Source of the DNA: Puniceicoccaceae bacterium
GTDB taxonomy: Bacteria; Verrucomicrobiota; Verrucomicrobiia; Opitutales; Opitutaceae
DNA length: 39,528 nt
Assembly: GCA_007695295.1 (NCBI GenBank)
Contig: REEB01000151.1
Coordinates: 1 to 39,528 of the forward strand
Direction of reading: 5' to 3'
Positions 1-39,528 of this stretch are shown here, piece by piece (the first letter of the stretch is position 1; the number at the start of each line of letters is the position of its first letter). Below the pieces are notes generated by a model. It was not told the DNA's origin and did no database searches. It saw only the letters and a list, made by a program, of their open reading frames with translations. Position numbers and translations under genes: made by a program.

Positions 1-273
1 GTTGCGGATCTTGCCGGTGATGACCGACCAGTCCTTGCCGCCCGAAGGCTCGGATTTGATCACGCCCTCCCTGATCTCGCCCGCCGCAGCGGCCTCCATG
101 ACTTCGGGAATCTTGAGCGTGATCACCTGCCCGCCACTGCCGGGGGCGAAAAAGAACAGCCCCAGAATAGCCGCCACGATCGCAAGCCAGATGATCAGCA
201 CCTTGGGCTGAAATTTCTCCGGCTGGGGCGGCTTGGGCGGCGTGCGGGGATTGGGCGGTTTGGATGCAGACAT
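1..273 (-). CDS. ftsH: ATP-dependent zinc metalloprotease FtsH, N-terminal part only (cut by window edge)
   Basis: Only the first 91 codons lie in the window; the AAA+ and protease domains are outside. The start is the ATG at 273. Visible: a proline-rich cytoplasmic leader (residues 1-24), one strongly hydrophobic membrane segment (about 25-43) and the start of the periplasmic FtsH extracellular domain with the typical pattern of a short strand followed by a GEI...V segment. FtsH is a membrane-anchored hexameric protease that degrades misfolded membrane proteins and regulators such as LpxC. The gene is 27 bases downstream of tilS on the same strand; tilS-ftsH is a very common bacterial order and supports the call. 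No separate promoter is obvious, so it is probably co-transcribed with serS-tilS. The identification rests on the membrane topology plus synteny because no catalytic motif is visible. Confidence 0.8.
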   Translation of the reverse strand, partial: MSASKPPNPRTPPKPPQPEKFQPKVLIIWLAIVAAILGLFFFAPGSGGQVITLKIPEVMEAAAAGEIREGVIKSEPSGGKDWSVITGKIRN

Positions 274-300
274 GAAAAGGCGAGCTGAAAGGCGGAAACG

Positions 301-1752
301 TCAGGAAGAGATGCCCCCGGAAGAGTAATAAGTCAATTTCAAGGCAGGCGTGGTTCCGGAGGAAAGCCGGAAAGTCTCCGCCGGGGCAAATCCGGGAACC
401 CAGAGGACTTCCCCCGTCCCGTCATGAACCACCGGCAGGGTGCGGCGGCGCCGGGGCGCGACTTTTCGGTCCGTGAACCAGTCCTGCAGCTTGCGCCCGC
501 CCGGCGCCCCCAAGGGACGGTAGCGCGCGCCGGGCCGCCAAGGGCCGGCCCACAATTCCGCCGCCTGCTCCTCCGACCAAGCCAAGTAGGCCTCCCGGCG
601 GGGATCCACCCGCCCGTCGAGGATGATCCGCCGCTCCTCCGGGGCCAGCTTCACCCGCTCGCACGCGAGGCCGGCGCCATCAGGGAGAAACCAACGCAAG
701 CCAGGCCGCAGCGGCAATTCCGGCCAGGCCACCTCCCGGCCCACCTGATCCCAGCGCAAAACGAGTCCGTCCCCCACCACAAAGCGGTTTCGCCCCGCGC
801 TCATCCGGAAGTTTCCGCTCCCCGCGCACTCGTGGAGCAGACGGTCGAAGGCGGTCCGGCTGAGCGGTTTTCCCCCGCAACGGCCACCCAGCCAGCGCAG
901 CAAGACCCGCCGCCGCAGGCCGGCCGGGATCCGCCGCAACCCCGCCAGAAGCAGGTTATCCTTCGTTTCAACCCCGGGAAACTCGCGCTCCAGCCAAACC
1001 TCCATCGCGGCTTCGGTTTCCTCCAGCAGCTCGCGGGTCAGGGCCACCCCCTGGCCGAGGCCTTCTCCGCAGGCCGCCTCCCAGGCCGGCGCCACCCCGG
1101 AGCGAATCCGGTTGCGGAGCCAGTGGGAGGAGGCGTTGCTCGAATCGTCCCGCCAAGGAATCGCGGCTTCCGCCAGGGCCTCACGGATTTCCGTCCGGCC
1201 CAGGTCCAAAAGCGGCCGCAGCAATAGTAGTCCCTCCGGTCCCCGGTTGACCGGCCGGGGAGCCGCCAGGCCGCCGGCGTCGCTGCCCCGGGCCGCCCGC
1301 ATTAAAAAGGTTTCCACCACATCATCGCGCTGGTGACCCAAAAAAAGGGCCGCTCCCGCGCCCAGAGAGCGACGGAAAAACCGCAGCCGTTCCCTGCGCA
1401 ACCGCTCTTCCCCGGGCCATTCTTCCGCCGCCCCTCCTCCCCCGGCCCGTTCCGCCACCCATTCCAGCCCCAGTCCGTCCGCCAAGTCGGCCACCAAGGC
1501 ACGCTCCCGCTCCGCCTCGCCGGGCCGAAGCCCATGGTCGAAGCAGAGCACACGCGACCGCGGGCGCAGGGTTGGAAAATGCGCCCAGACCAACAGAACG
1601 AGCGCCACCGAGTCAGCCCCGCCGGAACAGGCCAGGCCGACCGCACCGTCCGGCAGTTGCGCCGCCGCCGCCATCACCTCGGGTCGAAGGCGCCGCGCCG
1701 GCCAGCGGTGCGCCAGCAACGCCGCTTTCGCCGGCCAGTCCGTCACCGGCAT
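301..1752 (-). CDS. tilS: tRNA(Ile)-lysidine synthase TilS
   Basis: TilS ligates lysine to C34 of the CAU-anticodon tRNA-Ile, converting it to an AUA reader; the enzyme is cytoplasmic and ATP-dependent. The protein (483 residues) has the PP-loop motif SGGADS at residues 43-48, followed by FDHGLRPGEAERE (DHGLR is the classic TilS second motif) and GHQRDDVVETFLMR. The C-terminal half carries the TilS substrate-binding and C-terminal domains, ending with a KLQDWF..RKVAPRRRRTLPVV stretch typical of the family. An upstream reading frame continues into serS, but the ATG at 1752 is preceded at a spacing of 5 by a perfect GGAGGAGG, so this start is preferred. The gene begins 14 bases after the serS stop and is followed after 27 bases by ftsH, so the three are likely one operon. 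Confidence 0.95.
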   Translation of the reverse strand: MPVTDWPAKAALLAHRWPARRLRPEVMAAAAQLPDGAVGLACSGGADSVALVLLVWAHFPTLRPRSRVLCFDHGLRPGEAERERALVADLADGLGLEWVAERAGGGGAAEEWPGEERLRRERLRFFRRSLGAGAALFLGHQRDDVVETFLMRAARGSDAGGLAAPRPVNRGPEGLLLLRPLLDLGRTEIREALAEAAIPWRDDSSNASSHWLRNRIRSGVAPAWEAACGEGLGQGVALTRELLEETEAAMEVWLEREFPGVETKDNLLLAGLRRIPAGLRRRVLLRWLGGRCGGKPLSRTAFDRLLHECAGSGNFRMSAGRNRFVVGDGLVLRWDQVGREVAWPELPLRPGLRWFLPDGAGLACERVKLAPEERRIILDGRVDPRREAYLAWSEEQAAELWAGPWRPGARYRPLGAPGGRKLQDWFTDRKVAPRRRRTLPVVHDGTGEVLWVPGFAPAETFRLSSGTTPALKLTYYSSGGISS

Positions 1753-1757
1753 TTTGG

Positions 1758-1765
1758 CCTCCTCC
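1758..1765 (-). promoter_or_regulatory. Strong ribosome binding site fixing the tilS start
   Basis: On the minus strand this reads GGAGGAGG and ends 5 bases before the tilS ATG at 1752. It lies wholly in the 14-base gap after the serS stop codon. Most genes in this window lack so clear a Shine-Dalgarno, so it is decisive for choosing the short tilS start over in-frame starts inside serS. Confidence 0.85.
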
Positions 1766-1766
1766 T

Positions 1767-3035
1767 TCAGCCGCCGAGCGTTTCGCTGTCCAGCCATGGT
1801 CGCAGCGCCTCCGGCACGCGGATCCGCCCGTCCGGCTGAAGGTGGTTTTCCAGAATCCCGACAAAGACCCGCGGGATCGCCAGTCCCGAGCCGTTCAATG
1901 TATGAACATGATCGATACGGCCTCCATCGCGGGCGCGAAAACGAATGCCCGCCCTCCGCGCCTGGAAGGCCTCGAAGTTGCTGCAGCTGGACACTTCCAG
2001 CCAACGCTGCTGGCCGCGCGCCCAGATCTCGAGGTCGTATTTCTTCGCCTGGGTGAATCCGAGATCACCGCTGCACATCAGGAGCACCCGATACGGCAGC
2101 TCAAGCTTCTTCAGCAACCGCTCGGCATCCGCCCGCAGCGACTCCAGCTCCTCGTAGCTGTTGTCCGGGTGAACCCACTTGACCAACTCCACCTTGTCAA
2201 ACTGGTGGACCCGGTTCAACCCCCGCACGTCCTTGCCGTAGCTGCCCGCCTCGCGCCGAAAACACGGCGAATAAGCGCACCGCCGCACCGGCAACTGCGC
2301 TTCCTCCAGGATTTCGTCGCGGTGGAAATTGGTCAACGGCACCTCGGACGTCGGGATCGCATAGAGGCTGTCCTCGACGGTCTGATACATTTGCCCTTCC
2401 TTGTCCGGAAGCTGGCCGGTGGCGAGGGCGCTCTCGGCATTCACAAACAACGGCACCGCCACTTCCTCGTAGCCGGCCGCCCGCCCCTCCTCGAGGAAGA
2501 ACTGCACCAAGGCCCGCGCCAAGCGCGCCCCTTCGCCGACAAAAAACGGAAACCCCGCTCCCGTCACTTTCACTCCGCGGGCGAAATCCACCATCCGCCC
2601 AAAGCAGGGCAGATCCCAGTGGGGGCGGTGATGGCCTTCCGCCGGCAGGCTCTCCCCCCAGGTCGCAATGGTTTGGTTGCCGGTGGGATCCGGCGCCACC
2701 GGCACATCCGCGTGGGGCAGGTTTGGCACCGTGAGCAGGAGCTCCCGGGCTTTCGCCTCCAGCTCCTTCAGCCGGACTTCGCCCGACTTCACTTCCGCCG
2801 CCAGGCCTTTGAGCTGCCCGACTTTTTCCAGAAACTCCGGCGAGCCTTTCTTCAATGCCGCCATTTCCGTGTTGGCCGACTTCTGCTTTGCGCGCAGGGC
2901 GTCCACCCGCACCACTTCGTCCCGCCAAGCACGGTCAGCCGCGAGCACGGCCTCGAGATCGCAGTCACTGCCTTTGGCGACGATGGCCTGGCGAACGACT
3001 TCGGGATTTTCGCGTAAGAGTTTGATGCTGATCAT
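1767..3035 (-). CDS. serS: Serine--tRNA ligase
   Basis: Charges tRNA-Ser (and tRNA-Sec) with serine. At 422 residues it has the normal bacterial length. Residues 1-100 form the long antiparallel coiled-coil arm that holds the tRNA variable arm, opening with MISIKLLRENPEVV. The class II core follows: the TSE serine-binding loop at 229-231, motif 2 around FRREAGSYGKDVRG (259-272), the LEVSSCSNFEAFQARR segment (346-361), and motif 3 near NGSGLAIPR (about 382-390). It is the first gene of a likely serS-tilS-ftsH unit. Upstream lies a 331-base region shared with the divergent receptor gene. No T-box or other recognisable leader was found. Confidence 0.97.
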   Translation of the reverse strand: MISIKLLRENPEVVRQAIVAKGSDCDLEAVLAADRAWRDEVVRVDALRAKQKSANTEMAALKKGSPEFLEKVGQLKGLAAEVKSGEVRLKELEAKARELLLTVPNLPHADVPVAPDPTGNQTIATWGESLPAEGHHRPHWDLPCFGRMVDFARGVKVTGAGFPFFVGEGARLARALVQFFLEEGRAAGYEEVAVPLFVNAESALATGQLPDKEGQMYQTVEDSLYAIPTSEVPLTNFHRDEILEEAQLPVRRCAYSPCFRREAGSYGKDVRGLNRVHQFDKVELVKWVHPDNSYEELESLRADAERLLKKLELPYRVLLMCSGDLGFTQAKKYDLEIWARGQQRWLEVSSCSNFEAFQARRAGIRFRARDGGRIDHVHTLNGSGLAIPRVFVGILENHLQPDGRIRVPEALRPWLDSETLGG

Positions 3036-3366
3036 GATTGAAAGCGGCAGCTGAGGGTTTTGCGCACCGGAGTCCGCATACTTCCGGAAGCGGGGCAGGT
3101 ATCGGTGGCAGGCTGCGGGGAAGCAACCCTAAACCCGCCCGCCGTTTCCGGCGCCCGCGTTTGCAGCCGGTGGACTCTGACTGTAAACATCAGTGGCCGG
3201 TTGTCCTTTATAAAATATTGGTCCGATGCTCGCCGGCAGCCCTGTGAGACCCCGACATAGCAGACCCGATTCGCCCGGTGCGCAACCTTGATCTCACCAT
3301 CATTACGAGATCCGGCGCATCGCACCATCGGCCTGCATCCCCCCGAACCATCCAACCCCAACGAGA
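3036..3366. promoter_or_regulatory. Divergent intergenic region between serS and the TonB-dependent receptor, with an AT-rich core
   Basis: This 331-base stretch has no gene I can support. Its one striking element is an AT-rich island at 3207-3219 that contains TATAAA when read on either strand (TTTATAAAATATT), in an otherwise GC-rich region, and so could supply a -10 element in both directions. I could not place a convincing -35 at a normal distance for either gene. The remainder is GC-rich and shows no riboswitch consensus that I recognise. The receptor start at 3367 has no strong Shine-Dalgarno. Confidence 0.3.
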
Positions 3367-6300
3367 ATGAATTCCCAACGACTGCAGCATGGCCGCTGGT
3401 TTCGCGGCGCGGTTTCTACGGCCGCTTTTTCGCTTCTGGCCACGCCCCTCTGGGCCCAGCAACTCGAGGATGACGAAGAAGGTCAAATCTTTGTCCTCGC
3501 CCCGTTCCAGGTCACGACCAGTGAACGCGACATCGGTTATTACTCCGAAAACACCCTCATTGGCAGCCGCCTGAACACCCGCGTCGGCGACCTCGCCGCC
3601 TCCATCACCGTCGTCACCCGCCAGCAGCTCGACGACACCGCCTCGGTCGATATCAATGATGTTTTCCTCTTCGAAGCCAACACCGAGGGTATTCACAACT
3701 ACACCCCCTATCATATCAACCGTGGCTGGGCCAAAGACGAAGCCGCCGGCCACAGCCGGGACAGCGGTCAACCCGAGACCCACGCAACCTCCAACCGCAT
3801 CCGCGGTCTCGCCGCCGCCGACACCTCACAAAACAACTATCCGACCATCCGGCGGATGCCTTTTGATGTTTACAATACTCAATCGGTGGAAATCAGCCGC
3901 GGCCCCAACTCGCTTTTGTTCGGCCTCGGCAGTCCCGCCGGCATTGTCAACCAGTCCACCGCCACCGCCGCCCTCGATGTTCAGCACACCGAAATCAGCG
4001 CCGCCATCACCAACTTGGGCGGTTACCGGGGCAGCATCAGCCACAACCAACCGCTGATTGAGGATACCCTCGCGGTCTTCGGGGCACTGCTCTATGACAA
4101 ACGCAAGTTTGAACGCAAATCCGCCGAAGACACCACCGACCGGCAGTACGGCGCGCTTACCTTCAAACCCTTTCCCCGCACCTTCATCCGGGGCAGCATC
4201 GAGCGCTACAGCAACTTCAACCAGCGTCCCAATTACCTGACACCGCGTGACTTTATCACGCCTTGGATCCAGGCGGGCCGACCGGTCTACAACCCCAACA
4301 CCCGGCTCGTGACCCTTTCCGACACCGGCGAGGTCTTCGGCCCCTACGTGCTGTCGCCGGATTCACCCGGCTACATTCCCGGCACCATGACCAACGACCA
4401 GTCGCTCAGCCAGCCGGAGTTGCCCGCCAATCTCGGCGGCGGCCCCAATCCGCTCTATGTGCCGGGCATCGCTTTTATCGGCAGTGTGCAGCAGATCCAG
4501 TTCATCGACCGTGACCGCTTCGACTGGGAGCAGCGCTTCCCCGGCTTCGGAGCCCCCCCCGCCGCTGAGCGCACCCCCGAACAGTGGATGCTTTTCGACC
4601 GCCGCCTGACCCAGTCCGCCGCTCCCCGGGCACCCGTCAATCCCGCCACCGGGCAGCCGCTGATGGCGCCCTGGTATCCTTCCGGCATCACGGACAAATC
4701 GATCTACAACTGGCACAAGGTCAACACGACCTCCGCCAACTTCGGCGAGATGGACGGACGCACCTACAATCTTGAGTTTGAACAGCAGATCCTTGACGAC
4801 CTCTTCCTGCAGGTCGGCTGGTTCCGCCAGACCCTCGACACCAAGGAAAACTACACCATCTCCCAGCAGCAGGCGGCCACGGTGTTCATTGACACCAACA
4901 GCCACCTCATCGACGGGCGCCCGAATCCCAACTTCCTCAGCCCCTACATGGAGGATTACCAAGCCGACACATTCACCAACCCGGAAAGAAACAACAATTA
5001 CCGGGCCATGCTCGCCTACCTGCTCGACTTTTCCGATCAAGACGGCTGGCTGCAGCACCTCGGCCGGCACCGCTTCCTCGGCATGTGGTCCGAGCAGGAT
5101 GTCGTCAATACCCGCACCCGCAGCCGCATCGCGGTCGTGGGCGGTCATCCGCGTTTCGCGCCCGACCCCATCCCCGGCGGCACCTGGTCCTTCGCCCAGA
5201 ACAACAGCAACATCCGCCGTTATTATTACATGGGCGAGGACGGCGTCATCACCCGCGGCACCCGTCCGATCGGCAACCCCGGACCGGCCGGCGGCGGCGG
5301 CCCCACCTCGGCGGAAATCCTTGCCTACGACTGGGATGCCGGGGCCTTCCAGCTCTTTCCCGTGGAGTTGAACACCGAGCTCTTCTGGGCCGGCACTTCG
5401 CGCAATCAACGCGTCATCGACTCCCGCAATGTCGCCTGGCAGGGCTTCCTCTGGGACGACCGCATCATCGCCACCCTTGGCTGGCGCAAGGATTACTACA
5501 AGGGCCGATCCTCCGGCGGCGGACCCGCCGATGCCGGCATCGTCAACGGCCGCATCCAGGATCCGCTGGTCCTGCTTGACAACTGGGGCGAATGGGAACG
5601 GCTCAGCGGCACCACCTCCACCCAGGGCGTCGTCTTCCGCCCCCTGCCCTGGCTCAGTCTCCACTACAACCAGTCCGACAACTTCAATCCGCCGCCCTCC
5701 CGCCAGACCGACTGGTACGGCAACGAACTCGGCAAGCCTTCCGGCGAAGGCAAGGACTACGGCTTCGGTCTCAACCTCTTCAACGACCGCCTCATTGCCC
5801 GGGTGAACTGGTTCGAGAACAGCAATGAAAATGAGCGCGGCCGTGTTCCCACCGTCTTCATTGACCGGACCAACCGGATTGACTCCACCTACTTCCGCGA
5901 GTGGGCCGAGATGGTCGTGCGCATCCGCTCAGGCTTGGATCCGGAAGATCCCGAATTCGCTCTTGATGAAACCGGAAATGTCATTCCCCTGACTCCGGCC
6001 CAGGAGGCCGAAGTCGAGGCCATCACCGGACTGCCCTATGACTTCCCCGCCGGTCTCACCATCGGTGCGACGTCTTCCAACTCGGCCAAGGGCATGGAGA
6101 TCCAGGTGATCTACAACCCGATGCCGAATTGGAACATGAAATTCACCGCCGGCAAACAGGAGACCATCTATGACAATGTCGCCCCGCAATGGGATCCTTG
6201 GATCGCCGACCGTATGCCGGTCTGGACCAGCGCCACCGCCCCGGACATGCCGGAGACTTTCTTCCTCCGCGGGACTGAGCGTGAAGTCTCCATCCGCAGC

Positions 6301-6828
6301 TTCTGGGAGGCCTACGGTTACCGCGGCGCCGAAATCGTGCCCGACAGTATCAATGGCTGGTTCAACACCGGCGCTTATTACGACCGGGTCGTCCAGGACG
6401 AAGTCGATGCCATCCGCTCCCAGGAAGGTCTCGTCGCCCCCGGCCAGCGCAAGTGGAGCGCCAACCTCATCTCCAACTACCGGTTCAATGAAGGACCTCT
6501 CCAGGGCTGGGCCGTCGGTGGCAGTCTGCGCTGGATGGACCGCAACTCGATCGGCAACTTCGGCATCGTCGATCCCGATGGTGTCATGCGCCGGGGCGAT
6601 CCCAACCGCCCCATCATGGGCAAGTCGGAGACCAACGTCGACCTCTGGGTCTCCTACACCCGCATGATTCACAACGACAGCATCCGCATGCAGATTCAGC
6701 TTAACGTCCGCGACGTTTTCGAAAGCGGCGGACTCCAGCCGATTGCGGCGAACTTCGACGGCTCGCCTTTCGCCTACCGAATCATCGATCCGCGGATGTT
6801 CACCCTGACCACTCGCTTCAGCTTCTAA
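3367..6828 (+). CDS. TonB-dependent outer-membrane receptor, Opitutaceae style
   Basis: An outer-membrane 22-strand beta-barrel transporter that takes up a ligand (siderophore, vitamin or oligosaccharide; not determinable here) using TonB energy. 1153 residues. A signal peptide spans about 1-30, with a predicted AlaXAla cleavage at LWA-Q. The segment IFVLAPFQVT at about 39-48 sits where a TonB box is expected and resembles the VLSPFEV motif frequent in Verrucomicrobiota receptors. The plug domain follows (GYYSENTLIGSRLNTRVGDL, then SITVVTRQQLDDT, and VEISRGPNSLLFGLGSPAG). The rest is barrel, with alternating aromatic strands, and ends in LTTRFSF, a terminal phenylalanine as in BAM substrates. 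There is no SusD-like gene beside it, and it stands alone on the plus strand between minus-strand operons, followed by a hairpin. Ligand unknown. Confidence 0.93.
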   Translation: MNSQRLQHGRWFRGAVSTAAFSLLATPLWAQQLEDDEEGQIFVLAPFQVTTSERDIGYYSENTLIGSRLNTRVGDLAASITVVTRQQLDDTASVDINDVFLFEANTEGIHNYTPYHINRGWAKDEAAGHSRDSGQPETHATSNRIRGLAAADTSQNNYPTIRRMPFDVYNTQSVEISRGPNSLLFGLGSPAGIVNQSTATAALDVQHTEISAAITNLGGYRGSISHNQPLIEDTLAVFGALLYDKRKFERKSAEDTTDRQYGALTFKPFPRTFIRGSIERYSNFNQRPNYLTPRDFITPWIQAGRPVYNPNTRLVTLSDTGEVFGPYVLSPDSPGYIPGTMTNDQSLSQPELPANLGGGPNPLYVPGIAFIGSVQQIQFIDRDRFDWEQRFPGFGAPPAAERTPEQWMLFDRRLTQSAAPRAPVNPATGQPLMAPWYPSGITDKSIYNWHKVNTTSANFGEMDGRTYNLEFEQQILDDLFLQVGWFRQTLDTKENYTISQQQAATVFIDTNSHLIDGRPNPNFLSPYMEDYQADTFTNPERNNNYRAMLAYLLDFSDQDGWLQHLGRHRFLGMWSEQDVVNTRTRSRIAVVGGHPRFAPDPIPGGTWSFAQNNSNIRRYYYMGEDGVITRGTRPIGNPGPAGGGGPTSAEILAYDWDAGAFQLFPVELNTELFWAGTSRNQRVIDSRNVAWQGFLWDDRIIATLGWRKDYYKGRSSGGGPADAGIVNGRIQDPLVLLDNWGEWERLSGTTSTQGVVFRPLPWLSLHYNQSDNFNPPPSRQTDWYGNELGKPSGEGKDYGFGLNLFNDRLIARVNWFENSNENERGRVPTVFIDRTNRIDSTYFREWAEMVVRIRSGLDPEDPEFALDETGNVIPLTPAQEAEVEAITGLPYDFPAGLTIGATSSNSAKGMEIQVIYNPMPNWNMKFTAGKQETIYDNVAPQWDPWIADRMPVWTSATAPDMPETFFLRGTEREVSIRSFWEAYGYRGAEIVPDSINGWFNTGAYYDRVVQDEVDAIRSQEGLVAPGQRKWSANLISNYRFNEGPLQGWAVGGSLRWMDRNSIGNFGIVDPDGVMRRGDPNRPIMGKSETNVDLWVSYTRMIHNDSIRMQIQLNVRDVFESGGLQPIAANFDGSPFAYRIIDPRMFTLTTRFSF

Positions 6829-6858
6829 CCGTGTTTTTGGTATGAGGGTTCTCGGGAG

Positions 6859-6890
6859 CCGGGGTCACCGCCAGCCGGCGGCGGCCCCGG
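6859..6890. terminator. GC-rich hairpin between convergent genes, probable bidirectional terminator
   Basis: CCGGGG (6859-6864) pairs with CCCCGG (6885-6890), and inside it CCGCC pairs with GGCGG around a short AGCC loop. It lies 30 bases after the receptor stop and 53 bases beyond the end of the convergent ArsC-like gene. A weak T-rich stretch (TTCCGCTTTTCC) follows on the plus strand. The stem is strong but the T-tract is poor, so efficient intrinsic termination is uncertain. Confidence 0.5.
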
Positions 6891-6942
6891 TTCCGCTTTT
6901 CCAGCCCCCGGCAACAACCCGGCACGCCTTGCCCCGCCGGCC

Positions 6943-7308
6943 TTACCTCCCGCCTGTGACCAGTTGCCGTTGCCACTCCGCGGGGCGAAACCCGCACAGC
7001 GCCACCTTCGGACCGATCAGAAACGGGCGTTTGATCAAACGGCCATTGCCGGCCAGCAATTCCAGCGCCTCCTCCGAGGTCATCCCCGGCAATCGGTCTT
7101 TCATTCCCAAGTCCCGATAAACGAGTCCGGAAGTGTTGAACAAACGGCGGATCTCCCCTCCACGGGCCGCCAGCATCCGCCGCAACTCGGCTTTGCCCGG
7201 TGGCTTCTCGATGATGGGTCGCTCCTCGTACCGGATGCCGGCTTCTTCGAGAAAACGAACCGCCCGCACGCAGGTGGAGCATTTGGCGTAGGTGTAAACC
7301 GTGACCAT
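6943..7308 (-). CDS. ArsC/Spx-family thioredoxin-fold protein
   Basis: 121 residues with the thioredoxin-like ArsC/Spx fold. The start MVTVYTYAKCSTC is a classic family opening, with a CXXC-type pair C10 and C13. Then follow RPIIEKPPGKAELRRML (about 31-46), RRLFNTSGLVYRDLGMKD (about 54-71) and a C-terminal RPFLIGPKVALCGFRPAEW (94-112), all matching the arsenate reductase-like/Spx/YffB group. A longer upstream reading frame exists but antisense-like composition and family alignment favour the ATG at 7308. It is 46 bases downstream of waaA, so it may be the last gene of that run. No arsenic-resistance partners (arsB, arsR) are nearby, so a thiol-redox or YffB-like role is as likely as arsenate reduction. 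Confidence 0.85.
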   Translation of the reverse strand: MVTVYTYAKCSTCVRAVRFLEEAGIRYEERPIIEKPPGKAELRRMLAARGGEIRRLFNTSGLVYRDLGMKDRLPGMTSEEALELLAGNGRLIKRPFLIGPKVALCGFRPAEWQRQLVTGGR

Positions 7309-7354
7309 ACGGAGCAGTCTGGGGCCGGGCTGTTGCGGAGCAAGAGCGCGGTCG

Positions 7355-8674
7355 TCAAGGCCGCGGGCCGCCGCCGGTCTCCAAGATTTCCGCCAGAGCC
7401 GCGGCATGGCGGGGTCCCGCGGCCGGCCGGCCGGCCAAAGCCTCGCGAGCCCTTTTCCCCATCGCCCGCGCGTCCTCGGGCCGCCGGAGCGCCCGCTCGA
7501 CCGCCTCTCCCAAGGCCCGCCCGTCCGACACTTGCACGGCGCCGTCCGCCTCCACGAGCAGATCCCGCACTTCGTCAAAGTCTTCCATGTGCGGTCCGAA
7601 AAAAACCGGTTTGCCCCAGGCCGCCGGCTCGAAGGCATTCTGCCCACCCTTCGGCACGAGACTCGCCCCGCAGTACACCCAATCCGCCGCTGCATAAAGG
7701 CGAAACAACTCCCCCACCGTGTCGAGCAGGATGAGGTCGCTCTCCCGCCGCCCGCCGCTTTCCAGCAGGGCCGTCCTTCGCTGCCAGCCGAGGCCCCGTG
7801 AACGCAACAGGCGCTCGATTTTCCGGCGCCGGTTGGGATGGCGCGGAGCAAGAACAAAGACCAGCCCGGGACAGGCCGCCCGCCAGCGTGGAAGCAGGTC
7901 GAGCAGGATTTCCTCCTCTCCGGTCCGGGTGCTGCCGGCGACCAGCACCGGCGTCCCCGGAGCGAGGCCGAACTCTTCCCTCACCGCCTGGTCATCCACC
8001 CCCCGGCAACGCTCGGCCAAGCCGTCGAACTTCGCGTTGCCCAACACCCGGATCCGGTCCCGAGGCGCACCGATCGCCTCCAGTCGCTGCGCATCCCCCG
8101 CGCCCGCCATCCCAAAGGAGGTGAATGCCCCCAAGGTCTGCCCCATGAGGCGGGGGATCTTCCGATAGCGGGCAAACGACCGCACCGAGAGGCGGCCATT
8201 GAAAAGAAACACCGGAATGCCGCGCGCCGCGCAGGCCGACACCCAGTTGGGCCACAGTTCCGTCTCCGTGAAGACCATCGCGGCCGGCCGGATCCGGTCC
8301 AGGGAACGACCCACCGCGGCCGGGAAATCCCAAGGCGCGTGAAAAAGCAAGCGCCGGCCCTGCAGCGCCCGCGCCGCCACGCCCTGGCCCGTCGCGGTGG
8401 TGGTCGAAAGGCAGGGCTCCACCGGTCGGCCCGCCGCCTCCAGCGCCCGCACCAAGGCCAGCGCCACCCCGACTTCGCCCACCGAAACGGCATGTATCCA
8501 TATCCTGGGCACATCTCCGGCCGGACCGGGAACTCCGACCCGGCCGAAGGACTCCCCGAAGCGACGGCGGATGCCCGGAGCCAGCAACGCCCCCAGCCCG
8601 AAACCCGCCCAGATGACCGGGTGCAGGGTCCGCGCCAAAAGGCGGTAGTGGCGGCTGCCGATCGAGGCCAGCAT
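7355..8674 (-). CDS. waaA: Kdo transferase (3-deoxy-D-manno-octulosonic-acid transferase) WaaA/KdtA
   Basis: Inner-membrane-associated GT30 enzyme that transfers Kdo from CMP-Kdo to lipid IVA. 439 residues from the ATG at 8674, which follows an AGGGGAG site; the frame stays open further upstream but the extra residues overlap kdnB and do not look like WaaA. Residues 13-33 form the N-terminal membrane anchor. The acceptor domain has WIHAVSVGEV with the catalytic glutamate E67, then STTTATGQ and FTETELWPNW. The donor domain has VAGSTRTGEEE, LAPRHPNR and the NAFEPAAWGKPVFFGPHM stretch. The start is 17 bases after the kdnB stop, tying it to the Kdo8N genes. Because CMP-Kdo8N is the probable donor made by its neighbours, this WaaA may use Kdo8N; that is inference. 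Confidence 0.95.
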   Translation of the reverse strand: MLASIGSRHYRLLARTLHPVIWAGFGLGALLAPGIRRRFGESFGRVGVPGPAGDVPRIWIHAVSVGEVGVALALVRALEAAGRPVEPCLSTTTATGQGVAARALQGRRLLFHAPWDFPAAVGRSLDRIRPAAMVFTETELWPNWVSACAARGIPVFLFNGRLSVRSFARYRKIPRLMGQTLGAFTSFGMAGAGDAQRLEAIGAPRDRIRVLGNAKFDGLAERCRGVDDQAVREEFGLAPGTPVLVAGSTRTGEEEILLDLLPRWRAACPGLVFVLAPRHPNRRRKIERLLRSRGLGWQRRTALLESGGRRESDLILLDTVGELFRLYAAADWVYCGASLVPKGGQNAFEPAAWGKPVFFGPHMEDFDEVRDLLVEADGAVQVSDGRALGEAVERALRRPEDARAMGKRAREALAGRPAAGPRHAAALAEILETGGGPRP

Positions 8675-8691
8675 CGGCGCTCCCCTTGCCC

Positions 8692-9765
8692 CTACATCCG
8701 CCGGTAGAGGGCGGCGGCCCGCTCCCGGGTCATGATCGACTTCCAGTCGGGCCCGAGGGCGTTTTCCCACAAGGGGGCAAGGCTGAGCGCGACGTCGATC
8801 ATGGTGTCGAAATCGGTATCCGAGAGGTCGCGACAAAGGCCCCGCGGAAGCTCAATGCGGTTGGCTTCCATCATGCGGCGGAATTCGTCCACTTCTTTCG
8901 GATAAAATTCTCCGAGTTGGTCAAAGACCACGCAGTTGCCCACGCCATGATGGGTGCCGAGCAGAAACGAGAGCCCGTAGGAAAGCGCATGGCACACGCC
9001 GACCTGCGAATAACCGATGCTCAATCCGCCGAAGTAGGAGGCCACCATCAGTTTCTCGTCCGCCAGGTCACGATCGATTTCCCCCAGAAAAACGGTCCGG
9101 CACAGGTCCATCGACTTCTCCGCATAGGCTTGGGCGAATTCATTGATGAAGGTCCCGTTGATCGACTCGGCCCCGTGGATGTAACAATCCATGGCAGTGA
9201 AAAACCGCTGCTCGTCGGAGACGCCGTCGAGCAAATCGGGATCGAGCACGATCTGGTCGAAGGGGGTGAAGTCCGAGTTGATCCCCAGTTTCCGCGTCGG
9301 TCCGGTCAGGACGGTGGTGCGCGAAACTTCCGCCCCGGTGCCGGAAAGCGTGGGGATGCCCGCTTTGTACACTGCGGGGTATTTCACCAAGTCCCAGCCC
9401 TGGTAGTCGGCGGCGGAGCCGGGATTGGTCAACAGAACCGCCACCGCTTTCGTCAGATCGAGCGTGCTCCCGCCTCCGAGCCCGATGATGCCGTCCGGCT
9501 GCCGGTTGGAATACTGGCGGATGCGCTCGGTCAACTCGTCCACATAAACCGTCTTGGGCTCATGGTCGACGTTGACCCAGATGAGAAGGTCGCCGGCGTG
9601 CAGCGGCAGCCTCCCGGCCAGGGGCCGGTGCTCGTGCACATCATCGACGAGGTAGACGAAGAACGAACCACTCTCGGTGCGCTGACCGGAGAGGATTTCG
9701 TCCAATTGCGAGAAGCTGCCCCGGCCGTAAACAAATCGGGGGACAACGCGGAGGTTTTTATGCAT
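8692..9765 (-). CDS. kdnB: Iron-containing dehydrogenase, probable Kdo 8-oxidase KdnB
   Basis: Belongs to the iron-dependent alcohol dehydrogenase family. KdnB oxidises C8 of Kdo to an aldehyde, the first step to 8-amino-3,8-dideoxy-manno-octulosonate (Kdo8N). 357 residues. The nucleotide-binding GLGGGST motif is at 95-101, and the metal ligands can be assigned by family spacing: D193, H197, H259 and H273 (MDCYIHGAES, VGVCHALSYG, LGTHHGVGN). It lies 64 bases after kdsB and 17 bases before waaA, in the same run as a DegT-type aminotransferase. That combination (iron dehydrogenase, PLP aminotransferase, CMP-Kdo synthetase) is the hallmark of the Kdo8N cluster known from Shewanella. The dehydrogenase family alone would not fix the substrate; the context does. 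Confidence 0.85.
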   Translation of the reverse strand: MHKNLRVVPRFVYGRGSFSQLDEILSGQRTESGSFFVYLVDDVHEHRPLAGRLPLHAGDLLIWVNVDHEPKTVYVDELTERIRQYSNRQPDGIIGLGGGSTLDLTKAVAVLLTNPGSAADYQGWDLVKYPAVYKAGIPTLSGTGAEVSRTTVLTGPTRKLGINSDFTPFDQIVLDPDLLDGVSDEQRFFTAMDCYIHGAESINGTFINEFAQAYAEKSMDLCRTVFLGEIDRDLADEKLMVASYFGGLSIGYSQVGVCHALSYGLSFLLGTHHGVGNCVVFDQLGEFYPKEVDEFRRMMEANRIELPRGLCRDLSDTDFDTMIDVALSLAPLWENALGPDWKSIMTRERAAALYRRM

Positions 9766-9829
9766 GCTGGATGATGGGTCGGGGCAGGGTCTGACAACGA
9801 TAGGTCCCGGAGCCGACGGGGATCAAGTC

Positions 9830-10597
9830 TCAGGCTTCGGGATTGAAGTGCTCGACGGCGACGCGCTCAAACTCGGCGGCGTTTTCCGGAGTGTCGATCT
9901 CGATGAGGGCATCGTCCGACAATCCCACCGCGATCCGGTGGCCGCGTTCCAGAACCCGGAGCATTTCGAGCTTTTCAAACTGCTCGAGGCGGCCGGGCGG
10001 CCAGCCCGCAAAGGCTTCCAGCAGATCCCGCCGGTAAGCGTAGAGGCCGAGATGAATGAAGCCGCCCTGGTCGCCGTGGACCGCGGGATCGAACACGCCC
10101 GAAGTGTCGCGGTGCCAGGGAATCGGGGCCCGCGAGAAATAAAGCGCGAAACCGCGGTCGTCGCAGACGACCTTGACATGATTGGGATTGTGCAGGTCGC
10201 GGTCATGGCGCAACGGCGTGGCCAAGGTTGCCATCTGAACGCCTTCACTCATCAGCGAGGCCAAGCTGCGGATCTGCCGGCCCGTGACCATGGGCTCGTC
10301 GGCTTGGACGTTGATGATCACCTCGGCCCCGATGGTCCGGTTGGCCTCGGCGATGCGGTCGGTGCCACTGGGGTGGTCGGCCGAGGTCCGCAAGGCTTCG
10401 AAGCCGGCATCCTTGAGCACGGTTTCAAGGCGTGCATCGTCGACCGCGAAATAGAGCGGATATTCGGGCGCCTCCCGGCGGATGCGCTCGGCCGTCCAGA
10501 GCAGGACGGGCTTGCCTTTGACCGGATGCAGAAGCTTGTGGTGAAAACGGGTGGAGGCCAGCCGGGCCGGCACGATGATGGCGACGGGTGGGTTCAT
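9830..10597 (-). CDS. kdsB: CMP-Kdo synthetase (3-deoxy-manno-octulosonate cytidylyltransferase), probably for Kdo8N
   Basis: Activates Kdo (or Kdo8N) with CTP to the CMP sugar used by WaaA. 255 residues, the normal KdsB size. The N-terminal nucleotide-binding loop is IIVPARLASTRFHHK (residues 7-21), GTDR is at 78-81, and the metal-site segment NVQADEP is at 96-102, where most KdsB proteins have NVQGDEP; Ala replaces Gly at 99. It ends with the usual EIDTPENAAEFERV. The start ATG overlaps the kdnA stop by four bases (ATGA), so translation is probably coupled. In Shewanella the KdsB next to kdnA and kdnB prefers Kdo8N; the same preference is inferred here. Confidence 0.93.
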   Translation of the reverse strand: MNPPVAIIVPARLASTRFHHKLLHPVKGKPVLLWTAERIRREAPEYPLYFAVDDARLETVLKDAGFEALRTSADHPSGTDRIAEANRTIGAEVIINVQADEPMVTGRQIRSLASLMSEGVQMATLATPLRHDRDLHNPNHVKVVCDDRGFALYFSRAPIPWHRDTSGVFDPAVHGDQGGFIHLGLYAYRRDLLEAFAGWPPGRLEQFEKLEMLRVLERGHRIAVGLSDDALIEIDTPENAAEFERVAVEHFNPEA

Positions 10598-11790
10598 GAA
10601 AGGTGGCGTTGGAGAACGGCAGCGAGGCGATCGGCGCGGGTGGCGAGCTGGTCGGGGGTCCAGCCGAGCCGGATCTGCAGGGAGACGGTGCGGGAGAGGA
10701 TGGCGTCGGATGCGGGCAGGTCGAGCGTGGAAAGCCCGTCGAGCAGGCCCTCTTTCTGCTGCCAAAGGGGCGCGGGCGAAGCCCCGGTTTTGAAGTGGTC
10801 CCACTGGCGGTGGTAGTGCCAGTTGTTGCCAAACCAGTAGAAGGCCCCGTCCACCCCCTCCTTGGGCAAATCCGCCGCCACCGCGCGGGCGAGGCCGGCA
10901 TCGGGCAGAAGGAGGTCGAGAAAGGTGGCGGAGTCGCCGGCGGGGTCGGGCAACTCGCGGAATTTCACCCCGGCGACCGAGGCGGCGGCGACGCGCAAGG
11001 TGCCTTGGTGGTGGCGCTGGGTCTCCAGGATGCGGTCGAGCTTGCGGAGCTGGGCGAGACCGACCGCCGCATGCAGCTCGCTGATCCGGTGATTGGTCCC
11101 CCAGAAGGGATGTGTTTCCGCGCCGCGGTCGTTGCCCCGGTGGTCGTGGCCGTGGTCCGTGTAGGCCTGCGCACGGAAGTACACCTCGTCATCCGCGGTC
11201 ACGACCGCACCGCCCTCGCCGCAAGTGATGGTTTTGACAAAGTCGAAGGAATAACAGCCGGCCGCGCCAAAGGTGCCGAGCGGACGGCCTTGAAAGGTGG
11301 CTCCGAGAGCCTGGGCCGCGTCCTCCAGCAGAACCAGATCGCGGCGCCGGCAGAGATCCGCCAGCCGGTCGATCCGGGCCATCGCCCCGCACATGTGCAC
11401 CACCAGCACCGCTTTGGTCCGCGGCGTGATGGCGGCCTCCACCGCTGCCGGCGCGAGGCAGAGGGTCTCGTCGACATCCGCGAACACCGGCACGGCACCC
11501 GCCAGGAGCACCCCCTCAATGTCGGCCACGAAGGTGAAGGGCGGCACGATGACCTCATCCCCGGCGCCGATCCCCAGCGCCGCCATCGCCGCCGCGAGCG
11601 CCGAGGTGCCGCTGGAGCAGGCATGGGCATGGCGGGCTCCCAGCCGCTCCCTGAGAGCCGCCTCCAGCTCGCGGGCTTTCCAGTGGCCCTGCCGGGGTGC
11701 GTCAAAATTATACCGCATGAGCACGCCAGTCCCGAGCACATCGGCCACTTCGCGGCGTTCTTCTTCACCAAACCATTCGAATCCGGGCAT
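10594..11790 (-). CDS. kdnA: DegT/DnrJ/EryC1-family PLP aminotransferase, probable Kdo8N transaminase KdnA
   Basis: KdnA aminates the 8-aldehyde of oxidised Kdo, using glutamate as donor, to give Kdo8N. 398 residues from the ATG at 11790. Family features: SSGTSALAAAMAALGIGAGD (59-78), PPFTFVADIEGVLLAGAVPV (83-102), the PLP-contacting EDAAQ (156-160) and the Schiff-base lysine K186 in FDFVKTITCGEGGAVV. The opening GVLMRYNFDAPRQGHWKARE is characteristic of the Kdo-type members rather than of perosamine or rhamnosamine transaminases. A slightly longer TTG or GTG start (up to 11832) cannot be excluded because no clear Shine-Dalgarno precedes 11790. It overlaps kdsB by four bases and lies 135 bases after lacZ; those 135 bases hold no gene and no clear promoter. 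Confidence 0.85.
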   Translation of the reverse strand: MPGFEWFGEEERREVADVLGTGVLMRYNFDAPRQGHWKARELEAALRERLGARHAHACSSGTSALAAAMAALGIGAGDEVIVPPFTFVADIEGVLLAGAVPVFADVDETLCLAPAAVEAAITPRTKAVLVVHMCGAMARIDRLADLCRRRDLVLLEDAAQALGATFQGRPLGTFGAAGCYSFDFVKTITCGEGGAVVTADDEVYFRAQAYTDHGHDHRGNDRGAETHPFWGTNHRISELHAAVGLAQLRKLDRILETQRHHQGTLRVAAASVAGVKFRELPDPAGDSATFLDLLLPDAGLARAVAADLPKEGVDGAFYWFGNNWHYHRQWDHFKTGASPAPLWQQKEGLLDGLSTLDLPASDAILSRTVSLQIRLGWTPDQLATRADRLAAVLQRHLS

Positions 11791-11925
11791 AAAGCCAGCA
11801 GCACGGCACTTCGCCACCCCTCCCGCAAGCAAAAGCGCACTTCGCCGACGGGAAGTTCACCCCCCGGAGGAGTCGAGCCCGCCCGGAAGGCCGCCGCCCA
11901 TCGTCCCCCCGGGCCGGGGCCGTCT

Positions 11926-14900
11926 TCAAACCACCGCCGGGATCCCGAGGAGAAAGGAGAAACGAAAAGCCTTTTCCTCGATCCGGTGGGGCGCAAACGT
12001 ATCCGGACCGCAACTACCGGTCCCCACGCCCCGGTGCCGGTGGTCGAGGTAGAGGTAGGCTTCCCCGCCGGGCGCAAGGTCGGTGGCGTGCCGGGCCTGG
12101 AATAGCTCCTCGGCCGAGTGGCGCCCCGCGCTGAAGCCAAAGAGCGCGTCACCGCGGCAGCGCAGCGCGGGGCCGCCGCCGGCATCCGGCTGCACTTCCA
12201 CCCAGCGGACCCCGCAGCGATGACCGTTCTCCTGCGGCATGACGTAGGGCACATGGAAATCGTCCACGGCCAGGGTGTAACAGCCCACCGGAGAGCCCGC
12301 CACCCGATCGGGGTAATTCTCGCCCGGGCCATGACCGAACCACCGCACTTGGCCGAGATCGGGCGGCAGGACCACCCGCAATCCCACCCGGGGGAGGTCG
12401 GGCAGATCCCCACCCACCGCCACAGCATGACCCAGCAGCAGCCCCTCGGCGGTGAAACAGGCGGTCTGCTCGAAACGGAAATCCTCCCACCGCTCCCGGC
12501 CGCTCCCGCGCCAGACGGCACGCACCCGCGGGGACCGGTTTCCCTTCCCAGGCTCGAGTTCAAATTGCTCCAGCCGCCACTGCACCCGGTCCAGCCCACA
12601 GGCCAGCCAACGGCCGAGCGGCTTGTTGTCCTGGCCCGTCCAGAGTTTCAGGCCGTCGTTGTCCACCGCCGCCCGCCAGAGCTGGGGCGTTACGGCCGCG
12701 GCCAAAAGTGGCGTTTCTCCGACTGACAGCCCTTCCAGCCAGCCGCTCCGGCGGCCGAAGCAGGCGCGGTAGCCCGCCCAGTCCACCAGCACGAGGTCGC
12801 CGTCCTCCTCCACCGTCACCCGCGACGAGCCCAGCGCTCCGGGCATGCGCAGCCGCGGAGCGCGTCGTCCGATCTGTAGTTGCTCCCTGGCGACAAGATG
12901 CCCCGCCTCGGCCCAAGCGGTGGCTTTTCGGAGGCGAAACTCGAGGTTGAGAAACAGCTCGCCGCTCTCCCTTGCGGGCGGCTTCCAGCCTTGCAGCTCC
13001 ACCCGGGCCTCCCCGCCGGCCGGAACCCGCAGCCCGCCGAGGCGGCCTTTCGCAACCACCACGCCATCCCGGGTCATCTCCCATCGGCCTGTGAGATCAT
13101 CGAGGCCGGCAAAGGCACGGCGGTTGCGCAGGGTGACCGCGCCCGCGGCGGCATCGAACTTAACCGCCGTGACCGGCCGGGCCAGGTGGTGGTGCTCGGC
13201 GGCGGCCGGGTGCGGGTCGCGGTCCGATCCGACGATGCCGTCGCAGACAAAATTGGCGTCGTTGGGCTCGTCGCCGAAATCCCCGCCATAGGCCAAACGG
13301 CTCCTTCCGTCCGGCAGGCTCTGCCGGAGGCCATGGTCGCACCACTCCCAGATGAATCCGCCCTGCAACCCCTTTTCATGGTAACGCTCGAAGAGATTCA
13401 TGTACACCTCCAGGCCGCCGTTGCTGTTGCCCATGGCATGCGAGTACTCGCACAGGATGACCGGGCGCCGCGGCTCATCACGCGGACCTTTCATCCACGC
13501 TTCGATCTCATCGGGCGAGCTGTACATCGGGCAAATGAGATCGGTCCCGCGGTGGCCGCCCTCCCAGGTCCGCCGGGATTGTCCCCTCGAGACGGCCCCT
13601 TCGTAGTGCAGGGGCCGTGACGGATCGAAATGCCGCACCCAGCCGGCGGCGGCATCGTGGTTCGGCCCGTAGCCGCTTTCGTTGCCCAGCGACCAAAGGA
13701 TGACACTCGGATGATTGCGGCCCCACAGCACCATGCGCTGCACGCGATCGAGAAAGGCGGGCGCGTAGCGTGGATCGCGGCAGATTCGGTTGTGAAACGC
13801 ATGGGCCTCGAGGTTGGCCTCGTCCACCACCAACAGGCCCAGACGGTCGCAGAGGAGGTACCAGCGGCGATCCTGAGGGTAGTGGGAATTGCGGACCGCA
13901 TTGAAGTTGAGGCGCTTCATGAGGACGGCATCCCGCTCGGCCGAACCCGGAGGCAGGGCGGTGCCATGGTCGGGATCGTGCTCGTGGCGGTTGACGCCGC
14001 GAATGCGCACCACCTTGCCGTTGAGGAGCAGGCGGCCGTCGTCGATCTCGATCCTGCGAAAGCCGGTTTCCACCACGGTGGCCATGGCCCCGGCCGCGGT
14101 CTCGAGCCGCAGCAAGGCCCGGTACAGCGCCGGCGTCTCATCACTCCAAGGGTGTATCCGCGGGACTTCGAGGGAGAACCGGCAGCCGCCGGTGAGTTCG
14201 GCCAAGGTGCCGCTCTCAGTGGAAAGCTCCTGCCGGAGCGGCCTTTTCCAAAGCGGCCGGCCACGCGGATCGAGCAGTTGCAGCTCCACCGTCCCGGCCA
14301 TCGGTTCGCCGCCGGGTGCACCGGTATGGACGCGCACCTCAAGGAGCCCGGTCCGCCCGTCGGCGGCGAGGCCGGCCTGGACCCCGAGGTCGGACAGGTG
14401 GACTTCCGGAGTAGTGTAGAGAAGGACCCCGCGGAAAATGCCGCCCATCCACCATTGGTCCTGGTCTTCGATATAGCTCGCGTCGGACCACTTCACGACC
14501 ACCAGCACGAGGTGATTGTCTCCCTTGGAAGCGAGGAATGGGGTGAGATCGAATTCCGAGGGCAGGCGCGAATCCTTGCCCATGCCCACGGCCCGGCCAT
14601 TCAGGTAAACATAGAGCACGCTTTCGGCCCCGCCGACCTGCAGGACCACGCGGCGACCACCCCATCCTTCCGGGACTTGGAAGCTCCGGGCGTAGACCCC
14701 GGTGGGGTTTTCGCCGGGCACGAACGGCGGCTGGCCCGAAAACGGCATCTGAACGTTGGTGTAGTGGGGAAACCCATACCCGAGGAGCGTCCAGTTGGAG
14801 GGGACGGGCAATCGCTCCCAGCCGCCGCCTCCGGCACCCTTCAGCCAGGCGGGGTCGACTTCCTCCGGCCGGGGCGCCATCCGGAAGGCCCACTCCCCGT

Positions 14901-15075
14901 TCAGCGGCAATACCCAGGGAGACGTCTCCAGTGGATCCGTCGGGGGTCGGTCGGCGGGAAAGGGCGTAAACGCAGCGCGACCCGGCAGGCGGTTCATCCC
15001 GAGAATTTCGGGGGATTGCCAGGTGGGGGCGCCGCCGATTGCAAAGAGGGGGACTTCAGAGGAGAAGGCGGGCAT
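11926..15075 (-). CDS. lacZ: Beta-galactosidase, glycoside hydrolase family 2 (LacZ type)
   Basis: Hydrolyses terminal beta-D-galactosides. 1049 residues from the ATG at 15075, close to the 1023 of E. coli LacZ, with the five-domain LacZ order: a sugar-binding jelly roll (NPTGVYARSFQVPEGW, LPSEFDLTPFL), immunoglobulin-like linkers, TIM barrel, and a C-terminal Bgal_small_N beta-sandwich ending with the YRQ-like YLYLDHRHRGVG segment. Catalytic acid/base is E466 in WSLGNESGYGPNH and the nucleophile E543 in ILCEYSHAMGNSNGG, very near the E. coli positions 461 and 537. An in-frame TTG at 15159 would add 28 residues that look like a possible export signal (RRFAPVALALSWRVARAWLA); if used, the enzyme would be periplasmic. 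The next gene upstream stops at 15167, so the two are probably co-transcribed. Confidence 0.93.
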   Translation of the reverse strand: MPAFSSEVPLFAIGGAPTWQSPEILGMNRLPGRAAFTPFPADRPPTDPLETSPWVLPLNGEWAFRMAPRPEEVDPAWLKGAGGGGWERLPVPSNWTLLGYGFPHYTNVQMPFSGQPPFVPGENPTGVYARSFQVPEGWGGRRVVLQVGGAESVLYVYLNGRAVGMGKDSRLPSEFDLTPFLASKGDNHLVLVVVKWSDASYIEDQDQWWMGGIFRGVLLYTTPEVHLSDLGVQAGLAADGRTGLLEVRVHTGAPGGEPMAGTVELQLLDPRGRPLWKRPLRQELSTESGTLAELTGGCRFSLEVPRIHPWSDETPALYRALLRLETAAGAMATVVETGFRRIEIDDGRLLLNGKVVRIRGVNRHEHDPDHGTALPPGSAERDAVLMKRLNFNAVRNSHYPQDRRWYLLCDRLGLLVVDEANLEAHAFHNRICRDPRYAPAFLDRVQRMVLWGRNHPSVILWSLGNESGYGPNHDAAAGWVRHFDPSRPLHYEGAVSRGQSRRTWEGGHRGTDLICPMYSSPDEIEAWMKGPRDEPRRPVILCEYSHAMGNSNGGLEVYMNLFERYHEKGLQGGFIWEWCDHGLRQSLPDGRSRLAYGGDFGDEPNDANFVCDGIVGSDRDPHPAAAEHHHLARPVTAVKFDAAAGAVTLRNRRAFAGLDDLTGRWEMTRDGVVVAKGRLGGLRVPAGGEARVELQGWKPPARESGELFLNLEFRLRKATAWAEAGHLVAREQLQIGRRAPRLRMPGALGSSRVTVEEDGDLVLVDWAGYRACFGRRSGWLEGLSVGETPLLAAAVTPQLWRAAVDNDGLKLWTGQDNKPLGRWLACGLDRVQWRLEQFELEPGKGNRSPRVRAVWRGSGRERWEDFRFEQTACFTAEGLLLGHAVAVGGDLPDLPRVGLRVVLPPDLGQVRWFGHGPGENYPDRVAGSPVGCYTLAVDDFHVPYVMPQENGHRCGVRWVEVQPDAGGGPALRCRGDALFGFSAGRHSAEELFQARHATDLAPGGEAYLYLDHRHRGVGTGSCGPDTFAPHRIEEKAFRFSFLLGIPAVV

Positions 15076-15166
15076 GGAAGCGGCCAGCCAAGCCCGCGCC
15101 ACCCGCCAAGACAAGGCCAAAGCCACCGGTGCAAACCGGCGGCCGCGGACCCTCTCCAACCCCTGC

Positions 15167-16141
15167 CTACGACGGCAGCTCCAACGGCTTCAATCCGGCC
15201 TCGATTTCGGCACGACGCCCTTCCAGAAACGGCGGCAGGGCCAGTCGTTCGCCCATCCGGTCCTCGGGTTCGTCGGTCGCAAATCCGGGACCGTCGGTGG
15301 CCAGCTCAAAGAGGATGCCATTGGGCTCCCGGAAATAGAGGCTGCGAAAATAAAAGCGGTCCACGGGCCCGCTCGCGGGCATGCCCCAGTCCTCCAGCCG
15401 CCGATTCCATGCATGATAGTCGTCCAGAGTGGCAACCCGGAAGGCGAGATGATGAACGCCGCCCGCACCCATCCGTGCCGGCGCCGCATCCGGCTCAGAA
15501 GCCACATGCACTTCCGCCGCTGGCCCACCCTCCGCCATTTCATAAACTGTTACTTCCGGTCCGCCGGGATGGGCGGCATAGGTCCGCGCCGCACGCATTC
15601 CAAGCAGGTCGACCAGGATGGGTTTGAGCGCTCCGGCATCGCGCACGCTCAAATGCACCGGCCCAAGTCCGTGGATCCGATGCTCCGCCGGCACCGCGCT
15701 TTGCGCCCAAACCGCCCCCTGCGGCCCATCCGGGTCGACCGTCAGGCTGAAACGCTGACCTTCCGCATCCTCGAAATCGAGGACCGGCCGTCCATCGCGC
15801 TCGGTCGGCTCGGCGGACGCCACCCCGGCCGCCCGCAAGCGCTCCTTCCACCAGTCCAGGCTGGCCCGACCCGCCAACCGCAACCCGGTCCGCACAATGC
15901 TGTTGGTTCCCCTGCGCTCGCGGGCGGCCGGCCAATCGAAATAGGTCAAGTCCGTTCCGGGCGATCCCCTGCCGTCGGCGTAAAACAAATGGTAGGCGGA
16001 GACGTCATCCTGATTGACGGTGCGTTTGACCAGCCGCATCCCCAGAACCCGGGTGTGAAAAGCCAGGTTGTCATTCACCCGTGCGGTGATCGCGGTCAGG
16101 TGGTGGATACCGCCGAGTTGAAGAGTCGAGCCATCAATCAT
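15167..16141 (-). CDS. Ring-cleaving dioxygenase / glyoxalase (VOC) family protein, MhqO-like
   Basis: 324 residues made of two vicinal-oxygen-chelate modules. The first opens with LGGIHHLTAITARVNDNLAF (about 9-28) and contains GMRLVKRTVNQDD; the second contains GLGPVHLSVRD and GAGGVHHLAFRVATLDDYHA. The metal ligands are expected to be the histidine of the GIHH or GVHH motifs plus the glutamate in GILFELATDGPG. This length and these motifs match the MhqO/YfiE/PcpA-type ring-cleaving dioxygenases, often linked to quinone or hydroquinone stress in Firmicutes; the true substrate is not known. The ATG at 16141 is directly preceded by TTGGGAGG with almost no spacer, which is unusual. It is the first gene of the minus-strand run down to 6943 and faces a divergent gene across 146 bases. 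Confidence 0.88.
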   Translation of the reverse strand: MIDGSTLQLGGIHHLTAITARVNDNLAFHTRVLGMRLVKRTVNQDDVSAYHLFYADGRGSPGTDLTYFDWPAARERRGTNSIVRTGLRLAGRASLDWWKERLRAAGVASAEPTERDGRPVLDFEDAEGQRFSLTVDPDGPQGAVWAQSAVPAEHRIHGLGPVHLSVRDAGALKPILVDLLGMRAARTYAAHPGGPEVTVYEMAEGGPAAEVHVASEPDAAPARMGAGGVHHLAFRVATLDDYHAWNRRLEDWGMPASGPVDRFYFRSLYFREPNGILFELATDGPGFATDEPEDRMGERLALPPFLEGRRAEIEAGLKPLELPS

Positions 16142-16287
16142 CCTCCCAACGTGCTGCGGCCCGCCCGACTTGTCAAAAGGGCCGGCAGAGCCGAAAGCCG
16201 CCCCGGCGACCCGGCGGCGGTGCCAATTTTCGCGGCCCGGATGGCAAAACGCTCGACCCACGGCCCGGCCTTCCGGAGTCTCTCCCC

Positions 16288-17331
16288 ATGCCGCTCTTTT
16301 CGCTTTTCCGGACTGCCGCGGTCGCCGCTCTCCTGCTGACAGCCATCCCTGGTTCCGCACTTTCCATGTTCTACCCCGACTCTGTTCTTGTCCTGCAAAA
16401 TGAAAACGCCCTCCTTGCGGTGACGCCTTCCGTGGGCGGCACCGTAGTGGATTACCGGCGGCCCGACGGTCCCAGCCTTCTCGACACCCGCTGGGAGGTG
16501 CTCGAGGAGCCGGAGCGCATTCCCCAGCCCTCGACCAATGCCGGGTGGGTCGCCATTGATGGCCACACGACTTGGCTCGCACCCCAGCACCGATGGTGGG
16601 CGCAGCAGGATCTCGTTCCCGACCGCGGCAACTGGCCACCGGATCCCTGGCTGATCTACGGCGAATACCGCATCCTGGAGCAGACCCCGGAGCGCCTCGT
16701 CCTGCAAAGCCCCGAGAGCCCCGTCTCCGGGGTCCGGCTGACCAAAACCTACGAGCTGCGCCTCGACGGCAGCGTCCATCTGGACGCCACGATCGAGAAC
16801 ATCCGCGAAGAGCCGGTCTCCTGGGGTGTGTGGTCCAATACCCGCGTGCCCGTCTCAGCCCATGTCTTTGTCCCCATTCGGGAAAACACCCGTTTCTGGC
16901 GTGAGTTCAGCACTTCCTCGCCGGGTCGGGTCCGGGCCTGGGATTACGAGGTTGTCGACGGTTTCTGGATACCCGCGACCCGAGAACTGCCTGCGGGTCT
17001 CGAGGGCCAGGTGGGCAAGAGCTACCTTGAGGCGGAGGACGGTGTCATCGCCGCGTTCATCGAGGGCGATCTGTTTCTGAAAACAGCGGTCGAGCCCACG
17101 GCGCCGGGCGCCGCCGCTCCTCGTCAGGCCGCCATCGAAATCTACTCCCACCTCCGCGCCAACGGCGATGCCCTGTTGGAGCTGGAGATGCACGGCCCCT
17201 ACCGGACCCTCACCCCGGGAGAGTTGAACCGCTTCGCCGAAACGTGGCGCATCGTGCCCTACCCCGGCCCCGAAGAGCGCTCCGCCCAAATGGCGTTTCT
17301 CCGCTCCGTGCTGGCCGGCTCCACTCCTTAA
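16288..17331 (+). CDS. Secreted DUF4380-like protein with galactose-mutarotase-type fold
   Basis: 347 residues. A signal peptide of about 26 residues (FRTAAVAALLLTAIPGSALS) predicts export. The body reads like DUF4380: an early VLQNENALLAVTPSVGGTVVDYR strand pair (a carbohydrate mutarotase supersandwich start), WLAPQHRWWAQQ, a KTYELRLDGSVHLDATIEN segment and a RFAETWRIVPYPG end, as in aldose-epimerase-like beta-sandwich proteins. Function is unproven; sugar binding is a reasonable guess from the fold and from the nearby beta-galactosidase. It is divergent from the dioxygenase gene across 146 bases and convergent with rplS. The 126 bases after its stop contain an inverted repeat. Confidence 0.72.
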   Translation: MPLFSLFRTAAVAALLLTAIPGSALSMFYPDSVLVLQNENALLAVTPSVGGTVVDYRRPDGPSLLDTRWEVLEEPERIPQPSTNAGWVAIDGHTTWLAPQHRWWAQQDLVPDRGNWPPDPWLIYGEYRILEQTPERLVLQSPESPVSGVRLTKTYELRLDGSVHLDATIENIREEPVSWGVWSNTRVPVSAHVFVPIRENTRFWREFSTSSPGRVRAWDYEVVDGFWIPATRELPAGLEGQVGKSYLEAEDGVIAAFIEGDLFLKTAVEPTAPGAAAPRQAAIEIYSHLRANGDALLELEMHGPYRTLTPGELNRFAETWRIVPYPGPEERSAQMAFLRSVLAGSTP

Positions 17332-17353
17332 CCCGCGGGTGTCGGCGCGGATA

Positions 17354-17405
17354 TGGCCGGCCTTGGGAGTCGCACCACCAGCTATGACAGAGGCAGGGCC
17401 GGCCA
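17354..17405. repeat. Inverted repeat between the convergent DUF4380-like gene and rplS
   Basis: TGGCCGGCC at 17354-17362 is complementary to GGCCGGCCA at 17397-17405, with 34 bases between. The arms are themselves palindromic. A separate palindrome ACCCGCGGGT sits at 17331-17340 on the receptor-side stop codon. No T-tract follows, so this may be a transcript-end structure rather than an intrinsic terminator. Confidence 0.35.
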
Positions 17406-17457
17406 AGGACTTCGGTGGCGGAAAGCGGAAACGGGCTGACCGAGCCCCGTCACGGTC

Positions 17458-17820
17458 TCAGGCTTTTCCCGAGTAGCGCTTTTCCTTCACCTGGACCGCC
17501 TTCTTGCCCACCCGATCACGCAGGTAGTACAAGCGCGCGCGCATCGTTTCGCTCTCACGGTCCACTTCGATTTTGTCGATCAGCGGGCTGTGCACGGGAA
17601 ACACCCGCTCCACCCCTTCACCGTAGGAAATCCGGCGAACCGTGAAGGTCTCCTGGATCCCGGAACCTTTGCGGGCAATCACGATGCCGGAAAAAATCTG
17701 GATGCGCTCTTTTTCACCTTCGCGGACCTTGGTGTGCACGCGGACGCCGTCGCCCACCTTGAAGGGCGGCAGGTCGGTCTTGAGCTGATCCTGGGTGATC
17801 TCTTTAACAATCGCTTTCAT
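17458..17820 (-). CDS. rplS: 50S ribosomal protein bL19
   Basis: Ribosomal protein at the 30S-50S interface. 120 residues, normal length, with the SH3-like core ([54 protein letters not shown]) and the basic end [15 protein letters not shown]. Its start overlaps the 3' end of trmD by 17 bases, so it is translated from the same message. It is the last gene of the rpsP-trmD-rplS unit. Confidence 0.98.
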
Positions 17821-18493
17821 GGGTGTGGGTGGTTAAATCGGGTCGGAGACGGCGGGTTTTTTCCTCCCTCATTTCCTGCCGCCACCGGGCAATCGCTTCA
17901 TGGTCGCCTGAAAGGAGGACTTCCGGAACCTGCAATCCGCGGAACACCGCGGGCCGGGTGTAGTGAGGGAAATCGAGCAAACTGCCGGTGAAGCTTTCCG
18001 CCGTCAATGAATTTTCATCGCCCAAGACGCCGGGCAGGAACCGCGCCACCACGTCCACCAGGACGGCTGCGGCGAGCGTCCCGTTGGTCAAGACATAGTC
18101 ACCAATACTGATCTCGCGGTCGATGCGGGTGTCGCGCACCCGCTGGTCGATGCCTTCGTAGTGACCGCTCACCAAAAGCAGGTGCGGCAGTCGGGATAGG
18201 TCCTCGGCAAGTGCCGGCCGGAGGGGCTGGCCGTCCGGCGTCAGGTAGATCCGGCAGGTCTGAGGGCCGGCGAGGGCATCGATGGCGTCGCAGAGCGGCT
18301 CGGGCTTGAGCAGCATGCCGGCCCCGCCGCCGAAGGGCCGGTCGTCGACGGTGCGATGACGGTCGGTTGCCCACTCCCGCAGGTTGTGCCCTTTCAACTC
18401 CAGGAGGCCGGCTCGGCGCGCCCGGCCGATGATGCTGGCGTCGAGCACCGCCTCCAGGATCTCGGGAAAGAGGGTCAGAACGTCGATTTTCAT
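17804..18493 (-). CDS. trmD: tRNA (guanine-N1)-methyltransferase TrmD
   Basis: Methylates G37 of tRNAs with a G36, using S-adenosylmethionine bound in a trefoil knot, and so prevents +1 frameshifting. 229 residues. It opens [12 protein letters not shown], then [18 protein letters not shown] (about 50-67), LTPDGQPL, the knot segment [15 protein letters not shown] (about 105-119) and [14 protein letters not shown]. TrmD works as a dimer. The gene overlaps rplS by 17 bases. The space between it and rpsP is only 69 bases, holds no rimM, and contains a terminator-like hairpin whose T-tract ends 4 bases before the ATG, so ribosome access or transcription may be limited here. Confidence 0.97.
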
Positions 18494-18497
18494 GACG

Positions 18498-18520
18498 AAA
18501 AAAACCCGGCCGGAGCCGGG
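18498..18520 (-). terminator. Terminator-like hairpin with T-tract between rpsP and trmD
   Basis: Read on the minus strand: CCCGGC (18520-18515), loop TCCG, GCCGGG (18510-18505), then seven T (18504-18498). It is a textbook intrinsic terminator shape, but it lies inside the rpsP-trmD-rplS unit and its T-tract stops 4 bases before the trmD ATG. It may act as a partial terminator that makes rpsP mRNA more abundant than trmD, or mark an internal boundary with trmD having its own start. Confidence 0.75.
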
Positions 18521-18562
18521 TCGCGGTGCAGGTGGCGGGCGGGCTCAAGCCACCCGCCGGCT

Positions 18563-18859
18563 TCAGGCTTCGCTCTCGGCGGCCGCCGGGGCGGCGGCGG
18601 GCAGTTCGCCCGCGTCGGCGAGCTTTCGCCCTTTCTTCAGCAGCGAGCGCACGGTGTCGGTCGGAACAGCGCCATTGCGCACCCAGTAATCGGCCCGCTC
18701 AAGATCAAGCCGGACGATCGACTGTTTCTGGCGGGGAGCATAGGTGCCGAGGATTTCGACAAAGCGGCCGTCACGCCGCGAACGCGCTTCGGCCACGACG
18801 ATGCGGTAGACCGGATTATGGGCGGCTCCGCCGCGAGCGAGTTTAATTCGAAGTGCCAT
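18563..18859 (-). CDS. rpsP: 30S ribosomal protein bS16
   Basis: 98 residues with the family sequence pattern: MALRIKLARGGAAHNPVYRI, VVAEARSRRDGRFVEILGTY and a C-terminal extension rich in Ala and Glu, usual in this gene. Ribosomal protein S16 binds 16S rRNA early in 30S assembly. First gene of the rpsP-trmD-rplS unit, with a good promoter about 36-65 bases upstream. The rimM gene, which usually sits between rpsP and trmD, is absent. Confidence 0.98.
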   Translation of the reverse strand: MALRIKLARGGAAHNPVYRIVVAEARSRRDGRFVEILGTYAPRQKQSIVRLDLERADYWVRNGAVPTDTVRSLLKKGRKLADAGELPAAAPAAAESEA

Positions 18860-18894
18860 GATAAATTGCGATTCTTGCAGATGGGAAAACGGTC

Positions 18895-18924
18895 AGCATG
18901 CGACCCGCCCGGAGTCAATGTCAA
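18895..18924 (-). promoter_or_regulatory. Probable sigma70-type promoter of rpsP
   Basis: On the minus strand a perfect TTGACA (-35, 18924-18919) is followed after 18 bases by CATGCT (-10, 18900-18895, three of six consensus positions). The expected transcript start would leave a leader of about 30 bases before the rpsP ATG at 18859. The -35 is the best match to consensus seen in the window; the -10 is weak. Confidence 0.5.
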
Positions 18925-19148
18925 GCCGCCGGAAGCGGGAATTGCCCGGGCCGCCCGTCAGGTTGCGCAAGGTTGTGGCGCGACCGGCTGAAACCTGCGC
19001 CGGACCGTGTGTAAAGAACCGGTAAACCTACCTTCAGGCTCTTGAAAATGACACCCAAAGCCTCTGCCGGGGTAAGGGTGGGCGGCAGTTTTCCGATCAA
19101 ACTCGCGCGGCACTTTTTCGCACAACCTAATAATTGTCCACAGCATAC

Positions 19149-22100
19149 ATGAGCAAATCCCGCCCATTTGGCCTGAGACCGCCGATCCGGTGGCCCACGG
19201 TCGCGGTCGCTTTGGCAGCGGGAACCCTGCCCCTTTGGAGCCATGGCGGGGCCGCGCCGCCGACCCCCCGGGAGCCTCCCCCGGTTCGGTATGTGGCGGA
19301 CTTTTTTTCCCCGCTATCCGACCTTCCGGACCCGGCTGTCCGCAGTCTTTTCCAAGATTCGGGCGGGTTCCTCTGGATCGGCACCAGTTCCGGAGTGGCG
19401 CGGTTTGATGGCGCTCACTTCCAGACCCACACCTCCCTCTCCGACCCCGGGCTGCCACCCCCCGCGGTCATCGACTTCTACGAAACACGTGCCGGAGCCG
19501 TCTGGTTCGCGACCGAAGCGTCCGGAGTCTACCGCTACCAAGACGGAGTGTTCACCCACTTCACGGTCCGCGATGGACTCCCCGATCCTCACTGTCTGGT
19601 CCTGCTATCCTCCCCCTCGGGCGAACCGATGGTGGTCACCAGCCGGGGAACCGCCCGGTGGGAAGGCGGACAGTTCCTGCTTGATGGCTCGGTCACCGCG
19701 GATTCGATTTCCCTGCGCAGTGCGGAGGACGAACCGGCCCGCCGCCTGGAGAGCGCCCGCCGGCTGCAGTCCTTCATCGCACCCGATCAACCCGAACCCC
19801 TGATCTCACTCTTGGACAGCCACGGGCGGCTCTGGGCCGGCACAAGTGAGGGGCTGTTTGTTCATTCTCCGGGCCGTGGACCGCGGGACTGGAACTGGAC
19901 ACCGGAATCCGAAGTCACCGGGCGGGTACAGGCCCTGCTTGAGGATGCCGAGGGCAGTCTCTGGGTTGGCACCGATGGTGGCCTCGCCCGGCTGCGGCCC
20001 TTCCCCCAGACCCGCCCCCCGGGCCTCCTTGCCAACGGAGTTTTCGCGGTCGTGGAAACGCCCGACGCCACGGTCTGGGTGGCTGACCTGGACGCGGGTT
20101 TGCTTTTCTTTGACGGCCAAACCCGCCGCTACGCCCACAACCCCAGCATTTCCGCACCCGTTGCGACACTGGGCGTGGATCAAAGGGGTCACCTGCTCGT
20201 CGGAACCAACGGAGGAGGACTTTACACCATTGCCGAACCCACCGCCCGCCCCCGGCCACTGCCGGATCCCGAGGGCCTGCTGGCCGACGCCAAGATCAGC
20301 GCACTCACGGTCGATCACCGGGGTGCTCTCTGGATCGGCACGGCGGCGGACGGGCTTTTCGTGAAGTCTGGAACCGGAGTCAACCGGGTCGCTCTCCCGC
20401 CTTCCCATGCCTCGGCATCCATCCACACCATCGCCACCGGAGTCGAGGGCACCCTCTGGATTGGCACCGAAGGAGGCCTCTTGGCCTGGCGCGAAGGCGA
20501 ATGGTCCATGCCCGCCACCGCCGACGGGATGGCTGTCCGACAGATTCTGGTCGCGGCCGATGGAACGCTCTGGCTCGCCGCCTCCGATGGGCTGATCCAC
20601 TTCGGCGATGAAACCTTTTCCCATTTTGGGACCGAGGACGGTCTGCCCGCCGGCCCGATCCTGGGCATACTCGCGGATGCCCATGACCGCCTCTGGCTGG
20701 GCGCCGCCCGCGGTCTCTTTCAAGTCCGCAAATCCGATCTCCGGGCCCGCTCCCTTGGCTTGCTGGACCGTGTTCCCGTGGTCCCGGTGGAAGAACGGCC
20801 GGGACGGCGGATCGGCCGGATGGTCTCCGACGGCGGACCGACCGCCTGGCCTGGATCCACGGGACTGCTATGGTTCGCCACCGCCGATGGCCTCAGGCGG
20901 ATCGACCCAGCCGCCATGCCCGGTCCGGCGCCGACCCCGCAGGTCCACATCGAAGAAATCTGGGGCGATGGACGTCGCATCTCCCCCGCCCCACCAACCG
21001 ACCTCATCGCAGGCCGCGGGGGTATTCGTATCCGCTATACGGCGACATCGTTTCTTGATCCGGAGCAGATTCGATTCCGGGTCCGCCTTGATGGTTACGA
21101 TGACGACTGGGTCGAGGTTGGCTCCCGGCGTGAGATGCACTATCCTCACCTCCGTCCTGGATCCTACACCTTCCGAGTCGTCGCCTCGAACCGGGATGGC
21201 GTTTGGAGTGATGAAGGCGCCGCCATCCCATTCACCCTCCGGCAGCGCTGGTACAAATCACTCCTCATTCTCGGACTGGTGGTTCTCGGACTCTCCGGCA
21301 CCACCCTTTGGCTCGTCCATGAGCGCATGGCCTTCGCCCGCCGCCAAACCGCCGAACTTGAGCAACGCGTCCGTGAACGCACCGCCCGCCTCACCGCCAC
21401 CAACCGCAAGCTGCGCGATGAAATCTGCGGCCGCCTGCGCATGGAATGGGAAATCCAACAGGCCAAGGATGCCGCCGAGGCCGCCGACCGGGCCAAGAGC
21501 GCCTTTCTTGCCAACATGAGCCATGAAATCCGCACGCCCATGAACGGCGTCGTCGGCATGACCCAGCTCCTGCTCGCCACCCCGCTCACCGATGAACAGC
21601 GCGACCTTGCCCGCACCCTCGATGGCAGCAGCGAAATACTTCTCGGCATTATCAATGACATTCTCGATTTCTCCAAGATCGAAGCCGGTCACCTCGCCGT
21701 GGAGGCGATTCCACTCAACCTCCGCGCCATCGTCGAAGAGGCCATTCAGCTCCAGACCGCCAACGCCACCACCAAAGGGATCAGGGTCTTGGCCGATGTC
21801 AGCCCGGATCTGCCCGCACCCATCCTTGGTGACCCGCTCCGCCTCAAGCAGATTCTGCTCAACTTGGTCGGCAATGCGGTCAAATTCACCTCCGCCGGTG
21901 AAGTCCGGGCCGTCCTCTCCCTGAGGTCGGGATCAAACGATCAAGTCACCATCCGCTTCGAAATCATCGACACCGGCGCCGGCATCGCCGAAGAAGCCAT
22001 TCCCCGCTTGTTCAAGCCATTCTCCCAAGCCGACGACTCCACCACCCGAAAGTACGGCGGCACCGGGCTCGGCCTCGCCATTTGCGACCGCCTCGTCAAG

Positions 22101-22685
22101 CTCATGGGCGGCCACATCAATGTGGAGAGTGAGCCCGGCCAAGGCAGCCGCTTTTGGTTCGACATCACTTTTCCCGTCGTCACCCCCGCTCCGGAACCGA
22201 CTCCGAAACAGCCAGCCTCCAACCGCCTTGACACCCAAAGCACAGCCTTTGACCCCGCCGGAGAAGGCCGCATGCCGAAAATCCTCCTCGTCGAGGACAA
22301 CCCCACCAACCGCAAGGTGGTCCTGCATTTCCTCAAGCGCAGGGGCATCAATCCCGCCGTCGCCTGCAACGGCCGCGAGGCACTTGACCGGCTGCTGCAG
22401 GAAACTTTCGACTGCATCCTGATGGATTGCCAGATGCCGGTGATGGACGGCTTTGAGGCTACCCGTGAAATTCGCCGCCTCGAAGCCGAGGGCCGGGCGA
22501 CTTGGATAGCCCCGGTCAAGATTGTCGCTCTCACCGCCAATGCCATGACCGGCGACGCCGAGGCCTGCCTCGCCGCGGGAATGAATGATTACCTTTCCAA
22601 ACCGGTCCGCCCGGCGCGCCTTTTCCACAAACTCGGCCTCCCCATGGCCGATCCCGCCGAACTGGCGCTGGCCGGATCCAATTGA
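19149..22685 (+). CDS. Hybrid two-component sensor kinase with periplasmic beta-propeller, receiver at C-terminus
   Basis: 1178 residues from the ATG at 19149; no Shine-Dalgarno. A hydrophobic N-terminal segment (about 16-36) probably acts as signal or anchor. Residues about 50-600 contain many two-component-regulator propeller repeats (LWIGTxxGxxR/F pattern, for example [15 protein letters not shown] and [13 protein letters not shown]), predicted to form a periplasmic beta-propeller pair. A Y_Y_Y domain follows ([20 protein letters not shown]), then a membrane helix ([20 protein letters not shown]), a coiled coil, HisKA with phospho-acceptor H792 ([10 protein letters not shown]), HATPase_c ([21 protein letters not shown]) and a REC domain with D1093. 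Unlike the Bacteroides HTCS proteins it lacks an AraC output domain, so a separate DNA-binding or HPt partner is needed and is not next to it. Confidence 0.93.
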
Positions 22686-22810
22686 TCCCCGGCGACCGGT
22701 CCCCGCCGGCCCACCCGGAGACGGCAATTCGACTCCCGGCAGTTTCACCCCTCTTTTTAGGTTTGCCTCTCCCCTTCCCTCCTTTTGGAATCCGCCTTTT
22801 GAGGAGTTCC

Positions 22811-22886
22811 GGGGCTGTAGCTCAGTTGGAAGAGCGCTACAATCGCACTGTAGAGGTCGTCGGTTCGATCCCGATCAGCTCCACCA
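22811..22886 (+). tRNA. tRNA-Ala, anticodon CGC
   Basis: A 76-base cloverleaf. The acceptor arm GGGGCTG pairs with CAGCTCC and includes the G3:U70 pair, the identity element of alanine tRNAs. The anticodon stem is CTACA/TGTAG with loop ATCGCAC, giving anticodon CGC for codon GCG. The T arm is GTCGG-TTCGATC-CCGAT, and CCA is encoded at the 3' end (22884-22886). It stands alone, 7 bases short of the end of the convergent GH15-like gene, and 125 bases after the hybrid kinase stop. Position 32 of the loop is A rather than the usual pyrimidine. Confidence 0.95.
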
Positions 22887-22893
22887 TCTCCAT

Positions 22894-25143
22894 TCAATTG
22901 CCAACAAGTAACTCGGCCACCCCCCGGAGGTGAAACCTCAGGTGGCAGGCATCATCCTCTTGGTGCCTTTCCAGTGGGATTTCCTTCCGGTCCGCTCCCC
23001 GCAAGACGAAGGGTCCCGCCGCCTCGGCAAAGGTCACCTCCGAGAGACCAAATCCTTCAACCCTGTAAACCATACCGTCCGGCCCGTCGGTCGCCACTTC
23101 CAGCAGCCGCACCGTCGAGCGCAGCCAGAGCGGCCCGCCGCCACCCTCCGCCAGCACCAGGTGGCTTTCACCCTCCGGCAACCGGCCCTCGGGGATTTGC
23201 AGGGTTCCACGGCAGGGCGCTCCGTTGACCATGAGGAGCGGATCGCGCCCGGCGGACGCGAAATCCACCGTGAGCGTCCGCCCTCGCCACGGATAGGCCT
23301 CGATCCGCTCGAAGGCCCGCACTGGCCGCAGGGCCAGGCCATAGGGCAGTCGCCGCAGCCCCAGCGAAGTCCAGGCGGCCAACCACGCGCCCATGGCAAA
23401 TCCCTGGGGACGGATGTCGTGGTAGAGATTGCCCTGAGGGGCGTCGAATTTCTCCGGCATCGCCCCGCCCATCGGAAGGTAGGGCCCGGGCTTCATGGCC
23501 TCGTCCTTCACCCGGAGCAGGATTTCCAGCAACCGCTCCTCGCCCGCAAACCACGGATCGGCCGCCGCCACCGCCGAGCAGATTCCGTTGATCCAGTGAA
23601 GGGCGGGCTGCTCCATGATTGCGTCCAATAGGCGGCCCAGCATCAAGTCGCGGCCGTCCAGCGGCAGGAAATTCGGCATTGTCAACGCCCAGACATAGAC
23701 CGAACGCGCCGGCCCCCAAAGCCGCGCTTCCGCCAGGGTGCCGTCCTCCATGAGGAGATCGCCGTAAACCGGCAATCCGTCCTGTTGTCTTGAATACAAT
23801 GTCCTGAGTCGTTCCCAGAGGCCGCTTGCTTTCGCCTCCCAAACCGCGCCGGCCGACCCACCGCAGGCCGCCGCCAGCATAGTGTAGCAGGAGTGCATGA
23901 GGGTATTCAAATATAGGTCGTAGCTGCGTCTGACCGCCCGGCCCTCGTGCCGGATGTGCTCGTCCCCGGCGGGCTGGCCAATGGCATAGTCCCATCCGTA
24001 GTCGCGCGATCCATACGCCGGGGTCTCATCGGCAAAATAACCTCCGAAGAGCCCGCGAGCCTCGTCGAAGCAGTACCGCTCCACCCACCGCAGAGCTTCT
24101 TCGAGGAGTTCCCGGTGCGCGCCTTCGAAAAACGTTTTTTCTCCTGTCTGCGTCCAGTGGGTGAAGAGGGTCCAGACCACGTAGTAGAGGCCGTCCTCCT
24201 CGTATTTGCCATAGTCGGGGTTGATGAGCTGGGCGAACAACCGGCCCTCCGGCAAACCCTCGCCGCGGGCGGTGGCGGGATTGGCCAGGAGCAGCCGGCA
24301 CAGTTCTTCCAGCCGGTGCGGCCAGCCCGCCGCGCTCTGGTAGGCAAAGGAAAACCCGGCATCGCGCACCCAGATGAGGTAATAAATCGCCTTCAGCGAT
24401 GCGCGGTAGGCGCCGCTTTCGTCGATCATGGAGTGCAGTCCGCGCACCACCAGCCGCCGGAGGGTTTCCATCTCCGGATGAGCCGGCGAGCTTACCCGAC
24501 CCATCCGCTCCACCGGAACCAGCGCCGCATTGATCGCCGCCATCACTTCGGCAGGTGTCCGGGCCACCAGGTCCCGGCACGCCGCCAACGGGTTCTCCGC
24601 TTCCAGCCCCACGCCGAGGGCGATCGGTTGGCCCGCCGCCAGCTCTGCCCGGGTGTAGTGAGCCGACCATGACCCGCGGAACGGAGAGTGCCGCATCGCC
24701 CCGGCACCCGCCTCGAGTGCGGCCGCAAAAACAAAGCGATGGGCCGGCTCGGCATGCGCCACCGCCAGCACGTCCCCGGCTGCTTCCAGAACCGGGTCGT
24801 ACCGCCCGACCTTGAGGTCAACCGTCAGTCCTTGCTCGGCCCAGAGCAGCACCGCCGGCCGGTCCACCGCCAACGCCAAGTGCAGGGTCCGCCCTTCAAA
24901 CTCCAACACGGTGTGGTAGGGATCATAGCGGCAACCGCGGAAACGCTCTTTGGTACACTCCGGCAGGGTGACGGACTCGAACACCGTGAGGTGATCTTCC
25001 CGGTTGGAGAAATTGCGGTCGCGGGCGTCGAAGGACTGCCCGGCTCCGGGCGACCACCAGAGAATCAGCCGTCCGTCATCGAGGCGGAACTCAACCCGGA
25101 GGGCTTTGGGATTGTGTAGAAAGATTTGGGTTGGGTGCTCCAT
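22894..25143 (-). CDS. (alpha/alpha)6-barrel glycoside hydrolase-like protein, GH15-related
   Basis: 749 residues from the ATG at 25143. The N-terminal third is beta-rich (supersandwich-like), and from about residue 220 the protein is a helical (alpha/alpha)6 toroid: LKAIYYLIWVRDAGFSFAYQ (250-269) has the WVRD-type motif seen in GH15 glucoamylases and related clan GH-L enzymes, then DYGKYEEDGLYYVVWTLF, LPVYGDLLMEDGTLAEARLW and LHWINGICSAVAAADPWF. A beta-sandwich-like C-terminal part of about 130 residues follows. There is no signal peptide, so it is probably cytoplasmic. The substrate cannot be told; alpha-glucan or another alpha-glycan is plausible. A rhamnosidase-like (GH78) or phosphorylase-like (GH65/94) role is the alternative. 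It is divergent from the SH3-like gene (85 bases between starts). Confidence 0.6.
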   Translation of the reverse strand: MEHPTQIFLHNPKALRVEFRLDDGRLILWWSPGAGQSFDARDRNFSNREDHLTVFESVTLPECTKERFRGCRYDPYHTVLEFEGRTLHLALAVDRPAVLLWAEQGLTVDLKVGRYDPVLEAAGDVLAVAHAEPAHRFVFAAALEAGAGAMRHSPFRGSWSAHYTRAELAAGQPIALGVGLEAENPLAACRDLVARTPAEVMAAINAALVPVERMGRVSSPAHPEMETLRRLVVRGLHSMIDESGAYRASLKAIYYLIWVRDAGFSFAYQSAAGWPHRLEELCRLLLANPATARGEGLPEGRLFAQLINPDYGKYEEDGLYYVVWTLFTHWTQTGEKTFFEGAHRELLEEALRWVERYCFDEARGLFGGYFADETPAYGSRDYGWDYAIGQPAGDEHIRHEGRAVRRSYDLYLNTLMHSCYTMLAAACGGSAGAVWEAKASGLWERLRTLYSRQQDGLPVYGDLLMEDGTLAEARLWGPARSVYVWALTMPNFLPLDGRDLMLGRLLDAIMEQPALHWINGICSAVAAADPWFAGEERLLEILLRVKDEAMKPGPYLPMGGAMPEKFDAPQGNLYHDIRPQGFAMGAWLAAWTSLGLRRLPYGLALRPVRAFERIEAYPWRGRTLTVDFASAGRDPLLMVNGAPCRGTLQIPEGRLPEGESHLVLAEGGGGPLWLRSTVRLLEVATDGPDGMVYRVEGFGLSEVTFAEAAGPFVLRGADRKEIPLERHQEDDACHLRFHLRGVAELLVGN

Positions 25144-25228
25144 GGTTGCGCTTGGGGAGGGAAAACTGAACCATGAGGGCCGGGATTCCGAATGCAATTC
25201 TTCACCGTTTCTCAACCCACTTCCTGCC

Positions 25229-25558
25229 ATGCCCCGGGTTCACACCGCCCACCAGCCCTCCTTTCCCCAGACCCCGAAAGTGGACGCCGGGGCGGCGGTG
25301 GTCTTCCGGCACCACGACTCCAAGAATCCCGGCTGGTTCTTCGGTCGCGACCCGGACGGCATTGAAGGCTATTTCCCCACCGACTGGTTTGACCTCGATG
25401 AACCCGCCGGAATAGCCCACGCCCGGCGCGACTACGACGGGGTGGAACTCGCGGTCAGTCCGGGTGACGCCGTCGAGGTCATCGCCACCTGCGGCCCCTG
25501 GGCGCTGGTCCGCACCACCGCCGCCACCGGGTGGATTCCCGTTTCCTGTCTCCAGTAA
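25229..25558 (+). CDS. Small tandem SH3-like domain protein
   Basis: 109 residues, no signal peptide or membrane segment, so probably cytoplasmic. It consists of two SH3-like units. Unit 1, about 19-59: AAVVFRHHDSKNPGWFFGRD then IEGYFPTDWFDL. Unit 2, about 61-108: ARRDYDGVELAVSPGDAVEV then WALVRTTAATGWIPVSCLQ. Unit 2 follows the ALYDY...ELSF..GD..EV...WW.G...G..P..Y pattern of eukaryote-type SH3 domains more closely than that of bacterial SH3b cell-wall domains. Such small SH3 proteins occur in bacteria (variant SH3 / DUF-type), usually of unknown function; binding of a proline-rich protein or a peptide is possible. The coding region is flanked by a hairpin after its stop and is convergent with aspS. 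Confidence 0.72.
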   Translation: MPRVHTAHQPSFPQTPKVDAGAAVVFRHHDSKNPGWFFGRDPDGIEGYFPTDWFDLDEPAGIAHARRDYDGVELAVSPGDAVEVIATCGPWALVRTTAATGWIPVSCLQ

Positions 25559-25581
25559 ACGGCGACAATCCGGCAAACCCC

Positions 25582-25609
25582 GGCGGTGGAGCGGCCCGCT
25601 CCGCCCGCC
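25582..25609. terminator. Hairpin between convergent SH3-like gene and aspS
   Basis: GGAGCG (25588-25593) pairs with CGCTCC (25597-25602) around a GCC loop; GGCGG (25582-25586) and CCGCC (25605-25609) extend the stem. It lies between the SH3-like stop (25558) and the aspS stop (25611). There is no T-tract on either side, so it may act as an mRNA 3' end structure or a weak bidirectional terminator. Confidence 0.4.
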
Positions 25610-25610
25610 G

Positions 25611-27398
25611 TCATCCCGTCGCCAAAGGCGTCAGGTGGACATCCTTGAGCTGTTTCGCCGTCACCGGCCCTGGGCTCTGGGTCATGAGGCACTGGCCTTT
25701 CTGGGTCTTCGGGAAGGCGATGACATCGCGGATGCTCGCGCTGTCCGTGAGCAGCGCCATGATGCGGTCGAGGCCGAAGGCGATGCCACCGTGGGGCGGG
25801 CAGCCGTAGCGGAAAGCCCGCAGCAGGTAGCCGAAACGCGTCTCCACCACTTCCGGCGGGATCTTCAGCACTTCTTCGAAAATCTTTTTCTGGATATCCG
25901 CCTGGTGGATACGGATGCTGCCGCCGCCCAGCTCGGTGCCGTTGAGCACGAGATCATAGTGCTGGCCGCGGACGGATTTCGGATCCGAATCCAAGAGGGG
26001 GACGTCCTCCGGCACGGGGGCGGTGAAGGGGTGGTGTGAGGCCACGTAACGGCCCTGCTCCTCGTCATAGGTCATGAGGGGAAAATCAACCACCCAGAGG
26101 AAATCGTAGCGGCCGGAGGGGATTTCCAGACGGCCGCGCTTGCGCAGGAGGGCGGCGCTTTCCAGCCGGATGCGCCCGAGAATGGTGCAGGCGCGCTCCC
26201 AGGCATCGGCGGCAAAAAACACGAGGTCGCCGTCTTTGAGGCCGAGCCGCTCGGACAAGGCGGCTTTTTCCGCCTCGGAGAAAAACTTCACGATCGGCGA
26301 CTTCCACTCCCCGCCTTCGATCTTGATGAAGGCGAGTCCTTTCGCCCCGAGTGACTTCGCGGTCTCGGTGAGGTGGTTGAGCTCGCCCTGGGTGATGTCG
26401 GCCAAGCCCGGAGCAACCAGCGCTTTAACCGCCCCCCCGCTCTCGGCGGCCGCCCGGAAAACTTTGAAACCGCTCTCCCGGAAATCGGCGGTGAAGTCCT
26501 CCAACTCCAGTCCGAATCGTGTATCCGGCTTGTCACTACCAAACCGGTTCATGGCGTCCTTGAAGGCAAGGCGCGGGAAGGGCAGGGCCAGCTCCACGCC
26601 GAGCACGTCCTTCCACAGCCGGGCCATCAGGCCCTCGATGAGAGCATAGAGTCCGTCGCGGTCGATGAAAGAGATTTCCAAATCGAGCTGGGTGAACTCG
26701 GGCTGGCGGTCGGCGCGAAGATCCTCGTCCCGGAAACAGCGCGCCAGCTGGTAGTAGCGCTCCATCCCGCCGACCATGAGGATCTGCTTGAACTGCTGGG
26801 GCGACTGGGCGAGCGCGTAAAAATGCCCGGGCTGGAGGCGGCTCGGCACGAGGTATTCGCGCGCGCCCTCGGGCGTGCTTTTGAAGAGGATCGGCGTCTC
26901 GATCTCATAAAAACCCTCTTCGTCGAAGTAGTCGCGGATGACCTTGGTGGCGCGGTGGCGCAGCTTGAAGATGCGCCGCAGCCGCGGACGGCGCAGGTCG
27001 AGGTAGCGGTAGGTGAGGCGCAGGTCCTCGTTGACCTTTTCACCAAGGGTGTCGTCGATCGGGAAGGGCGGCGTCTCGGCCAGGTTGTGGATCACGAGTG
27101 CGGTACAGTCCACCTCGATCGCGCCGGTGCCGAGATTGCGGTTCACCGTCTCGGCCGGGCGGGCCACCACCTCGCCCTCGATTTCAATGACCGACTCCGG
27201 CTTGAGCGCGGCCGCCTTTTCGGCCGGGCCGGGGTTGCCGGTCGGGTCGAAGAGGAGCTGGGTGATTCCTTCGCGGTCCCGCAGGTCCACAAACAGAATC
27301 CCCCCGTGGTCGCGGATGGAGTCCACCCAACCGAGGAGGGACACCTTCCGGCCGACATCCGCGGCGGTCAACTGGGCGCAATGATGGGTTCGCTTCAT
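25611..27398 (-). CDS. aspS: Aspartate--tRNA ligase, bacterial type
   Basis: 595 residues, the length of bacterial AspRS with the GAD insertion domain. Domains in order: OB-fold anticodon-binding domain (residues 1-105, with LLGWVDSIRDHGGILFVDLR), class II core with motif 1 near LRHRATKVIRDYFDEEGF, QSPQQFKQILMVGGMERYYQ, motif 2 FRDEDLRADRQPEFTQLDLE, then the GAD insertion (about 290-410), and motif 3 GGIAFGLDRIMALL. The residue of the anticodon-domain determinant is His in RDHGG, as in enzymes that also charge tRNA-Asn, and not the Leu of E. coli-type discriminating enzymes. The start ATG at 27398 has no clear Shine-Dalgarno; longer frames upstream are antisense-like. It lies 95 bases after gpmI on the same strand. 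Confidence 0.96.
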   Translation of the reverse strand: MKRTHHCAQLTAADVGRKVSLLGWVDSIRDHGGILFVDLRDREGITQLLFDPTGNPGPAEKAAALKPESVIEIEGEVVARPAETVNRNLGTGAIEVDCTALVIHNLAETPPFPIDDTLGEKVNEDLRLTYRYLDLRRPRLRRIFKLRHRATKVIRDYFDEEGFYEIETPILFKSTPEGAREYLVPSRLQPGHFYALAQSPQQFKQILMVGGMERYYQLARCFRDEDLRADRQPEFTQLDLEISFIDRDGLYALIEGLMARLWKDVLGVELALPFPRLAFKDAMNRFGSDKPDTRFGLELEDFTADFRESGFKVFRAAAESGGAVKALVAPGLADITQGELNHLTETAKSLGAKGLAFIKIEGGEWKSPIVKFFSEAEKAALSERLGLKDGDLVFFAADAWERACTILGRIRLESAALLRKRGRLEIPSGRYDFLWVVDFPLMTYDEEQGRYVASHHPFTAPVPEDVPLLDSDPKSVRGQHYDLVLNGTELGGGSIRIHQADIQKKIFEEVLKIPPEVVETRFGYLLRAFRYGCPPHGGIAFGLDRIMALLTDSASIRDVIAFPKTQKGQCLMTQSPGPVTAKQLKDVHLTPLATG

Positions 27399-27493
27399 GG
27401 CAAAGGGACAAGGTCTGGCAGGAATCCCGCGCCCGCGCCAAGCCAAAAGGGGCTGCCCCGGCACCCGGGCGGCGTCCGAGTGCCGCGCGGCGC

Positions 27494-29074
27494 TCAGACG
27501 ATCAGGCTGCGCCCGGTCATCTCCTCGGGCCGCGGCAGGTCCATCAGCTGCAGCAGGGTCGGGGCAATGTCCGCCAGCCGGCCGCCGTCCCGCAACTTGA
27601 GGTCCTCGCAGCCCCGGCCGACCACAAACGCCTCCACAAGGTTGAGGGTGTGGGCGGTGTGCGGTCCGTCGATCTCCGGCGCCCACATCTGCTCCGCGTT
27701 GCCGTGGTCGGCCGTCACCACCGCGCAGCCGCCGACGCTGTCGAGCGCCCCCAGGAGTTCCTGGACTCCCGCGTCCACGGTCTCCACCGCCTTGATCGTG
27801 GCCTCCAGCGAACCGGTGTGGCCGACCATGTCGGGATTGGCGAAGTTGATCACGAGGAGACCGTACTTCTTCGAAAGGATGGCCGCCTTGGCCGCCTCGA
27901 TGACTCCGGGGGCGGACATCTCGGGCTGCTGGTCGTAGGTGGAGACTTTCGGGCTCGGGATGAGCGCGCGGTCCTCGAGGTCGAAGGGCTCCTCGCGGTA
28001 GTCGTTGAAGAAAAAGGTCACGTGCGGGTACTTCTCCGTCTCGGCGCAGCGGAACTGCGCCACCCCTTGGTTGCTGACCCACTCCCCGAGGATGTTTTTC
28101 ATCTTCGGCGGCTTGGAGAGGAGCACTTCCACCGGCAGGCCGGCTTCATAGGCGGTCATGGTGGCATAGTAGAGGTCGAGCTTGTCTCCCCGGTCGAAGC
28201 CATCGAAATCATCGAGCACGAAAGCCTTGGTCAACTCGCGCGGGCGGTCGCCGCGGAAGTTGTAGAAGACGACCGCATCTCCGTCGCGCACGACGGCTTT
28301 GGGTTTGCCGTCCTCCCCAACGATCCAAGTCGGCACGACAAACTCGTCGCCCTTGCGGTTGGCGTCGATGGGGTTTTGATAGTAGTGCTCGACGGCCTCG
28401 ACGGCGGAGGACGCGGTCCGCTCCGCACCGCGGCCGGTGAGGCAGTCATAGGCCTTCTGCACCCGCTCCCAGCGGTTGTCGCGGTCCATGCTCCAAAAGC
28501 GGCCGCAGACGGTGGCGATTTCCCCGATGCCGATCTCACGGCAGGCGGCTTCGACCTGCGCCAAGTATTCCCGCCCGCCGGTCGGACTGGTGTCGCGCCC
28601 GTCGGTGAAGGCATGGATGAAAACCCGGCCGTGGAGCGACTCCGCAGCCGCCATCCGCAGCATCCCGTAAAGGTGCTCCAGCAGGCCGTGCACTCCGGCA
28701 TCGGAGACGATCCCGAAAAGATGCAGCCGGGCCGAGTCGTTTTCCCGCACCCGCGCCACCGCTCCTTGCCAGGCTTGGTTTTGCTTCAAGCCGCCTTCCT
28801 CGAAGAGCCGGTTCAGGCGCACGATTTCCTGGTCCACCACGCGACCCGCGCCGATGTTCTGGTGGCCGACTTCGCTGTTGCCCATGACCCCGGCGGGCAC
28901 GCCCACATCCAGCCCGGCCGCGGCCAGGCGGGTCACGGGGTAGCGCTTGCGCAGGGCGTCCTCGCAGGGCTTGCGGGCCTGCTTGACGGCATTGAAGGCA
29001 TCGTGCTCCGGCAGGGGATTGAGGCCCCAGCCGTCGCGGATGATGAGGGCGACAGGGCGGCGGGTTTGGCTCAT
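27494..29074 (-). CDS. gpmI: 2,3-bisphosphoglycerate-independent phosphoglycerate mutase
   Basis: Interconverts 3- and 2-phosphoglycerate in glycolysis and gluconeogenesis, using two Mn ions and a phosphoserine intermediate. 526 residues. The metal motif DGWG is at 14-17 and the nucleophile is S67 in MGNSEVGHQNIGAGR. Later come the AFTDGRDTSPTGG loop, the FRGDRPRELTKAF segment and the C-terminal VVTADHGNAEQM metal ligands. The start at 29074 (MSQTRRPVALIIRDG) is preferred over an upstream in-frame start because it fits the family N-terminus. The opposite strand of this gene is open for a long way and runs into the small plus-strand gene at 29195. The start is 120 bases from that gene. Confidence 0.96.
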   Translation of the reverse strand: MSQTRRPVALIIRDGWGLNPLPEHDAFNAVKQARKPCEDALRKRYPVTRLAAAGLDVGVPAGVMGNSEVGHQNIGAGRVVDQEIVRLNRLFEEGGLKQNQAWQGAVARVRENDSARLHLFGIVSDAGVHGLLEHLYGMLRMAAAESLHGRVFIHAFTDGRDTSPTGGREYLAQVEAACREIGIGEIATVCGRFWSMDRDNRWERVQKAYDCLTGRGAERTASSAVEAVEHYYQNPIDANRKGDEFVVPTWIVGEDGKPKAVVRDGDAVVFYNFRGDRPRELTKAFVLDDFDGFDRGDKLDLYYATMTAYEAGLPVEVLLSKPPKMKNILGEWVSNQGVAQFRCAETEKYPHVTFFFNDYREEPFDLEDRALIPSPKVSTYDQQPEMSAPGVIEAAKAAILSKKYGLLVINFANPDMVGHTGSLEATIKAVETVDAGVQELLGALDSVGGCAVVTADHGNAEQMWAPEIDGPHTAHTLNLVEAFVVGRGCEDLKLRDGGRLADIAPTLLQLMDLPRPEEMTGRSLIV

Positions 29075-29151
29075 GAATCGCCCATCAGGAAACTGCCTCC
29101 GGAACAAAGCAAGCCCCTGTTTTTCGTAATCGTTTTACCCCGCAAACAGAG

Positions 29152-29181
29152 TTGCACTGCTAAACTGGTGCACCTTATGCT
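29152..29181 (+). promoter_or_regulatory. Promoter for the small gene at 29195
   Basis: TTGCAC (29152-29157, four of six consensus) followed after 18 bases by TATGCT (29176-29181, four of six). The expected transcript start near 29188 would leave a leader of only about 7 bases before the ATG at 29195, and an AGGA at 29188-29191 is the only ribosome site candidate. Supports the ATG at 29195 over the upstream ATG at 29177, which would lie in the -10 box. Confidence 0.45.
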
Positions 29182-29194
29182 TTGCATTAGGACG

Positions 29195-29509
29195 ATGACC
29201 CTGATCATCCGAGATTCACTCGTGAACCCGCCCACCTGGTTCTCCTCCTTCCGTGATCTCACCCTGTACTGCAATGTGCTCCTCCATATCGATGTCGTGA
29301 TCGAGTCGGAACAGGCCGACCTCTACTACCGCTGGCTCAAGGGCCGTGGCGGCCTCGACTTCGTGGAGGACTTTGTCCGCCCCGGCAGTGAGGACGGTGT
29401 CCGCCTTGACATCGAGCCGAACTTCCCGCGGACAATCGTCACGGACCGGATCGTGCCCGAGAACACCCACCGGTTGGTTTCACGGATCAAGTTCTGCGGC
29501 ATGCTTTGA
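29195..29509 (+). CDS. Conserved-looking small protein of unknown function
   Basis: 104 residues, MTLIIRDSLVNPPTWFSS. Not recognised. Evidence that it is real: GC-rich third positions in this frame (CTC, GTC, GAC, TAC), a well-folded composition (LTLYCNVLLHIDVVIESEQA with a hydrophobic core, a mixed charge helix YYRWLKGRGGLDFVEDF, then RLDIEPNFPRTIVTDRIVP), a good promoter just upstream, and no shadow explanation, because the gpmI gene that lies antisense ends its start 120 bases earlier. There is no signal peptide and no membrane segment. The minus-strand frame through the same bases is weaker. It is convergent with the SUMF-like gene, 25 bases away. The alternative is a chance open frame. 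Confidence 0.6.
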   Translation: MTLIIRDSLVNPPTWFSSFRDLTLYCNVLLHIDVVIESEQADLYYRWLKGRGGLDFVEDFVRPGSEDGVRLDIEPNFPRTIVTDRIVPENTHRLVSRIKFCGML

Positions 29510-29534
29510 CCCGCTCCCGCCGGCCCAGCCCCGG

Positions 29535-30683
29535 TTATTCCGCGGTCAGGGGCAAGTGCGCCGTACGAGCGATGCGGAAGCCGATTCGACCGGAGCCCGT
29601 CACCCAAAAATCCCGGGCGGCCGCACGAACCAAACCGGGCGTCTGATTGTATCCACCACCTCGTACCACGCGCAAGCTGACGGGAGCAATTGGCCCGATC
29701 GGATCGACCAGCGGCCCGTCCATCGCATCGGGATCGGGATAGACGTTTCCGGTGGAAGCATCGAAGACGATTTCCAGCACATTTCCCAGCATGTCATAAA
29801 GACCCCAGGGGTTGGGTTGCTTCCCGCCGACCGGATGGGTCTGGCCGCCGCTGTTGGCGCCATACCAAGCGATGGCATCGAGAGCCGGGTCAACCACCTC
29901 CGTGCCGAGGACGGTGAGATCGCCGTTGTAAGTGGCCGTGGTCGTGCCCGCGCGGGCGGCGTATTCCCACTCCGCTTCGGTGGGCAGCCGGAAGCCGTTG
30001 GCGTCGAAATCACAGACCCAGTCGCCACCCACCCATGAACGGATGACCTGCCCGTCAAAACCGCTGCCGACCCAGCGGTAGCACGGCTCGAGGCGGTTCA
30101 TCTCACTGAGGGCATTCGACCAGAGAATGGCGTCGCGCCAGTTCATCGCCGTGACCGGATCGTCCTCGGTGTTGCGCTCGTCGCCGTGGCTTCCCTTCCG
30201 GCCGGGGGTCGCGAAGGTGTAGCCGTTGTACACCGCCCAGTCCTTCACCATGGCCCACTGGCGCCAGGTGACCGGGGTTTTCAGCAGCTTGAAAGCGCGG
30301 GTCAGCGTGACGGAGTGCTGGCGTTCATGAGAAAAAGTGCCGGGATCGGCGCCCGATCGCCCCAACTCATCCCCGGGGCTGCCCCGAAAGTAGGTTCCGG
30401 GCATGATGGTGACGAACTGCTCGGCGAAACTGAAGTCCTGCTCGGCCAGCCGAACCCGGAAGAAGGCCTCCCTCCCCACCTCGAGGTTGGAAACGATCAG
30501 CTTGCCGTCGGGAGTGATCATGTAGGGTGTGAAACGCAGCGTCTCCCAAGTCTGCATGCCATCCTGGGACTGGTCGATCTCGAGGATCGCCCAACTCGCC
30601 GCGGCCGGTGAAGAACCAAACAGAGTCAGAGAAGCACAGACCAGGAGGCAACGAAGGAAAATAGGAGATATTGTTATGGTCAT
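29535..30683 (-). CDS. Secreted SUMF1/FGE-fold protein (formylglycine-generating-enzyme family, probably not catalytic)
   Basis: 382 residues. Signal peptide about 1-30 (LRCLLVCASLTLFGSSPAAA). Residues about 30-80 are a small N-terminal module ending in EAFFRVRLAEQ. The rest is the SUMF/FGE-sulfatase domain: FVTIMPGTYFRGSPGDELGR, TRAFKLLKTPVTWRQW, FRLPTEAEWEYAARAGT, PWGLYDMLGNVLEIVFD, RVVRGGGYNQTP and the end GRIGFRIAR. The copper-binding cysteines of genuine formylglycine-generating enzymes, which lie near the C-terminus, are not visible, so I do not expect sulfatase maturation; many such paralogues bind ligands or glycans. It is convergent with the small gene at 29195 and divergent from the GH36 gene across 150 bases that include a tandem repeat. 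Confidence 0.87.
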   Translation of the reverse strand: MTITISPIFLRCLLVCASLTLFGSSPAAASWAILEIDQSQDGMQTWETLRFTPYMITPDGKLIVSNLEVGREAFFRVRLAEQDFSFAEQFVTIMPGTYFRGSPGDELGRSGADPGTFSHERQHSVTLTRAFKLLKTPVTWRQWAMVKDWAVYNGYTFATPGRKGSHGDERNTEDDPVTAMNWRDAILWSNALSEMNRLEPCYRWVGSGFDGQVIRSWVGGDWVCDFDANGFRLPTEAEWEYAARAGTTTATYNGDLTVLGTEVVDPALDAIAWYGANSGGQTHPVGGKQPNPWGLYDMLGNVLEIVFDASTGNVYPDPDAMDGPLVDPIGPIAPVSLRVVRGGGYNQTPGLVRAAARDFWVTGSGRIGFRIARTAHLPLTAE

Positions 30684-30732
30684 TAATCTTGCTTAATCTA
30701 ATTCACCCCGGGATCGTCAAGCCGACAGTGCC

Positions 30733-30794
30733 GGATCGGCTTCTCTCACCGGGCGGGAGGATCGGCTTCTCTCACCGGGCGGGAGGATCGGCTT
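30733..30794. repeat. Perfect 26-bp tandem repeat (about 2.4 copies) in the SUMF-like/GH36 divergent spacer
   Basis: The unit begins GGATCGGCTT and ends CACCGGGCGGGA. Copy 1 is 30733-30758, copy 2 is 30759-30784, and a third, 10-base, partial copy is 30785-30794. The copies are identical. They lie 39 to 101 bases upstream of the GH36 start (30834) in a 150-base spacer between divergent genes. Perfect identity suggests a recent duplication; a role in regulation is possible but unproven. Confidence 0.85.
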
Positions 30795-30833
30795 GATCTT
30801 GCCCGCAATGCCGGAGGTCCCCACCGTGCCGCC

Positions 30834-32825
30834 ATGCCATTGCCCCACAAATCCCTCTTTCCCCCGGCTCCCGCCGGCACCCGCCGCACCCCGCTCGCCT
30901 CCGAACGGGTGCGCTACGATCTCCCCGCGGCTGCGGTCGGCCGGGGCTCGGTCGCAGGCTGGCGCTTCCCCGGCCTCGAGCGTTGGTGCGCCCTCCACCT
31001 GCGCAGCATCTTCTGGTCGGGACCCGCCTGGGGGACAAATCCCGCCGCCATCCCGCCCGACACCCAGTGCCTGCTCTGGCAACGGCGGGACGGGACCTGC
31101 GGCGCTTTCCTCCCGCTGGTCTCGGGCAACCTCTGCGCCACCCTGCAGCCTTCGCCCAAGGGTCCCGTGCTCCAGCTCGCCGGCGCCGCCCCCGGCGACA
31201 ATCCCATCGCCCGTCCCGGCGCCGTCGCCGCGCTCGGTGCGAGCCCCGCGGCCGCGCTCCAGGCCGCCTTGGAAGCCGCCCGTGAAGTCCTCGGCACCTT
31301 TCGCCTCCGCGAGGAAAAGCCCCGGCCGGCATTTCTCGACTGGTTCGGCTGGTGCACCTGGGATGCCTTCTACCACAGCGTCTCCCAGGCCGGCGTTCGC
31401 CAAGGGCTGAGTACGTTTCAGAAGGGAGGCACGGTGCCGGGTTTTGTCATCATCGATGACGGCTGGCTCGACACCGAGGGCGACCACCTCAAGGACTTTC
31501 CCGCCCGGGCGGATAAATTTCCCGGCGGTCTCTCCGCCCTCGCCGCGACCGCAAGAAAGACCGGGGTGCGGCTCTTCGGGGTCTGGCATGCCTTCCAAGG
31601 CTACTGGGCCGGGCCCCACCCCAAGGGGCCTCTCTCCCGGCGCTACCAGCTCCATGTTCAGCCCGGCAACATCCGCCCCTGGAATCCGGAGGAGACCCGC
31701 GACCTCTCCCGTATCCATGATTCGGATATAGCCCGATTCTACCAGGATTTCCACCGCTACCTCCGCGACCAAGGCGTCGATCTGGTCAAGGTCGACGGCC
31801 AGTCCGCCCTCCAACGCTTCTGTGAGGGTAGCGCCGGCCGCGGCGAGACCATGGGCCGCTGGCAGGAAGCCCTCCAGGGGGCCGCGGCGGTGCACTTCCG
31901 CGGCAACCTGCTCCACTGCATGTGCAATGGCAACGATGTCGCCTACCACCTCCTCAACTCCAACGCTTGGCGCAATTCCGACGACTACTTTCCCCGCCGC
32001 GGCCCCGACCAGCAGCAGCTCCATCTCGTTCTCAACGCCTACAATGCCCTCTGGAGCGGCGGTTTTTCCTGGCCGGACTGGGACATGTTTCAGTCCCACG
32101 GCCCGGCCGCCGATTTCCACGCCGTCGCCCGTTCCATCAGCGGCGGTCCGGTATATGTCAGCGATCACCCGGGCAAGCAGGACTTCGCCCTCCTCCGGCG
32201 GCTCGCTCTGCCGACCGGAGCCGTGCCAACCTGGGACCGACCGGCCACCGTCACCAACGATCTGGTCTTCACCAATGTCCTCGAAGAGCCGGTTGCTCTC
32301 AAAATCCACAATTACCGTGGTCCGCTCGGCGTGCTCGGCTGTTTCCATTGCTGGACCGGGCACGACGATCGCCCGGTGGCCGCCCGCTGGCGGCCCGCCG
32401 ATGTGCCGGAGCTGCCCCGCTCCGGTGCCTTTCTCGCTTACCAGCCCGCCACCGGAGAGGTCCGCGAAGTCTCCTCCCGCAAAGTCCAGCGCGACACCCT
32501 CCCTCCCCTCGGCTGGAGCCTCTGGGTTCTCGCGCCCATCGGCCCCGCGGCCGCCGTCCCCCTCGGCTTGGCTGATCTCTGGAGCGGGGCCGCCGCCCTC
32601 GATGCCATCGTCCATGAGGCCGAAGACGAACTCGCTTTCCGCCTCCGCCACCCCGGACGCGCCCTCTTCTGGAGCCGGCGGACGCCGTCCACCATCCGGG
32701 TCGACGGCCGCTCCGTCCGCCCGAAACCGCTTGGCTCAGGCCTGTATTCGGTTTTGTGCGACAAGGCGGAGCGCCCGCTGGTCCGGATCCGTTTCGCAAC
32801 GAAATCCGGCAGGAAACGCCGCTGA
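30834..32825 (+). CDS. GH36 alpha-galactosidase / raffinose-synthase-like (Sip1-type) protein
   Basis: 663 residues. It matches the raffinose synthase/Sip1 branch of GH36: WFGWCTWDAFYHSVSQAG (about 170-187), VPGFVIIDDGWLDTEGDHLK (201-220), the catalytic nucleophile D321 in VDLVKVDGQSA and the acid/base in RNSDDYFPR (D383 or D384), WSGGFSWPDWDMFQ and ISGGPVYVSDHPGKQ. The N-terminal ~165 residues form the beta-sandwich domain; a C-terminal beta domain follows about residue 530. No signal peptide, so cytoplasmic. Activity could be alpha-galactoside hydrolysis or galactosyl transfer to sucrose; the sequence does not say which. It is convergent with the GH130 gene (10 bases apart). Confidence 0.9.
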   Translation: MPLPHKSLFPPAPAGTRRTPLASERVRYDLPAAAVGRGSVAGWRFPGLERWCALHLRSIFWSGPAWGTNPAAIPPDTQCLLWQRRDGTCGAFLPLVSGNLCATLQPSPKGPVLQLAGAAPGDNPIARPGAVAALGASPAAALQAALEAAREVLGTFRLREEKPRPAFLDWFGWCTWDAFYHSVSQAGVRQGLSTFQKGGTVPGFVIIDDGWLDTEGDHLKDFPARADKFPGGLSALAATARKTGVRLFGVWHAFQGYWAGPHPKGPLSRRYQLHVQPGNIRPWNPEETRDLSRIHDSDIARFYQDFHRYLRDQGVDLVKVDGQSALQRFCEGSAGRGETMGRWQEALQGAAAVHFRGNLLHCMCNGNDVAYHLLNSNAWRNSDDYFPRRGPDQQQLHLVLNAYNALWSGGFSWPDWDMFQSHGPAADFHAVARSISGGPVYVSDHPGKQDFALLRRLALPTGAVPTWDRPATVTNDLVFTNVLEEPVALKIHNYRGPLGVLGCFHCWTGHDDRPVAARWRPADVPELPRSGAFLAYQPATGEVREVSSRKVQRDTLPPLGWSLWVLAPIGPAAAVPLGLADLWSGAAALDAIVHEAEDELAFRLRHPGRALFWSRRTPSTIRVDGRSVRPKPLGSGLYSVLCDKAERPLVRIRFATKSGRKRR

Positions 32826-32834
32826 GTTTCGGGC

Positions 32835-33875
32835 TCAGACCCGGTGATCGAGGACGTGCCCCAGGAGCGCGTCGAGCGGGGCGGTGGCCAGCGCGATGGC
32901 GGTGTCGCAAACGCCGTAGTACAAGTGCACCACCCCGTCGCGCACCACCAGGCCGGTCGGAAAGATGACGTTGGGTATGTAGAGCCCGGTGCGCTCGTAG
33001 TAGGCCTCCGGCTCCATGATGAAGTGCGGGCAGCGCGCCACCACCCGGCGCGGATCCTCCAAGTCGAGCAGGGCCGCCCCCACCCGGTAGCAGACGCGCC
33101 GGTCGGCGCTCTCCTCGGTCTCCACTCCGTGGTAGAGGACCAGCCAGCCCGCCTCGGTCCGCAGTGGCGGGGTTGACCCTCCGATGCGGTTGTTCTCCCA
33201 GCGAAACTCCGGCTTCAGCACGACCTCCGGTTCGCTCCAGGTCTTCAGGTCTTCGGAAAAGCTGATCCGGATCGACGGCGCCCCACGATGCTGCGCCCCG
33301 GTGGAAACGAGCGGACTGGGTCGCCGCAGGACCGCGTAGCGACCGCCCACTTTCTCCGGGAAGAGGATCACATTGCGGTCGTCCACCTCGGGGGGATTGA
33401 CCCAGCCGAGAATTTCCCAGTGTCGCAGATCTTCGGATACGGCGATCCCGGAGCGGGTCTGGTTGTCTTCGTCGCGCCCGCTGAAGCCGGGGTAATCCAC
33501 CTGGCGGGACTCCGGCACGCCCACCCCGGTGGGATGGCTGGCCCAAGCATAGGGGCGGAAGGCAAAGGTGAGGTAGAAGCGGTCCTCCATCGCCACGATG
33601 CGCGGATCCTGCACGCTGCCGTGGGGACTGCCGCAGTCCGCCGGAGTCAGCACCGGCTCGTCGACAGCGTGGCGGAAATGAACCCCGTCCGCGCTCTCCA
33701 GGAGGCCGAGGCAGCAATGAAATGGCCGCAGCCCTCCGGCCGCCCGCTCAAGCAGGTAGACCTTGCCGGCGTGGGCCACCGCACCCGGGTTGAAGACCAC
33801 CGCCCGCCGCCAAGGCAGTCCTCCGGGCCGGACGATGGGATTTTCGGGATGGCGTTCGAAGCGAAATGCCTTCAT
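32835..33875 (-). CDS. GH130 family protein (beta-mannoside phosphorylase or beta-mannosidase)
   Basis: 346 residues, a five-bladed beta-propeller typical of GH130. The key segment VQDPRIVAMEDRFYLTFAFR (88-107) carries the proposed proton-donor Asp D90 of the family E/QDPR motif. Other family motifs: RDEDNQTRSGIAVSEDLRHW, DDRNVILFPEKVGGRYAVLRRP, WLVLYHGVETE and IPNVIFPTGLVVRDGVVHLY. The C-terminus is a typical LYYGVCDTAIALATAPLDALL. GH130 enzymes cleave beta-1,4- or beta-1,2-mannosides, with phosphate in the phosphorylases; the linkage cannot be told here. No signal peptide. Convergent with GH36; 116 bases without a gene lie between its start and the next gene's end. Confidence 0.93.
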   Translation of the reverse strand: MKAFRFERHPENPIVRPGGLPWRRAVVFNPGAVAHAGKVYLLERAAGGLRPFHCCLGLLESADGVHFRHAVDEPVLTPADCGSPHGSVQDPRIVAMEDRFYLTFAFRPYAWASHPTGVGVPESRQVDYPGFSGRDEDNQTRSGIAVSEDLRHWEILGWVNPPEVDDRNVILFPEKVGGRYAVLRRPSPLVSTGAQHRGAPSIRISFSEDLKTWSEPEVVLKPEFRWENNRIGGSTPPLRTEAGWLVLYHGVETEESADRRVCYRVGAALLDLEDPRRVVARCPHFIMEPEAYYERTGLYIPNVIFPTGLVVRDGVVHLYYGVCDTAIALATAPLDALLGHVLDHRV

Positions 33876-33991
33876 CCGCGCAGCCTAGGCCGGGACGGCG
33901 CCGGGCTGCCAATACTTTTTGCCGGGTATTCATTCAACGATGACGGTGCGAACCAAGGAATCGGCTTCAGCAGCGGCGGGCATCTCCCACC

Positions 33992-34891
33992 TCACGGAGC
34001 AAGGGGCGGTCGCGCCTCAACCTTGAAGAACCCCCGGTCGCCCGCGACGAGCAGAAAGCTGCGCGCGGTCGTCATTCCGGGATCGGCGACGAACGGACCA
34101 AGACCCACATCCGTCCAAGCGACGCTCGAGCCAGGCGCGGGGCTGTGGAGGATGCGATAAACGCGGAGGGGAACAGAGGTAAACCCGATTTCGAACTGCT
34201 CGTTGGCAACATCCGCGGTAATATGGATCACCCGGAGGTTGCTGGTTGGATCGAGAGGATCGGTGCCGGCCCCGTACTCATCCAAGTCTGACATGCCGTC
34301 GCCATCGTAATCACCCGTGCCCAGTGTGTGAAGATTGCCCGCGACCTGCCACTCGTAGGCGTCGGGGATGCCGTCGTTGTCCTCGTCCGGTCCGGTGCTC
34401 AGGTTGAGCGCGTTGAAGCCGGCAAACCCTTCGCCGAGATTGATCCACCCGAGATTGGGTGACCAAGCATAACCGCCCATCCAACCAGTGAGCAAGTTGA
34501 GCCGGGGATTGCCTTCGTCTTCGAAGACGATCCAGCCGGTATTGGCGCTCCAGGCCAGGCCGCGGAGCCGGGCGGTGCCGTCGGGATTCGATCCGGCAAG
34601 GTTTACGCCGGAGTCGGCGCCGGAGGTGTTGGAGTAGGCATAGCCGTTGGCAGGCTGGCCCTTGCCCAGGGACACCCACCCGGTGTTGGCGGACCAACAG
34701 TGACCCTGCAGGTAAAACAACCCGCAGGCGGCCCCGCGTGCATCGCCCGAGAGACCATGAATCCAGCCGGAGTTCGGGCTCCATGCATGGGTCCCGGCAG
34801 GGGCGAGATTTCCCCCGGCGAAGAGAAGGGGAGGGAGAGCGAAGGAGAGTCCGCTGAAAGCAGCAAGCAGGGTGAGTCGGATCAAATGCAT
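33992..34891 (-). CDS. Secreted protein with four WSxNxGW repeats and thrombospondin type 3-like calcium repeats
   Basis: 299 residues from the ATG at 34891, which has a clear GGAGG at a spacing of 6. Signal peptide about 1-25 (LIRLTLLAAFSGLSFALPPLLFA). Residues 30-150 contain four short repeats with the pattern WS(P/A)Nx GW: AWSPNSGW at 37-44, CWSANTGW at 66-73, AWSANTGW at 114-121 and AWSPNLGW at 143-150. Residues 167-215 have two aspartate-rich calcium loops of the thrombospondin type 3 kind (DEDNDGIPDAYEW and GDYDGDGMSDLDEY). Residues about 220-299 form a beta module ending in GFFKVEARPP. Function unknown; probably a surface or extracellular calcium-stabilised protein. It is probably controlled by the dyads at 35030-35080. 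Confidence 0.8.
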   Translation of the reverse strand: MHLIRLTLLAAFSGLSFALPPLLFAGGNLAPAGTHAWSPNSGWIHGLSGDARGAACGLFYLQGHCWSANTGWVSLGKGQPANGYAYSNTSGADSGVNLAGSNPDGTARLRGLAWSANTGWIVFEDEGNPRLNLLTGWMGGYAWSPNLGWINLGEGFAGFNALNLSTGPDEDNDGIPDAYEWQVAGNLHTLGTGDYDGDGMSDLDEYGAGTDPLDPTSNLRVIHITADVANEQFEIGFTSVPLRVYRILHSPAPGSSVAWTDVGLGPFVADPGMTTARSFLLVAGDRGFFKVEARPPLAP

Positions 34892-34897
34892 GGCAGG

Positions 34898-34902
34898 CCT
34901 CC
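34898..34902 (-). promoter_or_regulatory. Ribosome binding site fixing the start of the thrombospondin-repeat protein
   Basis: Minus-strand GGAGG, 6 bases before the ATG at 34891. It decides the start because the reading frame is open much further upstream, through bases that contain the operator-like dyads. Confidence 0.8.
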
Positions 34903-35029
34903 GGGTTGGATTCAGTTGGTGCCGAGGTAATTCGGGCTGGCAGGGTTGAATGGGCTGGTGTTGAGCGACCACCATCAGAGGGCCGCAGCAACCGGCCTTC
35001 ATGATGCCGATAAGTGGCCTCGTCCGCAA

Positions 35030-35080
35030 TCGGCCTTTGGTCGGATTCTGCGGGCGACCGCCGGTCCGACCAAAGTCGGA
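35030..35080. promoter_or_regulatory. Two copies of a 16-bp dyad upstream of the thrombospondin-repeat gene
   Basis: A perfect copy TCCGACCAAAGTCGGA lies at 35065-35080 (6-bp arms, 4-base centre). A second copy at 35030-35045, TCGGCCTTTGGTCGGA on the plus strand, matches the reverse complement of the first at 14 of 16 bases. The centres are 35 bp apart, about 3.3 helical turns. They lie about 140 to 190 bases upstream of the gene at 34891, and downstream of the response-regulator stop (35144). The identical dyad is found upstream of the kinase at 38169-38184. They are not followed by T-tracts, so they are poor terminator candidates. Confidence 0.6.
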
Positions 35081-35143
35081 AGCGCCGCCGGCCGCTCTCC
35101 GTCTTCTCGTTTCCGAATCCGAGCGCGAGCCCGGCCGGGCTCA

Positions 35144-35809
35144 TCATCCGGCTGCCGGATGGCGGCGGGTGGCGAGAATCTCCAATGCCCGCACCGTGGC
35201 CGCGTTCCGCCCTTCCACGCCGAGTTTCTGAAAGACACTGCCAAGGTGCTGCTTCACGGTCTTCTCCGCCATGCTAAGGATGCAGCCGATATCGGCATTG
35301 CTTTTGCCCTGGGCTGTCCAGAGCAAAACTTCGGCCTCGCGGTGAGTGAGGCCGAATGCCGTCCGCAGCGGTTCGGGCGAGCTGAAGTCCGGGTTGAAGG
35401 CCGCCGATCCCAGGGTTTGCGCCAGCGCCGTGGCTCGCTCAAGGCGCGCGTGCACCGCGGCCAACAAGTCCTCGCGAACCACCGGTTTGCAGAGGTAGTC
35501 ATCGGCCCCAAAATTCATCCCCACACGTACATCAGCGGCACCGCCCCGGGCGGTCAGAAATATAAAGGGCACGGTCCGCCCGGCTTCCTCCCCGCGCAAG
35601 GTTTGGAGGACGGCAAACCCATCCAGCTCCGGCATCATGACATCGCAGATGATGAGGTCGGGCCGGAGGCTTCGGGCCACTTCCAGGCCGGTGCGGCCGT
35701 TTTCCGCCGTCACCACTTGGAAACCCTCCATCTCCAGCATGAGGGCGAGATTGCGCCTCATGGGAGGCTGGTCCTCAATAAGAAGAATTCGTTTCGTGGG
35801 ACGGTCCAT
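35144..35809 (-). CDS. NarL/LuxR-family response regulator
   Basis: 221 residues. Receiver domain 6-120 with the acidic pocket (LLIEDQPP), phospho-acceptor D56 (IICDVMMPELDG), T86 and K108. A DNA-binding GerE helix-turn-helix at about 153-212: LTHREAEVLLWTAQGKSNAD then EKTVKQHLGSVFQKLGVEGR. It follows the sensor kinase gene with 11 bases between (kinase stop at 35821), so the pair is one operon. The start ATG at 35809 is used; an in-frame TTG at 35824 overlaps the kinase stop and adds five residues. LuxR-type regulators bind dyad sites of about 16-20 bp, so the dyads at 38169 and 35030-35080 are candidate operators. Confidence 0.95.
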   Translation of the reverse strand: MDRPTKRILLIEDQPPMRRNLALMLEMEGFQVVTAENGRTGLEVARSLRPDLIICDVMMPELDGFAVLQTLRGEEAGRTVPFIFLTARGGAADVRVGMNFGADDYLCKPVVREDLLAAVHARLERATALAQTLGSAAFNPDFSSPEPLRTAFGLTHREAEVLLWTAQGKSNADIGCILSMAEKTVKQHLGSVFQKLGVEGRNAATVRALEILATRRHPAAG

Positions 35810-35820
35810 GGCGTGTGATC

Positions 35821-38106
35821 TCAAGCGGATCCGGCGGATAGCGCGGGTGCGCCGGCGGTTTCAAAAAGCGGCAGGCAAACAGTAAACGTAGTGCCCACTT
35901 CGACTTCGGACTCCACGGCGATGGAGCCGCCATGCAGTTCCACACAGCGCTTCACGATGACGAGGCCCAGGCCCGTGCCGGGGAAATCCGTGGTGTTGGA
36001 ACCGCGCTGAAAGGCCTGGAAAAGTCGGGGCAGGTCGTCCGCGGGGATGCCAATGCCATGGTCACGCACCACGAAGACAGCCTTCGAATCGGATCGCCTG
36101 ACTTCGAGCTCTATTTCCGATCCCGGCGGGGAATATTTGGCGGCATTGCCAAGCAGATTGGTGAGGATGTGCCGCAGGAGAGCTTCGTCGCTGTTGGCTT
36201 CCACCAAATCTCCCGTGGGATCAAACCGGATACGGCACTTGCCGTGACTGGCTGAGAGGCACTCGTCCACAATCCTGCCGCAGAGAGTCTTCAGGTCGAG
36301 CCGAACCGGCCGGCACCCGGTTCTCCCGGCCTCCACCCGGCCGAGGATCAGAACCTGCTCCATGATGCCGGACATCTGCAGGGTGGACTGGAATATGTCC
36401 TCGAATAAATCACGTCGCTGGTCCGCGGGAAGGCGGTCCGCGTAATGCCTGAGCAGCTCCACCGCCGACATGATGATGCCGAGCGGAGTACGGAATTCAT
36501 GCGAAACCATGGCCACAAAACGGTCCTTGAGCACGCCCAACTCCCGGGCCTGCTCGAGGGCGGCTCTCAGGTCGGCATGGGCGCTCTGCAGTTCGGTGGT
36601 GCGCTCGGCGACACGTTGCTCGAGGATTTCATTCATGGCACGGGTCCGGGCGGCGGCTATGGCAGTTTCGCCGGCCTCCGCCTCCGCCCTCCGCAGGCGG
36701 CGGGCAAGTACGAGCATCCAGCCGCCGGAAAGGCCCAGCAAGAGCACGACAAACCCAACCAGTTTCCAAAAGCGAAGGCGTGCAATGCCGGCATCGGTTC
36801 CATTGCTGACGAGGTCTTCGAAGCGGAGAACTTCCAGACGCAGAGAGCCCGCGGGGCCGGCCGAGAGCAACCCGGCCACCTCCACATCGTCATCAATTTC
36901 CGCCAGAGATCCCGGCAGGTTTTCATTGAAGTCCACCGTCGCTTCAATCTCCCGCCCCTGACTGGTGAGGGTGTGGCTCAATCGCCAGCGCCCGTTTCCG
37001 GATGGGTTGACGGACCGGGAGGTCACCCGGCCACGTACCTGGATCCAGTCGTGCCGGTGGCGATCAAGGTCGACATCAGCCAAGGCCAGATTGAGTGGCT
37101 CGAGCGGCAGCTGCTCCCCGGTGGGACGGAAACGAGCATACATCAGGTGGGGCGCGGGCTGGCGGGAGGACGGCGTTCCCACCACCTCGACGATTTCTCC
37201 GGGCCGCAGGTACGGGATGACAAACGCGTCCGGATACCAGCCATCCGCATCCACCTTGCTCCAGGGCAGGAGCGGATCAGCCGCGAAAGCACCGGTGGCG
37301 TCCCGCAGCCAGATCAGTCCATCCCGCTGGTGCAAGACCTGCGCGCGCAGACGCACCCGTTCCGGCAGCGGCGGCCGATGGCGGAGGGCGGCGCGATCAA
37401 CCAGTTCCGCTCCGAAAGGCTCCGGAGGCCCTTCGCTCACTACCTCCAGGCCGGAAGGCCAGTAAGCCAAGAGGGCGGAACTTGGGTGCTTGTTGAAGCC
37501 AAGGTTGACCCCACGAAGCAGCAGCCTCGAACCCGGGCGGTATTCGGGCGGGTGCTCCGGTGGCCAGCCTCGGATCAGGGCAACCAACCAACCCGTCGTA
37601 TCCGCCAGGTGAAGGAGCATCTCACCCCGTTCGACTTTGGTCTGAAGCACGACTGCTTCCAGCTCCACCAAATGCTCCCAATGGCGGTAAGTAGCCAAAT
37701 CTTCGATACAGGTTGGAACGACCCAGGGCGATGCGCCCGGATCCGCCGATGTCACTTCCGTGGCATCGATCCAGCGGGTTTCGTAGCCGTGGTGCGGGCC
37801 CTCTCCGAGGGCTCCGCTTACCTCCACCCAGTTCCCCACCTCCGGACAGTCCTCGGCCTCCGCTGTCCGCACCATGATGGCGGCCGTCTCCTCCTGAATG
37901 ACAAAATGCCGCCTCAGGATGCTGGTCATGGTAACTTCCCCACGAAGTCGGATTTCGCCGGTTGCCGCCAGCTGGTCGGACTCCATCTCCAGTACTTGGG
38001 CAATGGGGAGAGGGGCGGGCCGCGGAACCTCGGCGTAGACCGCCTCCGACAAAACCAGCCCCCACAGCAATGCCCACCCAGGCCAGCGTTGCCATGCGGA
38101 GATCAT
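35821..38106 (-). CDS. Membrane histidine kinase with large periplasmic OB-fold-like sensor region
   Basis: 761 residues from the ATG at 38106. Signal peptide about 1-25 (WPGWALLWGLVLSEAVYAEV). The periplasmic region (about 30-440) carries about four stretches that look like OB-folds, each with the pattern of a strand, a charged turn, and a VxV end: IRLRGEVTMTSILRRHFVIQ, then ELEAVVLQTKVERGEMLLHL, then VRLRAQVLHQRDGLIWLRDA, then WIQVRGRVTSRSVNPSGNGR. A membrane helix at about 447-468 (FVVLLLGLSGGWMLVLARRL), a coiled coil and HisKA with phospho-acceptor H536 (MVSHEFRTPLG) follow, then HATPase_c (NLLGNAAKYSPPG, VRDHGIGIP, GTGLGLVIVKRCVELHGG). No receiver domain; the partner is the regulator just downstream. 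The ligand is unknown. Confidence 0.9.
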   Translation of the reverse strand: MISAWQRWPGWALLWGLVLSEAVYAEVPRPAPLPIAQVLEMESDQLAATGEIRLRGEVTMTSILRRHFVIQEETAAIMVRTAEAEDCPEVGNWVEVSGALGEGPHHGYETRWIDATEVTSADPGASPWVVPTCIEDLATYRHWEHLVELEAVVLQTKVERGEMLLHLADTTGWLVALIRGWPPEHPPEYRPGSRLLLRGVNLGFNKHPSSALLAYWPSGLEVVSEGPPEPFGAELVDRAALRHRPPLPERVRLRAQVLHQRDGLIWLRDATGAFAADPLLPWSKVDADGWYPDAFVIPYLRPGEIVEVVGTPSSRQPAPHLMYARFRPTGEQLPLEPLNLALADVDLDRHRHDWIQVRGRVTSRSVNPSGNGRWRLSHTLTSQGREIEATVDFNENLPGSLAEIDDDVEVAGLLSAGPAGSLRLEVLRFEDLVSNGTDAGIARLRFWKLVGFVVLLLGLSGGWMLVLARRLRRAEAEAGETAIAAARTRAMNEILEQRVAERTTELQSAHADLRAALEQARELGVLKDRFVAMVSHEFRTPLGIIMSAVELLRHYADRLPADQRRDLFEDIFQSTLQMSGIMEQVLILGRVEAGRTGCRPVRLDLKTLCGRIVDECLSASHGKCRIRFDPTGDLVEANSDEALLRHILTNLLGNAAKYSPPGSEIELEVRRSDSKAVFVVRDHGIGIPADDLPRLFQAFQRGSNTTDFPGTGLGLVIVKRCVELHGGSIAVESEVEVGTTFTVCLPLFETAGAPALSAGSA

Positions 38107-38168
38107 TTTTCGGTTCGATTTCTGACCTCGCTCACGGAGGTTGGCGATCTCCGAATTGCTCGCCCGGC

Positions 38169-38184
38169 TCCGACTTTGGTCGGA
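38169..38184. promoter_or_regulatory. 16-bp perfect dyad, candidate operator upstream of the kinase-regulator operon
   Basis: TCCGACTTTGGTCGGA on the plus strand, 63 bases upstream of the kinase ATG (38106) and 58 bases past the oleB stop (38242). It is the exact reverse complement of the site at 35065-35080. The short flank GCGGGCGA occurs beside both this copy and the copy at 35030-35045, suggesting common origin of the promoter block. No T-tract follows, so it is unlikely to be an oleB terminator. Confidence 0.6.
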
Positions 38185-38241
38185 ATTGAAGCGGGCGAAG
38201 CTGCTGATTTCAGTCAATCCCGCGGGTGAAACCAACCGCCT

Positions 38242-39147
38242 TCAGGAATCCGCCCCGGTGTCTTCGAGGTGATCCCGCACGGCGGGGCCGAGGGTGTCGA
38301 GTGCTTCCTCGAAAAGGTAGTGGCCGGCCTCCGAGGCCGTCAGGCAGCGGGCCCGCGGGAGCAGCTCACGCCAGCGAGCGAGAAAACGGAAGGAGAAGCA
38401 CCAGTCCCGAAGGCCCCAGGCCAGGAGGGTGCGGGGCGAATCAAGCGCGGGCAGAAAGGCGGCGATCGCTTCCAGCTCCGGCCGGGTGGGATGGTCCGGC
38501 TCCATCGGGATGTCGCGTACGAAGGCATCCACCGCCACCCGGTCAGCGTAGGATCGATACGGATACAGAAACCCGTCCCGCACCGCTCCGTGCAACGGCC
38601 GCCCGGCCACCGCGAAGCGGACCGAGAGGCCGGCAAAGGCGTTGCAGCGCCGGATCAACCACGGGCCGAGCCGGGGCCGCCGGCAGAGCGCGATCCGCCC
38701 CGGAATCCAAGGCGAAGGCCAGGCGGCGGTGTTGGTCACGACCACGCGCCCGAGGCTGGCGGGACGACGGCGGGCAAGCCCGAGGCCGATCGGCCCGCCC
38801 CAGTCGTGGACCACGAGGTGAAAACGCTCGAGGCCGAGCGCCTCGACGAGCGACTCCAGCCGGTCGATGTGGGCGGAGAGGCGGTAATCGGCTCCGCCGG
38901 GTTTTTCCGACAGACCGCAGCCGAGGTGATCCGGCACGATGCAGCGGAAGCGGGGGGCGAGCAGCGGCACCAACTGCCGGTAAAGGAAGGACCAGGAGGG
39001 ATTGCCGTGAAGGAGGAGGACGGGTTCACCCGATCCCTCATCCAAAAAGTGGATACAACCGGCCTCGGTGCGGTGGAGCCGCCCGGTGAACGGGTACTCG
39101 CCGCGCAACTCCTCCGGCACCCGCGGCACGGGGCCAGGCTCAGCCAT
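38242..39147 (-). CDS. oleB: OleB, beta-lactone decarboxylase (haloalkane dehalogenase-like alpha/beta hydrolase)
   Basis: OleB decarboxylates the cis-beta-lactone made by OleC, giving the long-chain olefin. 301 residues of alpha/beta-hydrolase fold. The oxyanion-hole motif is HGNPSWSFLYR (47-57). The nucleophile is an aspartate, D115, in VVHDWGGPIG, as in haloalkane dehalogenases and OleB rather than the serine of most hydrolases. LLAWGLRDWCF and GHYLFEE give the acid and the catalytic histidine regions. Its start overlaps the end of oleA by 8 bases, so the two are co-transcribed and probably translationally coupled. The next gene downstream is a histidine kinase, so oleC and oleD are not behind it. 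A true haloalkane dehalogenase is the alternative, but the oleA partner makes OleB the better call. Confidence 0.87.
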   Translation of the reverse strand: MAEPGPVPRVPEELRGEYPFTGRLHRTEAGCIHFLDEGSGEPVLLLHGNPSWSFLYRQLVPLLAPRFRCIVPDHLGCGLSEKPGGADYRLSAHIDRLESLVEALGLERFHLVVHDWGGPIGLGLARRRPASLGRVVVTNTAAWPSPWIPGRIALCRRPRLGPWLIRRCNAFAGLSVRFAVAGRPLHGAVRDGFLYPYRSYADRVAVDAFVRDIPMEPDHPTRPELEAIAAFLPALDSPRTLLAWGLRDWCFSFRFLARWRELLPRARCLTASEAGHYLFEEALDTLGPAVRDHLEDTGADS

Positions 39148-39528
39148 GGCCGCCGCTCCCCCACTCCACCCCGAGCATGAGGCAGTGGATGCCGCTGCCG
39201 ATGCCGAGCAGGGCGATCCGGTGCCCGGGGGCCACCACGCCTTTCTCGGCCGCTTCCGCCAAGGTCACCGGAAGGGAGGCGGAGCCCATGTTGCCGAGGT
39301 GGTCGAAGGTGGAGTAATCGCGCTCCGGATCGAGACCGAGGGCCTCGCAGATCCGCCGGCGGTGGGCGGCGCCGACTTGGTGGCAGATGAAACGGTCCGG
39401 CCCTTCCGGCGCCCAGCCGATCTCCTTGCCGAAGGCCTCCCAGGTGCGGGCCGCCAGCGCCACTCCCGCCTCCAAGAGCAGTTCGGAGTCGGTCTGCATC
39501 TGCAGGCCCTGGCCGGCGGTGTCACCCT
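39140..39528 (-). CDS. oleA: OleA, 3' end only (thiolase-superfamily acyl-CoA condensing enzyme)
   Basis: The C-terminal 129 codons only; the remainder, with the active-site cysteine, lies past the window edge. OleA condenses two fatty acyl-CoA molecules head to head into a beta-keto acid. Visible thiolase-fold features: FICHQVGAAHRRRICEALGL with the catalytic-type His, HLGNMGSASLPVTLAEAAEK with the catalytic Asn, and the GIGSGIHCLMLG C-terminal segment that matches OleA (and FabH/KASIII more distantly). The reading frame continues in from the window edge without a stop. The overlap of 8 bases with oleB supports the OleA identity over a FabH. Confidence 0.85.
   Translation of the reverse strand, partial: GDTAGQGLQMQTDSELLLEAGVALAARTWEAFGKEIGWAPEGPDRFICHQVGAAHRRRICEALGLDPERDYSTFDHLGNMGSASLPVTLAEAAEKGVVAPGHRIALLGIGSGIHCLMLGVEWGSGGHG

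Follow-up and report, generated by a model that had tools for sequence, protein, structure and literature searches.

In two-partner secretion (TpsA/TpsB), the gene of an exported right-handed beta-helix protein adjoins the gene of its partner, which is an Omp85 barrel with POTRA domains. In GYF, WW and EVH1 domains, aromatic residues hold proline-rich stretches. PEP-CTERM/exosortase sorting is reported to have been found by phylogenetic profiling (PMC1569441). The locus analysed here encodes a secreted-looking protein, hereafter called W, whose relatives are often encoded next to exported proteins that share a short N-terminal segment, hereafter called the tag. It is compared below with these systems and with the bacterial proteins carrying thrombospondin type 3 repeats (TSP3_bac, PF18884).

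The window, i.e., the whole stretch of 39,528 nucleotides that was analysed, contains the W gene and its features listed in Table 1. The initial annotation had described a secreted protein in which four tryptophan blocks precede calcium loops. The translation confirms the four W[SA][PA]NxGW blocks at residues 37, 66, 114 and 143, with the announced spacing of 29, 48 and 29 residues; at least one such block occurs in 14 of 100,000 residue shuffles of the protein and two blocks occur in none. The looser pattern [WY]xxxxGW also matches the protein four times, and 20,000 shuffles give at least one match in 9% of cases and a maximum of three. At the DNA level, a degenerate pattern for the blocks has five matches in the whole genome, four of which are the protein's own blocks. 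The blocks do precede TSP3-like calcium-type loops, namely the Asp-rich DxDxDGxxD loops DEDNDGIPD (residues 169-177) and DYDGDGMSD (residues 194-202). The match to TSP3_bac lies at about the Pfam gathering cut-off of 25 (24.6 bits for the whole ORF, 25.0 bits without the signal peptide). Secretion is supported in the sense that the protein looks secreted, its hydrophobic N-terminus, read by eye from the sequence, being compatible with a signal peptide.

Table 1. Features of the W gene and protein in the window (positions are those of the window)
Feature	Position	Strand	Basis
W protein, 299 aa and stop	33992..34891	-	ORF translation
Probable signal peptide, residues 1-25	34817..34891	-	Hydrophobic N-terminus read from the sequence; cleavage site inferred
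Four-motif W domain, about residues 29-157	34421..34807	-	Profile match and AlphaFold2 model
Motif 1, WSPNSGW, residues 37-43	34763..34783	-	DNA pattern match, shuffle test
Motif 2, WSANTGW, residues 66-72	34676..34696	-	DNA pattern match, shuffle test
Motif 3, WSANTGW, residues 114-120	34532..34552	-	DNA pattern match, shuffle test
Motif 4, WSPNLGW, residues 143-149	34445..34465	-	DNA pattern match, shuffle test
First calcium-type loop, DEDNDGIPDAYE, residues 169-180	34352..34387	-	Sequence
TSP3_bac repeat, residues 194-215	34247..34312	-	Pfam match
C-terminal FN3-like beta sandwich	33998..34240	-	VIA-align resemblance
C-terminal PPLAP end	33995..34009	-	Sequence

A pattern scan of 84,980 species genomes led to 239 relatives of the W domain, from which the best 80 loci (L040-L119), holding 81 W genes, were kept. 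The alignment of 74 members used throughout consists of the window protein and of the 73 of these 81 W ORFs that have 134-161 residues behind the domain. Independently of these patterns, a profile search (E<=1e-5) of 387 genomes sampled from the phylum, including the window's own genome, found W in 41. Of 102 W open frames, a set that includes duplicates, 99 have all four GW motifs; the three exceptions are one truncated copy and two frames with one GW changed. Since the four repeats stay together among homologues, in one domain of about 125 aa and near-fixed length, the free-standing WSxNxGW repeat that had been proposed as a small beta-repeat was rejected.

The repeat itself is real, and its form in the family is [YW]xANxGW[IV] rather than the proposed WS(P/A)NxGW. 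The GW pair is nearly invariant in each motif, and the expected conservation of the tryptophans holds for the second Trp of every motif, found in 74 of 74 members, an invariance that is partly built in because GW patterns served to find candidates. It does not hold for the first Trp, whose place is often taken by Tyr: residue 37 is Y in 48 members, W in 20, H in 3 and C in 2; residue 66 is Y in 50, W in 22 and F in 2; residue 114 is Y in 48 and W in 26; and residue 143 is W in 44, Y in 28, F in 1 and H in 1. Behind the domain, the first calcium-type loop conserves D169 in 60 members, D173 in 61, G174 in 67 and D177 in 61, and the TSP3_bac repeat conserves D194 in 71, D196 in 62, D198 in 64 and G199 in 70. 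As the first loop is degenerate in about 13 of the 74 members (13 have Leu at 169 and 13 have Asn at 173), calcium cannot be required throughout the family. Members that have lost this loop include L048, L052, L066, L068 and L072. The protein ends with PL plus at most three residues in 67 of 74 members, and 35 of the 74 fit the full end F-[YF]-R-x-x-A-x-x-P-L-x-P.

Searches of plasmid records gave no whole W protein and those of phage records no W domain, and a mobile-element origin of W is thus not supported. A pattern scan of viral contigs gave one W relative (L197), which may be a host fragment in the viral collection.

The W domain and the tag are covered by no curated family in Pfam or NCBIfam, and their motif strings were not found in the open-access papers searched by string. 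The initial annotation knew of no named family with this tryptophan repeat, and this was upheld by the Pfam, NCBIfam and PDB sequence searches. For the window protein, no Pfam or NCBIfam model of the W motif scores above its cut-off, and the PDB sequence search returned nothing significant (the best E values being 2.1 for the protein and 0.29 for the profile). Besides TSP3_bac, for which 51 of the 74 members give a match at E<=1, the only other Pfam match of the window protein is DUF6292 (E 3.5). Its NCBIfam matches, Amuc_1099_fam (17 bits for a cut-off of 50) and MtsD (10 bits for a cut-off of 800), both lie on the TSP3 region, and the commonest ones among the 74 members are Amuc_1099_fam (56 members, best 3e-7), MtsD (47, best 1.8e-6) and CglD (23, best 8.2e-5). 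ChW (PF07538) leaves the window protein unmatched at E<=10 and matches 6 of the 74 members (best E 0.014). The C-terminal module has no Pfam sequence match to FN3. In the same way, no Omp85 or POTRA match was obtained for the window protein (E<=10) or for the 74 members (E<=1). As for PEP-CTERM, W ends with PPLAP and has no helix there, and no such NCBIfam model matches W or six scanned tag proteins.

AlphaFold2, run on the window protein without its signal peptide and with the alignment of 74 sequences, gave a model with a mean pLDDT of 94.3 and a pTM of 0.87; for the W domain alone, these values are 86.9 and 0.83. Each motif is modelled as a strand, a turn (ANxG) and a strand. Foldseek with the W domain alone retrieved no row at E<=0.001 from PDB (best 1.4) or BFVD (best 1.1), and the rows obtained with the longer model are filled by other parts of the protein. 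The top VIA row for the domain is hemophilin (Z 6.5, rmsd 2.8, 91 aligned), followed by a quinohemoprotein amine dehydrogenase at Z 6.4 and by designed beta barrels at Z 6.1, scores in the range that unrelated models also give. The W domain is therefore best described as a probable small barrel, the models proving neither a known nor a new fold. The C-terminal module resembles FN3 in VIA-align (best Z 7.7, rmsd 2.4, 73 aligned; many FN3-type titles, all with Z below 8), with scores too low to establish that fold, and it is called FN3-like.

Neighbouring ORFs were clustered over 81 sequences, i.e., those of the 80 loci plus a part of the window. W itself was recovered in 67 of them, owing to a crude choice of ORFs, and a second family appears in 63, always in the same orientation as W. 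No other family is widely shared: the next cluster, present in 12 of 81, seems to be made of antisense frames of W, and the following one is found in 6. The second family consists of secreted-looking right-handed beta-helix proteins. Pfam Beta_helix matches five of six that were scanned, and the six have Beta_helix and NosD as their only matches at E<=0.01, with no TPS-domain match. The most constant part of this family is the tag, which comprises the 26 residues that follow the signal peptide and has the consensus QGxLTPPGAPAPTMKTLxQIEPRTxI. The tag itself is absent from the W protein. It starts with QG in 73 of 84 tag ORFs and is directly preceded by Ala in 65 of 84, so that it very probably forms the mature N-terminus.

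The partner of W was first defined as the beta-helix family, which occurs in 36 genomes, 29 of them with W. Among the 12 W genomes without a match to this family, ten neighbourhoods were fetched and a tag ORF was found beside W in five (G190, G259, G330, G353 and G364). The helix was therefore dropped and the tag taken as the definition of the partner. A beta-helix body stands behind the tag in 78 of 84 tag ORFs. Among four other bodies scanned, Lcl_C was found in two (L169 and L173) and FGE-sulfatase in one (L172). Furthermore, the tag of L178, L078, L047 and L107 is followed by a coiled coil and propeller-like repeats (labels given by eye; Pfam finds nothing in L178).

Various other arrangements were seen in these loci. 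For example, seven tag/beta-helix-family ORFs surround one W gene in L094 (1-11975), all on one strand, and a single protein in L080 (2903-4876) carries two tag-like segments in tandem ahead of its body. The beta-helix ORFs of L040-L119 display a few types of C-terminus (e.g., NPWANFxY, xYNMP, KFLGTP), which could mark subfamilies. The W genes of L169, L172 and L173 belong to a subclade with WGENxGW-like motifs, and their tag partners have the variant PTMHTLEEIY or PTMHTLEDIY, a possible co-variation of W and tag in three cases only.

With a threshold of at least 25 bits for the tag, a tag ORF lies within 3 kb of 69 of the 81 W genes of the 80 best loci, always on the same strand (69/69), and within 300 nt of 63 of them; counted by pairings, W and tag share their strand in 85 of 85 cases. 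The two genes are often spaced as in an operon: where the tag gene is upstream, the median distance from its stop to the start of W, the latter chosen by a simple rule, is 18 nt (44 measurable cases). The 12 W genes without a tag ORF within 3 kb belong to L042, L044, L058, L060, L065, L073, L091, L102, L105, L112, L114 and L115. Three of them (L073, L091 and L112) are on a short contig or at the end of one, and in L042 a beta-helix gene that is tag-like but divergent lies about 1.6 kb upstream of W. The pair is also found outside Verrucomicrobiota, in a Candidatus Sumerlaeota record (L117). In L197, a contig outside all model building, the tag gene is directly followed by W; a sugar-epimerase-like frame was seen near this pair by eye.

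The 387 genomes, which are related to one another and often incomplete, lead to a similar picture. The tag (E<=1e-5) is present in 36 and occurs together with W in 32, versus 3.8 expected (Fisher 2.9e-34, a value that ignores phylogeny); four of the 36 tag genomes lack W and nine of the 41 W genomes lack a tag at this threshold. At the genus level, W is found in 24 of 27 tag genera versus 32 of 198 genera overall (p 5e-21, Fisher, again ignoring phylogeny). A tag lies within 3.5 kb of 29 of the 51 W matches, on the same strand in all 29 and either upstream (18) or downstream (11), and 22 of the 51 have no close tag. Conversely, 40 of the 91 tags are near a W match and 51 are away from any. As the tag model was trained on genes beside W, it could miss tags in genomes devoid of W. 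In a tree built from 97 W domains, 74 of which have a tag neighbour and 23 do not, this label requires 16 changes, 9 of them forced by well-supported branches, versus a mean of 21.0 for shuffled labels. The linkage is thus clustered on the tree, yet it was gained and lost many times.

The window copy is one of those without an adjoining tag gene. The search for tag ORFs gave none in the 39.5-kb window and none up to 3 kb away from the paralogue of W in the same genome (39% identity, L002), and none of the 15 tag matches of this genome at E<=10 is on the contigs of these two genes. Three of these matches are good (contigs C140, C167 and C237), and the tag genes of C140 and C167 run to less than 400 bases from a contig end. 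The placement of the window W in the tree lacks resolution; its nearest relative, L058 (54% over 119 columns), is also devoid of a neighbouring tag. Since no tag gene adjoins it, the partnership of the window copy is extrapolated from the family and would have to act in trans, with the three tag proteins of the other contigs as possible partners.

Upstream of the window W gene are a LuxR-type response regulator (35144-35824, minus strand) and a histidine kinase (35821-38235, minus strand); downstream are a GH130 gene (32835-33875, minus strand) and a raffinose synthase/Sip1-like gene (30834-32825, plus strand). The tag family alone is widely shared beside W in the clustering of 81 sequences, and a linkage with the two-component regulator or with GH130 was therefore rejected as a trait of the family; none of these four genes gives any indication of belonging to the W system. 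The region 32700-35400 has one promoter-like site, which lies inside the W gene and is uninformative. The window also encodes, at 29541-30692 on the minus strand, an FGE-sulfatase protein (PF03781, E 5.7e-34), a type of body that can carry the tag elsewhere and is here without it.

It is highly probable that W and the tag proteins are functionally coupled in some way. Next to W the bodies change and the tag is largely constant, so that the tag is the part on which W most likely acts. The reading that we tentatively prefer, although it falls a little short of an even chance, is that W, itself secreted, serves as a companion of the exported proteins that bear the tag and handles them, most simply through binding of the proline-rich tag, with anchoring or assembly as the outcome. 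A direct action of W on the tag is a shade more doubtful. The aromatic domain and the PPGAPAPT stretch suggest direct binding, in which the domain would hold this extended segment of the tag like other aromatic cradles with polyproline. The linker loops and the FN3-like end would turn W into an anchor or assembly arm: the calcium-type loops, where present, could stiffen the linker, and the FN3-like domain could fix W on the cell surface or in the matrix. Outside the cell, display proteins with beta-helix, Lcl_C, FGE-like or propeller-like bodies might thereby be anchored or assembled by W.

The aromatic motifs also fit another role, that of a lectin in which they line glycan sites, W and tag proteins being co-regulated for polysaccharide capture and having no mutual contact. 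The neighbourhood of the window gene, with GH130 and raffinose-synthase-like genes, is in keeping with such a role, as are the many tag proteins that are beta-helices, a fold common to polysaccharide lyases, and a Laminin_G_3 match in one W open frame (L131, 28.4 bits versus 27.6) out of nine long ones that were scanned. However, neither the window protein nor the 74 members of the alignment match a lectin or CBM family of Pfam or NCBIfam, the glycoside hydrolase neighbours are not a family trait, as seen above, and a lectin role gives no reason for W to be tracked by the tag instead of the body. This explanation is considered unlikely.

W and the tag proteins could instead be two cargoes of one unseen export or surface system, joined by operon structure, with the tag read by a third component. 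Both are secreted-looking, the tag is located where a sorting signal could sit, W itself does not carry the tag and the linkage is labile on the W tree, all of which would suit two cargoes. Such a system should be weighed against the lack of a third widely shared neighbour around W, a component encoded elsewhere being possible, and against a co-occurrence of tag and W far over expectation; it appears improbable. The linkage and co-occurrence with the tag speak against a W that would be a passive spacer or adhesin arm with no special relation to the tag, its Trps being only the core of a small stable barrel. The invariant W, the nearly invariant G and the same strand-turn-strand frame in all repeats, as well as the barrels among the top structural rows, agree with this view, which is nevertheless very improbable as a whole. 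The motif Trps may be plain barrel core.

If the preferred reading of W as a companion of the tag proteins is extended to the whole set, W and tag could form a surface-display system, not described before, in Verrucomicrobiota and related bacteria, in which a common mature N-terminal tag precedes exchangeable display bodies and W, as a dedicated receptor with four aromatic motifs, would recognise this tag and anchor or assemble the display proteins outside the cell. This broader proposal is more speculative and is advanced as a possibility. A direct recognition of the tag by W, if true, would constitute a new system, centred on a domain for which Pfam and NCBIfam have no curated model. Furthermore, if a shared N-terminal tag and its linked companion are confirmed, the bodies found behind the tag would become predictable as handled by one surface system.

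The comparison with described systems reveals partial likenesses. Like bacterial TSP3 repeat proteins, W has DxDxDGxxD-like calcium-type loops after the W domain; however, the TSP3 match covers 22 of its 299 residues, and the W domain and PLxP end are outside this match. The tag system, like two-partner secretion, pairs an exported right-handed beta-helix protein with an adjoining partner gene. In contrast with TpsB, W is small and soluble-looking and has no Omp85 barrel or POTRA domains; the six tag proteins scanned gave no TPS-domain match, and the tag is also found on non-helix bodies. With GYF, WW and EVH1, the likeness concerns only the proposed binding mode, aromatics on a proline-rich stretch; W matches them neither in sequence nor in fold, and this is an analogy rather than membership. 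PEP-CTERM/exosortase sorting shares with the W locus a short conserved tag, varied exported proteins and a linked gene across genomes (PMC1569441), whereas the tag linked to W is N-terminal and W is a secreted-looking beta protein instead of a membrane enzyme. By analogy, W and the tag thus resemble known tag-and-partner arrangements for export or anchoring.
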